A DNA stretch of 64,000 nt from Callaeas wilsoni (taxonomy: Eukaryota > Chordata > Aves > Passeriformes > Callaeidae), in the NCBI GenBank assembly GCA_013398955.1, contig VWPU01008518.1, forward strand, positions 1-64,000, given 5' to 3'. This document shows, one piece after another, positions 1 through 64,000 of this stretch. Below the pieces are notes generated by a model. That model saw nothing but the letters and a program-made list of their open reading frames with translations, did not search any database and was not told the origin of the DNA. Made by a program: the position numbers and the translations under genes. Numbering within the stretch: position 1 is the first letter of the stretch; every line of letters begins with the position of its first letter.

Positions 1-240
1 CCGGGGCCGGAGGCGGGCGGGGACCGGCGCCCGCCCCGCAGGTGAAGGCGCGGAGCATCCCCGGGGATGCTGCGGGAGCGGCCGCTGCGGGCTCTGGGGC
101 GCGAGGGCTCGTCCGCATGGGGCGGGCGGGGCTGTTTCTGTCGCCGGCAGGGGTAATTAAGATAAATAAATAATTATTTTTTTTAAAAAGACTCTTTGAA
201 TTTCGGTGGAAGGTCGCACCCCCGCCTGCCTGCCCAACTG
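1..240. promoter_or_regulatory. CpG island at left edge, probable promoter or first exon of a neighbouring gene
   Basis: The first ~165 bases are very GC-rich and dense in CpG, then the sequence drops abruptly into AT-rich DNA with a short run of TAAATAAATAA and T's. No open frame can be assigned. By human gene order the gene following the 3' end of ACTR5 is PPP1R16B, and in this window that position is the left edge, transcribed leftwards. This is an inference only. On the plus strand there is also a donor-like CAG|GTGAAG at 39-47, so a rightward transcript cannot be excluded. A perfect 18-bp palindrome sits at 54-71. Confidence 0.5.
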
Positions 241-3200
241 CCTGTGGGTAAGATTTACCCCGACTTCTGACTGGGGATGCTGCTGCCCTCACTGAAGCTG
301 GAAGGTGGATATGTGATTTAGAAAATGTTTTGCCTGGGTTTTTGGCATTAAAGATCTGAGCCCGGCAGCAGGTTCCTATTTGCCACAGAGTGATTTGGTG
401 CAAGGGATGGGGTCCCAGACAATTTTTTAGGAGGAACCAAAATCCCCCCCAATGCAATGTAACATCATGTCAGGCTTTTAGACACAGTGACTGATCCCAA
501 AAACAAATGCCATTCATGAAGTGTGCCTTATGCCAATTTTGTAGGCAGATAAGAGCCTTTGCCAGGAGTCAAACCAGTCACCGGAGCTGGGAGAGAAGCC
601 AAGAAGCCTCCTGGGCCAGGGAGTGGCACTGGGGAGCCCACACTCACCCACTGGGAGCAGAGCAGAGCAGATTCCTCATGCTGCTGTCAGATATTGTGTC
701 TGGGATCAGTTGCCTTTTCCAGGGTGAAATAGGTTTCAGAAGGTTTGGAGGATTAATCACCATGGACTCTATTTCTCCTTGGGAAAGAGCCTCCTCCAAG
801 ACTGAAGAGATCAATGGGGAGCAGCTCTGACACCGAGCTGTGGGGATTCACTGAAACCCTTCTAGCTCAAGAGAGGCCTTAGCTTTGAAATGTGAGTCAA
901 TCCTTGAAAGAGGACATGGTGTAGGTAAGTGTTCACGGGTAATAAACCTGGATCTTTGCAATTGTACAGCAGTGTGAGAGACCATCCACAGGGTGAAGGT
1001 CTGATTATGGTGGGAGCTTACTCTGACTTGTGATTGAGAGCTCTGTCCAGAATTCACTTATTACTACTGCAGCATGGCAGAACCACATTTTAAGAGTCAG
1101 CAAGTGACCCACGAAGACATGGCTTAACTGTAAAACTTGTCTTATTGCTGCCTCTGTACATGCAAAAATCTGAAAACAAAGCTGATGAGAAGAAAGCACA
1201 TCTGTGTTCTGCACCTCACTGGATCCACAGAGATATAGGTGCAGGATGGATGGAATGGGAAAAGCTTTAGCCAAGTCAGAGGTTAATTACAGCTCTGAGA
1301 CTAGACTTAGATCAGCAGCCAGGACCTCGGCAGCCCTGGGCTGCGCAGGGTGGAGGCGGCTTTCCAAAGCCCGAGTCTGGCAGCAGGAGCCTTAGCCCAG
1401 GGCACTGGAGAGCTCAGCAACTTTGCATCAGTCTCTGAAGTCCATAATTCAGCTGTCTGTTTATTGAAATTGTGTTGTAAGCACAGCTGCTTTCTGAGGC
1501 ACGTATGGAAATGAAGGGGGAGTCTCATAAATACCCTGGCTCTGAGCCAGACCAGTGAGTCAGCGTAAAGAGCTGAAATGCAGCCTAACAGCTACAAGAT
1601 ACAAAAAACCTGAAATAGCCCCAAAAACGGTCTCCCAGCCTCCTCTCGTTATCTGTTCAAATTTGGGTATCAGCGTTGTGATTGGGAAGATAAGGACAGG
1701 TACAACCTCAGCAAGATGTTACAGTGCCCAGGGCCTGGGACTGGAGAAGGTGGAGACCTTCAGGGCAGAGGGAGGGCTGAGCTCATCTAAGAGCCTGCAG
1801 GCATCTGCATCATCCTCCTTTCTGCTGGCAAATCAAACCCTTTGCTTCAGTTGCCAATACAAAGATTTGGAGCTAGAAGAAAAATACAATGTTTCTTTTC
1901 TATCAGAGTCAAAATTCACTGCACTGAGTTTTCTTTTTTTTTTTTTTCTCAGTACAAAGAAAATTTTGCAGAGACCTAAGTTAAGGAAAAAGACATTTCA
2001 AAGGTGAACTTTCATTAAAAAGCACTACTAAAGCATCCAGAACTTTCAAAGACCCAGTTCCTAGATTCCCCTTCCTCATCCAGCATTCAATCCAATTTCA
2101 CAGGTACTTTCAATCCCTCAAATTCCTTTCTTTAGGAAGCCCACTATTTGCTGGAAAGACTTCACCCAGGCCTAAGCAGGGGATTTTTCTCTTGTGCTTT
2201 TATAGCACAGAAGCTGCTCAGCGGCCAGCCGAGCCTCCTGGGTTAAACAAGCAGCTGGAAAGCTGCAGTGGCTGAAGGACACTGAGCACTCTCCGTGGCT
2301 TGGATGCACAGAAGGAGCTGCCCTGGGCTGCGCTGGGAGTTTAGAGTGAAGAAGTGAGGTGACAGCAAAAGTCCTGCCCTGCTTCTGCAGGCATGCAGGG
2401 CACGTGTGCTTGTGGTCCCTGCTTCACCCTGCAGTGCTGCTGTCAGCTTGTCAAACCTGCGGAGCGCAGGTGGGCTGCAGCCCGACATGGCACTGAACGT
2501 GCTGCTGAGGTTTCCTCTCCCCTCCCCAATTTACGCTTCCAATTTCTGCAGTTTTAGTGCCCTGGCAAAGTTTTCCTTTCATGATGTTTCAAGGTCTCCT
2601 GGTGTATTTTATCCCAGCTCAGAGCTGCTGTCTGATGGCAAGTGAGCAGTCCATGTCCTTACTTAAACCCGCTGCAGAGGAGCAAGAGGCTCTGCAGAGC
2701 AGAGGAGCACGTCCTCTCCCTGCCTGCACATCCCAACACCTCTGGGAATGCCCATGGGCACAGTCAGGCAGCACGGCGAGGGCTGGCAAGGAGAAGCAAG
2801 TCATGAGACAACAAATGAAGGCAGAAGTTGGTCAGGGCTGGTGGACACGGGCTGCTCCGAGCACAGGCTGGCCCAGTGCAGGGGGTAAAGCCAACTGGGC
2901 AAGGGAGTTACAGAAAACACTTGGGAGGGTGCTGGAAAGGAAGGTGGGTAAGATGGAGATGGGGAAACAGAAGGAAATGGGCAAACTTGCAGGTGAGGGC
3001 AGGTTTTGAACAGAAATAGTGGGAGGAAATCAGTGGTGCAGCACAGGGGGAACTGCGGGGTGGTGGGAGGGGAGGGGTGACCCAGCTGTGGGGTGCGGGT
3101 TCTCTAGAAGGCAAGGGACGAGAAAAGGAAATGATGCTCAGACCAGGCGGTTGCCAGTGGTGAAACAATATCTTAGAGAAAGATTCATGTGTAAGAACAC

Positions 3201-6200
3201 CGACATTGATTATTCTCTGTAAAACAAACAAACAACAGATTCAAAGGCTTGGAAAGCGCTGATGTCATGGGAAGGCTCTGAAATGTCTTACACATGGAAT
3301 ACCCAGGGTCTGACTTAAAAAGGAAAACTAGATGAAGGAAATCAGTAAGAGAAGAAAGGACACAGGACAACACCAAAGGAAAACTGAAAGTAGGAGCAGA
3401 ACTGTGGGAGTAAAAGAGCCAGAGGAGTAGATCTGGGATATTCATGCCTTCAGTAGAAGGCCAGGAGAGGATATCAGAGATTAGCTGAAGAATAAACCAG
3501 GATGCACAAAGAAGGTGCATACATCTGGTACAGCCAAACTAAAAAGTGCTGTAGCAAGAAAAGTCAAAAGTAACTATTATTTCATGCTCCAGCTTCAAAT
3601 CAGTAAAAAACTTTGCAAAGACTGGCAGGAGGGGCTGTGACCTTGAGGACATCACTCCACCTGCACCAGGAAAGCCCACACCAAACCGGGCAGTGAACTG
3701 GCACAAGGACTTCCCAAGACACCGACAAGCTCTCTGAGTGTACCTCACCACTGCAGAAAAAATTAAGACTTGGGATGGTGCCAGTGGCAGTTTGTACCTT
3801 GTAAATAGACCAAAAGAAGAAAAAAGATTAATTGATCAATCCCCAATATTTGTGCAACACACTCTTATCACAGGCTGCCACTCACTCCTCCTCTTCTGCG
3901 GGCACAAAGGCCAACTCCCTGCAGGCAGAACATTCAGTACCAGCCCCAGCACTCACCCAAGGCAATGAAAGCTGCACTGTAACATCCAGGACTTTCCCAG
4001 CAGGGCCACCTGCAGACACAAAGCCAGGAGCAGGTCTGGAGAGGAAAACCTCTCTAAACTCACAAAGAGCCAGGACCAGGCTGACCTATGAAGGATTTCA
4101 AGCCTTGACAGGAAAGAAATATTACAGGCTGGTGGGCAAAGATCTACAGCTTGCAAGGTTACGAGTCAAAATCCCTGTGGTTAGGAGCTGGCCGCTTGCC
4201 CAGGCTGAAACTGTATCCTGGTTATTAGCAGCCTGCTCCTCCTCATCCTCGGGCTGAAGGAACGGGCACCACCTGCCCCACCTTGTCTGGGATGCCTGTA
4301 CCCAGAACCAGTCCCCTGGTGTCAGGTGAGCACATCCATGGGGTCACTTGAGTGCCTGGCCTGAAATCCTACGGGGTTTGCTTTGAGGGGACTTGCTCTG
4401 GAGGTGGTTTTCTCCTCCCAGCTCTACACAGGCGCTGCAGTGACAAGCCAGAGCTGCTCTGCAGCGGGGCACAGTCCTCCGGAGCAGCAGCAGACCTGCG
4501 GTAGCACTGGTTTAATCTCCCAGCTACCCCTGCCTCTGTTCTAGTGCCTCAAGTCCCTGCTGTGGCCTCCCTGCTGCTGCAGCAGAGCAGAGTAACAGGT
4601 GGGGCCGGTGCCATCTCCAGAAGTTTCTGGGGAGGGCCACACAGACAGCCCAGCATTTTCTTCTGCCCATGGGTCGGGAGTGGAACACCTTTTATACTAT
4701 TGTAGCTTGTTTCCTTCCTCTCACCCTCATACAACACTTTAATACCCGTTACTTACCTTCTTCGCAGCAGTTTGGGGAGATTAATCACAAAGATCGTCTC
4801 AAGGCGCAAACTTTGCACTGGCTGGAAACTTTGGAGGTCAGCAGTGAGCTGGTTTATGTTTATTACAGACTAAAACATAAAAGCACAACACTGCTGGTGC
4901 TGCACAAGCTCACTGCACTGACACATCAGCAATAGATGCTGTCTCAGGGAGTTTAAAGGTCACAGCTACTCATGAGGAGGAGAATCTCAAAAATCACTCT
5001 CCAAAAAGAGTGAATCAGAAGCAAGACCCTCTTCCTACCTGAAATCAGGCATTTCTGGACAGCTCTGGTGTCAATGATGATGGCTTTTAGGAAGAAAATA
5101 TCACATCAGGCAAAGCAGGATGCTCCTTAAATATCTCAGCACTGGGCTACTGAAAGATGTTTTAGCATTTAGGTAAGACAATGCTATTTTATTTCTAACT
5201 GTCACTTTTGATAACGTCCTTGGGTTTCTCAGCTTCTGGCCTTGAAGAAATCACCCAGCCCATAATTTACTTGTGGTACAGGCATGGGCCTTCACCTCTA
5301 GTTCACAAAGCTGATGGAAATTTGGAAAATAATTGTCACATTCCTGTTCTCCAGCCTGGGAACTATGCCCGGAGAAAGCAGAGACTTACACAGGAACCCA
5401 GAGCAGAGCTGTGCTGCCAGGTTTGGTACATCAGCAAAATGGGCTCTACACCACCCTCAGACACCTGCAGCACCACGCAACTCTCTAACTTCTGTTTTCT
5501 TTAATCTGATAAAAAAAGTCCTGACCCAACAACACACCCCTCGATCACAGGAACACAACAGTGTTAGGTGTAATGGCAAATACAAAGAGCAACACTGGGT
5601 TTGAAAGCAAACGTCACTTTTGCAGAGGGCTGTGGTTTAGAGGGTAGGTCAGGGCACTACCAGAGGAAAACCATGACATTTTCTACACAACTCTCACACA
5701 CTGGTCCCATTAAAGGGCCTTCCACCTTCTATTAGGCAGCCATTGATTGGAATTAATTAAAATATCTCCTGTGCACTGGACTTGAAACTCATCAGTGCTT
5801 TGTCATCATCTGTGAGTTTTCTCCCCAGTTTAAGCAAATACTGTCTGATAATCTGGTTTTCAGTAAGCGCACAGAACATTTAGCCACAAAATACCCTGTG
5901 GCATTCAGGTATTTGACAAGCTGGAGGGTTTAAGGGTGTGCCTGGCATTTCTGTTTAGATATACAACTGTGCAATGTATTTTTTAATCCAAGCTCAGAGA
6001 GAAACTTGGCCTCAGAACCCTTTGGAACAGAAAAACTGCCAAACACGTTTCTGGAATCATAACCTCAAGCCCTTGGCTTGTTCTGGCACTTAAACCTTGA
6101 GATGAACCAGCCATGCTGTGTCTTGCAGCCTGCTCGGTCACCTGGTTCTGCTGTCTGAGGAGCTTCATCTTCCACTTTCCAGGTGGGTTCATTCACAGGA

Positions 6201-9200
6201 GTTTCTCTCCAACATTTCCCATGGCTCTGGTGCCTTCACTCGGGTCCTCTCCTCTCCCAGGAGTGACTGCACTCTTGGTCCCCTGGAGCAGCACCCCAGA
6301 GCGAGCCCCTGAAAGGCTGGCACTGCCACCCCTGGCTGAGCAAGCCCTCACATCGGACAGCTGGGGCAGGCTGGGCCAGCTCCAGAGAGGCCCCGAGTTC
6401 AGCAGGACTTGAGCACTTGTGAAGCAAAGGAGCACGAGGAGACTGAACGCTGGAGCTGCTGCTCCGAGCCCGGGCAGTGCTGCCCCGGCGGGAAATGATC
6501 CTGACAGGCCATGCATCTTTAATGATGCTCTCTGCACAGAACACATTTGATAGCTGAAGGCATAAAAGCCGCAGCAGGAGTGTCAGAAGCCTTTGTCCAT
6601 CTTTCAGAGCCAGATCTAGTTTCTACAGCTGACGAAAGTCCCCCTGTTAGTTTTAGCAGGGCCTGAGGAAGGAAAGCTGCAGCTTGGACTTACAGCTGTG
6701 AGAGTCAGGGGCCGGTTTATAGGGATTTAAACACAGATATTCCATGCTTAGGACTTTCACCTCTGTAGGAAGGATGGCTTTACTGGTCAGCTGCCCTGAC
6801 AGTGATGATGCTGTGCAAACACAAGACTCTGCAGCAGCAGCAGTAACCTGGGTTATGTTTTCAGAGTCCCCCGTCACACGTGCCCACTGTTTCCAAAAGG
6901 GAACATAATGCCTTTGCTCTTTAAACCCAGGAATTCACATTTAAATAATCAGCGTTTAAGAACAGCGAGAATGAGAACAAAGCAACACCAAAAGACACAT
7001 CAGGAGACAGCAGAAACTCATTCCTGTATCCGAGTTCCTTGACATTAGAAATACAGACTCAAGGTTAAGGTATCCAGCCTTAATTGAATATTCAGTATTA
7101 CACAACACACACAGCACTAAAAGCAACATCAGGATTCTTGTTTTTCCCCCCTGAGGCTATTGAGACCTGGTTTAATGATGTATCAAGACAACCTAACAGG
7201 GCAGAACACAGAGAACAAACCCCATTCCCTGGTTATGGGAAGACACAGGTCGCTCCTGCCCCAAACTCGGGTTTTATTTTGCAACACCCTAGATCTTCCC
7301 ACTTTTATCAGGATTTTAGCAAAGCAGATGAAGGTTTTTTCCCTTTCTCAGTGCATTCAGCAGTTCATTGGGGCATGGCTCTGCATCTACCGGAGGTCAG
7401 GATGTTCCTAACTGCTTTCACATGTATTCCAGTTAACTAGCCCTGGTCATGCTACAGAGCAAATGAAAGACCGTGTTTTCATAGAGATCCTAAAGAGTAG
7501 AAAAACAATCAATACCACAACTGTAACAGGAAAAGTGATGATGGCAACATACACTGTGCTACACTATTTAAAATGAGGCAAAAAAATTGATTCTAATCAA
7601 TATTAATTGGAAGTTTCCTGCTCTGATATTCTGAGTGCCTATTAAAAGTCTGGTTCACAGTTGTAACACCTAGCCTGAGCATGGACATTACTGTCCCACA
7701 GAGTTTGTCTGATATTTTTTGACACAAGGATGAACTTCCAGGAAAAAAAAATACTTAGGAAAAAAGGAACAAAACCAAGATGATGGTTGTTTCACAGCTG
7801 AGTTCTGCTCACATACTTCTCCATTTTATAACAAATAAAACTGTTAATTTCTAGTTCCCATTAGAAGATTTGGTGGCTGACCAGGCAGAGTGCAGAGAGC
7901 TTCATTTCAAGTTCTTATCAATGTCCCACATCCCCTCTTCAAGTGCAGCTGCTTGTTTAGCAATAACCACGTTTAACCATGCAGTTATTCAGCTGTTCTA
8001 AAGGCGATGGGATGGATAAAAACTCACAGCACTGGGGATGGAGTTCTCAAAAAGGAGCCTTTGCCACTTACATTACGTAAACAACACTTATTCCAGTCTG
8101 AAAGCATTACAGGTGTTGGCTCGGTAGCCAGGACAAACACGGAGCTACCACACTGCTCAAGCTCCCAGGAAAATACAAGTGCAGAAGGGAAGATGGAACT
8201 CTAGAAATGTAAGAGGACCCTGGGTAAAGTTATTCCAAAGCACACAAGACACTTCTAAATGCTAATAACTGCTCAGCATTAATTATTTTTTTTAATTCCA
8301 CCCACAGGTGAAGGAATAAAGCCCTGATGTTTGAAATGAGCACTTTTGAAGGCTCAGCAGAATTAATGGTGTAATGACTCAGTGCTGATTACCAGCAGAA
8401 CTTGAGCTGGGGACTGGTGGCACTGAACAGACCCCAAAGGGACAGGGCCAGCTCTCAGCAGTACCTGGCTGTCCCAGTGCTCTGCAAGCCTAACCCCACT
8501 CATTTCCCAAGGGTTTTTGAGAAGGATTATTCTGGAGGAGAAGGAAAGATGGGAGGATTTGTGATGTTAATCTGAGTAGTCTTAATTTGTTAAGGAGTTA
8601 CAGTATTTTTATACTCACAAGAGAAATCCAATTCTGCAGATTAGAGTGTAGGGAGAATTTGGGATGGCTGTTTCCATGGCGGGCTTGCAAGAGCTGGAGA
8701 TGGACCAGCTGCTCCTTGGTTTGAGAAGGTGCTTTGGCATCCAGGCTAAGTTATTCCCAAGGGGCAGTGGTTAAAGTGGAGGACTTCTGATCTGCCTTGT
8801 GTCAACAGACTCTGCATCCAGGTCTGTCAGCTGGGATGAAGCCTCTCAAAACAGCCACCAAAGCCTTCAAGTGTGGGGTTAAACTATGCATCCCTTCCTC
8901 AGAAACTCCTGCTCAGCACTTTGGGTCACTAAATAACATATAACACAAAATTCTATGGCTAAGCCTCATTGGTAAGGTCATAAATTTTCTTTTAATAATG
9001 TTTTAGAGGCATGTGGGGGGTGAGGCATCAGTGAAGTCACCAGAAACACAGATTTATACCTATTAAGTCTCACAGCTGCAATGAGTAATCACATTTAAAA
9101 TTATTTTCTTGGCTGTGCCTTATTCACACTATAAGAAATAATTTTTATACCTAGACTACAGCAGCCTGATGTTAAAATATCAGTACCTTGTATCAAAGAG

Positions 9201-12200
9201 ATATCCCTATCCCTGACCATGAAACAATGGGGAAAAAATCATCTAAATCTGAAATACAGTAGGAAAAAGTAAGGTTTCCAAAAGCAATGAATATTAGTTT
9301 AGGTCTGCTCCCAGGATATCAACAGAAGCTTTGTCTTATTATCAGGCTGGACACTTACAAATCACTTCATAATGCCTGAAATACAAATTCTGCTGAGCAA
9401 GGGGCAAAATCTTGCCTCTTTCTGTGGGTGGTAGGCTGTAAGTCCTCAGTCAGGTGTGTATACCTAAAAAAAATACATATACCCATGGAGTGTAACTGAA
9501 GTTTCAGGTCTGATTTATTTTTAAAAAATCAGTTTGCAGCTCTCATGAGCACAGAGATATTGTGGCTCACTTTGGAAGCCAGGCTTTGGCACACCTGGCT
9601 TGGCAGCATCCTCCCCCAGCCCAGGGAAGAGCACTGGGAGCTGCCTGGCAGAGCCCAGCCGGAGGTGGGAGATGTTGCAGTGCTCCCCTGGGGGAACAGG
9701 GGCCGCAGGGGTGAGGTGCACCCCTCTCAATGCACACGTGTAGGGAGGCAGAGAGAAAAATCCTCTCCTGCTTCCTTTGACTAATTCCTGCAGGCAACTC
9801 CTTTCATTTCTTAAGACAAGAATTAACGGAGTTAATGGGTTGCTGTAAATTCCTTGTTACTGGAAAGCTGATGCCCGACACAGGCACCCAGCAGCATTGG
9901 AAGGGAAACGTCCATGTGGTTTCCTTGGGCTCTCACATGGCCTGGGGGACACCCAATTTAGAGGTCAGCAAGAACTTTAAATTACCTCTGGACAGACATG
10001 AGCCCTTCCCCTGCCCAGAGGGGCTGCAGGAACAGCCAGGATTCCCAGGAGGAGGCACGCTGGAGGCGTGTACCTGGCTGGGCCCAGGCTTGCCCTGGCT
10101 CACGGCCTCATTTGTCCTCTGACCACCTCACCCAGTGCTACTGGACACCTCCACTGGCTGTGAATTCAAAAATAACCCAAGCCACTCCTATTCAGGTTCT
10201 CAGGGCTCTAGCACTGCCCACAACATAATGAACTCTCAGCATTAACCTCTGAAGAAGTCAGCCAACACCCCTCCACCTGTCCTGCACTGAGGGAATCATC
10301 CATTTCCCCTCAAAGCCCAACCAGCTGATGCCTTCCCCAGCGTGCCAACACAGCCACCAAACAGGAGTGCCACCAAAACCACCCGGGATCAGACACATCA
10401 ACAGAGATTCCTAGCAGAAGAATAACTCAAACAGTTAATCTGTGTCCTCTACAGCATCCCTACAGGTGACAGTCCCAGCCCTTCAGCAGTGGCACAGCCC
10501 TGCCAGGCTGGAGCTCAGCGAGTCCCCAGCAAACCTGGCAGGACCACAAAGTGCTGCTGGCACACCTGGCTGGACTTGCTCAACCTGAATCCTTCACTTC
10601 AGCGCAAGCCTGAGCATACCCACGCCACTGCTGGAGACAGGTGCCTGACTCCTGGCACTGAGCCTGTGAGACACAGGCACTGGTTTCAGCAGTGCTGCCA
10701 AAGGTGTTGCAACAGATTTTGCTTCTCCCCAGGGCCACCAGGCTGCTGACCACGCCGTGACAATTGGCTTTTTCCCTTCCATCTTCCTCCCCTTCATCAC
10801 CCCCAGTGCCCAGCCTGGCCATGCACAGCTACGGCAGGAGTGTGAGAAGGGGTCTGGGAGAAAGAGTCCACAGCCCCAGGAGCAGGAGAAGCAAAGCATA
10901 ATCCATGCTACAGATTATTCTCAGCCAGCAGAGAGATGGGGAAACAGTCTCCTTGCTGGTGATCCCTAGTGAGATGCTTCCCCTCCCTTCTTCTCTGAGC
11001 AGCTGCCATAGGAAACACTCTCAGAGCCATCATTAAGCCTCTCTTAATGCAAGAGTGAGGAGAACATTATCTTAGATATATCGACAGCTTTCTTCCCTGT
11101 TGACTGTGTGAAAACCGGTCTCTTCTACCTAGAGTAAGCATCCCTTAAGCAGAGCAAAGGGGGTTTGTGACCACTGCAGGGTTTCTGCAAGGAGCTCTGC
11201 TCACCAGGAGACAGAGACCAGAGACACCTGCCCTGCAGAAACACCATTTCAATCCCCTCCTCAGCACTCACCCATCCCACAAAGCTTAAGCCAAGCAGGG
11301 AGTTGAGCCAGGGGTCTAACAGGAGTTACAGGACTCCTTGGGAGCACCTCAGGTGGGATATCACTGGGGTTACTCCACTACAGAAGGAAAAGCAACAAGT
11401 CACAGAGAGCTGTTTGCCTCGTCTCCAAAAGCAGCCATCAATGCAAACCAACAGACCTAACATTTCTGAAATCACACAGCTGAGAATCAAACTCCTGTCA
11501 GAAAAAGCTGATTCCCAGCTGGACATCCTCCACACTCATCAACCCCATCCCTCTGAGCTCATCTCCTGCCTACCCACACCTCACCCATTAACTGAGCCCA
11601 CCACCAGGCACTCAAATGCACCCACCAACACAGCACAGGCACAGCTGGGCAGGATCCCTTTTATTCTGCAAGGATTAGAAATGCTCCAACCAAATGTGCC
11701 ATGTAATTACTGCAGTAATGTATAAAGCAGAGTGGAGGTGGTGAATAGTTCATGGTGCCTTATTTAGTGGCAGGTGATTAGTTAAGTTACAGGGTTGGGG
11801 GTTTCTTTCTTTCTTTCTTAATCTTTCACTCTTCTGTGAAAAATTCAATTTGCTTTAAGGCAGCATTGAGAACTGATAGTGACCTAATCCCTGAGCAGCT
11901 CAGACCTGACCTGCTGCAAATTCCTACCTCTATCACAAAACCACATTCCTCTCCCTGACAATACAATGGCCCCTGGATCCTTTTACCTTCAGACCCTGCC
12001 TAAAACATGGGCTGCAAAACACATTATATAATTGTGAATCAAAAGTCAAATCTGAGCCAGCAGGTGAAAATGTGTTTGGCTTGTTCTGCAAGCCTGAAAA
12101 AACAGTGTTAAATATTTTCTGTAGCTTTTCGAAGGCTTCCAGTTTTTCCTTCCCTCCTTTCCCTGTTAGGACCTTAATCTTTCTGCTCGGCAAACATTAA

Positions 12201-13045
12201 TTCTCTTTTCTTTTGCTAGTGTTAAAATTGGCATCTCTTCCTCCCTCCCGTGCACCTAATTGACCATTATCGCTAATAATGTCACCAGGAATCTGGGAGG
12301 GATACTTAATATCAAAGTACTCCTGCGGAACGGCTCAGGGAGGAACTGCAGGCAGAAATAAGCACTTATTTCTTCATTCAGCCCCGCAGTAACAGAGAGC
12401 TTGACGTACACTATCCTCCCTCTGCATTCAGAAGTTTAAGGAAATAATTTGAAGGTCATATTCTCGAGTACTAGGGTGTTCCAACACCCTGTCAGTGACA
12501 CCCAGCTGTATTCCTGAAGCACAAGGGTAATAGTGGCCTTGGACATGTGGGTGTCAGCATGCAGCCATGTGGAAGGAGAAAGCACAAATGTGTTTACATT
12601 ACACGAGAAATGCGGGCTGCAGCTCGGAGGTGAGCAGTGATGTGCGAACAAGGCTGTGGCACGTTGCACCAGGGTGTGGATAAAGCGTGTTCCAGCTGCA
12701 TCATTCTGCTCCTGCTGAAGTCATTAGTGCTGGATTTTCACCAGGAGAAGATAAACGCTCCCGGGCTCGAGGACTTGATGGCAGAATGTGCTGTACGGAA
12801 GATAAAGGGATGAGGTGTCAGTGCTGGGATTGTGATCCCTGTGGGATGCACCGGGGCGTTGCAGGGACAGCCAGCAGTGCCAGCTGCAGGCGCTGCCTCA
12901 CTCACGGCAGGGCAGGCACGGAGCCATCAAACCCTGGTTTGTACAAGAGCAACTTATAAAGGTACACCAGGACACCTTGCCAGAGCATCCCCCACACCAG
13001 AGTGCTCAACACCGATGTGCAGGAACTTAGAGCTGGATGGGAATC
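241..13045. other. Gene-poor intergenic DNA, no supported gene
   Basis: All open frames here are short, mutually overlapping on both strands, lack recognisable domains and are not linked by plausible splice sites. The sequence is ordinary unique-looking vertebrate DNA with short poly-T and TTTC simple repeats (for example around 1,930 and 11,803). I recognise no tRNA, no LINE fragment and no LTR in this stretch. Long-range enhancers or non-coding transcripts may exist but cannot be recognised from one sequence. Confidence 0.6.
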
Positions 13046-13047
13046 AG

Positions 13048-13292
13048 CCAGCCATGGAATGGGTCGGGTTGGGAGGGACCTTAGAGACCATCTCGTTCCA
13101 CCCCCTGCCACGGGCAGGGACACCTTCCACCATCCCAGGGTGCTCCAAGCCCCGTCCAACCTGGCCTGGGACACTGCCCGGGATGGGGCAGCCACAGCTT
13201 CTCCAGGCAACCTGTGCCAGGGCGTCAGCACCCTCAAAGGGAGGAATTTGTTCCTTATATTTAATCCAAATCTACCCTCTTTCAGTATAAAA
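13048..13292 (-). mobile_element. CR1 LINE 3'-end fragment
   Basis: Read on the plus strand it begins with the reversed CR1 terminus (GGAATGGGTCGGGTTGGGAG) and continues through the CR1 3'-UTR landmarks CCTGCCACGGGCAGGGACAC and GGGATGGGGCAGCCACAGC to a degenerate ACCCTCTTTCAG block. The element is therefore inserted in minus orientation and truncated at its 5' end, as is usual for CR1, the main avian LINE. No reverse-transcriptase coding part remains. Confidence 0.88.
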
Positions 13293-13598
13293 TGTCTCTA
13301 AGTGCACCGGCTCTCAGGTTTGCAAACCTTTATGAGCCTCTCTGGAAAGAGTCACTGAGGGGCTGGGCAGGACAGCAGGGCCACTGCTGCTTCCCTACAC
13401 CTTCTGCTTCCCAAAATGGCCAGGAAATGTAGTTTTTGACAAAAATTGGAGAGAGCGGTGGAAAACAGAGTATATTTTGTGAAGCTCTGACAGCCAAAGG
13501 CTTTTCATTCTTTTTTCCATGAAATGGTGCTAAGAGGAAAAGGGCTAACTTGGAAAAATCCCACTGCTCCACCAGCACCTGGGTGCACTTGTTTGGGC

Positions 13599-14140
13599 TG
13601 TGACAGAATTAATTTCTTCACAGTAGCTGGTATGGGCCTGTTTTGGGTTTGTGCTGAACACAGCGTTGATAACACAGGGATGTTTCTGTTCCTGCAGAGC
13701 AGGGCTTGCATCGTGCCAAGGACTTTTCTATTCCACCAGTGAGGAGCCTGGGGGTGCTCAAGGTGTGGGGAAGGGACACAGGTGGGACAGCTGCTCCCAG
13801 CTGACTCCAGGGACATCCCAGCCCGTGTGGCCTCATGCTCAGCACACAGAGCTGGGAGGAGAAGAGGGAAAGGGGAACGTTTGGAGTGTTTGTCTTCCCC
13901 AGCCACTGTCACACGTGATGGAGCTCTGCTCTCCTAAGGAGGGCTGAACACCTGCTGCCCATGGGAGCGGAGAATGAATTCCTTGCTTTGTTTTGCTTGC
14001 ATGTGTGACTTTTGCTTCCCATATTAAACTGCATTTATCTCAATCCATGAGTTCTCTCACTTTTCCCTCACCCCTCACACTGGGGGAGTGAGCAAGTGGC
14101 TCCATGGGGCTGAGAAGTTGGCTGGAATTAAACCACAACA
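13599..14140 (+). mobile_element. Solo LTR of an avian endogenous retrovirus
   Basis: The element starts with TGTGACAGAATTAATTTCTT and ends with TTAAACCACAACA, giving TG...CA-type termini over 542 bp. Internal landmarks match a very common avian LTR as I remember it: a block GTTGATAACACAGGGATGTT, the stretch GTGATGGAGCTCTGC, a polyadenylation hexamer ATTAAA at 14,023 followed by TTTATCTCAA, and a GGGGGAGTGAGC block near the 3' end. No internal gag, pol or env sequence is present, so this is a solo LTR left by recombination. The TATA region is decayed. I see no convincing target-site duplication. Family name left open. Confidence 0.8.
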
Positions 14141-16125
14141 CCAGGGAGGGAGGATGCTGTCAGCATGAAATGAAGCTCCCTGGGATTCTCTCTCACGTCT
14201 CAAGCAGGGCATTCTGCATTTTATATCCTGCATCGATCCTATCTAATGCCTTAAACTTCTCTTTCCAATAGCTAAATTATTTTTAAAATCTTGTCATTTA
14301 CTCATTTGAGGAAACCCTCTTTTCTCTGGAGAAATTATTCTATCGTTCTGTTCAGTAAGGAAGAAATTAAACATGATCATATTAATTATGGTTCCTCATT
14401 TAACATAAAGCTGTAATCAAATGGCTTTTATGTCTAAACAGTCGTGGCAGTGGTACTAAGAAATTGTGGCATTAAAGGCTTGCACTTAAATTCAAAATGT
14501 TTAAATTATATATCTCAGAAGAACTGAGGCCACATTGAGAGAGGTATAACCTTTTTATTTTCAAGCAGAAACATGAAGGTGCAAAACACTTTAAAAATAA
14601 ACATACTTTTGCTTTAATTTCCAGGAAGATCTTAGGATGCCAAAATAATATATATATTTACAATAATATAAAATACCAGGGATTTTTTTGCCCCTTTTTA
14701 AGCCATTGTGCCTTCTTTTGAAAGGAAGAGGCAGCCTGCTTAGGCATCTTCTGACAAAGCCTATGAAACAAAAATATTTCAAGGACATGAAGCTGCAAAG
14801 CAGTAGAAATGGAATTTGTCACTTCTGGCAGGGCTGGACTCACTGGGGTCCTACCAGTCTGGTGGGGACTGCTGGTGTCTGTGGCTCCAAAGTCAGCCTC
14901 AGATTTGAGGACTGATTTCCTGAGCCAGAAAACCCAGGAGCATTTCTGTCTGCATTTCAGGAAAAAACTTCCTTCAATTCAGGAGCTGGAGCTGCTCAAA
15001 CAGCCACCTACAAGGAAGAAAAATAGGAAATGGTCAGTGGGGCTGCTCAGAACGAGTCACAGAGGGTTCCTTCTATGGGAAACACCAAATTGCTATTTTG
15101 GGATAAAAATCACAAGAGCAGTGTTTGGAGGGGTAATTTTTTTGTTGTTTTCTTAATATCTACTTCTTCCAGAGTAGAAGTCCCTACATTCCCATGTGAA
15201 CCAGCTCCACTTCCCATGTGGCTCTGTAGCTCACTCCCTGCTGCCAAACCGTGCAGAGGGGTGATGGAGAGCACTTGAGAGTTGAAGTTCTCCTTGAAAC
15301 AGTGACCATCTACTTAACAGCTCCCCATAAAGCCCAGAGCTTGAGATAAAATCCCTCACCGAGCCCTGCTTCCCAGAGTGTAAGGGTGCACTTTGATACC
15401 TGATAAAATCGTTAGTGGCTGCTGGCTCCTGTGACTGAAGTGACACTGCTTGTGAAATTGCCATCCACAGCTCCTAAATGCACAATTAAAAACACATTTC
15501 CAAGCTCTCTGTAAGACATAGAGCACAACCAGTGCTTGTACCTATTTCAAATCCCAGCATGTAAAATTGCAGAGTGGGCTGAAGGTTATAAAGTTATAAT
15601 GTTATAAAGTGCACTTTGAGTTGGGTAAACACGCTTAAGGGGTTTATGGTTCCTGGGAACTGTCATCTCTGCTGCCTGGGGAATCTGTTGTGTGGTGAAA
15701 AACAGTATTCAGTGAGCTATCTAACCCGCATTCAAGAGACTGGGCTCAGGGGTAGTATAAATATGAGTTATTCGCTCCATTTTTGCATCATTATAAAAGT
15801 TGTTTTCACTCAGTACCCAGACAAATGGATCTAGGCAGCACGAGGCAGAAACAGCCTCCTGTGAAGAGGAAATAAGTTAAAAGGCACGGATGTGTAAGTT
15901 CTACAGCACAGGGGAAGCCAAGCCCTCAGGAGCTGGGGCATCATCGCTCGCAGCCCCGATTCAGCGCAGCCCCTGTGCAAGGAGGCCTGAGCAAAGCTTG
16001 CTGGATCACATACGTTGGGTGACCCCCACCTCTCCCAGGCATAAACCTGCAGCACGAACCCACTACAAAAAGCTCTGTATCCTCCCAGTTCTCTCTCCCT
16101 AGAAAATGCCCATAAATGCCCCATT
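14141..16125. other. Intergenic DNA, no gene seen
   Basis: AT-rich to average composition with only short shadow ORFs. A local imperfect repeat of the motif GTTATAA lies at 15,585-15,607 and an (AT)-rich run at about 14,645-14,670. Nothing codes or splices recognisably. Confidence 0.6.
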
Positions 16126-16440
16126 GCATCTTCTCCCCCCCCGCAGCTGGCACTGCGGCACCACCAGCTGCTCTCGGCCACCTTTGCTGCTGACAAGGGA
16201 CACTGCTGTGGCACGGGAGGGCAACGCTGGCCGCAGATCACCCCGCGGGGACAGCCCAAGCAGCGCGGGGCTGCTGCGTGCCCCCGGCCACGCGAGGCGC
16301 CGCCGCAGCGGGACAGCAGCCGCTCTCCCCGAGGACAGCCCGGCTCGGCTCCTCCCGTTCCCGGCCAGGGGACACTCCCGGGGCTCAGTATCAAAGGCCT
16401 CCTGCGAACCACGTCAGCCTCAGCGCATAAATAAAACCTA
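16126..16440. promoter_or_regulatory. Intergenic CpG island
   Basis: This stretch is GC-rich with clustered CpG (CCCCGCGGGG, CGCGAGGCGCCGCCGC) immediately left of the minisatellite. It could be an orphan CpG island or promoter of an unannotated non-coding transcript. I see no donor-delimited exon with a meaningful frame, so the call rests on composition only. Confidence 0.4.
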
Positions 16441-16639
16441 CAGAGGAGTCACAGCAGTTCCCACAACAAGAAGTTACCAGCGGTTAACAAAGGATAAAAG
16501 CAAATAACCGAGCCCCCAGTTCCTTCCATCGGCACCACCCTGGAGCAGGAGGGTGTCCATCACTGCTGGAATCAAAGCCTTCCTCTCCATTGTTTCCTCG
16601 GCGGCGAGGACAGCCCGTGGCCCTCTGCCACAGCAGGGC

Positions 16640-17215
16640 CGGATGAAAGGAGCCCGGAGCCCCCACGCAAGGGGACCCAGCGCTCTGCCTGCTGCTGCCT
16701 GTGCCCCGCGGAGCCGCAGCCAAGCCCCTCTGGCAGAGCAGAGCCGGGTGAAAGGAGCCCGGAGCCCGGACCCCCCACGCAAGGGGACCCAGCGCTCTGC
16801 CTGCTGCTGCCTGTGCCCCGCGGAGCCGCAGCCAAGCCCCTCTGGCAGAGCAGAGCCGGGTGAAAGGAGCCCGGAGCCCCACACAAGGGCACCCAGCGCG
16901 CCTCCTGCCGCTGCCTGCGCCCTGCGGGGCCGCAGCCAAGCCCCCCGGGCACGGCGGAGCCGGACGAAAGGAGCCCCGAGCCCGGAGCCCTCGCACAAGG
17001 GGACCCAGCGCTCTGCCTGCTGCTGCCTGTGCCCTGCGGAGCCGCAGCCAAGCCCCGCTGGCAGAGCAGGGGCAGAGCCGGGCGGGCCGAGCCCCGGGCC
17101 CGGAGCCCCCGCACAAGGAGACCCAGCGCTCCTCGTGCCGCTGCCTGTGCCCGGGGGAGCCGCGGCCAAGCCCCTCTGGCACAGCAGAGGCAGAGCCGGG
17201 CTGGCCGAGTCCTGT
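16640..17215. repeat. GC-rich minisatellite, about five units of 104-125 bp
   Basis: Five diverged tandem units start with GAAAGGAGCCC or its variants at 16,645, 16,750, 16,862, 16,966 and about 17,085. Each contains GGGGACCCAGCGCTCTGCC, GCTGCCTGTGCCC, and GAGCCGCAGCCAAGCCCC. Unit lengths vary (105, 112, 104 and ~120), so the frame shifts from unit to unit. Because the repeat has almost no A/T-rich stop codons it is open in several frames on both strands (up to about 300 codons), with Ala/Gly/Pro-rich periodic translations. I regard these as non-coding. Confidence 0.88.
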
Positions 17216-20200
17216 CGCAGCCCTTCACCCCTGGGGCTCAGCTTGCGGCTGGCACAGCTGCCTCGCTGCAGGCTCCGGAACATCCCCACTCCAGCGCTGC
17301 AGCGTGACGCTCAGTCCAGCGTGGTGCTGCTGCTCCAAACTCATAATCCTTGTGAGCTCTGTAATCGGGATACCCTAACATTTCCTTTCAACACATGTAA
17401 GAGGGCAGGGTTCTCTGATGGATCCCACGTAAGGACTCAGGAGCACTGTGTTCCTGTGACCCTGGCTATGCAGCATTGAGCAGCTGGGAGGATTTACCAT
17501 CCTCTCCCTGTTTTACACACACATCACGCTGCTCCTGTTCTTATGCTCCCCCCTCAACATCTCCTGGAGGTCACTTCCAGGACCAGGCTGGAGGAACCTT
17601 TGATCCAACAAACCTTTATGTTTATTATGGGAAGTTAATGACTGAGTCTGGGTGAAAACTATTTTGATTTAACCACCTTTATGGTGTCTTGTCTGTATGG
17701 AGAGTTTGGCCACATTGCAGCCTGAGTTCTGCTGGTCTCCTTTGCAAGGATGCAAATCTCTGCTTCATCCACTGGGAACTTGCTCCAACAGGGTCTCCAT
17801 CAATGCCAATACTTAAAACAACCAAGCAGAAAATAGTTATTAAATAGGGAAGTAAAAACTCCACTCACCATTACCAGCAAAAGCAAGGTCTGCTGTCATG
17901 GACTATCTTTCAGGGAGACTCGTACCCTAAATGGGGCTTTTCATGAGAAATCCAATTAGTATTCCTCTAAAATTCCAGGAGGGTGAAATCCCCCACTCCT
18001 TCATCTCATTAGGGATGAAAGAATGCCAGGTATGTGGCAGGAATCTGGGGTGAGAGGAGGAGTGGGGTATATTTTAACCAAGTTGTAGAGTGGGAAAAAT
18101 AAACTGATCTAAGGATGAGGATATGAAATGTATTTCCCAGAGCTGAGAAGCAATGCCAGCCAGAAGCAATGTGCTAATGCACAAGGTACACAAAACCGAG
18201 TTTAAGGGTGACATGTGATTGTGGACGTGTTCAAGAAAGCAGTTTGGGACCCTCTCAAGGCATTTTGCCTCTGGAGCACTGAGAGTTTATCAGTTGATGG
18301 CTCCTAGATCAGGTGGATTTATCTAAGCGTAGCAGACAAAATGCTGAAAGGCAGCTGGTGCTCAAGGTGAGGGCGTGACAGAGGTCTGTGTACCACAGAG
18401 GACTTGAGGTCATTCTAGCAGGTACTGAGTTATTTCTAAAATTTTGTGGGGAAGCCCTGTGAAGCCCTCAAAGCAGAGCAGGAAGATCAGACCAACAGGA
18501 CTGTTCCTCACCCGGACACAGCGGGGCTGCTGTTCAAGTGCAGAAGCAAGTGTCAGGCAGGATAGCTTTACCCATTACTATTCTCCTTTGAAGGGAATGA
18601 AAACACCCTGAAGAGCAAAACCTCCACATCAAAATGTTTAGTGGAAAGATAAGACTACCCAAAAACTGTTTGCACAGACTGGAACTCGCTTCCAAGCAGG
18701 CTCAGACGAGGCAGTGATTTCCCAGCCTCCCAAGCTTGTACAAGACAGTTTTCCCACTGGGCACATGGAGCCATTTAGGAGCGTGGAGCATGCTCCAGGG
18801 AGAGCTGCAGGAACAGGGTGATAGTTTAGAGAGGAGAAAAATCAGCCTCTGCTGCAGCCAACAGCCTCCCAACCCTCCTGGGCATCAGGGCACTCAGAAA
18901 AGTGTCACCACTGCAGCTTTGGGGGCTGCAGGTTGCCATCATCCCTCAAAACTTTTCCTACCCAGAGGTCCACCATGCATCCTTGCCGTTCACCTAAATA
19001 AGGAAGGCACCCTGCTATCCAGTACTCTATTGCCCACTATATTCCCAAGGAGTTCAAACAGGAGGAGCCTTCCAAAGGTCTCTCTCCTCTGGAACCCATC
19101 TGACATAGGTTTGAACAAAGCCACATTTCTTCCTTGCACGTTGTGAAGCTCATTTGTCCAGTCAGACCTGCCACAGGCTTCCCTGGGGATGAGCTTCCTC
19201 CTGATGTAACAGCCTGACTGCTGGAAGTGCAGGAACTTGGATGCCTTCACAGAACATCACTGACAACATAAAAATGCTTTCCCCATCAGCACTGCATATT
19301 TACCTCCTGTCAGATGAAGGGAGAAGCTGTTTCATACTTCCCCTCAGTTCTGAAATAATTTAAAAGCTAAAAAAATACTGTCCTGACTAAACCCAGAAAT
19401 TTTAAGAGCACAAAATTTTCCAAGTCAGACCATAAATGCAGCTTGCTTCACACTCTGATAGTGGGGAACAGCAATTGCTTAAAAATAAAAACATACCTGC
19501 ACAGAGTGATCCTCACTTGACTTCAGGTGGCTTCAGGAAATGAGTGGTTTGAAGCTTTTTCCCCTTGGCACACTGTGCATCAAGCACAGATGGACCAAGT
19601 CTCCATGATTTTACTTGACCTCGCTCCTTCCCCAGAGGAGTTGTGCACTCTGTGAAAGCCTCAGCCAGCACCGCTCTCAGGCTGAGACACAGAACTAAGG
19701 GCAGAGCAGCAGCTGTGAACTGTCACGAGCAAACATCGCTACGAGCTGGATCCATGAAAACGGTTCTCTCGTCACGGCCTCTGCTGCATTAGAAAATGAG
19801 AACCAAGTCTACTGCTCAAAAAGAGGAAGGAAAGACCCCTAAGGATGTAAGAAAAGCCATATAACTTAAAAATAACAAAAAAAATCCCTTGAAACGATGA
19901 CATCTTGCTGACGTCAGGGCTGAGCTGGCGTGAACAAGCAGGAGGAAAAGGTGTTTGTCAACTACATACAGGAAGCTGAGTACCTGAAAAGAGGGAATGA
20001 AAGGAGCCTGAAAAACTATTGGCAAACCATGCTCAGGGTTTGAGCCATTTAGAACCGAGCTCTGTCGCAGCTGATGCTCAGGGAGCAGCTCGCTCCCTGC
20101 ACAGAGCAGTGGGAGTGAGCAATGGGAATCAGCACAGCTGCTCTGTGCCTGGCGTTCCGAACCATCGGGTGGAAATCCCACCATATGACTTTGCGGATAA

Positions 20201-22685
20201 TGTTAAATCCATTACAGCATTCTGCCCTCCCCTGCTCATCCCACACAAGCTTCAGAACTTGTGGTTTATGCCTGACTGCCGGAGGATCATTGTGGGCTGT
20301 CTCCGGAGGGATAATCCTAAATTTTAAGTGACAGTTCATGGGCATCTTCTCTTTCTTCCGAGATGCTGTCTTACACAGCACATTAAGGATTCCAGAGATT
20401 AATAACTGGAGCAGAGAGTTCTAATCTTGGTGTCCTAGCAGAGATTTAGCAAAGAACATGTTTGAAGTTGCTGTGGCACAGGAAACATAAGAAGCCTTGA
20501 AGCCCCAAAGTGAGGCTCGTCGGCAGCTCCAAAGGAAATCTGGGCCATGGGACACGTGATGGATGTTCAGTCTCCAGGGCTGCTCACTGACGTGGTGCTT
20601 CCACCCAGAGCAGGTCTTAGGGACCCTGTGAAAGGTGGGACCCAGTTTGAGCTCTCTTTTAAATAGACCAAACTCAGCACTGCTGTGAAATTGTACTTTT
20701 GTATTCTTTGACCTGAATTAGGGCATAACTGAATTGTATAAGCAGGTTACAGGTGGCTTTGAACTTAATTCACCAAGGACCAAATGGGAACCACCCAACC
20801 ATCTCAGACCTGGCAACTGCACTGGGTCAGTTTGGGGGACACCTGCCAGGACAAACACAGCAATGATGCTGAGGCTGCTGGCACAGCAGCTCGCTCAACA
20901 GCAGCCCTGCCATCACTTGGCAAAGGCCCTCACAGCAGCACTTTGAGTTTCCCGTCCACAGAAAGATTATTTTTCCTCCTACTGCTCCTTACACAACTGA
21001 AATCCCCATTAAAAAGGGGCTCAGCAGGTGTCTTTTGGCCTGTTCCCCTCTCAGGGGGCACAAACCAATGACAGGAGACAGTCCAAGCCCCTTCTGGGTT
21101 TGGAGAGCCCTGTGCCACTTAGATGGAAAACAACCAAACTCTTCTGCACATGGGGAGGGGATGAGAAAACCTTGCCCCAAGCGTCACAATGGTGAAGCTC
21201 CACAAGGAGTCCAACATTACTGTCCAAAATGACACCGTCGTGTCCTCCTGCCCTCAGCACCACACGCTCCTTCCATTTCTCTCCTGCCAGCACCAATGCT
21301 CAGGTAGCACCACAGCCAATCATTACCAGGGAACTGAAATGGGTAAAATTCATCCCATTCTGCAACGTTCATGCTTTCCGTGGTGCTGCTCCAAGCACCT
21401 GAATGGCCACCAGCACACTCAGAGCAGCCTGTGACAGCGATCACATAGTCCATCAGTTACTCTGGCTACTGCGGGCACAAAGTAACAAATTAACAGCTAA
21501 TATTCAGGAGATTATAAAATTATGCTTCCTTAGAGCTGTTTAAGCAGCTGCTCTGGCACCTCTGTGCAGAACTAGATCGCTCTGCTTGGAATTAATGCAG
21601 GAGAAGTGGCTGGCACGATTTGGCCCAAGACTTAGAAGTCATATAATCATGCATTATAGATGCCTTTTCAGGCTCTCATTCTGGAACAGTTTTATGCAAC
21701 ACACGTATCTATTTGGCAGCCAACACCAAGTATCAGAACAATTTCCATACCTTGAGTAGTCCGTTTGCCTAAAGTAGCTAAAGGTGGGTCAGAAAGGGGT
21801 CAAATAGCAATGGGACATCATTTACTCCAGGTCACTGAGGTCAGAAAAGACATGTCGGGGTGTACCTTTGCTGGTTTCAGCACAGCATGTTTTTCCACAT
21901 TCTTTACCACCCACAGAATTCCCTTAATTGTCCTAAAAACTGCCTCCAGGCAGTCAGGGATAGGATCAATAATCCGAACTTGAGGTCACCTGGAGGCAGC
22001 CAGTTCCCTTCTCCTGCCCTGCCCCACAACCTGTGAGGAGCAGGCAAAGGCCACCAACAGCAGTATCCCACTTGGGACTGGCCAGTGCTGGGTGCCACAG
22101 GAACTGTGTGAGAGCAGGCCTGCAACAACCCTTCTCTCACAGGCTCTCTGAAGAACACTCAATGCACAGGTGAGACCTCAGTATTTGCCCACAGATTTCT
22201 CTTTTTTAAAAAATTGTAAATCTCGGTAACACTTTTGAGTCCAAAAATCTCATCCTGTGGCAACAAATGTCAGCACAAGCCAAGTTCCTCATGTTCTTTG
22301 CTTTGAACCCGCCAGATGACAACTTACTTTGAAGCTCTGCAGCCCTTGGGGACACCAAATCACCACCTCTACACCTTCTTTACATCAGTTACAGTCTGGA
22401 TATTTTCCCCATTACCTTGCCTTTTCCAGCTTTTGCCAAAGTGATGGAGTCTCCTTAGGTTTGGGTTCAGCATTCAGTATGGATTATTCTCTTGGGAAAG
22501 CAACAAGCTGTTCAGTGTGACAGCTGAATCCCCATGCAAATTTAAGCTGGCACATACTGTACAGCAGGACAGGGGCCTGGCTGCAAACCTGTGTTTTTAA
22601 GCAAGGTACAACCAATTAAATCCATCCTTACTGCTCTGAAGAGGTGAAATCACTGAAACACGTAAGTTACTGGTAAAGCAAAAAA
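17216..22685. other. Intergenic DNA between minisatellite and ACTR5 3' end
   Basis: No supported exon. Open frames are below 140 codons, overlap antisense and lack domain signatures. Two stretches, about 20,160-20,340 and 21,590-21,745, look compositionally unlike neutral repeats and contain several short palindromes, but conservation cannot be judged from one genome. Confidence 0.55.
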
Positions 22686-22691
22686 CTTTGC

Positions 22692-22697
22692 TTTATT
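22692..22697 (-). terminator. ACTR5: Candidate ACTR5 polyadenylation signal
   Basis: The plus-strand hexamer TTTATT is AATAAA on the minus strand, about 650 bases beyond the ACTR5 stop codon and followed on that strand by a T-rich, GU-rich downstream stretch. This gives a 3' UTR of roughly 0.65 kb (22,680-23,347). Other weaker hexamers exist, so the cleavage site is an inference. Confidence 0.5.
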
Positions 22698-23347
22698 GCT
22701 AAAACAACTTTTGATCGAAAAGTCCCATCAAAGAGCTGCCCTGCTTGGCCTGCAGAAGCACTCAAGGGCTGCACAAGGCTTGGCAGTGCCTCTGGACTGT
22801 GCTTTATGGAGGCTTGTGTCTTCATGTGCCCAGCTCTCCAGTTTCAACCACAACATCCATATCTCTGACATCAACGGAGACAAGAAGCACCCACCGCTTA
22901 TTTGGCGCTGGTTTAGCAGGAAGGAGATGGAACACGAGGCCTCGGGAGGCTGAGCTCAGCCCCGCCGGTGTCCTGCAGCACGACCTGCCCGACATGTCCC
23001 GACAGACGATGGTCAGGCAAGCAAGGGGGACCCCTGCTGGGCTGCCTGGCCTGGTACAGCCCAGCTGCAATAAAAGCCACAAAAACCGGGACATTTCACC
23101 ACGTTTAAAGAAGCTGTGAAACACACACTCTCCAAAACCCCTGAGTCTTACTACGACAGTCTCTAAGAGGGTGTTTTCCTCTCGCCGAGCCGCTGTGTGT
23201 GAGCAGGCTCCGGCCGTGCCAGCGCGTCCCGTCCTCCTTGGCCAAGGACCTGCATGGGATCCCGGTGCTCCCGAGCTGCCAGCGAGGCTGTGCCCTGCTG
23301 CACACCAGGAACTCTTCCCTGCAGCGCTGTGGGTGCCAAGGACAGGG

Positions 23348-26300
23348 CTATGCCTGCTCACTGGGGTTCCCTGTGCCCGAGGCCCTGCTGGGCGCCGACG
23401 CCTCTGCTGTCCGCGGGGCCTGCTTGGGAAGGCGGATGGGAACGTAGACGTTGGAAGCACAGTGCTCCTTGAGGTATTCCCCCCCTTTCTCCTCATAGTC
23501 CTTCCTGGTTATCCAGCCTTCCTCACGGTTCATGTATTCCACTGCCCAGTTCCTAGCTCCATACCAGGCATCCAAGACAGGGCTGGAAGCAAGGTGAACC
23601 TGCACGGAAGGAAAACAATGTCAATTCAGCACAGGAGAGAGAAGCCCCTTTCACCCTGATTACAGTGGTAGATGACACAAACCACTGAATTTCAGAAATT
23701 TGAGCTGATTACTCAGTGTCTCTCAGAAAGAGTAATGTTACAAGTGGGTTCAAGTGTATTTTCACCTCGTTATCAATTCCTCAGCAATCTGTCTGCAAAC
23801 TTCCAGCCAAACATGCTTTTGTGTGCATGGTCCTTCAGCAGAAGCAGACTTTCCTTACCCCTACTCCCTATGCTGTCTTCACAAAGAGCAACTGTATCTT
23901 TGCTTAACCTGCACCTTCTCAGGTCAAAAAGCTGTTTGCAGAGTCTGGTCTTAAAACCCTCTCCATGCCCGTGCTCTAAGTACCCCTGCTCTGCACCTCA
24001 TCCAGTTACATCTGAACACACAAGAGCAGGCTGTTCACACAAACATCGTGTCAATACCTGAAAGGATGACTGGAATGGCCTCATCTCCAGGAGTTCCTTC
24101 TGGATTCTGGCTTTCAGCCCAGGGTACATCGTATTTCCACCAGTGAGAAAGACATTCTGGACAAGAATAGCCTGTTGCTCCTTTGAATACCTGTGAAGAA
24201 CAAGAATGACTTCAGCCTTTCTCAAGGATATCTGCCCTATGAACTGGAACAGCTGTGGGGAATACTGATACCTTGTCCCAGGATTTACTTTGAGAAATTT
24301 CATTTTCCTAACACAAAACACTTTTGTTTGTTTTCTGGAAATTCAGGGTGTGGCAGAAAAAAATCCTGAAAGCACTCAGTACCCCATAAATCAACAACTG
24401 GATTTCTCCCTTCTTTCTAGGGCTGGAATTCTTATCTTTCAGAAAATGTGATCTCCTACATTCATACAGTTCAGGAGTGACATTTCATCAATGCTAATTT
24501 GTCTGGAAATGTCCAGTAGGAGTGCCTGTATCTTAACTTTAAAATGTTACTCCTGATTCTGGTCTCTCAGAACCAGAGACTGCCAGCTCACTGTTGCAAG
24601 CATTTGTTGTTTCCCTCAATAACAATCTGGACCAGGGATCTCTAAAGTGGAGTCTGTGCAAAACAATCCAGTGGGATGCAGGAAGATATATAGATAAATA
24701 CATTTAAATAGTGTTTACTTCACCTTTGTATCATTCTTTTTTAATTTCTATTTTTGTGTATGTTTTAAAATGTTCATAATACATTCATTTAGTAGTAGCT
24801 GTAATTTATAAATATTCATATATTGGAGGTGTGTGCTCAAAAATTTTTCATTGATGGGGTTATTGATCAAAAAACTTTGTAGATCCACTGATTTAAAACA
24901 AGCAGAGTTACATGTGGCTTTCAGAACAGGAAGACGTCTAACCTGCAATGCTTGACCCCACCAAAAAGAACTATTCCAACATATTTTCTCAAATTATTGC
25001 TAAACCCCAGCATTTCAAAAGCTGGTATCAAACGAAGAATAGCTCATCTGAAGTAAATAGCTCTGTAAACTCACCTCTCAAGGACATATTGCATGGTTTC
25101 TGCTACACCAGCCTGGTCCTCTCCTATCAGGGAGGGCTGGAATATAATCTCTGGAGCCCTGATTCTCTCAGTGCCAAGGAAAAGCTGGTGGTACTCTGCC
25201 AGGTTAAACACGGGCTTTAAAAACATTGAGAAGTAGTGGGGAATTATGTTAAAGAACAGGAATATTCTAGAATAAGCAACATTTCCAAACAATTCTGTAC
25301 AAAAAACCAGATGGTAATGATCTCACAGAGAAACAGCATGATGCTAACGGTTCCAAAGGGTCAGGGAAGCTGGACTTTTCCTATAATTTATTCTGCTTGG
25401 AGCCACTCCATTCTAAGGCTAAACCTCACAAACTGAAAGCTGTGTCCACCCGGATGAGGTATCAGACTATGGATCACACACAAAAAAACCTGAGCAGGAC
25501 TTTTCTTCCTCAATAACACAGCATTGTTACACCAGGCACTGCCTGCAGAGTGAGCCAAGCGGGAATATTCTCCTTCTAAACCACCAGCTAAGATTGCCAG
25601 GACTTCTCCTCTCTTTATGTCCTGTTCAGGTAGTTTAAGCATCTCTTCCAAGAGCAGGCAAACAATGTTTGCATGAGGAGACATGTCAGCAGACTGGCTG
25701 GACAGCTGGGATGCAAACCCCTGGCACGAGGTGTAAATACAGAAACCAAACCTGCACTGCAGCAACAGGCTTCTCAACTTCAGGCTGCTCCTCAGCAAAC
25801 AAAGGTTCAAACTCATTAATGCTTTCCACATCCTCCAGGGACTGTTCACTGCCCAGGGGATCCAAGTCAGGAGTCTGGAAACACAGCAGGTATGTTATGG
25901 TAGGTTAGCTCAGGTGTGACTTCAATTCTGGTGACTTGGCTGGAAAACTCAAGTTTCCTCAAATCTCAACTTTTTAACATGCCTGAAAACAAGTATGCCC
26001 AGAAAATAAAGACAGACATTCACACAAAGCACAAAAATCAAACACTTCCAATAAATTTATCCCAATGCCAGCTCAGAAATCCAGGCCTCAGTGACCAGGC
26101 TGACTGCCAGGATCCCAGGCAGCCATGTCCTAAGCATAACAGCATACTAGAACTTAGTAAAATAGCTTTTTATATTGGTTAAGGCTTGGTGCCCTCCCAG
26201 CACCTCTAACTGCTCTATAATTACCATTAAATTCCCTATTTTGCTTGTGTGGGACTGGAAAACAAATATCTGCTAGCTACAAAGCCACCACACAATTTCT

Positions 26301-29300
26301 GAGAGTTTCAACTGTCTACTATTTGCTCACAGGATACACCAAACCCCCTTTTATTTTACACAGACATGAAAAGTGCCTTCCTAATAAAAAGCATTACTTA
26401 AAATCCTACAAGATGCCTGTTGTGAGGTAGGAGCACAGTTTAATTATAGTCTTTATTTTTTTGTTACAATGTTACCTCTGGGATTCTGTTGCTAAATATT
26501 TATGGTGGGTATTTGAACCTTGAAACATTTGTTGCAATGCCAGGATGAGCTGAAATTAGGTCCTTCAAACATTCTTAAGCATCTATTTTAGATCTACCTA
26601 AACAAATTCAATTATTCAAACTGAAGTTTAGCAGTGTTCATTGTTACAGCAAAAAATGCAGTCTCATGAAGTCCTGTAAAATCCATTTCCTTTTATATCT
26701 TAAAAAAAAAAGGAAAAAGACAAAACCAGAAAGATACACAGAACTCAGCTGAACACTTGGCCTTACAAATGGATTTTGTGGTAATTCTAAGTGCTCTCTC
26801 AAGGCACAGACCAAATAACAGCTTGTGGATTCATTCTGAGGTCTGAGATTGCACCTAGCAAAGAGCAGGAGTGTGGGAGATGTTGGAATTCAGGCACAGT
26901 CACTGAAAAAAATCACAGGTAGCTGCTAATCTTTCAATTCTCTTTTTTCTAGAATATCTTCTTTTGACAGAAGGCAGAAAGATTCTTTACCACAATGATA
27001 AGCTCATCATCTCTCTGAATTTTGCTGAAGCACAATCATTCTGATTCTTGTACTGATAATCACAGACTCATGGAATGGGTTGGCCTGGAAGGGACCTCAA
27101 AAGCTCATCCAGTTCCACCCTCTGCCATGGGCAGGGACACCCTCCACTAGACCAGGGATGGGCCAGCCACAGCTTCTCTGGGCAACCTAAATAATGATCT
27201 CTCCTCTATGCTTCAATTTACTGTTTTTCTCTCGACCTTTTCCCTGAACAGAGGCTGATAAACCTTAAAAAGCTCTGTCTTATGTGACCTGAAAGGCAAA
27301 TAAAAGCACATGCACAGCCAGCCTTAGAGCACCTCTTAGCAGCAGCTGCTGTGTGCTGGGCCTGGGTTAGTCTGGCAAAGCAAACAAGGAGCTTCTCATC
27401 TTCAAGACAACTGCAACAACCAAGTGTAGTAATTAATCTTTCATTAAGGAACCAAAACAGAACATGCTGCTTAAAGGCACCAAAAATAGACAGCCAGAAT
27501 GAAAGCAGGGTTGGTTGTTTACCATAAAGTTCTCTGCACCTGAAGGGGAAGAACAGAAAGGAAAACAAATACTGTTTTTAACAAAAAGATTGATGGGTTC
27601 CTCTGTATCTTTAATAGAAGGCTACTGAAGATTAAGGGTGGTTGTCTCAGGACATTCTCTCTGAAAAGAGAGAAGCAGTTGCCAACTTAACAATGACTTG
27701 AAGTGTGTTAAAGAAAAAGCTCAGTTCATAAACGGCAGTCTAAAAGGACACATTTTCAAGCATAGAAGCTTAATTCCTTCAGAGATAAAATGAGGATTAA
27801 CTTGGTGGAAATATCCTACCTCTGGCTTGCTGTCCACAACATCTACTTCAATATTGACTTCTGACTGTAGGATTTTCTGCTTCGTTTGTTCAACAGACAG
27901 ACTCAATTTGTTAATGTAAGACTGAAGTTCTTCTGCAGAGTCCATGTTCAGCTCCACCAAAGCTTTGTGGAATTGATCCATCTGACCATCTTCTAAAAGT
28001 TCCTGTGGACAGATCAGAGTAAGCTGTGATGAGCGAGACAGGGCAATCACAGCAGTCAGCAGTGATGTACAGACACTCTGCTTGCATTACTAGAGAGTAC
28101 GATGTGCACACTTTGACAGCATTTGAAATATTTCCCCAAACAAGTGCTGTTCAGAAGCTGAAAACATCCCCTGCACTAATAATCTCTGTTATCTCACAAG
28201 TAACCTTGGCAAGCTCCTCTCAGAGAACACCCAGGACACTCGCAGCTTCTTCACCATGATGTGTGACCTTCTGATAAAGCTCCGAGGGCAGCCTGCCCTC
28301 CTCCCAAGACACCACACCGAAACTCTGCCTTGATTACCTGCACATACAGCAGCCTGTCCAGCCTCTCCTGGTCCAGCTGCAGCTTCTCCTCGCGACGCCG
28401 CGCGTTCAGCTCCTGAAGCCGCCGCAGCTGCTGCTGCCTCTTCTCCTGCTTCTCCTCGGATGCCACAGTGCTGCCCAGCAGCTTGTTGGAGAAAGGCAGC
28501 TGCATCTTGTGCACGTTGTTCTCGTAGTACTCCGGGCACCGCCACTTCTGCAGCTCTGGGGGTTTTGGAAAGCCAAGTAACTTTGTGTTCTGTCAGCCCA
28601 GAACAATGATTTGCGTCTTGTGCGTGCCCCACATGAAGGATGAAAGGTGAGGAAAGAAGGCAAAAATAGTCTAAGCACAGAATTTTGTCACCTCTTGGCA
28701 GCTGTCCCCAAGCCTGGCTGCCCCCTCTGAGCACTGCCTTCAGGTCACACACCCAGTGCAGGACGCTCTGAGTGCTCTGACCCACAGGAAACACCAAATA
28801 CTGCAAAGTGCAAGTGCACACTGAAGTCTCTCCATCCAAGGGGAGGGAGAGCTCTCACACATTTCTAAGGACTCCTGCAGGCTCATTCACAGTGACAAAT
28901 TTTAAAAAACCACACTTCTCTTCAGCCACTACTTACTTCAGATTACATTTGCCATGGAAATTTTAAAACTTATTTAATTTGCACAAAGTCATGAGAAATG
29001 TCCTGTGCAATCTTGGAAACCTTAAAGAAGATAAGAAATACAGAAATCCAAACCAGTTTAGAGGTTTTGTTGACATATAAAGGAAATAATAAGCTCCTTT
29101 TAAATTCTTTTCTGCTGAAACCATCCCAATTTTTATTCACAGCGAAATTTGAACTAATACTGGTAGTAGCAGTAGTTAAATCTTACTTCTGTCTCAATTT
29201 TAAATGTTAAACCACTGTTAAGAACGAGGCAGGTTACCACAAAGAAAGCAAAACATCAACAGAATTTTTCTGGAAGAATTCGAGCCAACTTTGAAACAGG

Positions 29301-31695
29301 AGGCGGAGAGGACAAACCAAGCGTGGGCGAGCACTAGCTGGTGGTGAGCTGGAGCTGCTTTTACCTGCTGTGTAGTCCTCTGCGATGTAGCTGTGCTCGT
29401 GCAGGATCTCCTCCATGCGGCTGAGCGTGACGGCCGCGAAATGCCCGGGGTACTTCAGCTGCAGCAGCCGCTGCAGGTACACGGCAGCCTGGCACCCCCC
29501 CAGGTTAATGCGCTTGCAGTTCTTGGCATCCAGCCTCAAAAAGGCAAACAGACACAGCTCAGGCTGGGGGAATTCACAGGAAATCCACATTAAACGGCTC
29601 CTGCTCTTCCCCTGAATTATTTGATTTCTGTAGATGAATATTCACAGATAAATACAAACAGTCCAAGGTTCAGTTACCAGACAATCTAACACACCTGCTT
29701 TTCTCAGGCAACAGCACAATTGCTGCTTTGTTTACTACATTTTTTTCTGAAAGGCTCTGTTCTGCTTTTAAAAAAAAACCCAAATATTAAATAATTTTGG
29801 CTACGGCAAGGAGATGTTCTGTTCTAATAAGAGAAGTGATGGTTAGTGGGGCTGAAGGTAGTTTTTTAACCTTTGTAACACTTCGTGGTTGGATGGGTGT
29901 AAACCTTGAAAATTTGAAGCATTTACCAGATATAATAAAGCCACCTCCTGCACTAAGGATTAAAAAAGAGAAAACAAGTAAAAACAGAAAGCAGAGCAAT
30001 GCAGAATAATCAGAATGATAAAAGCCTTAAGCACTGCAGAAGTCTCACACACAGAGCACTTCATTTTGTCCCAAAGCTGCTTTAAAACCTGATTTATGCT
30101 TTCTAATGCCCAGTTTCACTTGGGGCAGATACCCCCTTCTCCCTTTGAAAGTACACATCCAGGCATGAATAGCAACGAAAACACAACACTCACAAGGGCA
30201 GCACTGCTGCTTCAACCCAAAACCCAACAGAACTTAGCAAAATCTGCAAACCTGGTTTTAACTCATCAGAAAAATGATGCGAGTTAATAGGGCGGGGCTG
30301 GAGGAAGAGGTATTTGAATCACTTGAAGTGTCAGTGGCTGCACTGGACTTAAGACACCCAGAACTCACCTGCCTTCTAAAACTGGCAAAATGTGGGTACA
30401 CTGGTACCCTGAGGATATCACCAAGCCGCTGCAGGGCCAGGTCTGCCTTCTGTTGTGGTAAAAGCTGTACAGGCTGTCCACGCCATAGGACACTTTTGGC
30501 ACTTGGTAGCACTCAAAGAGGAGCTCAGACATCATCTGCCTGGAGTACAGAGGATTGCAAACTGCTTCTGTCAGAACAATTGGGTGATCCACACAACCCT
30601 GGGAGAAACAAGGGAAAAGAACAGTAACAAAGGCATGAATGGAAAATCCAGGGTTAATTATCCTTGGTTCTTCTTTTAAGCATCAGCAAAAACTCCTCCA
30701 AAACAGGCATGAGAAAGCACTTTATTTGCAGGCTATTAATCATGAAAGTTAAGTTATATCTAGTGTTTAAGGGGGTAAAAAAGACGTTAATGTTAATTCA
30801 ACCAAAGAATAAACTCATAACAGTGGAGCAAAATGGACTTTTAAAGGCATATATAAATTATTAAAAATATAAGTAACCAAAATCTATGCAGTGAGGGAGT
30901 GAAAACCAGCAGAAGTTTAGCTCCGCTCTGGGTAAAGCTTTCAAACTGGTGCTGTCATGCAGGCAAAGGGCTCCATGGTCTGAGAAGCAACTCTCAACAC
31001 AGCCAGGTGTACAGATGGTCAGTAAACACGACTAATAAGAGCATTACCGAACAATAAGTTTAAGGGAGTATGTTTAGATATTAAGAAAAGATTCCTCCCT
31101 ATGACGGTGATGAGGCACTGGAACAGGCTGCTCAGGGAAGTTGTGGCTGCCTCATCCCTGGAAGCGTCCAAGGCATGGAAATCTGAGCAACTTGGTCCAG
31201 TGGAAGCTGCTCATGCCCCTGGCAGGGGGTGGAGCGAGGTGGTCTTCAAGGTCCCTTCCAACCCAAACCATTTTGGGACCCACGGGCGGCTCAGCCCTGG
31301 CCCAGCGGTACCTGCGAGGAGACGCCGAGGCGCTGAAAGACGTGGTCGAGGAGCAGCTCCTGCAGCTCCAGCTGCACGGGCACGTTGCGGTCGAAGGGCG
31401 AGCGCAGCAGCCACCGCAGGGGCTCGGGGCTGCCCAGGTCGTTCCCCACCTGGGTCTCTGCGCCGGCCCCGCCGCGGGCCCCGCGGCTCCGCGCCGCCAG
31501 CGAGCGGAACCGCAGCAGCGGCTCGGCGGGGACGGTGGGGTCGGGGCAGGCCCATCCCGCCCGCGTCTGGAAGGAGCCGTTGTCGATGACCAGCGGCGCC
31601 GGCTGCGGGCTCCGCACGGCCGCGCTCGGTGCCAGCACCGGGTCCGGGGCCCAGCGCGCGTCCCGGAACGCGAACACCCGCGTGGGCGCCGCCAT
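23348..31695 (-). CDS. ACTR5: ACTR5, actin-related protein 5 (INO80 chromatin-remodelling subunit), nine exons
   Basis: ARP5 is a nuclear actin-fold protein that, with IES6/INO80C, forms a module of the INO80 complex needed for nucleosome sliding and DNA repair. Coding exons (minus strand, high to low): 31695-31312, 30598-30369, 29535-29366, 28555-28338, 28002-27820, 25874-25752, 25214-25075, 24190-24058, 23599-23348. All introns are GT-AG and all phases agree, giving 1,833 nt and 610 residues against 607 in human. Visible landmarks are the N-terminal actin phosphate-loop-like [37 protein letters not shown], a charged coiled coil at about residues 295-335 ([20 protein letters not shown]), an acidic linker around 396-436 and the actin signature [11 protein letters not shown] at 497-507. 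The ARP5-specific insertion occupies about 260-435. The ATG at 31,695 matches the human start and lies in a CpG island. The C-terminal tail after VPIRLPKQ is diverged, as expected. Confidence 0.97.
27058..27190 (-). mobile_element. CR1 fragment in ACTR5 intron 5
   Basis: Plus-strand text begins AATCACAGACTCATGGAATG and carries GCCATGGGCAGGGACACC and CCACAGCTTCTCTGGGCAAC, i.e. the CR1 3' end in reverse. The element is therefore on the minus strand, the same sense as ACTR5, and is only about 130 bp long. Confidence 0.85.
31055..31278 (+). mobile_element. CR1 fragment in ACTR5 intron 1, antisense to the gene
   Basis: This copy is in CR1 sense orientation on the plus strand. It runs from a diverged AGATATTAAGAAAAGATTCC through GAGGCACTGGAACAGGCTGC and ends with the CR1 3' terminus AGGTCCCTTCCAACCCAAAC followed by CATTTT. 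Its 3' end lies only about 35 bases from the splice donor of ACTR5 exon 1 (GT at 31,311-31,310). Confidence 0.88.
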
Positions 31696-31770
31696 GGCGG
31701 GCGCAACTCCCGCCTGCGCCCGGCCGGGAACGCGGGCGCGCACGAGGGTTCCGGGGCGCCGCTGCTGCGG
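31290..31770 (-). promoter_or_regulatory. ACTR5: CpG island covering ACTR5 exon 1 and promoter
   Basis: GC-rich, CpG-dense sequence spans the first coding exon and about 75 bases upstream of the ATG, then stops where AT-rich and repeat DNA begins (about 31,780). No TATA box is evident, consistent with a housekeeping CpG-island promoter. The start of transcription is probably between about 31,700 and 31,780. Confidence 0.7.
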
Positions 31771-31812
31771 GACGCGGGGTCTTAAAATAATCGAGATTGT
31801 TTTAGGTGAGTG

Positions 31813-31898
31813 TGTTCTGGACCGTGAGATCTTTGTGTGCTGGCAGGCCTAACCAGCAGGAGAGGAGACCTAATCGGTGGGACAGGCGGCAGCCAACA
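31813..31898 (+). mobile_element. Partial LTR copy, 5' end only
   Basis: This 86-bp stretch aligns by eye with the start of the LTR-like element at 32,766: both begin TGTTCT and share CTTTGT, GGAGACCT, TATC/AATC, ACAGGC and GGCAG blocks in the same order and spacing. It ends where a CR1 fragment begins. It lies 118 bases upstream of the ACTR5 start codon, at the edge of its promoter. Confidence 0.6.
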
Positions 31899-31899
31899 C

Positions 31900-32440
31900 A
31901 GCACAGAATTATAGAATGGACCTCAAAGGTCTCGTTCCATCCCCTGCCATGGGCAGGGACACCTTCCACCATCCCAGGGTGCTCCAAGCCCCGTCCAGCC
32001 TGGCCTTGGACACTTCCAGGGATGGGGCAGCCACAGCTGCTCTGGGCACCCTGTGCCAGGGCCTCACCACTCTCATAGTAAAAAAAATAATTCTTCCTAA
32101 TATCCAACCTAAATTTCCCCTCTTTCAATTTGCACCCATTACTCCTTGCCCTGTCACTACAGTTCCCGAGGAAGGGTCGCTGCCCAGCTTCCCTGTGGCT
32201 CCTGCACACACTGGAAGGTGCTGTGCGGTCTCCACACAACCTTCTCTTCTCCAGGTTGAACAGCCCCAGCTCTCTCAGCCTGTCTCTGTAGAGAAGGTGA
32301 TCCAGTCCCCTCAGCAGCTTCATGGATTTGCTCCAACAGTTCCAAGTCCTTCTGATGCTGGAGACACCAGAACTGTGTGCAGTATTTGAGGTGGGGTCTC
32401 GCTGGGGCAGAGTAGAGGGGGAAAATCGTCTACTCCAACC
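31900..32440 (-). mobile_element. CR1 3'-end fragment, about 0.54 kb
   Basis: The plus strand starts ACAGAATTATAGAATGGACC and continues through GCCATGGGCAGGGACACCTT, GGGATGGGGCAGCCACAGC, CCTGTCACTACAGTTCCC, CTTCTCTTCTCCAGGTTGAA and CAGCCCCAGCTCTCTCAGCC to AGTATTTGAGGTGGGGTC. These are consecutive landmarks of the CR1 3' region in reverse, so this is a longer 5'-truncated copy in minus orientation. Confidence 0.9.
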
Positions 32441-32451
32441 TGCTGCCATCC

Positions 32452-32735
32452 CTTACAGAATCATTTGGGTGGAAAAGACCTCTGAGATCATCGAGTCCAA
32501 CCGACGACCCAACACAACCATGTCAACGAGATCAGAGCCTCATCCAGCCTTGGATATTGTCCTTCCTGAATTGAGGGGCCCAGAACTGGACACAGGACTC
32601 GAGGTGACCGTCACCAGGGCCCAGCACAGCAGAGGAATCACTTTCCTGGTCCTGCTGGCCGCATTATTCCTGAAACAGGCCAGGATGCCATGACCTGGCT
32701 CATGTTCAGCCACTGCCCACCAGCACCCCCAGGGT
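32452..32735 (-). mobile_element. Second CR1 fragment of a different subfamily
   Basis: It begins TTACAGAATCATTTGGGTGG and GACCTCTGAGATCATCGAGT, the terminus typical of another CR1 subfamily, and then jumps to CAGAACTGGACACAGGACTC and AGGCCAGGATGCCAT. The middle portion seems deleted. It directly follows the previous CR1 in the same orientation. Confidence 0.75.
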
Positions 32736-32765
32736 GGAATATGTCAAGATTATCTGAAATCGGGA

Positions 32766-33238
32766 TGTTCTTTGCTGTAAGACCTTTGTACGCTTTCAAG
32801 CCTAGTGAGCAAGAAAGGAGACCTTATCAGTGGAACAGGCAGCAGGAACATCCCTTAGTCAAGGACATCCTGAAGCTAACAAGCTTTAAGGATGCAGTAA
32901 ACGAAGATGTTGATGTGTGTCTATCTATATATTGTTAACTTGGTGAAATACTCAAGGTCTGTGTGTTCTAGAGCACAACATGTTCATTATAATGCTAAGG
33001 AAGAAATGCACAGAAACTGGCTGGGCTGGTGTAACTTGCATGGAAATTACTAACCAGTCCTAGCAGAGAGGCTGTGCTTGGACAGTCACTAACTCTGAAT
33101 TTCTGTGTATAAATAATGGCAGGGAAAGTCCATGGGGGTGTGCTGGATTTGTGGAACAGCACTGAGCACCCGGGCTGGGGCAGCTCCGAAATAAACCATC
33201 AGTGTCTCTCTCGTGTGTCATTATTGGCTTGTCGCACA
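32766..33238 (+). mobile_element. LTR-like element, probable solo LTR
   Basis: A segment of about 473 bp has the architecture of a retroviral LTR: 5' TGTTCT, a TATA box TATAAATA at 33,108-33,115, an AATAAA at 33,190-33,195 about 80 bases later, a short U5-like tail with TGTGTCATTATTGGC, and an end near CGCACA. A diverged copy of its first ~85 bases is at 31,813. No retroviral coding sequence flanks it. I do not recognise the family, and the 3' boundary is uncertain by some 20 bases. Confidence 0.6.
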
Positions 33239-34745
33239 CCAGGTAATAAATCCGATTTTGGGGGCTGGGCTGTACCCCTGCTCCCCTTCACACGGGACCC
33301 CCTGTCCTTTAAACGTGGGCTGTGAAACCTCCCCAGTGACTGTGGCTTGTGTGGAGGTGAAACCCCAGAGCTCTGGGCCGTGCCGCTTGCCCAGGAGGTC
33401 ACTGACACAGCCCAGGCGTCTCCCACTCCTGTGCCACCAGCCCCTCTGGAGACACAGGAAATGGGGAGGGCCTTTCCCCTTTATTTCAGTGCCCATTCCC
33501 TGGGGAGATGGGGTTCCAGGGTTGGATCCACCCTGCCGTAGCAACGAGGAGGTCCCAGGCTGGCTCAGCTCCGTGAGAGCCAGGGTGGACTCCAAGGGCT
33601 TCCAGTGATGTGACTAAGAGAAACAATTTGTCGTCAAAATCAAACAGATCACAGCTTCAGCTCCCTTCCATGCCTCTCAGCACTGCATCTGCAGACAAGC
33701 TATCAACAGCCTGATTTCCAGAGGTGCCCCCAACCTGCCACCCCCACTGTGTGAAATGGGGACTCAGATATTGAGCATCCTTGAAGCTCAGGGCATTAAT
33801 GGCTTTTCCTGCTTGTTTACCCAATGCACAAAGCAGGGCTAATAGCTTTCTTTTATCATGCAGAAGTGTTATTAATGTGAGTTAATAAGAATTTGCAGAG
33901 TTCATTTAGATCTTGGGATTAAAAGGCTCATTTCAAGGGGCTGTTACTACATAAAAACAAACACATGCTCACGAGCAAGAACATTAAATGCAGGCAATCA
34001 TTTGTAATGTGCATTTACATCACTGCTCTCTTCTCCTCAGAGCTACACAAACAATTAATCTAGCCAAACAACCCCTGTGAGGTAAGCAATAGATTATGGC
34101 TTTATTTTATTGAAGGAGAAACACACAGCGTGATGAATATCAAGACATCGAGTCACATATCTGGTTCCTTCATTGATCACTGCTGAATTCCTTTACTCTT
34201 AAGCAACACTTTCATAGACACACATCCTGTGAAATGTGCTAGTTGTCTTTCTTGAGGGGGAGACAGAAGGCCAATGAAAAGATAAAGGCGTATTTCCCTA
34301 AAGGATTAACTAATAGATGAGGATATACAGAGCAGGCTAAAAACAGAGTCTATATGGGACATATTTGTGCTCTACATTGAATAAGAGCCTGGGAGAAGTA
34401 GCTTGTACCAGCTCATCCTCTACACCTCTCTGGAGGGTTGAATCTGTTTTATTGCTTTCTCAAGAGCAACCTTGGCTGCTCAGGCTCAAAGTGGCCGAAG
34501 CGTTTGGTTGCCTCCCCTAAATCCAAAGACAAGAACTAACTCTAACTACAGTTTTAACATAAGCCTCGAAAGCTTCCTAACCTGTGTTAATCCTTTAAAT
34601 AGCAGCTGAAGAAAACATCTGACTTGATTGGCCTTTCTCAGTTGTTCTCATCCCGTCTTAATCCCTATTGCTCCCTCCCCAGCGCGGGGCTGTCCCTTTT
34701 GCTGATTTATTGCTCCTCTTCTTGTGATCACCAGCGCTGCAATGA
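33239..34745. other. ACTR5-ADIG intergenic DNA right of the LTR
   Basis: The first ~370 bases (to about 33,610) are GC-richer and continue directly from the LTR end; they may be unrecognised repeat. The rest is AT-rich unique-looking DNA without an open frame of note. Any regulatory DNA of ADIG would be expected in the part nearest 34,745. Confidence 0.5.
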
Positions 34746-34749
34746 GAGT

Positions 34750-34758
34750 TATTAAAAG
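34750..34758 (+). promoter_or_regulatory. ADIG: Possible TATA-like element of ADIG
   Basis: TATTAAAAG lies 59 bases before the ADIG start codon, which would place initiation near 34,780 and leave a 5' UTR of some 35 bases. The region has no CpG island, unlike the ACTR5 and ARHGAP40 starts, which fits a tissue-restricted gene. The assignment is by position and motif only. Confidence 0.25.
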
Positions 34759-34816
34759 GTGGTTAGAAAGGGGAGCACTCGAGCTGTTCTAAACTTAGCG
34801 TAACCTGAAGCAAGCC

Positions 34817-37800
34817 ATGAGGTATCCCCTGGTTCCCCTGGTGAATGAGCTGACCTTTCCTCTGCTTTTCTTCTGGTTCTGCTTGCCCTTTGTAATGCTG
34901 CTGATCATCGCGATTATCTGGCTACAGCTGCTGCTCAGTGAAGGTAAGTGCAGCAGCTGATCAGGTAAAACGCTGCTCCAGAAAGTTAACTTCCTCTTTA
35001 AAGCACTCTGCTGGCTATTTTTAGGTTAATGCCACTTGTCCCAGGAGGAAACTAAAGGTTTGTTAGTACTGCTGGTACCATATAAAAAACCAAACAAATT
35101 ATTATGCTTTTCTGTTGAAAATGCTTATGAGGCAACCAAGCTGCCACCTACCCTTCTTACACTCTCCCTTTTTCTCAGAGGTAATTTGATTTAAGAAAGA
35201 CAAAGGACAAGTAATTTTCATAGGTTTCTATTTTAAAAATCCCCCAGAAAGCAAGCCTAATCCTCTAATTTTGTACACGTTAAACCCTGGCCTAATAGTT
35301 CTCTTGCACCTCTCCTTTTTGGGAGGGCATGGAGGCTTTATTGGGGGAGCTGGTAAGAGATTCTTTTATGCTGAGGCTGACAGAAAATTTTGAAGGGAGC
35401 AGGACATGCATTTTCATTTATTTGTGTATTTTGCCAGTTTGTTTTTCCACTCCATCCCTGATTCTTTCGTCTAACATGTCAGCAACCAATAGCAGGCTTT
35501 GGTTTAGACTAATAATAAGCTTGTTGTTGCACTCATGAGGATAAAGCTTTGCTACTGTGATCTGATACTGGAGGAAAAAAATCTAATCCCAGCTGAGGAA
35601 ATTCAAATTCAGTGACAAAATATCTATTTTACATAGCTGTGCCACATCCTTACACTGCAGTTGAGTGCTCAGGCTTTTCTCTGGGCAGAGTAATTCTCCT
35701 GATGCTTAGAAGCAGATTTTCAGGTTATTCTTGCTACATTTACATTCACAAATTCTGGCCCTGTAGTGATTGTTGTTAGCACCAGGCCTCCAACTGCTTC
35801 CACAAATGCTCTAAACTACATTTTAACCAGTTAGACTAGACACATTACTACCAGCATATTTACAGAATTAGAACATAAAAGCTTTTCTCAGTTACTAAGA
35901 GATAAAAATAAAAGTGCTCTTTCTAATAACTTCCTAACCAATTCAGTCATATCCACTTCTTTTATGCTAGTTTACAGCAATCACAAGTAAAAGGTAGTGT
36001 TTCAGCTCCTCCTTTAATGTAATTGCTGGCTAAGAGCTAATTGGTTAAAATTAAACACTTGTAAAGGCCTTTTGTTGTCTATTTTGGTTTGAAAATCCTT
36101 TATTTCAGCTGGAAAAGTTCAGAGGAACCTTGTCCAGCTCCTAGATGGAATGTGCAAGGCTTGCAGCCAGGGAGAAAAAGTCACATACAGGTGTTTTACA
36201 TGTTCTTTTTAAACCTGCTTCTAGCACAGATGCCCGGCACAGAAAAGATTGAGAAAGAATCTCCTGATGAGCCTGATTCTGACTCTGAAGATGAACTATC
36301 AGAGGAGGAAAACCAGAGTGATGCATCCAGCACAGAGATGCAAGAGGAGTCAGAATCCAGTGGATCTGTGGGAAGACTGAGGCCCAAACCTGCTTATCTG
36401 AGCTCAAATCCAAGAAAGCAAAAGCACAGTTTTTTTGCTGTGGCCTCAAACAGCTGGTCTCAGAGGCAGAAGATAAGATATTCCCATGCTGAAAGGAGCA
36501 TTTTCTGTAACATCGTGATGGTGAGTAGGGGGACCAGGCTGCCTCCTTGCACATCTATTGCTTTTGTGCCTCAGCTCTGACTTTTTTTCACCTCTGCCTG
36601 ACTCACAGGCCTCTTGGGCAAGACAAAGCTCCAAGATTGGTTTCTGCCTGGTTAATGAGTAACAGGAGGTTCTATTTTCTGCCTTCCCTATTTGTAATGA
36701 CTCCTGTTGCAGACAAGGTAAAGGTAACAAAAAATTGTGCAGAATGGCTATCGTGAATATGTGTGTGTGTATATATATTTAAAGGTATGTATGTATATTT
36801 TAAAAGTCCTTGAGAACTGCTTTTAAAACGGCAAAATTTGCTGCTTATTCCTCTAAGATAAGAAGTTTAACTCAACCATGTGTAGAAACTCTCCTGGTAT
36901 TTATGGCCGATACTACATACTTTAAAAAGTTGCTTCAGATTTCTTACAGTGGAGCATGTGACTGAAAATAAGCTGTATTTCACTTGCTCAATAACAATCG
37001 AGGCCAGAAGTCTCATTGCAAACACAGCAACCCTAATCCTTTTAAGCTTTACACAAATCCCAAAAGATAAATGTCAAGCGGCAGAAGAGCTTTATGTCTT
37101 GTGTGTCTTCTCTTCCCCCGTGCCTTGACTGCTTGTTCCTTTGCAGAAGGGGCTCACAAGGGAAGGCTGCTCTGTGCCTCCACTGTCACTATTCCCAGCC
37201 CTGTCTGCTCAGTTACATTGCTGAGATTTTTGAATTGCAGCAACTGAGGTACTCACTCATCTTTCCTTCCACCAGTTCTGCTGGAGTGCTAACCTTGGTT
37301 AGGCTGGGCAAGCCAAGGACTGGAATCATCTTAAACTGCTGCAGTTATTTAACTAACACACCCTGAAGCTGAGCTTTAGCATGGCATCAGCAATACCTCA
37401 GCTGAAAGCATTTTTAAGACCATTGACACCACCAAGGCAGTACCAAGTCGGTGTAGTAACCATTTAGTTATCACTAATTAATTTCATAGTTTTTCAAAGG
37501 CTAACAATGCTAACAATGAGCTTGGTCTTGTCTAGGGCACCATTTAGTTCTTCTAGAGCTCTTCATGTGTACAACTATTGACTTGAACACTGCAGCTTGA
37601 ACTTTCGTGTAAGACATAACATTTGTTGGTTGTGTTGGGTGGATGAGGGAAGGGAACAAGCACTGGAGGTTTCAAAATCCTGTATATCCTGCTGAAAATG
37701 GAACCTCTTCCAAAGACATCACTGCAGTGACAATTCTGTTCTTCCTTTTCTTCCCCAGCTGTTGTGCACCTTGCTTTCTTCTCTCACCTGGAATTTTGTC

Positions 37801-37998
37801 TGCCTGTTGCTCCAGACCGTTAACATCCTGAGGACTCTACTGCTGCCATCCTATCTGGTTACCTACACGGCTCAGCTGTTTGTTTTGCTGGGTGAAAAAG
37901 CTGGGAAAATCCTGGGCTCCCTGAGGCTGCAGAGCAGAGGACTGTTGCCAGTCCTTCGGAGGAAACTGCAGCTGAGTCAAGCTCAGAGACCCACCTGA
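34817..37998 (+). CDS. ADIG: Adipogenin (ADIG), extended three-exon form
   Basis: Coding exons 34817-34943, 36225-36520 and 37759-37998 join in phase (1, then 0), with donors AAG|GTAAGT and ATG|GTGAGT and acceptors TTCTAG and CCCCAG, giving 220 residues. Exon 1 encodes MRYPLVPLVNELTF and then FWFCLP and a hydrophobic stretch to LLLSE, nearly identical to the N-terminus and single membrane segment of human adipogenin, a small adipocyte protein of endoplasmic reticulum and lipid droplets that binds seipin. Exon 2 encodes a very acidic Ser/Asp/Glu linker (about residues 49-90; DSDSEDELSEEEN) followed by a basic, polar part. Exon 3 encodes a second hydrophobic region (about 142-186, two potential helices) and a basic tail ending QAQRPT. 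Human adipogenin is about 80 residues, so residues beyond ~45 have no counterpart I know. Exon 1 identity is secure. Exons 2-3 are predictions supported by phase, splice sites, composition and a following AATAAA. They could alternatively belong to a separate gene. Confidence 0.8.
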
Positions 37999-38298
37999 GG
38001 GTGAGAACAAAGCAGGGAGTCCCATGGCAACCCAGGTCAGCACTGATGACAGCTGCGGCAGCATGGCACAGAGAGGGGAATTCTCTGAAAAAGAAACCCA
38101 CTCAAGACTAAGTCAGCACCTTCTCAGATCACCACAGCTGCTTTCAGAGCAGTGACTGCCTAAATATGAAATTTCTTGTTTCTTGTCCACTCTGCTCCTC
38201 TCCCACCTCAGAGGAATAAGTTCCTTTCTTATAAGGACCAAGCATTCCACCAGCACCAGTAGGTAGTTTCTGCTCACCACTACTAATCTTTGATTTCA

Positions 38299-38304
38299 AA
38301 TAAA
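38299..38304 (+). terminator. ADIG: Candidate ADIG polyadenylation signal
   Basis: AATAAA occurs 301 bases after the proposed ADIG stop codon, in AT-rich DNA followed by TG/T-rich sequence (CTCTGTAGTAGTTCTTACTG). It supports a transcript ending after exon 3 with a 3' UTR of about 0.3 kb. Confidence 0.5.
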
Positions 38305-39090
38305 TGAGATCAAGGCAATCTCTCTGTAGTAGTTCTTACTGGATTTTAAATGCAGTACAGCCCAAGGATTATTATATTTATAGTCCAGTTAGCACTATTC
38401 TGATCTGCAACTCGTCAGTTCTCAAAGTAGGAAACGGCTTTTCAACACTCAGGTCTAACAAATGAAGCAAGTCTACCTCCAATTAACAAGAAATAATTAA
38501 GCCCTCAGCAGATCCCGAGCATGCATGTCCCTGATTTCCGTTCAGGCTTTGCTTTTCAGCACAGCTGGCAGGCTGATGTAAGGTAGATTACAGCCTAGAG
38601 AGGCACTCACCGACAGCTTGATTTAACCAGTTATTGGAACCACAAGGAGGGTGACGAGCCCGAGATGAGGCACCACTTTGTAGTCTAAGGGTTTATCGAG
38701 GTGCTAGGCTATGAACAGAACAGCTGCGTGCTCTTGTGTTGATGCACGCGTTCAACACACTCTTTTGTTTTGAAGAGGACCAGAATTACGGAGTCCCGTC
38801 CCAATGAACACGCTGCCGCTCGTGAAAATCATTGTTTGTGCTGCCCATGTGCGGTGCCTGCCTCTCCAGAGCCTTACGCGGGCACGCTGTGCAACACCAG
38901 CCCGCAGCAACGATGAAACCTGCCCTGGTTGTGTTTGCCTTTCCCTCCCCATCCCCCGAGCTCCGCGTGGCCAAATATTTGTCCATGCTTTTAAATAAAA
39001 CTTGTTTTCCCGCATCTTCATTTTCTCAGCTCCTTTCTTTAGAAAGGAAAACACAAAAGGAAAAGAAAAGCTGGTTGCCGAGGACATCTC
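38305..39090. other. Short intergenic DNA between ADIG and a CpG island
   Basis: No gene is seen. The sequence becomes progressively GC-richer to the right. A 7-bp-armed inverted repeat (GTGTTGA / TCAACAC, 9-base spacer) is at 38,736-38,758. Confidence 0.5.
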
Positions 39091-39560
39091 CCTCTCCCGG
39101 GAGGCAGCTTCGGGGGTCTTCTCCAGCGGGGATCCCCCGTTTCTTCCCCCGCCTGCCAGCGGCGAGCGGGAAGGGTGGGATGCTCCCGGCAGATGCGGAG
39201 CGAGCGGGCGCAGCCGCGGCGGGGAGCGGGGCGAGCTGCGGAGGGGCGGGACGGGGGCGGAGGGAAGAAGGGTCTGCTCTCCGGCTCTCGCCTCCGCCGA
39301 GCTCCGCGCCTGGCCCTGGGTGGCTCCGGCCAGCGGGTGCTGAGCCGCGAGGTCGGGAGAGCCCCTCGCTCTTTGCTGCTCCTCATCCTCTTCTTCCTCC
39401 TCCTCCTCTCCGGCCGTGGTCCGCGGCGCTGGCCGCTCCAGGTAGGCGCTGGCCGCTCCAGGTAGGCGCTGGCCGCTCCAGGTAGGCGCTGGCCGCTCCA
39501 GGTAGGCTGATGCTCGGCGCTGGTGGGGGGCTCCGGCCGTGCCCCGCAGCTCCGGGGGTC
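39091..39560 (+). promoter_or_regulatory. CpG island with donor repeats, possible upstream ARHGAP40 promoter
   Basis: Strongly GC- and CpG-rich with GC-box-like sites (GGGGCGGGACGGGGGCGG-type text at about 39,241-39,262). It ends in a tandem array of donor-like sites (39,425-39,508) on the plus strand, as expected for the 3' end of a non-coding first exon. The next plus-strand gene is the ARHGAP40-like RhoGAP. The open frames across the island are compositional and I do not call them. A divergent or non-coding transcript is an alternative. Confidence 0.5.
39425..39508 (+). repeat. Four-copy 20-bp tandem repeat, each unit with a splice-donor consensus
   Basis: The unit GGCGCTGGCCGCTCCAGGTA occurs four times without mismatch at 39,425, 39,445, 39,465 and 39,485, then continues as GGCT. 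At every unit boundary the sequence reads CCAG|GTAGG, a good vertebrate 5' splice-site consensus, with GT at 39,442, 39,462, 39,482 and 39,502. The steps of 20 are not multiples of three. Confidence 0.92.
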
Positions 39561-42500
39561 TGGATGCCAGAACGTCGTGCGCTGCTGAATTGTGGCTTTT
39601 CCCGCAGAATTTGGGTTCTGCCCCGCTGGGGAATGGGGTTATTGTCTCGGCTACACTGATATCTCAAAGCTGGTTCTCTCCTGAGCCGGTGAGAAAGACA
39701 TTTGCTGGCAGTGTCAAGGTTTTTCTCTTAACCTTTCCCACCATGTGCACTTAAAACACGTTGGTTAGAAAGGCTTAATCTTGCAGCTTCATCATTGAGG
39801 ATGCCTCTAATATTGCAGCTGAACCCTTGGGGATGATACCTCCTGCCCCCATGGGATTTCACGTGTTTAGGCTACTCCAGTATTTTAGATTCTCTGTTAA
39901 TCTCAGTTCAAAAAGAAACACTGGTTTCTTCAGGCAGTTGCCAGAATGCCACAGTTTAAGTTAAAAATGTTATACTGGGATCATCACTGCAAAGAAGTAG
40001 ATGAACTGAGGTGAGTAAATAAACAATCTAAAGGTCTAGGAGAATATTGCTTCTTGTACTGCACGGTGATGTTCTAAAGCCTGGGGCTACCAAAGTATAT
40101 GCTTTGTGTAGTTTTTAGTCTGTGTAAATACACTCGGAATAGCTTTAGCTTGGCTGGGCTGGCTGTCCCTGGCAGTGTCACTGTAATAGCAGGGAGGCTG
40201 GTGCCAGCTTGCAAAAACCTGCTTGAGAAAGCTACTTTGAGGACTCCTAGTTCCTGCAGAGTTCCCCAGTACCACAGCTATGCTGATGGCACTAGTGGTT
40301 TAAACCTGGTTTTCCTGTCTCTGAGCTATGAGAAATAATGCACAAATAAATATTTGGCTGTTAAGAATAGGACTTTTGTGTGTGAATTTAGCTAAAAGTA
40401 GTATGGAAAGGGCATTTTGGTTCTGCTGTGAGTCCTTGCCTCTTACAAGAGTTTGGTGCTGTGAGAACCTGGCCTGGAGAATGGACACAGACCTCCCGAT
40501 GAGGGGTCTCGGTTTGAACCCTGTAGACTTTATATTGTGATCCACATTTGTTAAAATAGTTCCTTTTCCTGAGTCTGGCTGTAATGCCTGCCCCTGTGCC
40601 TGTCTTTGCTGAGCATTTGGAGCTCACAGCATGAATGTAGCATGACCTTGCAGCTGCCCCGTAGTGTGCAAGTGCTTGAATAGCATCCATGAGTTTGGGC
40701 TTTAATTTCCTTTTGCTGTTGTGTGCAAAAGCTGTTTCCTGGGCATCAGCAAGAGAGCTTGCAGCCTTAGATGCTGTAGTGACACTCCTGCCAGTGTGGT
40801 TGTTTACACTGACTGCAAATAATTTTGGATTTAATTCACCTGAGGGTCTCTTGTTCCCCTGCTGCATCATTTCTCATATGCCTCCAGCAGCCTCTGTCCC
40901 AGAGCCCTTCCATACTGCAGCAAGCAGCTATTTTTCTCAGCTGAAAAGATAGCAAAACCTGGATTGAACACTTTGGAGCACAGTATCAGTGAGACTTATG
41001 ATTTAGTAGCTCCTCTTGGCTGAAGTTAAGCCTCCTGGGAGGTGAAGGATGCATTTATGTGTGCCAAACTGTGCTGTACATGTTTTGTGACCTTTGCACA
41101 TCACTTAATGTCTCTTTTTCCCCCCCTTCTTATTTGTAAAGCCTTTACTTTGCAGGCATGTTGCAGGAGTGGGGTCTGTTAAACATTAAGGCTCCACTGG
41201 GAAGCATTGTGTGCATAAAAACATAGATAACAATTTCTTTCTCCTCTGAGCTCAAAACTCTGGAAGAAGTTGGTAAAAAGACCCAAACTCTAATCTAGTG
41301 TAAACCAAAGTGACATAACGTGTTTTGGTGGATTTAAGTGATAAACATACCTCACATCACTATGTCAAAGTGTTTTGAAGGTCTTGCAGCATGTGGGGAT
41401 CCCTAACTTGTCAGCAGGGCCTCTCTGAGTAACAGCTGGGTGAGCTGTGGCTGTTTACATCCTTCTCCTGCAGGAGTCAGGGGATGATTTAACTTGGTCG
41501 ACATCTGTTTCCAGTAAGGAGGAATTGGGGTTCTTGGGTCCAAGTTGTATGAAGAAAAATAACACTGAAGGCTTGGCTCAAGATCCCAAGAGGGCGCAGC
41601 AGCAGCAGCTGAGCTCTTGGTTTAATCAAGACACGTTTTTGAAGTCATGTTTTTAAGATGGAAAGGAAAAAACCATAACTGTTGTTTCCCACTTCACAGC
41701 ATCTCTGATTAGTTGGATGGAGAGTCATGTTACTTGTCAAAGGTTTATAAACTGAAATGGGAAAATATCACTTGCTGGAGTGCTGAAATAGGAGCCCACA
41801 GAGATGCTGGCACCTCAGTCCTTTACAGGACCCAAGTGGCCAAAGCACTCAGAATCCTGCTGTGGCTTGTGTTTGACCCTGCTTTAAGCAGGAGGCTGGC
41901 TCAGGTGGTGACCTGAGGAGCCCCTCACATGTGCTTGTGATCCAGGAGCAGTGCCCTTCCCTGTCTGCAGAGCAAAGGAGCCCCCACCCCTTCAGGGCCT
42001 CCTTAAAAACCACCGTGTGCCTTGCACTGGGATCTTCACTTTTGGGCAAGGAGGCCACGAGGGTGTACATCCTATACACTCTTAGCTTTTTATACCCTTT
42101 AAAAGTTAGACACTACCATATCTGACCAAGAATATGGTGTATTTTAGCTTCTCATACCTTTCAGGCTCCCAGTTCAGCAAAATATTTTCTTAATTGGGGA
42201 TGTTATGGCCCATATGCTTCTATTCCAGGCAGTTTAAATGCTTTCAGTTGGAGACATAAAAATATCTTAGTTGTGACATGATGTTTGAGCCTTCCTGCTG
42301 CGGATGCAAAATCCATATGGCAATGAGGCTTAATTGAAACCTGCTGCAGTTACTTTTCTCCTGCAACGTATTTTATGAAATATTCTTTATGCAGCTGGCT
42401 TGAAAGGACTACACTTAATTAGATATTTCAAATCAATTAGTGCTTTTGGAAATTCTGTTCTTTTCCAGGACTCATGATTTTCATTTATGCAAAGCACTTC

Positions 42501-45500
42501 AATTTGATAAACTACCAATCAAGTACAGCCTGTGTGATTTATTCATTATTTTATTCTACAGACTTTAGGTGTAAGTCCTCCACCACAGCATTGCTGATTG
42601 TGTGGGTAAGTCCTTCCAGGTGTGTTGTGTAGTGAAAAGCTTGTCTGAAACCAGAACTTGTAGCTTGAAAAGTTGGGTCTCTAAACTGGTTTGAGATTCA
42701 GATGTTTATATTATTTCCTGGTATTTGTTGCTGTTTGGTCAGACCGTTGGGTCAGTTTGCAGGGGAATATGTTTTGTGATTGCAATTAACATTGGAGAAA
42801 GAAATACAAAAGCTGATGTAGCTTAAAGCATACTCCCCAAAGTAGATTACTCCAAGAGTCTGGAATGTGTTGGTGGGAGGCTTCAGTTTTAGTGAGATGT
42901 TGCTCCGTGCATGCAGGAGTCCTTCCCTTCCCAAATAATTGTTTCCATCTGCATGGCTTATTCCATCAGCCCCTGGGGCTGCCAGTGCCCGGACTGCTGA
43001 GCTATTAAAATGTGTCTCTTGTAAAAATGAGGATCTTTCTCACTAAATCTTCTGTGCCAGCTGTGTGCAAAGAGAACTTTGCTCTGATCATACACAAAAA
43101 TAAAAGGGCAACCCTCACTGGGGACCTTTAAAAAAATATTCTGGTATTTCTTTCACAGGAGAAAGAAGAAATTTCAAGACCCTTGAGCCTTCCTGCATAA
43201 TGTCTGGCAAGCCCACTATTAATTCACTAGATCTCTGAAAGTTGTTTAGTTCTTATCTAATATGGAGTTTTGGCCATCTGTGATAACTTGCAGTGTCTCT
43301 GGCTCCTTGAATGGAAGGTTGTGGCTTCTGGTCTGTGAGATGTGCTCGAGAACATTCACACTCCCATCATATGCTGGAGCCTGAGCATAGGAAGTGACGT
43401 GAGCCTGCCTGGCCATTACACACCGGTGGTTCAGCAGCAGCGTACTGGGCAGCCTGGGCAGGGATGAAGAAATGACAGGAGGCTGCTGGCTGAGAGTTAT
43501 ATTCTATTCCTCAGTTATCTCTGCCTGGGTCACCTAGGGAAGCATGGAAGATGTATCGCTGTAATTAAGAAACATTGGCAAGACACAAATCTGGAGTACT
43601 CTTTGCTCCCTTCCCTCTGTGCTTTTCTCTCTGGAGGGTCTCCTTTCTGAATAAGGTTTCAAGTGATGAACACTGGAAATAAAGGTGGAATTTCTTGTGT
43701 GTAAGCCCTCGAGTGAAGGGAGCCTGGAACTCTTGCGAAGTCCGTAGCAGGTGGCCAATATATAATGGAACTGGAAGGATATCCTCTTTAGGCAACAAAT
43801 AAATACAGCTTTGCTGATGAAAGTTGTTTTTCTCGGTCAAGGTAAAGCTGGGACAATGTTCCTGTTTGAAAACAGCGGGGCTGACACAGTGGAAGGAAAT
43901 CCCTGTGTGTCTCCCAGCGGAAGGCAGGCGTGCAGGGCAGTGTGTACATCCCTGCAGCTGATCTCCCAGCCCCTTGCTTGGGGCAAACATTCCTCAGCCT
44001 TGGCCTCCCTCCAGCTTGTGCACAAGCAGGGTAAACCCAGATAAAGGTAACAGCTGTATTTAGCTGCAGAGTTTCCTTTGACTAATGGCAGAGGAAGGAT
44101 CCCTCCTGGGAGCAGCCCTTGGAAGCATATCCCGCATCCAAGGGTTCCAGAGTTCATTCACTCTGCGCTTCCTACGCCGCCTTGGCCAGCGCGAAGCAGG
44201 CGTGAGGCTGCCGGATGTTTGCAGGCCAGGAAGGGTTTGGAGCAAGCACAGGGCTGCCAGCTCCCTTGGGAGAATCCAAGGCTTGATGAAATACCGGCAC
44301 TCACTGTGGAAAAAGCTTTTTTGGAGAATGGCTTTTTGCAAGGCTTATTCTGGCTGTGTTAGATGGAAGGAAACCTAACTGGGGAGTGCAATTGATAAAT
44401 AAGATCAAGGAATTGCTGCTTTAAGGCATTCCTGTGAATTCTGCCAGTGTGGTCTGTGCAGTTTTGTAAAGGATTAGCATCACCTCATTGTTAGCAAAGC
44501 AGATGGCAAAGGAAAAACAGTCTTTGTAAAGGCCAAGAAGCTGTTAGCTGGGGGTCTGTGAATATAATTTAACCCCATAAAAGTTCTTTTTCTGACAGTG
44601 GTACTGCGTCAAGCATCACAGTTCATTTGGATCTCTGAGTTCCAGGAGGATGTGCACTGTGAAGCCAGCTTTGTGTGAGCTCATCAGGTACAAAAATTCA
44701 AACAAGGGCTCTGTCCCCTCTCAGTGGGGTGATGCAGCTTGTTAATTCTCTAATTAATTGGTTAATTGGCAAATTCCCTAACTCCCGTGCTTATGAGGAA
44801 GCCAGTTGCCCATCTGATGGTGAGAATGCTCATCCCTCCTCCTCCAGCAGGGTACCAGTATCACAGTGGGCAGCCTGGGAGCCTCAGCAGTGCAGATGCT
44901 GTCAGGTCAGCTTAAAAGCTCTTTGGGTAAGGTGATGTATTTACAGCTTCCATCATGGAAGTTTGATTTCTTCTATTTCTGTGGGTTGTTCCAGTTATTT
45001 CTGAAGAGTTTGTCCTATCAGAAACTACCCAAGGGTTGCTTTTGCAGAGATGCAAGCTCAGCAGTTCTCATCTCCTCCTCTCCTTTGTCTCTGCCATATG
45101 TGTAGCTCTTGCTTTGGCCCAGTGGCTGCTCCCATCATAGATCAGGCTGAGCCATATCAGCACTTTTTGGGCCAAAACATGAGTAGGAGTTACGTCAGCA
45201 ACCAGGTGATGCCTGTGTCAGAAAATGGCTGTTGTACAAAAGTTTGGTTGCTTACAGCAGGGTTAAAACGTGTTTCTGAATGTTAGTTGGGTTAAAGAGT
45301 TCATTCATCAAAATTACTAGAGCTGAGAGGTGAAACAGAGTTGCTTTAATTCTTTTCTTGTGTGTTTTTAAGTTTATTTTTATGAAATCTTTGTAGTTTT
45401 CAATTCACCCATGTGTCCGAGTTGAATTTCTGTTTCTTTCACTTGTTTGTTTTGACTGTGATATTTTTCAGTGGGTGATCTGCGTGGTGTCTTCTTTTGG

Positions 45501-48500
45501 CCTTATCACCAGCACTGCATCACTCTGACCTTGCACACCAGGTGTAAACTGAACAATAAAAATCTGTCTTGCATCACTTGACACTCATGCCTGAGACTCA
45601 GTGTCCCATCTCCTGTCTGGCCCTGCAGTCAGAGCACTGGGGTTTTATGCAGTTCACAGCATGTGGGGATTTATCGACACTGCTCTAATCCCTGACCGAC
45701 CTTTGAGATGATCTTACACCACCAGCCTCACCTGCCCCGAGTTCTCCCTGCAAATCCTGCACTACAGAGCTGTTTGGGAATGTCTGTAGCTTCTCCATCC
45801 CCTCATTGGCCCCCAAGCTAGATCATGTCTGACATCTTCCAGTCCTGGTTTTCATGAAGACTCGTTCTACTAAACTTTGTCATTAAAATTTTGGAAAAAC
45901 AAACCCTCTTCTAATGAGTTAACAGGCTCTTGACTACTAATAGCTCTGTAAGAGCTGTGAGCTGTGTTGTGCAATCAGGTCCAGCGTCTCAACCAGTTTT
46001 GTTCCAGCTGTTGCGTTGTTCATGGATGAAACCAGTACAGACAAGCTGTGTGGTGACTTCAGAGCCAGGCGCCAGCAGAGCAAAAATTGTGGCTGCTGAC
46101 TTTTTTTTCACTTCTCAGCCTTTAAGCAGCAGTCCAGCTCTCTTCTCAAGGACAAATGAGGAAAATGCCTATAAATATAAATGACAGGCCACTTGTAATC
46201 TCTCACCACACAGAGCAGTTTGGATTCTTCCTGACAGACCTGTTAGAGCTGAAGAGATGACAAAGGGGAACAGAAGCCTGTTAGGATAAGTGATGGCACT
46301 TTGGAGTACAACAAAACTGCTTCCTATGAGTGGAACAATTGGCACTTAAAATTGCCTGGCTGCTAAATAACAGCTTCTGCTGCTACTTGACTGTATTAAA
46401 ACTTTTTATTTTGGAAATAACTGATTGAGCAATCAGGATCTGCAAAAAAGCAACTCCCTTGGAGAGAGGGGGTGTCCTTCTGTTCCCCTGCTCGGAGTCT
46501 GGTGGTTTTCCTACCCACAAATGGGCACAGAGGCATTTCATTCCCAAGCTAACTCCCCATACCCATGTGTGTAGAGACATTGTGTGGTAATTGTGTAGGT
46601 AATTTCCTATTTGGTAATTATTTTTCCCTGAATCTTGGAGTATTTAGGTGAGTGGATTTAGGTTTTAATGTAATTATTCAACAAGACAAGCTTCAATATG
46701 CAGAGAGGTTCCAGCCGAATTTCTGAAGTAGTTTCAGCTAGTCTGACCCGATATAAAAACTTACGATCTCTTTAAAACCATAATATGCTGAAATCCATTA
46801 AAACAAACAAACAAGAAAATCCCCTAAATGAGGCATTGCTTTGAAAACTGTATTTGTACTTAGTCCGTGCTCAGGTGTTTCACTTTTCATCTTAGCAGAC
46901 AGCTTAGTTGTGAAGCTATGATCAGGTCACTCCTACTTTTCTCCTCCCCTCGTCTTACCATCCTTGCTAAAACTCCAGCTTATCACTCGCTATCAGCAGC
47001 TATTGCTGAGCTGTCTCATAACCTTGGTAGCTGCACGGATTGTGGGGCCGTGCCATGGGCATGACTTCTCCCAGGAGGGGATGTTTGGCATTCTTTGGGC
47101 AGCAGCTCCTGTGGGATGCCTGCACACAGACTGACTCACGGCGAGTTCAGCCCAGCGAGCCCATCCCGCTGCTGTGATTATGCTGCAGGAAATAAACAAG
47201 ATGACAACCTAATCTATCACCTCTCTGGGCTGAGAACTGGGGCACCCCGGTAAGAAAGTCCATTCCTGGCACTCTCTCCACTTGTTGCTACGTTGCTCCA
47301 TCCCTTTCCCAGAAAGGATCAGAAACGTGCAAAAATCAAAATGAAGTTTGTGAAATCTGCTGGGGCGTGAGCTTGGGAACTGGAGCTTTTGCATCTTCTT
47401 CTTCAGTGAAAATTAAGGAGGTGCAAAGTGCTCCGTGGAGGCGGCGCCGGGGATGAGCTGTGCAGAGTGGGGTCTGGAGAATCCCCGTGTGCTGGGCTGG
47501 CACGAGGTGCTGCTCACTCACTGCGGCTGGGGAGGGGACTCACTGCTGGTCCCTGTGCCACCTGCCTCTGCTCCGTCGCACCTGGGCAGTGAGGTGTGGC
47601 CCTCTGTCACCTGGCTGCAGGGATGGTGGGGCCCTGTGCTCGGAGGAAGTGAACAAGCAGCGTGCTGGTCATTACTCTGCTGCCTGTGACTCCTTCCTGC
47701 CTTCCGTGTCCAGCAAGAGAGAGGTTTTTTTGCAAGGCACAGCCCCCTGTAGATACCAGGCACGTTTGAGCAGAGAGGTAAATGAGGTCATCCTCTGAAA
47801 CCCGCTAAGGCTTCTAATTTTACACTGTCTTCAGTGCCCAGGAGGCAGAGGCATATTCAATTTACATTAATAAGTAAGTCTTGGTTATTCATCAGAATAA
47901 GTGTTTTTGAGTGTTAAGAATAGCTACTGTCTTAGTGCTTCCTCCTATTGTTACAGCTCTTCCTTTAGCAGTGGAAATGTTTCAGGTGATTTAAATTACA
48001 TTTACAGTAGTAATTAGGTTTAAGCAACTTTGCAGTTGACTTATCTGAATATACATCTGTGTCTAAAGAGAGTACAACTTCTTTTCCCCCTTCCCCCACC
48101 TCCTTCATTCTCCCAAGGCAGGACATTTTCAAACAGGGTGGGCAGCTGGAGATACTGATATTTATTGGTATTGATTATTGATACTCCAGCTCCCTGGGCA
48201 TCCTCCCAGCAGGATGACAAATTAGCTCTGGTCTTGTGCAGTAGAGTCATGAGTGGAAACACCTTGTAGGGCCTGAGTGTTGCCAAGGCCGTTTCTTGGC
48301 AGCTCTTTTCCTGAGAGGTGCTGGTTTTCTCTCCCAGCTCAGGGCAGAGCAGAACCAGATGTGTTGCAGGCCCAGCTGCTGGAGCTGCTGCCTTACCCAG
48401 GCGTGATTGCAGCTCACACTGTGCCCCGGGCCACAGCCTGGTGCTGCTCCCTGCCAGACTGGGAACAAGCTGGGGCTTGGATAATCTCACCAATTTAGTG

Positions 48501-51420
48501 ACTCCAGAAACTGTAATAATCTCTCAATCTCAATGGGTCTGTGTGATGGATAGGTAACACCACTTGAGGATTTTTTTATGTGTTGAGATTGAGGGGAGAT
48601 AAATGATTTTCAGGCTTTCCTAATACTGCGTAATCTAAAAATAAACCTGCTGGAGACAAAAGAATCACATGTTATGGGCTTGGGTTTCATCCGGGTTTTT
48701 CCACTCCACATTGCAGCGTGTCATTTTTCAGGGTAACAAATTAATTTGGGGATGCTTGAAAAATGCAATGCTGCTGTAAGATCTTGCAGTGCAGCCCATG
48801 GATGTTTTATTCCAGCTGACCCGAAGGCTCTGATGCCCGGCTCTGTCAGGCACCATGCAGAGGCAGCTCTCCCAGACTAAAGAGAGCTCCTGCAGCCTTT
48901 AGGTCTCCAGCCTGCTGGAATTCCTGACTATCCAAAAGCATATTGGATGTTTTTCCACCTCCTTTTGATCCTGAAAAAGTCGGGCCAAGTCATGCCAGTT
49001 TGGCAGGATGTGTGGATACGTTCAGAAATAACTTGTGCACTAAAGTGGTGACGGTAACAGCTCTGGGTCTGTTCCTGTGATTCATTTGAACTAATTGGCT
49101 GCTGAGAGCATCATATGTCTCTTTGTCTCCATATTTGAGTAAGATTCAGCTCCTGTGATCCAGATAGTCTCATCCTAGTGAGCTTGTCTCATCTCTAATG
49201 ATGCCAGGAAGACTGTCCTGGAGCGTGAAACATGCTAGAGAGCTCGAAACCAGAGTTGGAATATTTATCCTGATCCACTGTCTGAAAAAGCAGACTCAGC
49301 TGGCCTCTCTTCCTCCACCTTTTTTCTCACAAGCACAATCTAGGAGATAAACTTACTGATTACTCCTCTCAAATACTGTGAATAACTGAAGGCCAGACAG
49401 CAGTGAAGATGTGAGAGGCTGTAGTGCAGCTGTTATTATCCACAGAGATCAGAAACTTTCAGCAGTGCTTGTGCATTCTTTGTGTGAGTAATCAAAGCTG
49501 AATGTACTCTTAAAGAATTCTGTCTTCATCTGAATGCTTTAAATTTGCCTCAGTTGTGCAACAAGCCTGGCTGAGTTATTACCACTGCATGAGAAACCTG
49601 TGAGGATGAAACTGCCCGGTACGAGTGTCTGGGAGCCTCTGTCTGTAAACTGACCCATTAAAGAGGATGATCAGCTGGCTGTTGAAGTTATTAAAAGAAA
49701 TTTAATGACAAGGAACACCACTGAAGGACAAAAGAAATATAGTTATGGGCTGTGGTGCCCATCTACTTGCAGTGCTGGCAGGTCAGAAGTGATGTTATGT
49801 CCAGGAGAAGGAATGGCCTGAAAGCCAACCCCTTATTTCAGGGCAAGGTGTGCTCGGTGGGGAATGGTTTGGAAAGGCTCAGTGCTCTCTGGGGAGAAAA
49901 AAATGCTTTTCAAAGTTTTGTAAAAACAGAAAGCAAAGAGCAGGCACATCTTCTCTCCCAGATGTTTTTGTGTCATCCCTCCTTGCTCTCCTCTCCTGTG
50001 TCTCACATCCTGAGCAGTGTGTGTGGTCACACATGATGGTGACACTTCTGCAGCAGCTGTTGTCTGTGTATCTGCATAAAAGCATGAGAAATCTTTAATT
50101 TGCTTTCTTCTTTATCTTTAATTTTGCTTACTCTTCATTAGTGGATGAATTTTTATGATAGGATATTAGGAAGAAATCCTTCCCTGCGAGGGTGGGGAGG
50201 CCCTGGCACAGGGTGCCCAGAGAAGCTGTGGCTGCCCCATCCCTGGAAGTGTCCAAAGCCAGGATGGACAAGGCTTGGAGCACCCTGGGATAGTGGAAGG
50301 TGTCCCTGCCAGTGTCAGGGGGTTGGAACTGAGCAGTCCTGAAGATCCCTTCCAAACCATTCTGTGTTATGCTGCTTGTGTATAATTTTGTGCTGCTGTA
50401 AAACCTGTGGTCTGTGGGTTTTGGTTATAACTGTGAACTTCACAAGCTGGCACTTTGTGTGGCTGACCTTTGTTAGGAGCTGATGTAGGAGGAGCTATGT
50501 GGATAAACCTGAGTTTCAAACCGTGGGTGGAGGAATAAGTTTTACAGGAATTGTGGGTAAGGAGGAAAAGAGAGGAAATTCCCAGGAATACTGCAGCATA
50601 GTTAGTGTGGGGAGTTGTACGTGTCCCAGACCAAGCATCTTCCCAGTGCCAGCCCCGGGTCTGAAGCTGGGGAGTGGGGCAGAGTTCCTTCAGCAGCAGG
50701 GCGGTGTGAAAGCGGCTGGGGGCAAGCAGTGGTTGGAAAAATAGCTGTGTTAATAGGAACAAAACCAAGATGGGCTCTTTCATGGTGCGGGATTGTCTAA
50801 AATAGCTGCTGCTGCCCTTTAAGCTGTTGGAGGCAACGTGAGCTGAGCTGTAGATCCAGCCTTACTGGGAATATGGGAAACACAGAGTGGGATTATTACT
50901 TGTGCTGGATGAGCTTTGCGTGCCTTCACTAAAAACTTACATAAGTTACTCATCCCTTTAACTTCGGGATTATGAATAATAAATATTAGAAGAAAGGAGA
51001 GTTACTGAAACACCATGGAGAGAATAACAAGGAAAGAACAAAACCTGTCAGGAATGACTACGGGGAATCCGACTGCTTTAACCCTTTGTTCACTTGTGCA
51101 TTGCTTGTTGATGAGATTTTTAAAGAATAATCTGGATCTTGCAAAATATTCTCTCTGAGTGTTACGGGTTTACACTGCTCTTTCAACACCAGCGTCTTAC
51201 ATCCAGCTGGGGCTTACTCACTGCTCAACTATGACAAAAAATGCTGAATTACTTTTTTAATGGGCACTCGGGGAGGGGGTGGGGGGTGTGTGTTTCTGCC
51301 CTCCCCAGGTCCCCGGGCAGATATTTTGTGTTTTTCTTGATGTTCTCTTGAAGTACAGTGTTAAGGAGCGAATAGGCTGCTTGACTCCTCCTTCCTAGGC
51401 TGCGTTTGGGAGTCACTTTT
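39561..51420. other. Non-coding stretch, intergenic or first ARHGAP40 intron
   Basis: About 12 kb of moderately AT-rich DNA with no exon I can support. It contains one clear CR1 fragment (50,153-50,376). Open frames are short and antisense-paired. If the 39.4-kb CpG island is an alternative ARHGAP40 promoter this is intronic; otherwise it is intergenic. Confidence 0.5.
50153..50376 (+). mobile_element. CR1 LINE 3'-end fragment, sense
   Basis: Starts GATAGGATATTAGGAAGAAA, passes GAGAAGCTGTGGCTGCCCCA and ends at AGATCCCTTCCAAACCATTC followed by TGTGTTATG, which is the CR1 3' end with its degenerate terminal octamer repeat. Plus orientation, 5'-truncated. Confidence 0.88.
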
Positions 51421-51429
51421 TCACGTGGG

Positions 51430-51960
51430 CTGAGGCTTACGTTAATGTTTAGCAAGCCCGAGCTGCAGCCCAGCCCTGCGAGGAGCTCCGTGCTGTTTTC
51501 CGTGCTGTTTTGGGGCAAGGCTGAGCGCTGGGTGCTGTGGCCGTGTCCTGCGTCCCAGGCGTGGGCGGCTCAGCCTCGGCCGCCGCTGCCTCGAGGGCTC
51601 AGCTGGATTTACGGTCGCTCCTGCCGGGGCGCACAGGGAGGGAGGAGAGGATGCTCCCGCAGCGGGCACCTCGTGGGTGACGAGGAGCAGCTCTCCGCTG
51701 GCAGCCGGGGCGCTCCGCAGCGTGCGGCCGGGCGCGGATGGACTGAGCGCAGCCTCCTCGGCGGGACATGGAGCAGCGCGGCTCGCGTGGCTCCGCGGCG
51801 GCCGGAGGAGGGATGGGCACCCGGGTGGTGCTGGCCCCTGGGCGGGCAGCCAGCTGTGCCCAGCTCCTCAGCAGGTACGGAGCGTTCCCGTGGCATCGCG
51901 CTGATCGCTGCTGCTCTGCTCCCTAGCGCGGGGCAAGGCAGCGCCTGGGGCAGGGCAGGT
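51430..51960 (+). promoter_or_regulatory. ARHGAP40: CpG island at proposed first coding exon of ARHGAP40
   Basis: A compact GC-rich, CpG-dense island interrupts AT-rich DNA and contains an ATG followed by a donor (CAG|GTACGG at 51,874/51,875). Its size and isolation are typical of a vertebrate promoter. Association with ARHGAP40 follows from strand, position and the in-frame join to the exon at 61,006. Confidence 0.6.
51768..51874 (+). CDS. ARHGAP40: Predicted first coding exon of ARHGAP40
   Basis: ATG at 51,768 in context GACATGG opens a frame of 35 codons plus two bases (MEQRGSRGSAAAGGGM...AQLLS) ending at a donor CAG|GTACGG. Phase 2 matches the exon at 61,006, which supplies one base and then seven codons leading into MNQLPPK without a stop. 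Low-complexity Gly/Ala/Arg content is typical of CpG-island first exons, and such sequence is often open by chance, so the coding status is tentative. An alternative is that this is 5' UTR and translation begins at the ATG at 61,028. Confidence 0.45.
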
Positions 51961-54900
51961 GGAAGCAAGGTGAATTTCTAGATGCGAGCAGGCTCTTGTG
52001 TGCTCTTAAAATAGTGCTTTGAGCGCCTTGATCCTGAAATGAAACCTGTGAAAATCCCTTCCTTTTCCTCATACTAAGCCTATGAAAATCCCCGTTCTTT
52101 TCGCTCGTGCTCACTCTGGGCTGAGTGCAGCAAGCTGGGGAAGTGGGACCTGAGGGGCTGAAATGCTTCCTGGTGAGACAGAGGTAACCTGCCTTGGGGT
52201 CTCAGGGTGTTCAGGGGTTTCTGGATCTATATGAAGGTGAGAGCTGCTGATTTATCATGCAAGTGGTGGAGGATAGAACTGAAATGTGAACTGCTTTGCT
52301 TGACAAACACCATTCTGTTTGTGTGCTTACTGGATATTATGTGAGTTAAGAATTCATCTAATGTGTATTTGCATCAGCTTAGAAGTTGCATTGGGTTTTA
52401 GAAGGCTTCCTTGCTGTAGTGATCAGAATCCGCTGATTTTGCGTGAATGGGCTGACAGTGATTTCACTTCTAATCACAGCTCACATTTTCATGTTTACAT
52501 GTTTTCATGAGTTTACATTTTTTGTAGTCTGATTTGACTAGATTGTGTGTTCAAAGCAAGACAGGCAATCTTTAGAAGACCACAGGAAAAATTTGAGTTG
52601 AGAAAAAAAATAAAGTAATAATAGTAGTAGGGGGACTGACAAATGAATAATACTGTAAATTACTTTGAAATTACCCACGTGTAAGAGAATGAGATTAAAA
52701 CCTTGAGTATTGCAGGGTTTCTTTGATAAAAATCAAAATATTTGTTAACAGCTTAAGGCTTTTGCTAAACGAGTTAGTTGGGTTCCAGTGTCTGTGCTGC
52801 TGCCAGAACACCTCTGTGGTCAGCTCTGAAGAGGTGCTACAGCAGGAACTTCAAACTTGCTCACCAGCTTTGGCCCAAACATTGAACTCCAGCCAAGTGA
52901 CACTTCCCACCTGCACGCTCAGGACTCACCACGGGTGAGATGTGTCCTGTGTGTATATGTGTAACTAAGCCTCTTTCCTGGGATTGACCTAAAACCTACC
53001 TGTGCAACAGGACAAGGATATGCCAGCCTGGTCTTCTAATTAATTGACCGTAATCACTGTTTATTTTTGATCAGCAACTCTGACATGTTCGTTGAGCTCC
53101 CACTGAGATTCCTACTGGCTCGCACAGCGCTGGTGGTGCTGTCATGGCTCCAACACAACACTGAGAGAAAGCCACTGCTGAGCCTGCCCTGCCTCCCTCC
53201 TGCTTCTCCTCTCGCTGTTGTAAAGCTCGTGGTACCTGAGGTGCCTCATGGATGGGGCTGGTGGCCCTTGGCTGGCTGGTGACACTCCGGTCACAGAACT
53301 GGTTATAAATCCCAGCCAGGGGATTTTCATGGCAGGGTACCAGCCAAGCACTTTGTGCTGTGTGAAATAACTCTGCCCTGAGAAATCCACGCGAGGAGCT
53401 TATGACTCTTCCTTGTCTTCCTGCATCCCTAAAGCTCTCATGAGTGAAGCATAGCTGGAATCCAGCGCACCTCTCCACCCCTCCTTCCCTTGTGCTGGTC
53501 AGCACTTTACTCTTGTGACCTCTCCAGCATCTCTGGGCTGTTCTCATGCAGCTGAGCAATGACTTGCAATTACTCATTCTGTGCTCTAGTGCAGGTACGG
53601 CTGGTAAAATGGGCTACAAGAAGAAATAAGGATGAATTCTATCATCCTGATTTACTCCAAGTTCAATATTTAAGAAGCTGCAGGACAAGTGTTTATGATG
53701 TGTGAACCTGCTTTAGTAAAAAGCCTTTGCGTTAATGAATGATCACACAAGAAATAAGTTCACAGCCTTTTTGCAGTGGATTCAAACATGCTGGCAGCTT
53801 TTCCTCTGGAAGCCAAGTGGTCCCTCAGCCCTTGTCCCCCAGCTGGGTGTCTGAGGTGTGCACAGGCTGAGCATCTCGCCTGAAGTCACAGCAGTGATGG
53901 CAATAAAGTGAAGTTGCCTCAGCTGATGTAACGGCAGCGTGTTTTGAGGATGTGACTGGGAGGTATTGACTCATTCTGGCCTCGGCGAAATCCCTGGCAG
54001 TGTGTGCTCGGGGCTGTGACAGCAAAGTCACCAAAGGGCACTGATTCCCTGCCTGCTGCTTTCCTCGTGGGACTCCTGTGCACGGGCTCAGCCCGGGGCA
54101 GCTTCTGTGTGGAGGAGAGGGGAGTGGGTGAGGACAAGACGTGGGAGCTACTGGGCTGTGGGGTTTGTAGCCCCGTGCCAGCTGGGCTGAGGGGTTTGGG
54201 ATCCTGGTGCCATACCAAGAGGTGGAATTGGAATGGCAGACCAGGTCCTTGTGGGAACTGGATGGACACAGCTCCCTGTGTGTTTAAATGGACACGGATT
54301 CAGTGGAGGTGGAAATAGGGTAGGAGTGCCACCTTTTAATTAATGATTGTCATCTAATCATCCTGTAGATCAGCTTTATCAATTCACAATCACATTAAAG
54401 TTCCCAATACTACTGAAGATTTGTTTTGGCCAGGTAGCCCTTTCTCCCAGCAGGATTTCCCTTTGGATGAAAGCCTTTCCTGTTTGGCTTACCCTGCTAA
54501 TGCAGGGGGAAAGTGACCTTACAGTCAAACACAAAACCATGCACAGAGAGGATGGCTTGTGTCTTCTGAGGCCAAAACAAGCCCTAGTGTGATGGGACAG
54601 ACACACAGCTAATAGTCTAAGCTAAAATGGCTTTGAATATTTTTAATTTGGTGTGTCTGCATGGGGTCATCAATCCTGTGTTTGTTCTGCTCCGAGTTTC
54701 GGTCTGAGACGCCTCCAGGCAGATCTGTAATTAAAGGCAACTTTCTCTATTTCTTAGCTTGCTTATTTAGCCCCTTACTAGACAGAGTAGAGACAAATCA
54801 AATCCAGATGAAGGCCTGAGACAAAGATGAGATGGAGTTTCTTTGCCCTTAAATACTTTGATAGAGACACTTATTGTCAGGAAAGTTACAACTTGTGCTT

Positions 54901-57900
54901 TAGTTAAGAGATGCAGTGCTGTGGTGGAGGTAACACAGGATCATGGAATGGTTTGGGTTGGAAGGGACCTTAAAGATCATAAAGTTCTGAACTGATCCAT
55001 GGGAAGGGGGGATGCCCATGATCAGGTCAAGTTGCTCCAAGCCCCATCCAACCTGGCCTTGAACACTTCCAGGGCCGGGGCATCCACAGCTTCTGTGGAC
55101 AATCTGTGCCAGGGCCTCACCACCCTCTGGGCTTTGTGTCCAGCCCAGAAAATGCTGGAGGCGCTAGGCTGAAGCAGTGTGATGCACACAAGCATCAGCA
55201 TTCACGTCTCACTCCACACAGCCCTGGCCAAAGGATTGCTGTTTGCCTTTTCTGGTGCCACTGAGAATGCCAGGACAGGAGGTGAGGTTGTGCCTTCTCG
55301 GTGCTGGAGTGGAGGAAGGCTGGAGCTGGTGGGAATTACTCCACACACACAGCACGATCTGGCACGTCCTCTTTATCACTTGCAGAACAGGCTTCTTCAA
55401 AACAACCTGAGATGATGCTGCTCCCTGAGCTGCTTGCATAATGGAAGATCTTGATGAGCTGATTGCTGTGTTACTGAAAACAAGCTGTAATCTTATTAGC
55501 AAATTGTGGCAGTGACTTCTTAGCTATTCTTGCTGGTGCTGTAGAGACAGGCCTTCAACTGTGCCATCCCACATGTGCGAAGCCCTTGATAAAATGCCTT
55601 AATAGGAACGTAAGTGCTGGTTGGCAGCAGCGCTGGATAAAACAGCCTGGGCTAAAGGCACTGTGGCTTCTCACAGGGGATACTCTCAGTGGAACTACTG
55701 AATATGTGAGCAAATCTCTGACCATGAGATATGCAGAAGTATGTCAGCAGTGGCAGGCTGCCGCTAAAATTGCTTTAATTCTGGCTCTTTAGCTGCTTTG
55801 GTTGAGTAAAGCCAGGGAAAGGAAAGCATAGTAAGAGTTTGTTGGGCAAGGTACTGTTCATTGCCACCGCAGTAATTTGATAATTAGCCTCTTTGCTTTT
55901 ATGGCCTGGTCTGAGGAATCTGAACCAGCCATGGGCTTTCCATTTTCTCCTAAGAGTAAGCTTTAGTAGTCCTTCCTGCATATTGGTGTGGGGAGAAGGG
56001 AGGAATTGGGAGTGGTGTTCATGTACAAAGGTTGGGGGATTTTGAGGGTAACTAAGCCAGGCATTAAAGATTTGCAGTAGCGTTTTCTTCTGGTTTAGAC
56101 CTTTGGTAGAAAAGTTGTGGAATTTTTGTTCATGGGGCATCTCCTGCCTAACTTTGCTCTCTGTGCTGGGAATAGAGTCCTGTGTGTCTGAATGAAATAC
56201 CTGATCACGTGTATTTCGTGTAAGGTTTTGATAATGAGTAGATTGGCTTCTTCCATACAGAAACCTGTTTTTATATTTGCATTGATAATTTCGATAGAGT
56301 GAGGTTTAAACCTCCAATAAGCAAAAGAGCTACAGCTATATCTATGTAAAAAATAAAAAGCATGTATGTGAGTTACTGCTTCAGGATTTTCTCAGTTTTT
56401 CAAATACTCCTGTCTGTTATTCCTGGATGCTTTTAATCCACTACATTATTTTAAACAAGGAAACCTAGTATGTTATGAACAGTGGTGTGCTGACCTTTAG
56501 GTGATTTTTTTTCTCTTCAGAATTAAGTATGCAATTCATAATTTTGGTTTAAACTGTTTGCTTAGGGTAAGAACCTGGAAGCAATATGAGAAGAGCTTGC
56601 ATGGACTTTTTGGTTGTTTCTTTCAATTTTTTGCTTTTCTACTCATCTTCAAGGTCTTTGACCTTGAAGTAAATTGAAAGCAGGTAAGATGTGTGTAATG
56701 TGACATTACTGTAGTTTTGTTCTCTGACTAAGGGTCTTTATCTGTCAAAATACTGCAACCATTTGATAGATTAATCTCTCTTTTTTTTCTTTCAAGATGC
56801 TTGCGTTTCCTGCTCGTGGTCTGGGTGGTTGTGAATGATGCTGTGACTCGGTGTGCTGCTCCAAACTTGCTCTTGAGGTTAATTCAGACTTTCCATCTGT
56901 TTCTTTGTTCCGTGTGTGCCTTTGTGCTTGCTCCAGATCTTTGGAAATGTCTTTAAAGACTGGGTGCTGCTTGTGTGGCAGGACCGCCTTGTCTGCCTGA
57001 GTTCCTCTGTTCTTGTTGCCTTTTTCTCATCTTGGTTTTTCTGGAAGCAGTCTTAAAGGAATTCCATTTTCTTGGCTTGCACTTGTTGCCTCCTGGTCTG
57101 TTTGAAATGCTTGAGAAGGAACCTTTTTATTTATTCATCTGCTAGAGAGGTATTTCAATGAGGGAGGGATGTTGAGCAAGCAGAAAAGTAGCCCAAGCAG
57201 CTCCAGGTCCTTTGAGAAGCTCTCTCACGGGAGTGATTCAAGCCTGGAATGAACATAGCAACTGTGTTTATTGTATTTTGGTATTCAAGAGGGTGAAGAA
57301 TTACATGAGTGTTTGCAACATATTTGCAGTGTGTTGACAGTATCTAGGAAGAGATCAAAAACTACGCTGAGACTGTCTTTTCCAGCCCAGGATCAGTGAG
57401 CCCCCAGCAGGGATCCGGGCATGCAGGGCTTCCAGGGATCCACACCGAGGGGACGTGGAGAAGGAACAATAAGAACATGAGCTCTCTGAGGTCCATGCCA
57501 GCCTAATTTCTCATAGCTGTGTTATTAATGCTGTGAAGTCAGGCTTAGACTGAAGGTGCCAGGTGAATCTCCAGCCTCATTAAAACTCACTGCTCTTAAA
57601 CAGGAGGAGAAGTCTGGATGAAGATGCTCATTCTTCCCACAGAGCCCTTCCTTTACGGTTGTCCCTAACAAGATCTTTCTGCCAGTCTCCTTTTTTGCTG
57701 GGTTAATTTTTAAATCTTCATAATCTGATGCTTTTTGTTTCGTTGACAGTGCGACGGAGTGAACTTGATTATTCCACCTACTCTTTGCCCAGTTGCACTG
57801 AGCCATTAACATTTTAAGCCAACAATCTCTGCTTTCAATCTCAACTGTTGCTGTGCTTGCACGTCACAGGTTGCCCTCCGGTTGACTCGAGAATGCAATG

Positions 57901-60900
57901 AGGAAGAACAGTCTTTTAGGTGTGCTGAATCTAAAATTAGCCTTCCACCCGGGCAGCTGGATCTGCAAAGCACTGTGCACTGAGTTCAAGGAAAAAAAGG
58001 AACTTAGACAAGAAAATAAAATATTTTCTAAATGGGAAGGCCTGACTTTTATGTTGTCTGTGAGACAGGAGCAACAGCTCTAGTTTAACACTGGTAGAGC
58101 TGTGCTTTGGGTCCTGCTGCTGTGTGATACCAGCATTCTGCAACTCGGTGAAATCCAGTTTAGTGCATCAGTAAATGGGCCAGTTGAGGGAAAAAAGTTA
58201 GGATGGCTTTTGTTTGACACACAAGTAGTTCAATTATGGCTTTCCTAGAGTGCGTTTATAGTGTGACTGGTGGGCTTTTGGTGCAAGCAGAATGAGAACA
58301 TCTGTATTTCCGGCTGTGGAAGGAAGCAAAGTAACAGAGCGATGTGGAAGCACCAGTCAGGGTTGGGATGCGGTGCAGCAGTTCCCTGTTGTCTGGCAAA
58401 ACTCTGTCCTTGCACCAGAACTCTGTGCAAGAGTCTCAATATGGACTGAAGGTAGATCAAAACCAGCTGCTGGCAAGGGCATAGCCTGAAACCTGGCTGC
58501 AAGGACATTGTGACCCTTCTCAGGTGGGCACCAGGAATACGTCCTGATGCCTTCCCTAAATAATGCTCCACTTGGAGTAACATCTCCTGGGCTGAAACTG
58601 GCATTCAGAGCCTGGTGTCTGGGTAAGTCATGCAGAAGGTCTAAGTCAAGATCCACCCTTTGGAAAGAGCTGAAGATTTTATTTATGTTGGCTTAGAATT
58701 GTGTTGTTTTTTCCAGGCAGGCATGGGGAAGGGATTGTCACAGCCATGTGTGACACAGGCTTGCCACAGAGTTCATCTGCTGGCTGCAAGCTGCTGGTCA
58801 GGTCTGGGGCAGGTTCTGCTGGAGCTGCAAACCTAAATTCTGTTTTGGTGTTGATCCCTGGAGATTTCTGGGGTGTTACGTGAGCCAGCTCCAAACCAAG
58901 CTGAACACAAAGGAAAGGTCCATTTCAGAGCTGCTTTAATCCGTATAACCTAGATCTCACAGGAGTACAGGGCAGAAACTGAAGGCAAGAAGAGTTGTTT
59001 TGTACCTGCTGAAACCTGTAGTAGAGCAGTTAGGAGAGCTTGTAAGATGGTTCCTGAGTGTTGTGCACTGGGAGACTTCTTCAGTGCAAGTTTGTCTTCC
59101 AGTGTTCCTGACACGGACAAAACCAACTCCCTCAAAATAATCTGAATTCCTCCTTCCACTTAGTTTCGTGTTGCAAGTGATGAGTTCTGTTGACTGGTTC
59201 GTAATAGAATCCTAGCAGGGTTTTGAACAGTCTTTTTTGATGCTAGCTAGGTGTCTTTGTTTAATCTTATGAGACAGTTGTCAGCAAATGTGAGAAAATG
59301 GAGAGGAGTATTAAAGATGAAGAGTTCATGTGAGGGATGCAATCTAAGCTTTTAGCTCTTAATGGGCAAAGAGAGAAGTAAAAAGTTGAAAAGAGAAAAA
59401 ATAAATGGGCTGCAATGGAATGTTGGAATGAGAGAGTAGGACCTGAACTGTGCGGAAAAAAAAATCTTAGATTGACTGTTTAACTGTTCCACCAAGCTAT
59501 AAATTGGTATCTTGAGTGTTATTTGGATATCCAGAAATAGGAAAGTGAGGATGGGGCTAAACAAGCAGATCACCTCTGTCCTTGCCTGCCAGGTGGCTGA
59601 ATAGCTCAATTCAGTCTTTCACTTTTGTGCTCCTGTAAAACAAACAAACCAACCCCTTTTATTCTTGTTCTAAATGCTGTGGCTGTCTCCAGATGATCCT
59701 GGAGTGATGGTTATTGCTGTGGTTCTGACCTCCAGAAGAGAGGGCTGCCCGTGTGTGTTAGAGTAAGGTGTGAGTGTGATGTGCATGCACTGTGTAAATA
59801 CAAGTGCAGAATGGCCTACAACATTTGTCCCTTAGTTGTTAGATTTTCAAATTTAGCCCTTTATGACTTGGAATGCTTCTCATAACTGAAGCAAATTAGT
59901 GCCAGAACTGCTAATAGTGACTTTCTGGAATGAAAGGGGCTAAAACTTTCCAGATATTTTGCCATCTATAACGTTTGGCTCCTAGAGCTAGGAGGCTAAA
60001 TAGCATTTTGTGGGTGTTTTGTCGTCATGGTTTTCAAGGTGTAAGATTTAGACTTTATTTTTTTTTTTTAAATGAAACTAGAAGGGAATTTTGGCCTGTG
60101 TTTGGTGGTGGTGGCTGTTCATGGGTGTTTCTTGAACCGCCCACAGTTAGAGTAGTGTTCCATCTCTTTAATATTTTATTCATAAGTGGAACCATTGAGG
60201 TGTTCTCATAAGTATGTTCCACTTATCCCATTTTTTTGTAAGTCTTTGAAAAATATGTATAGCAGGGCTTAAATGGCGTGGAACTGTTTGAAGGCAATTA
60301 TAGCTCAATTTAGGAGAGGCACTGTTGTATGAAGCGATGAGAACCTGACAGCACAGGGGCTGAAAGCTGAACGAGGCCAGTCTGGGACTTTGGCTGTGCA
60401 CAAATGAATCAGCAGGCCGGTAAGAAAATTCCGTATGCTTGGGTTTCCCAGGGCACTTCGTGTTGTTTCACAGCTGAAAAATCTGGTCTGGGCAGGAAAA
60501 GGGGGCCTCAGCCCTGTGAGTTGTTTGTTGCGTGAGCCGAAGTGGAGCTGTGCCGGCCTTTGCGTAGAGAGCACAAACCTGCTGGGTTTGGGCTGCCGTG
60601 GTGGGAGCTGCCAGGCTCCTGCCTGTGCCAGGTCCTCGGAGCACACGTGCGCTGGGCTTGGAACATCTTGGGTGGCTGTGAATGCAGAGGGTGTCTGTGC
60701 AAACTTGCAGGGAAGTCTTGGAATGCGTGTGGGGTGGTAGGTGGGGTGTTGGAGGTCACTGCAGGGACAGCACTGGAAAGACTGTGTTGATCCTGTGTCC
60801 TGTCGCATGTTTGGACAGCACTTTTCCCCGTTCTCCAGGGGATTTAGTCCCAACCTTGTCTGTGTTGCTAAACACTAAGCAAAGGAAGTTCAGCACTTAC

Positions 60901-61005
60901 CTCTGCTTGGCTTTGCTGCAGTCATTAATCAGCGGAGACTGGACGCAAATGCCGTATGTAATACGTGTAGCTTAATCTCTCTCTCCTTATCTCTTCCTCT
61001 CTCAG
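51875..61005 (+). other. Proposed ARHGAP40 intron 1
   Basis: Roughly 9 kb with no exon I can support. It holds one CR1 fragment (54,938-55,135). Sequence is otherwise unique-looking and moderately AT-rich. The acceptor at its right end has a long pyrimidine tract (CTCTCTCTCCTTATCTCTTC, then CTCTCTCAG). Confidence 0.5.
54938..55135 (-). mobile_element. CR1 LINE 3'-end fragment
   Basis: The plus strand reads GGATCATGGAATGGTTTGGG, then TTGGAAGGGACCTTAAAGAT, later GCCCCATCCAACCTGGCCTT and GGGCATCCACAGCTTCTG: the CR1 3' end in reverse, minus orientation, with internal divergence near 54,985-55,025. Confidence 0.88.
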
Positions 61006-61208
61006 CACCAGACACTGCCCTTGGAAAATGAACCAGCTTCCTCCGAAGAGTGCTGTGGCATCCCCGGTGTCAGAGAGCACGAATTCCAGGGTAGAGGCTT
61101 TGGACAACTTGTCAATGGACAGTTTTTGGCTGGAAGTAGAGAACATTAAACAGAGCGCTGAAGCCGAGCAGGAGGAATGCAGCCTTGCAGATGTCAAAAC
61201 ACAGGAGG
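61006..61208 (+). CDS. ARHGAP40: ARHGAP40 coding exon (RhoGAP of the ARHGAP18/28/40 family), partial gene
   Basis: The exon is bounded by CTCTCAG and by a donor GAGG|GTAGGT. From the ATG at 61,028 it encodes MNQLPPK and then ALDNLSMDSFWLEVENIKQS, matching the conserved N-terminal motif of ARHGAP18 (DELSMEDYWIELENIKKS), which lies well before the RhoGAP domain in this family. The catalytic RhoGAP domain with its arginine finger must lie to the right of the window. These proteins stimulate GTP hydrolysis by Rho GTPases and affect actin. The assignment to ARHGAP40 rather than its paralogues ARHGAP18 or ARHGAP28 rests on adjacency to ADIG and ACTR5. The exon ends in phase 1. No further exon of the gene is recognisable before the window ends. 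Confidence 0.85.
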
Positions 61209-64000
61209 GTAGGTTGCCAAAAATGTTGGGAGTGAGGAGAGGAATGTGAACATCTGAAACAGAAGATTTGCTTATGCACCTGAACGATTCAGAAGCATGT
61301 TGGAGTATGGTTAGAATATTATCAGTCAATCGGAGTTGGAGATACTGTTTTAATTGGGTGGTGGATAATGCCCTGCAGAAGGGGAGGGTTGACCTGGCCT
61401 GGTTTCGGCTTCTGAAGCAAAGCTGACTCCAAAGGTCAGTCCCAGGAGCATGTTCAAGGCTCCAGGTTTTTCCAGCAGCCCCACCAAGGGTGGGGGCTCT
61501 CAGTCCCAGTTCAGGTGGTGTATGGTAAACACCCTGTGAGAGCTGGGGCTGTTTTGGAAGGCTCGTTTGTGTGCCTGGTTCTGAGATTCATCATCGTGGC
61601 TTTTATGGGAGCTGCTTCTGTGGAAGGCAGACTGTTCCCTCTCTAATTCACTGTTCAAGAAACCACAGTAAACATCCAGAAAGCCTTGAGTCCATCCACG
61701 CAAGGTTTTTTCTGCATATCCTTCTCTTTCTTTGCAAGAAATGTGTATGGGGTGTTTCTAATGCACTTTCTGTAGCGCTGATGGTATCCAGTGCTTTGGA
61801 ATAATTGGAACCTGGGCCAGTTATTCCAAGTTTTTTGAATACGTTTTCCTTCTATAGAATCATAAAATCACAGAATGGTTTGGGTTGGAAGGGATCTTAA
61901 AGATCATTTCATTCCAATGCCCTGCCACGGGCAGGGACACCTTCCACTATCCCAGGTTGCTCCAAGCCCCGTCCAACCCGGCCTTGGACACTTCCAGGGA
62001 AGGGGCAGCCACAGCTGCTCTGGGCACCCTGTGCCAGGGCCTCCCCACCCTCACAGGGAAGGATTTCTTCCTGATATCTAACACAACTTTCCCCTCTTTC
62101 AGTGTGAACCCGTTAGCCCTTGTCCTGTCACTCCAGCTCCTGATGAGCAGTCCCTTTAGACATGGGAAGTGCAACATCCTGGGGTGCTGGAGGGGTGGTG
62201 AGTGGAGGTAAACACCCAGCGATCCCACAGGTGGGGGTCGCACCTTTCCTGGGTCCCTGTTGAAGAAATCGAGGTAGTTGGCTGTACATCCCCTTGAACA
62301 CGGGTTTGCAGCCTGCACAGCTGCTGTGCTGCCTGATCTGTGTCCTGGGGGAATGTTTGTGTGACAGTCCCGGTGTGCTGCTGTGCTTGGGAAGGGTCAG
62401 TAGATCTCCTGGGGGCGTAGAGAGGCTCTGGAGAGCAGGATGGGAATATTATCATCCCTGTCTGCCATCGTTGGCAGGACATGGTAAACATGAAGGTCTG
62501 CTGTTAATGTCCCTTTATAAAGGACATAAGTTGGATTTTTTAGAACTGGAAGAGATGCAAAGCGATTCAGAAAATGCATGCACCAGGAAGGAGACTCTAG
62601 AAAAGAGACCATGCCATGAGATGAAAGACTGTCTGGGATATCCTAAAGACTGATATGCTGGAGGCAATTTGATTACTGTGTGTAAGCAGGAACACAAGGA
62701 AAAGTGTCTTTTAATGCTGTAGATTAATCTAGTAGGCAGGAGCTGAGTGCTTAATTGGCCATTGAAACCAGACAGACTTGAAATGATGCTCCGAGTAGCG
62801 AAGCCTTCCCAGCAGGCTGGAGAAGGAGGTGGGGCAGGCTCAGGCTCCTGGTGCCTTCTCGGAAGGAGCTTAGGCAAATAAACATTGTGCTGGGAGTGTT
62901 GGTGGCCAGGGGAAGCTTTGGGTGGTGGGCAGGGTTTGGCTTTCACATCCCTACAGCTCCTGCTTAGAGCATGGAGGCTTTGGGGCTTCTTGGAGCCAGA
63001 GGCACCTTCACTGTTTGCATAAATCCCGGGAACTGGGCAGCTCTGTCTGGAGACAGCATGGCTCAGCCTGGGAGATGGCTGGTGATAACCACGGCACGGG
63101 GACAGCGGGAAGGCTGTGTGGAGAGAAGGCACTGCAAAAACGCTGACCCAGCTGGGAACGCTGGGCTGCTGCCAGCCCTGGATGAGGGGTGGTGTCCTGG
63201 GGAGCTGCTGCTGACCTGGTGGCAGTGGGAGGCCAGCGTGTAACTGCAGATCTGGGGCGGCTGAAAGGTGCTGAGGGTGCTCGTGGCCGTGCTAACAGCC
63301 GGTGGGAGCAGGAAATAGCTTTATCCTGAAATGCAGTGCTGTGCTGTCCTCGCTGTCACTGTTTGCCCAGCTCTCCCCAGGGCCTGACAGCACAGCCAGC
63401 TGAGGACACAGGCACTCTGCCACCAAAACACCTGTTTGTGACCTTACAGCGTGTAACCGTGGCTGAGAACTGTCTGCAAAGCATGACCTTCAAAAAAACC
63501 TTTAAAAAATAGATAGGAAGTTGTGTTTAATGTTTAGTCTGAAAATGTAGGATGCCGTAGCTGTCCTTTAAATATGTGGAAAGTGAACACTTTATTATGA
63601 ACGCCATTTTTGGCTAGGTTATGTTTCAAGTAAATTTGTGGAACTGGTGTTCTTTAGTTTTGCAAAATCATTCCTAACTGTGTCCTCCTGAAATGCTACT
63701 TCCCTGGAACTCACAAGGTAAATCTTAGCAGCTCTCCAGGCTTAAATCTGCAGCTCAGCTTCTGTGGATCTCTCTGTTCTGATCTGTTTCTCTCCAATTT
63801 TTCCCTTTTCCCCGTAAATAACCCATTTTTTCAGTTTCCTTTTGTGTTACTGGCAAACATAACTGGGCCAAAATTGTAAAGAGAGGAATGACAATCTGCT
63901 GCTTTGGCATCAGCTGGGGCAGCAGGCTCACACGGATGTCCGAGGCAGGGGCTGCTGTGTGGTGTTGTGTATAAGATTAGTTTCCTGTTATGACTGGAAT
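61209..64000 (+). other. ARHGAP40 intron 2, continuing past the window
   Basis: After the donor at 61,209 I find no sequence resembling the next expected family exon. It contains a CR1 fragment at 61,854-62,165 and otherwise unrecognised DNA. Short open frames at 62.3-63.2 kb lack splice support or domain similarity. Confidence 0.55.
61854..62165 (-). mobile_element. CR1 LINE 3'-end fragment
   Basis: The plus strand starts TAGAATCATAAAATCACAGA, the reversed CR1 terminal repeat, and continues with ATGGTTTGGGTTGGAAGGGA, CTGCCACGGGCAGGGACACC, GGATTTCTTCCTGATATCTA and CTTGTCCTGTCACTCCAGCT. It is one of the best-preserved CR1 copies in the window, minus orientation, antisense to ARHGAP40. Confidence 0.9.

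Follow-up and report, generated by a model that had tools for sequence, protein, structure and literature searches.

Adipogenin of birds and reptiles: a three-exon gene predicted to encode a second membrane-associated module

Adipogenin (ADIG, also known as SMAF1) is described in PMC13083654 as a highly conserved microprotein of 80 residues that binds seipin, stabilises its 12-subunit ring and favours larger droplets. For the mouse, PMC13083654 and PMC7966854 report that adipogenin is expressed in fat cells and associates with the seipin dodecamer, and according to the latter, Adig is predicted to be a type I protein, with the N-terminus in the ER lumen. The window analysed here, a stretch of 64,000 nucleotides from the passerine Callaeas wilsoni, includes an adipogenin-like exon that appears to be spliced to two additional coding exons, the last of which encodes a hydrophobic region. 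This locus raises the question whether adipogenin of birds is a much larger protein than its mammalian counterpart and, if so, how old the additional part is and what it might do.

A three-exon adipogenin gene next to ACTR5

The predicted gene is located on the forward strand and consists of three coding exons (34817..34943, 36225..36520 and 37759..37998; 127, 296 and 240 bases, respectively) that span 3182 bases from start to stop and, when joined, yield an open frame of 220 codons followed by a stop codon. The initial annotation proposed that these exons are spliced in phase, and the borders agree with this proposal: the introns are of the GT-AG type, the first starting with GTAAGT (after 34943) and ending in CTAG (before 36225), the second starting with GTGAGT (after 36520) and ending in CCAG (before 37759), and the intron phases are compatible (phase 1 for the first intron and phase 0 for the second). 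Exon 1 encodes residues 1-42 and contributes the first base of codon 43; it contains a single membrane helix resembling the mammalian one (Kyte-Doolittle hydropathy of 2.95 at residue 16). Exon 2 encodes the acidic linker rich in Ser, Asp and Glu that had been noticed initially (approximately residues 43-92; 18 D/E vs 2 K/R over this range), followed by a basic segment (residues 93-141; 1 D/E vs 10 K/R). The second hydrophobic region that had been attributed to exon 3 is seen as two stretches, with best 19-residue Kyte-Doolittle means of 2.0 and 1.5, which flank the conserved Pro171 and are followed by a basic amphipathic tail and the stop codon TGA. The first AATAAA poly(A)-type signal 3' of the stop is found at 38299..38304 on the same strand and is only provisionally assigned to adipogenin because this motif is common, with 73 matches on both strands of the window. 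A search of the home assembly (1.0 Gb) with exon 2 alone finds a single copy. The three-exon gene model is almost certainly correct.

The identification of exon 1 as adipogenin is well borne out. Residues 1-42 of the window protein align end to end with the adipogenin of PDB entry 9c8d (E 3.5e-10), taken here to be the mouse protein, and the conserved N-terminal MKYPLVPLVNDLTF... membrane segment of adipogenin is present. The Pfam family Adipogenin (PF15202) matches all three relatives that were scanned, from a songbird, a turtle and a gecko; the match is confined to residues 1-42 in two of these and reaches residue 69 in the gecko protein P0086. Given that profile positions 43-79 of PF15202 represent the short mammalian tail, a mismatch in this part concerns the tail and not orthology. 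In a tree of 33 adipogenins, 15 of the 30 inner branches are well supported and the topology fits the accepted relationships if rooted on squamates; the window protein groups with songbirds, as the sister of the contig-encoded protein P0001 (support 94/89).

Head to head with adipogenin, about 3.1 kb upstream of its start codon, lies the first coding exon of ACTR5 (31378..31695, reverse strand), which matches the PDB sequence of Actin-related protein 5 (E 1.5e-33) and, in a tblastn comparison, the N-terminal part of the lizard protein P0107 (79% identity over 106 residues). The latter protein, from Phrynosoma, is a predicted model that runs from the first exon of ACTR5 into exon 1 and some of exon 3 of adipogenin, and this fusion probably arose during gene modelling; because the model joins ACTR5 and adipogenin sequences, it supports the same neighbourhood in a lizard. 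The human ADIG gene, too, has ACTR5 nearby. Thus, with a single copy detected using exon 2, a tree that follows the species tree and the adjoining ACTR5, the locus is, to judge from its sequence, the reptile/bird orthologue of ADIG.

A Pfam search with 20 ORFs from the window, run to name the neighbours, identifies no family in any of them, and a scan of the window for DR1 elements of the PPAR/RXR type yields 10 matches vs 7.7 expected, all of them more than 5 kb away from exon 1. Just downstream of adipogenin, a short GC-rich tandem repeat with about four copies of a 20-base unit is seen by eye at approximately 39425-39506; the promoter-like GC-rich stretch around this repeat probably belongs to the 5' part of the gene that follows. 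Two observations on individual birds can be added. The pheasant protein P0098, which stands for 11 clustered sequences and is listed as uncharacterised, has an unusually diverged exon 1 (26 of 41 residues identical to the window; tree branch of 0.49), although this exon hardly varies elsewhere. In Tyto alba, two loci are listed with 215-residue adipogenins of nearly equal score (P0041 and P0042), which represent either a recent duplication or an assembly artefact.

Spread and age of the long form

A search started with the 220-residue query retrieves 90 proteins, and a profile search, in which the best 7986 candidates were scored, retrieves 109. Predicted adipogenins of about 220 residues are found in many birds, in turtles (P0064 and P0067) and in lizards and geckos (P0082, P0084, P0086, P0091 and P0093-P0096), and the predicted model from the gharial (P0097) has 197 residues. 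The exons 2-3 that were sought in other birds, a crocodilian, turtles and lizards are thus matched in all four. A product of about 220 residues, as originally claimed for this locus, is accordingly already present in the public databases as predicted "adipogenin", and it is also encoded by two contigs of at most 1098 and at most 1091 bases, which contain the complete 228- and 221-residue proteins P0001 and P0008. The tag "lgn" on these two entries is taken here to denote Logan assemblies of public reads. Such contigs are too short to accommodate introns like those of the window, where the gene extends over 3182 bases, and are most simply interpreted as spliced transcripts. Among the literature matches listed for adipogenin or SMAF1, there is no paper on the long form as far as titles and the beginnings of abstracts go, and a search combining adipogenin with birds found no paper, nor did one on hairpins; the main text of PMC7966854 contains "bird" and "reptil" 0 times, while its Figure S4 may show reptile and bird sequences. 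As far as these searches show, long adipogenin is an unremarked variant of a known protein and not a new kind.

Conservation of the additional exons extends well beyond birds. Local alignments of window exon 3 with nine turtle, gharial and lizard proteins score 11.5 to 35.3 SD above shuffled sequences, and those of exon 2 with the same set score 10.6 to 23.1 SD above; in the control, three intronic ORFs compared with one turtle and one lizard protein give -0.8 to 2.0 SD. For exon 3, two turtles share 57-58% of residues with the window and eight squamates 29-41%; for exon 2, the corresponding values are 34-38% and 20-30%. Across 35 rows from birds, turtles, the gharial and lizards, the mean column entropy is 0.48 in exon 1, 1.23 in exon 3 and 1.44 in exon 2, and several exon 3 sites are nearly invariant (Leu158, Leu165 and Leu170 in 34 rows and Pro171 in 32). 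Within birds, read-through peptides flanking exon 2 also resemble one another (e.g., P0072 and P0108), so that the case for conservation rests on the comparisons with turtles, the gharial and lizards and on the transcripts. Given this conservation and the transcript-sized contigs that encode the joined protein, a chance origin is very unlikely, and the exon 1-2-3 structure is, on comparative grounds, real and old.

Two readings would nevertheless question the long protein. According to one of these, exons 2-3 arose through faulty gene prediction, and reptiles and birds actually have a short, mammal-like protein, as might be suggested by 31 UniProt-only bird and reptile adipogenins of 53-94 residues from the same lineages (P0115-P0121, P0123-P0143 and P0145-P0147). 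The tail starts with GK, that is, the donor GTAAG translated by read-through, in 11 of the 21 short entries examined; the kiwi entry P0134 still includes a portion of the genuine exon 2, and in P0132 exon 2 is translated in another frame. No alternative tail shared among the 21 examined entries is seen, and the short entries are therefore taken as annotation errors; among the public adipogenin entries of birds and reptiles, many seem to be in error, in that exon 1 runs on into intron sequence or continues in unrelated segments. With exon 3 conserved from birds to lizards and present on transcript-sized contigs, the artefact reading is extremely improbable and was rejected. The other reading holds that exons 2-3 are mainly included in separate transcripts with another 5' end, which would encode a linker-hairpin protein without the adipogenin helix, the full-length product being minor. 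When profiles for the individual parts are applied to 155 retrieved proteins, exon 3 without exon 1 is indeed detected in 18, among them the named models P0054, P0057, P0062, P0104 and P0105, which start at other 5' ends. However, exons 1 and 3 occur together in 65 of the same proteins (exon 1 only is detected in 59 and neither in 13) and on both transcript-sized contigs, the exon 2 acceptor has the right phase, and some of the 18 proteins resemble genomic read-through pieces (e.g., P0085, P0089 and P0090), which makes this arrangement highly unlikely.

With regard to the age of the second region, an ancestral domain lost in mammals and a gain in birds had both been envisaged. The gain in birds falls, because turtles, the gharial and lizards carry exon 3; the module predates the living reptiles, being present in their ancestor. 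Three sequence searches, the profile one over the best 7986 candidates, reveal no named match beyond reptiles, birds and mammals, and with no outgroup match, either mammalian loss or reptile gain would fit this distribution. The claimed absence of the second region from mammals is upheld, the exon 3 module being found in 0 of 10 named mammal entries. Mammal entries of 72-81 residues include opossum P0149, lemur P0150 and sheep P0154, and some other mammal models have 98-188. The mammalian tails resemble one another and show no detectable likeness to the reptile/bird linkers (7 vs 17 rows; hhalign E and P of 0.23), and tblastn searches of the window with the sheep and opossum proteins match exon 1 only, up to E 1; the possibility that the mammalian tail is a remnant of exon 2 was rejected on these results. 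Among the snakes, two entries are informative (P0101 and P0103); both retain exons 1-2, show no match to exon 3 and end at 146-148 residues, with last residues that differ between the boa and the elapid; a separate loss of the module in snakes is possible.

The linker has followed its own course. Its net charge is -10 to -16 in all 24 bird rows, the window included, and -2 to +3 in all 11 non-bird rows, so that in this sample, the very acidic linker is specific to birds. The number of CK2-like sites in the linker, 5 vs a shuffle mean of 4.5, shows no excess.

The exon 3 module and its candidate splice variants

Exon 3 most likely provides a second membrane association. The form of this association is less clear, and a membrane hairpin of the ER-to-lipid-droplet type has about an even chance of being the right description. 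According to PMC12687460, such hairpins are marked by two hydrophobic helices, an Arg-flanked hinge proline, basic flanks and a mid-helix Trp. As counted over the window protein and 34 relatives, and uncalibrated against ordinary spanning proteins, the hinge Pro171 is present in 32 of 35 sequences, an R or K no more than 8 residues away from the hinge in 30, and a Trp in the first exon 3 helix in 27, those without it being all 8 squamates; the flank is net positive after the module in 32 and before the hydrophobic region in only 19. An AlphaFold2 model led by a lizard sequence contains a helix broken at the hinge (helices 138-168, 175-187 and 192-212; mean pLDDT 53, pTM 0.24, with residues 168-173 below 50 pLDDT), and a bird-led model contains a continuous helix, 130-219 (mean pLDDT 59, pTM 0.21). 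Comparison of the module with solved structures gives no match up to E 10, and comparison with Pfam gives none that is convincing (best E 0.053, for one of nine members).

The window also contains two sites at which the module might be altered by splicing. One is a candidate alternative in-frame acceptor within exon 3, with CAG at 37813-37815, that would reduce the exon to 37816..37998 on the forward strand; both the site and the frame are present in the window, and its use would remove the N-terminal half of the hydrophobic region (residues 142-160). The predicted isoforms P0013, P0016, P0027 and P0045 are without the first 19 exon 3 residues, as splicing at such an acceptor would produce. 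The other is a candidate alternative last exon (KGLTREGCSVPPLSLFPALSAQLHC-stop; 37147..37224, forward strand), the sequence of which is present in the window and which would yield a one-helix product of about 166 residues; predicted proteins of five songbirds (P0048 and P0050-P0053) end in a similar peptide. If used, the 37816 acceptor and the 37147-37224 exon would remove the second anchor partly or wholly.

Two other descriptions of the module have to be weighed against the hairpin. The exon 3 region might span the membrane as one ordinary helix, or two, which would make the protein double-spanning, with the second helix packing on seipin or LDAF1 in the ring and not extending to the droplet monolayer; this is compatible with the two hydrophobic peaks, with the continuous helix in the bird-led model and with a flank before the region that has no net positive charge in 16 of the 35, but the hinge proline and the positive flank after the module, each in 32 of 35, fit a hairpin better, as does the break at the hinge in the lizard-led model (both models being of low confidence), and spanning helices are considered rather doubtful. 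Alternatively, the module could be a passive remnant, an amphipathic tail that rests on the membrane under weak constraint, in line with the lack of an exon 3 match in the snake entries P0101 and P0103, its absence from 10 of 10 named mammal entries and the predicted isoforms that drop it wholly or partly. Weak constraint is hard to reconcile with a column entropy that is lower in exon 3 than in exon 2 (1.23 vs 1.44, 35 rows) and with the near-invariant Leu158, Leu165, Leu170 and Pro171, and a passive remnant appears unlikely.

A possible two-anchor protein and its relation to known systems

If the hairpin description holds, reptile/bird ADIG, at about 220 residues, would be anchored in the membrane twice, by a seipin-type helix and by a monotopic hairpin; the odds of this architecture, predicted from sequence features and models, are roughly balanced. 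As suggested by homology, the N-terminal helix would act like mouse adipogenin, which means that it would bind to seipin in the ER and promote the 12-mer ring. Since the N-terminus of Adig is predicted to be luminal, the linker would lie in the cytosol, and the exon 3 module would form a monotopic hairpin composed of a helix, the Pro171 hinge with a nearby Arg, another helix and a basic amphipathic tail. The protein could then link the seipin ring, located at the neck between ER and droplet, to the surface of the growing droplet; in an alternative placement, the module would sit within the seipin ring as a second, LDAF1-like element. In the predicted splice forms that omit exon 3 partly or completely, the second anchor would be disabled. 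Such a tether is put forward tentatively, as somewhat less than an even bet. Because mammals possess only exon 1 and a short tail, the exon 3 module would not be needed for seipin binding itself.

A broader and rather speculative scenario, which is probably not correct in full, is that adipogenin was originally a two-anchor protein, with a clamp on the seipin ring, a linker and a droplet hairpin, that mammals and, separately, snakes lost the droplet arm, and that birds acidified the linker. Under this scenario, the 80-residue mammalian microprotein would be a stripped-down form, and reptiles and birds would build or hold the ER-droplet neck differently. The long form conflicts with the picture of a conserved microprotein of 80 residues, and if birds and reptiles indeed have a second conserved membrane domain, the work in mouse covers one half of the architecture of the family. 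The long, exon-3-skipped and mammalian forms would then amount to a natural experiment for asking if a cofactor of seipin is able to hold ring and droplet together. The interest of the second anchor lies in its being directly testable, and the way in which migratory birds and poultry store fat gives the question a practical side.

Compared with known systems, the reptile/bird protein combines familiar and unfamiliar parts. It shares with mammalian adipogenin (ADIG/SMAF1, PF15202, PDB 9c8d) residues 1-42, with the same start and helix in a gapless alignment, whereas the mammalian protein, of about 80 residues, has a short tail unlike the reptile/bird linker and does not contain the exon 3 module. 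LDAF1/promethin has paired membrane hairpins. Like adipogenin, it is a small seipin partner according to PMC13083654, and the two are compared here by description only. With the ERTOLD hairpins of GPAT4, ALG14 and UBXD8, as they appear in PMC12687460, the module has in common two hydrophobic stretches, a hinge proline with a nearby Arg and basic residues after the second stretch; it differs from them in that sequence searches link it neither to a solved structure nor convincingly to a Pfam family, and in that here the predicted hairpin is attached to a separate seipin-type helix.
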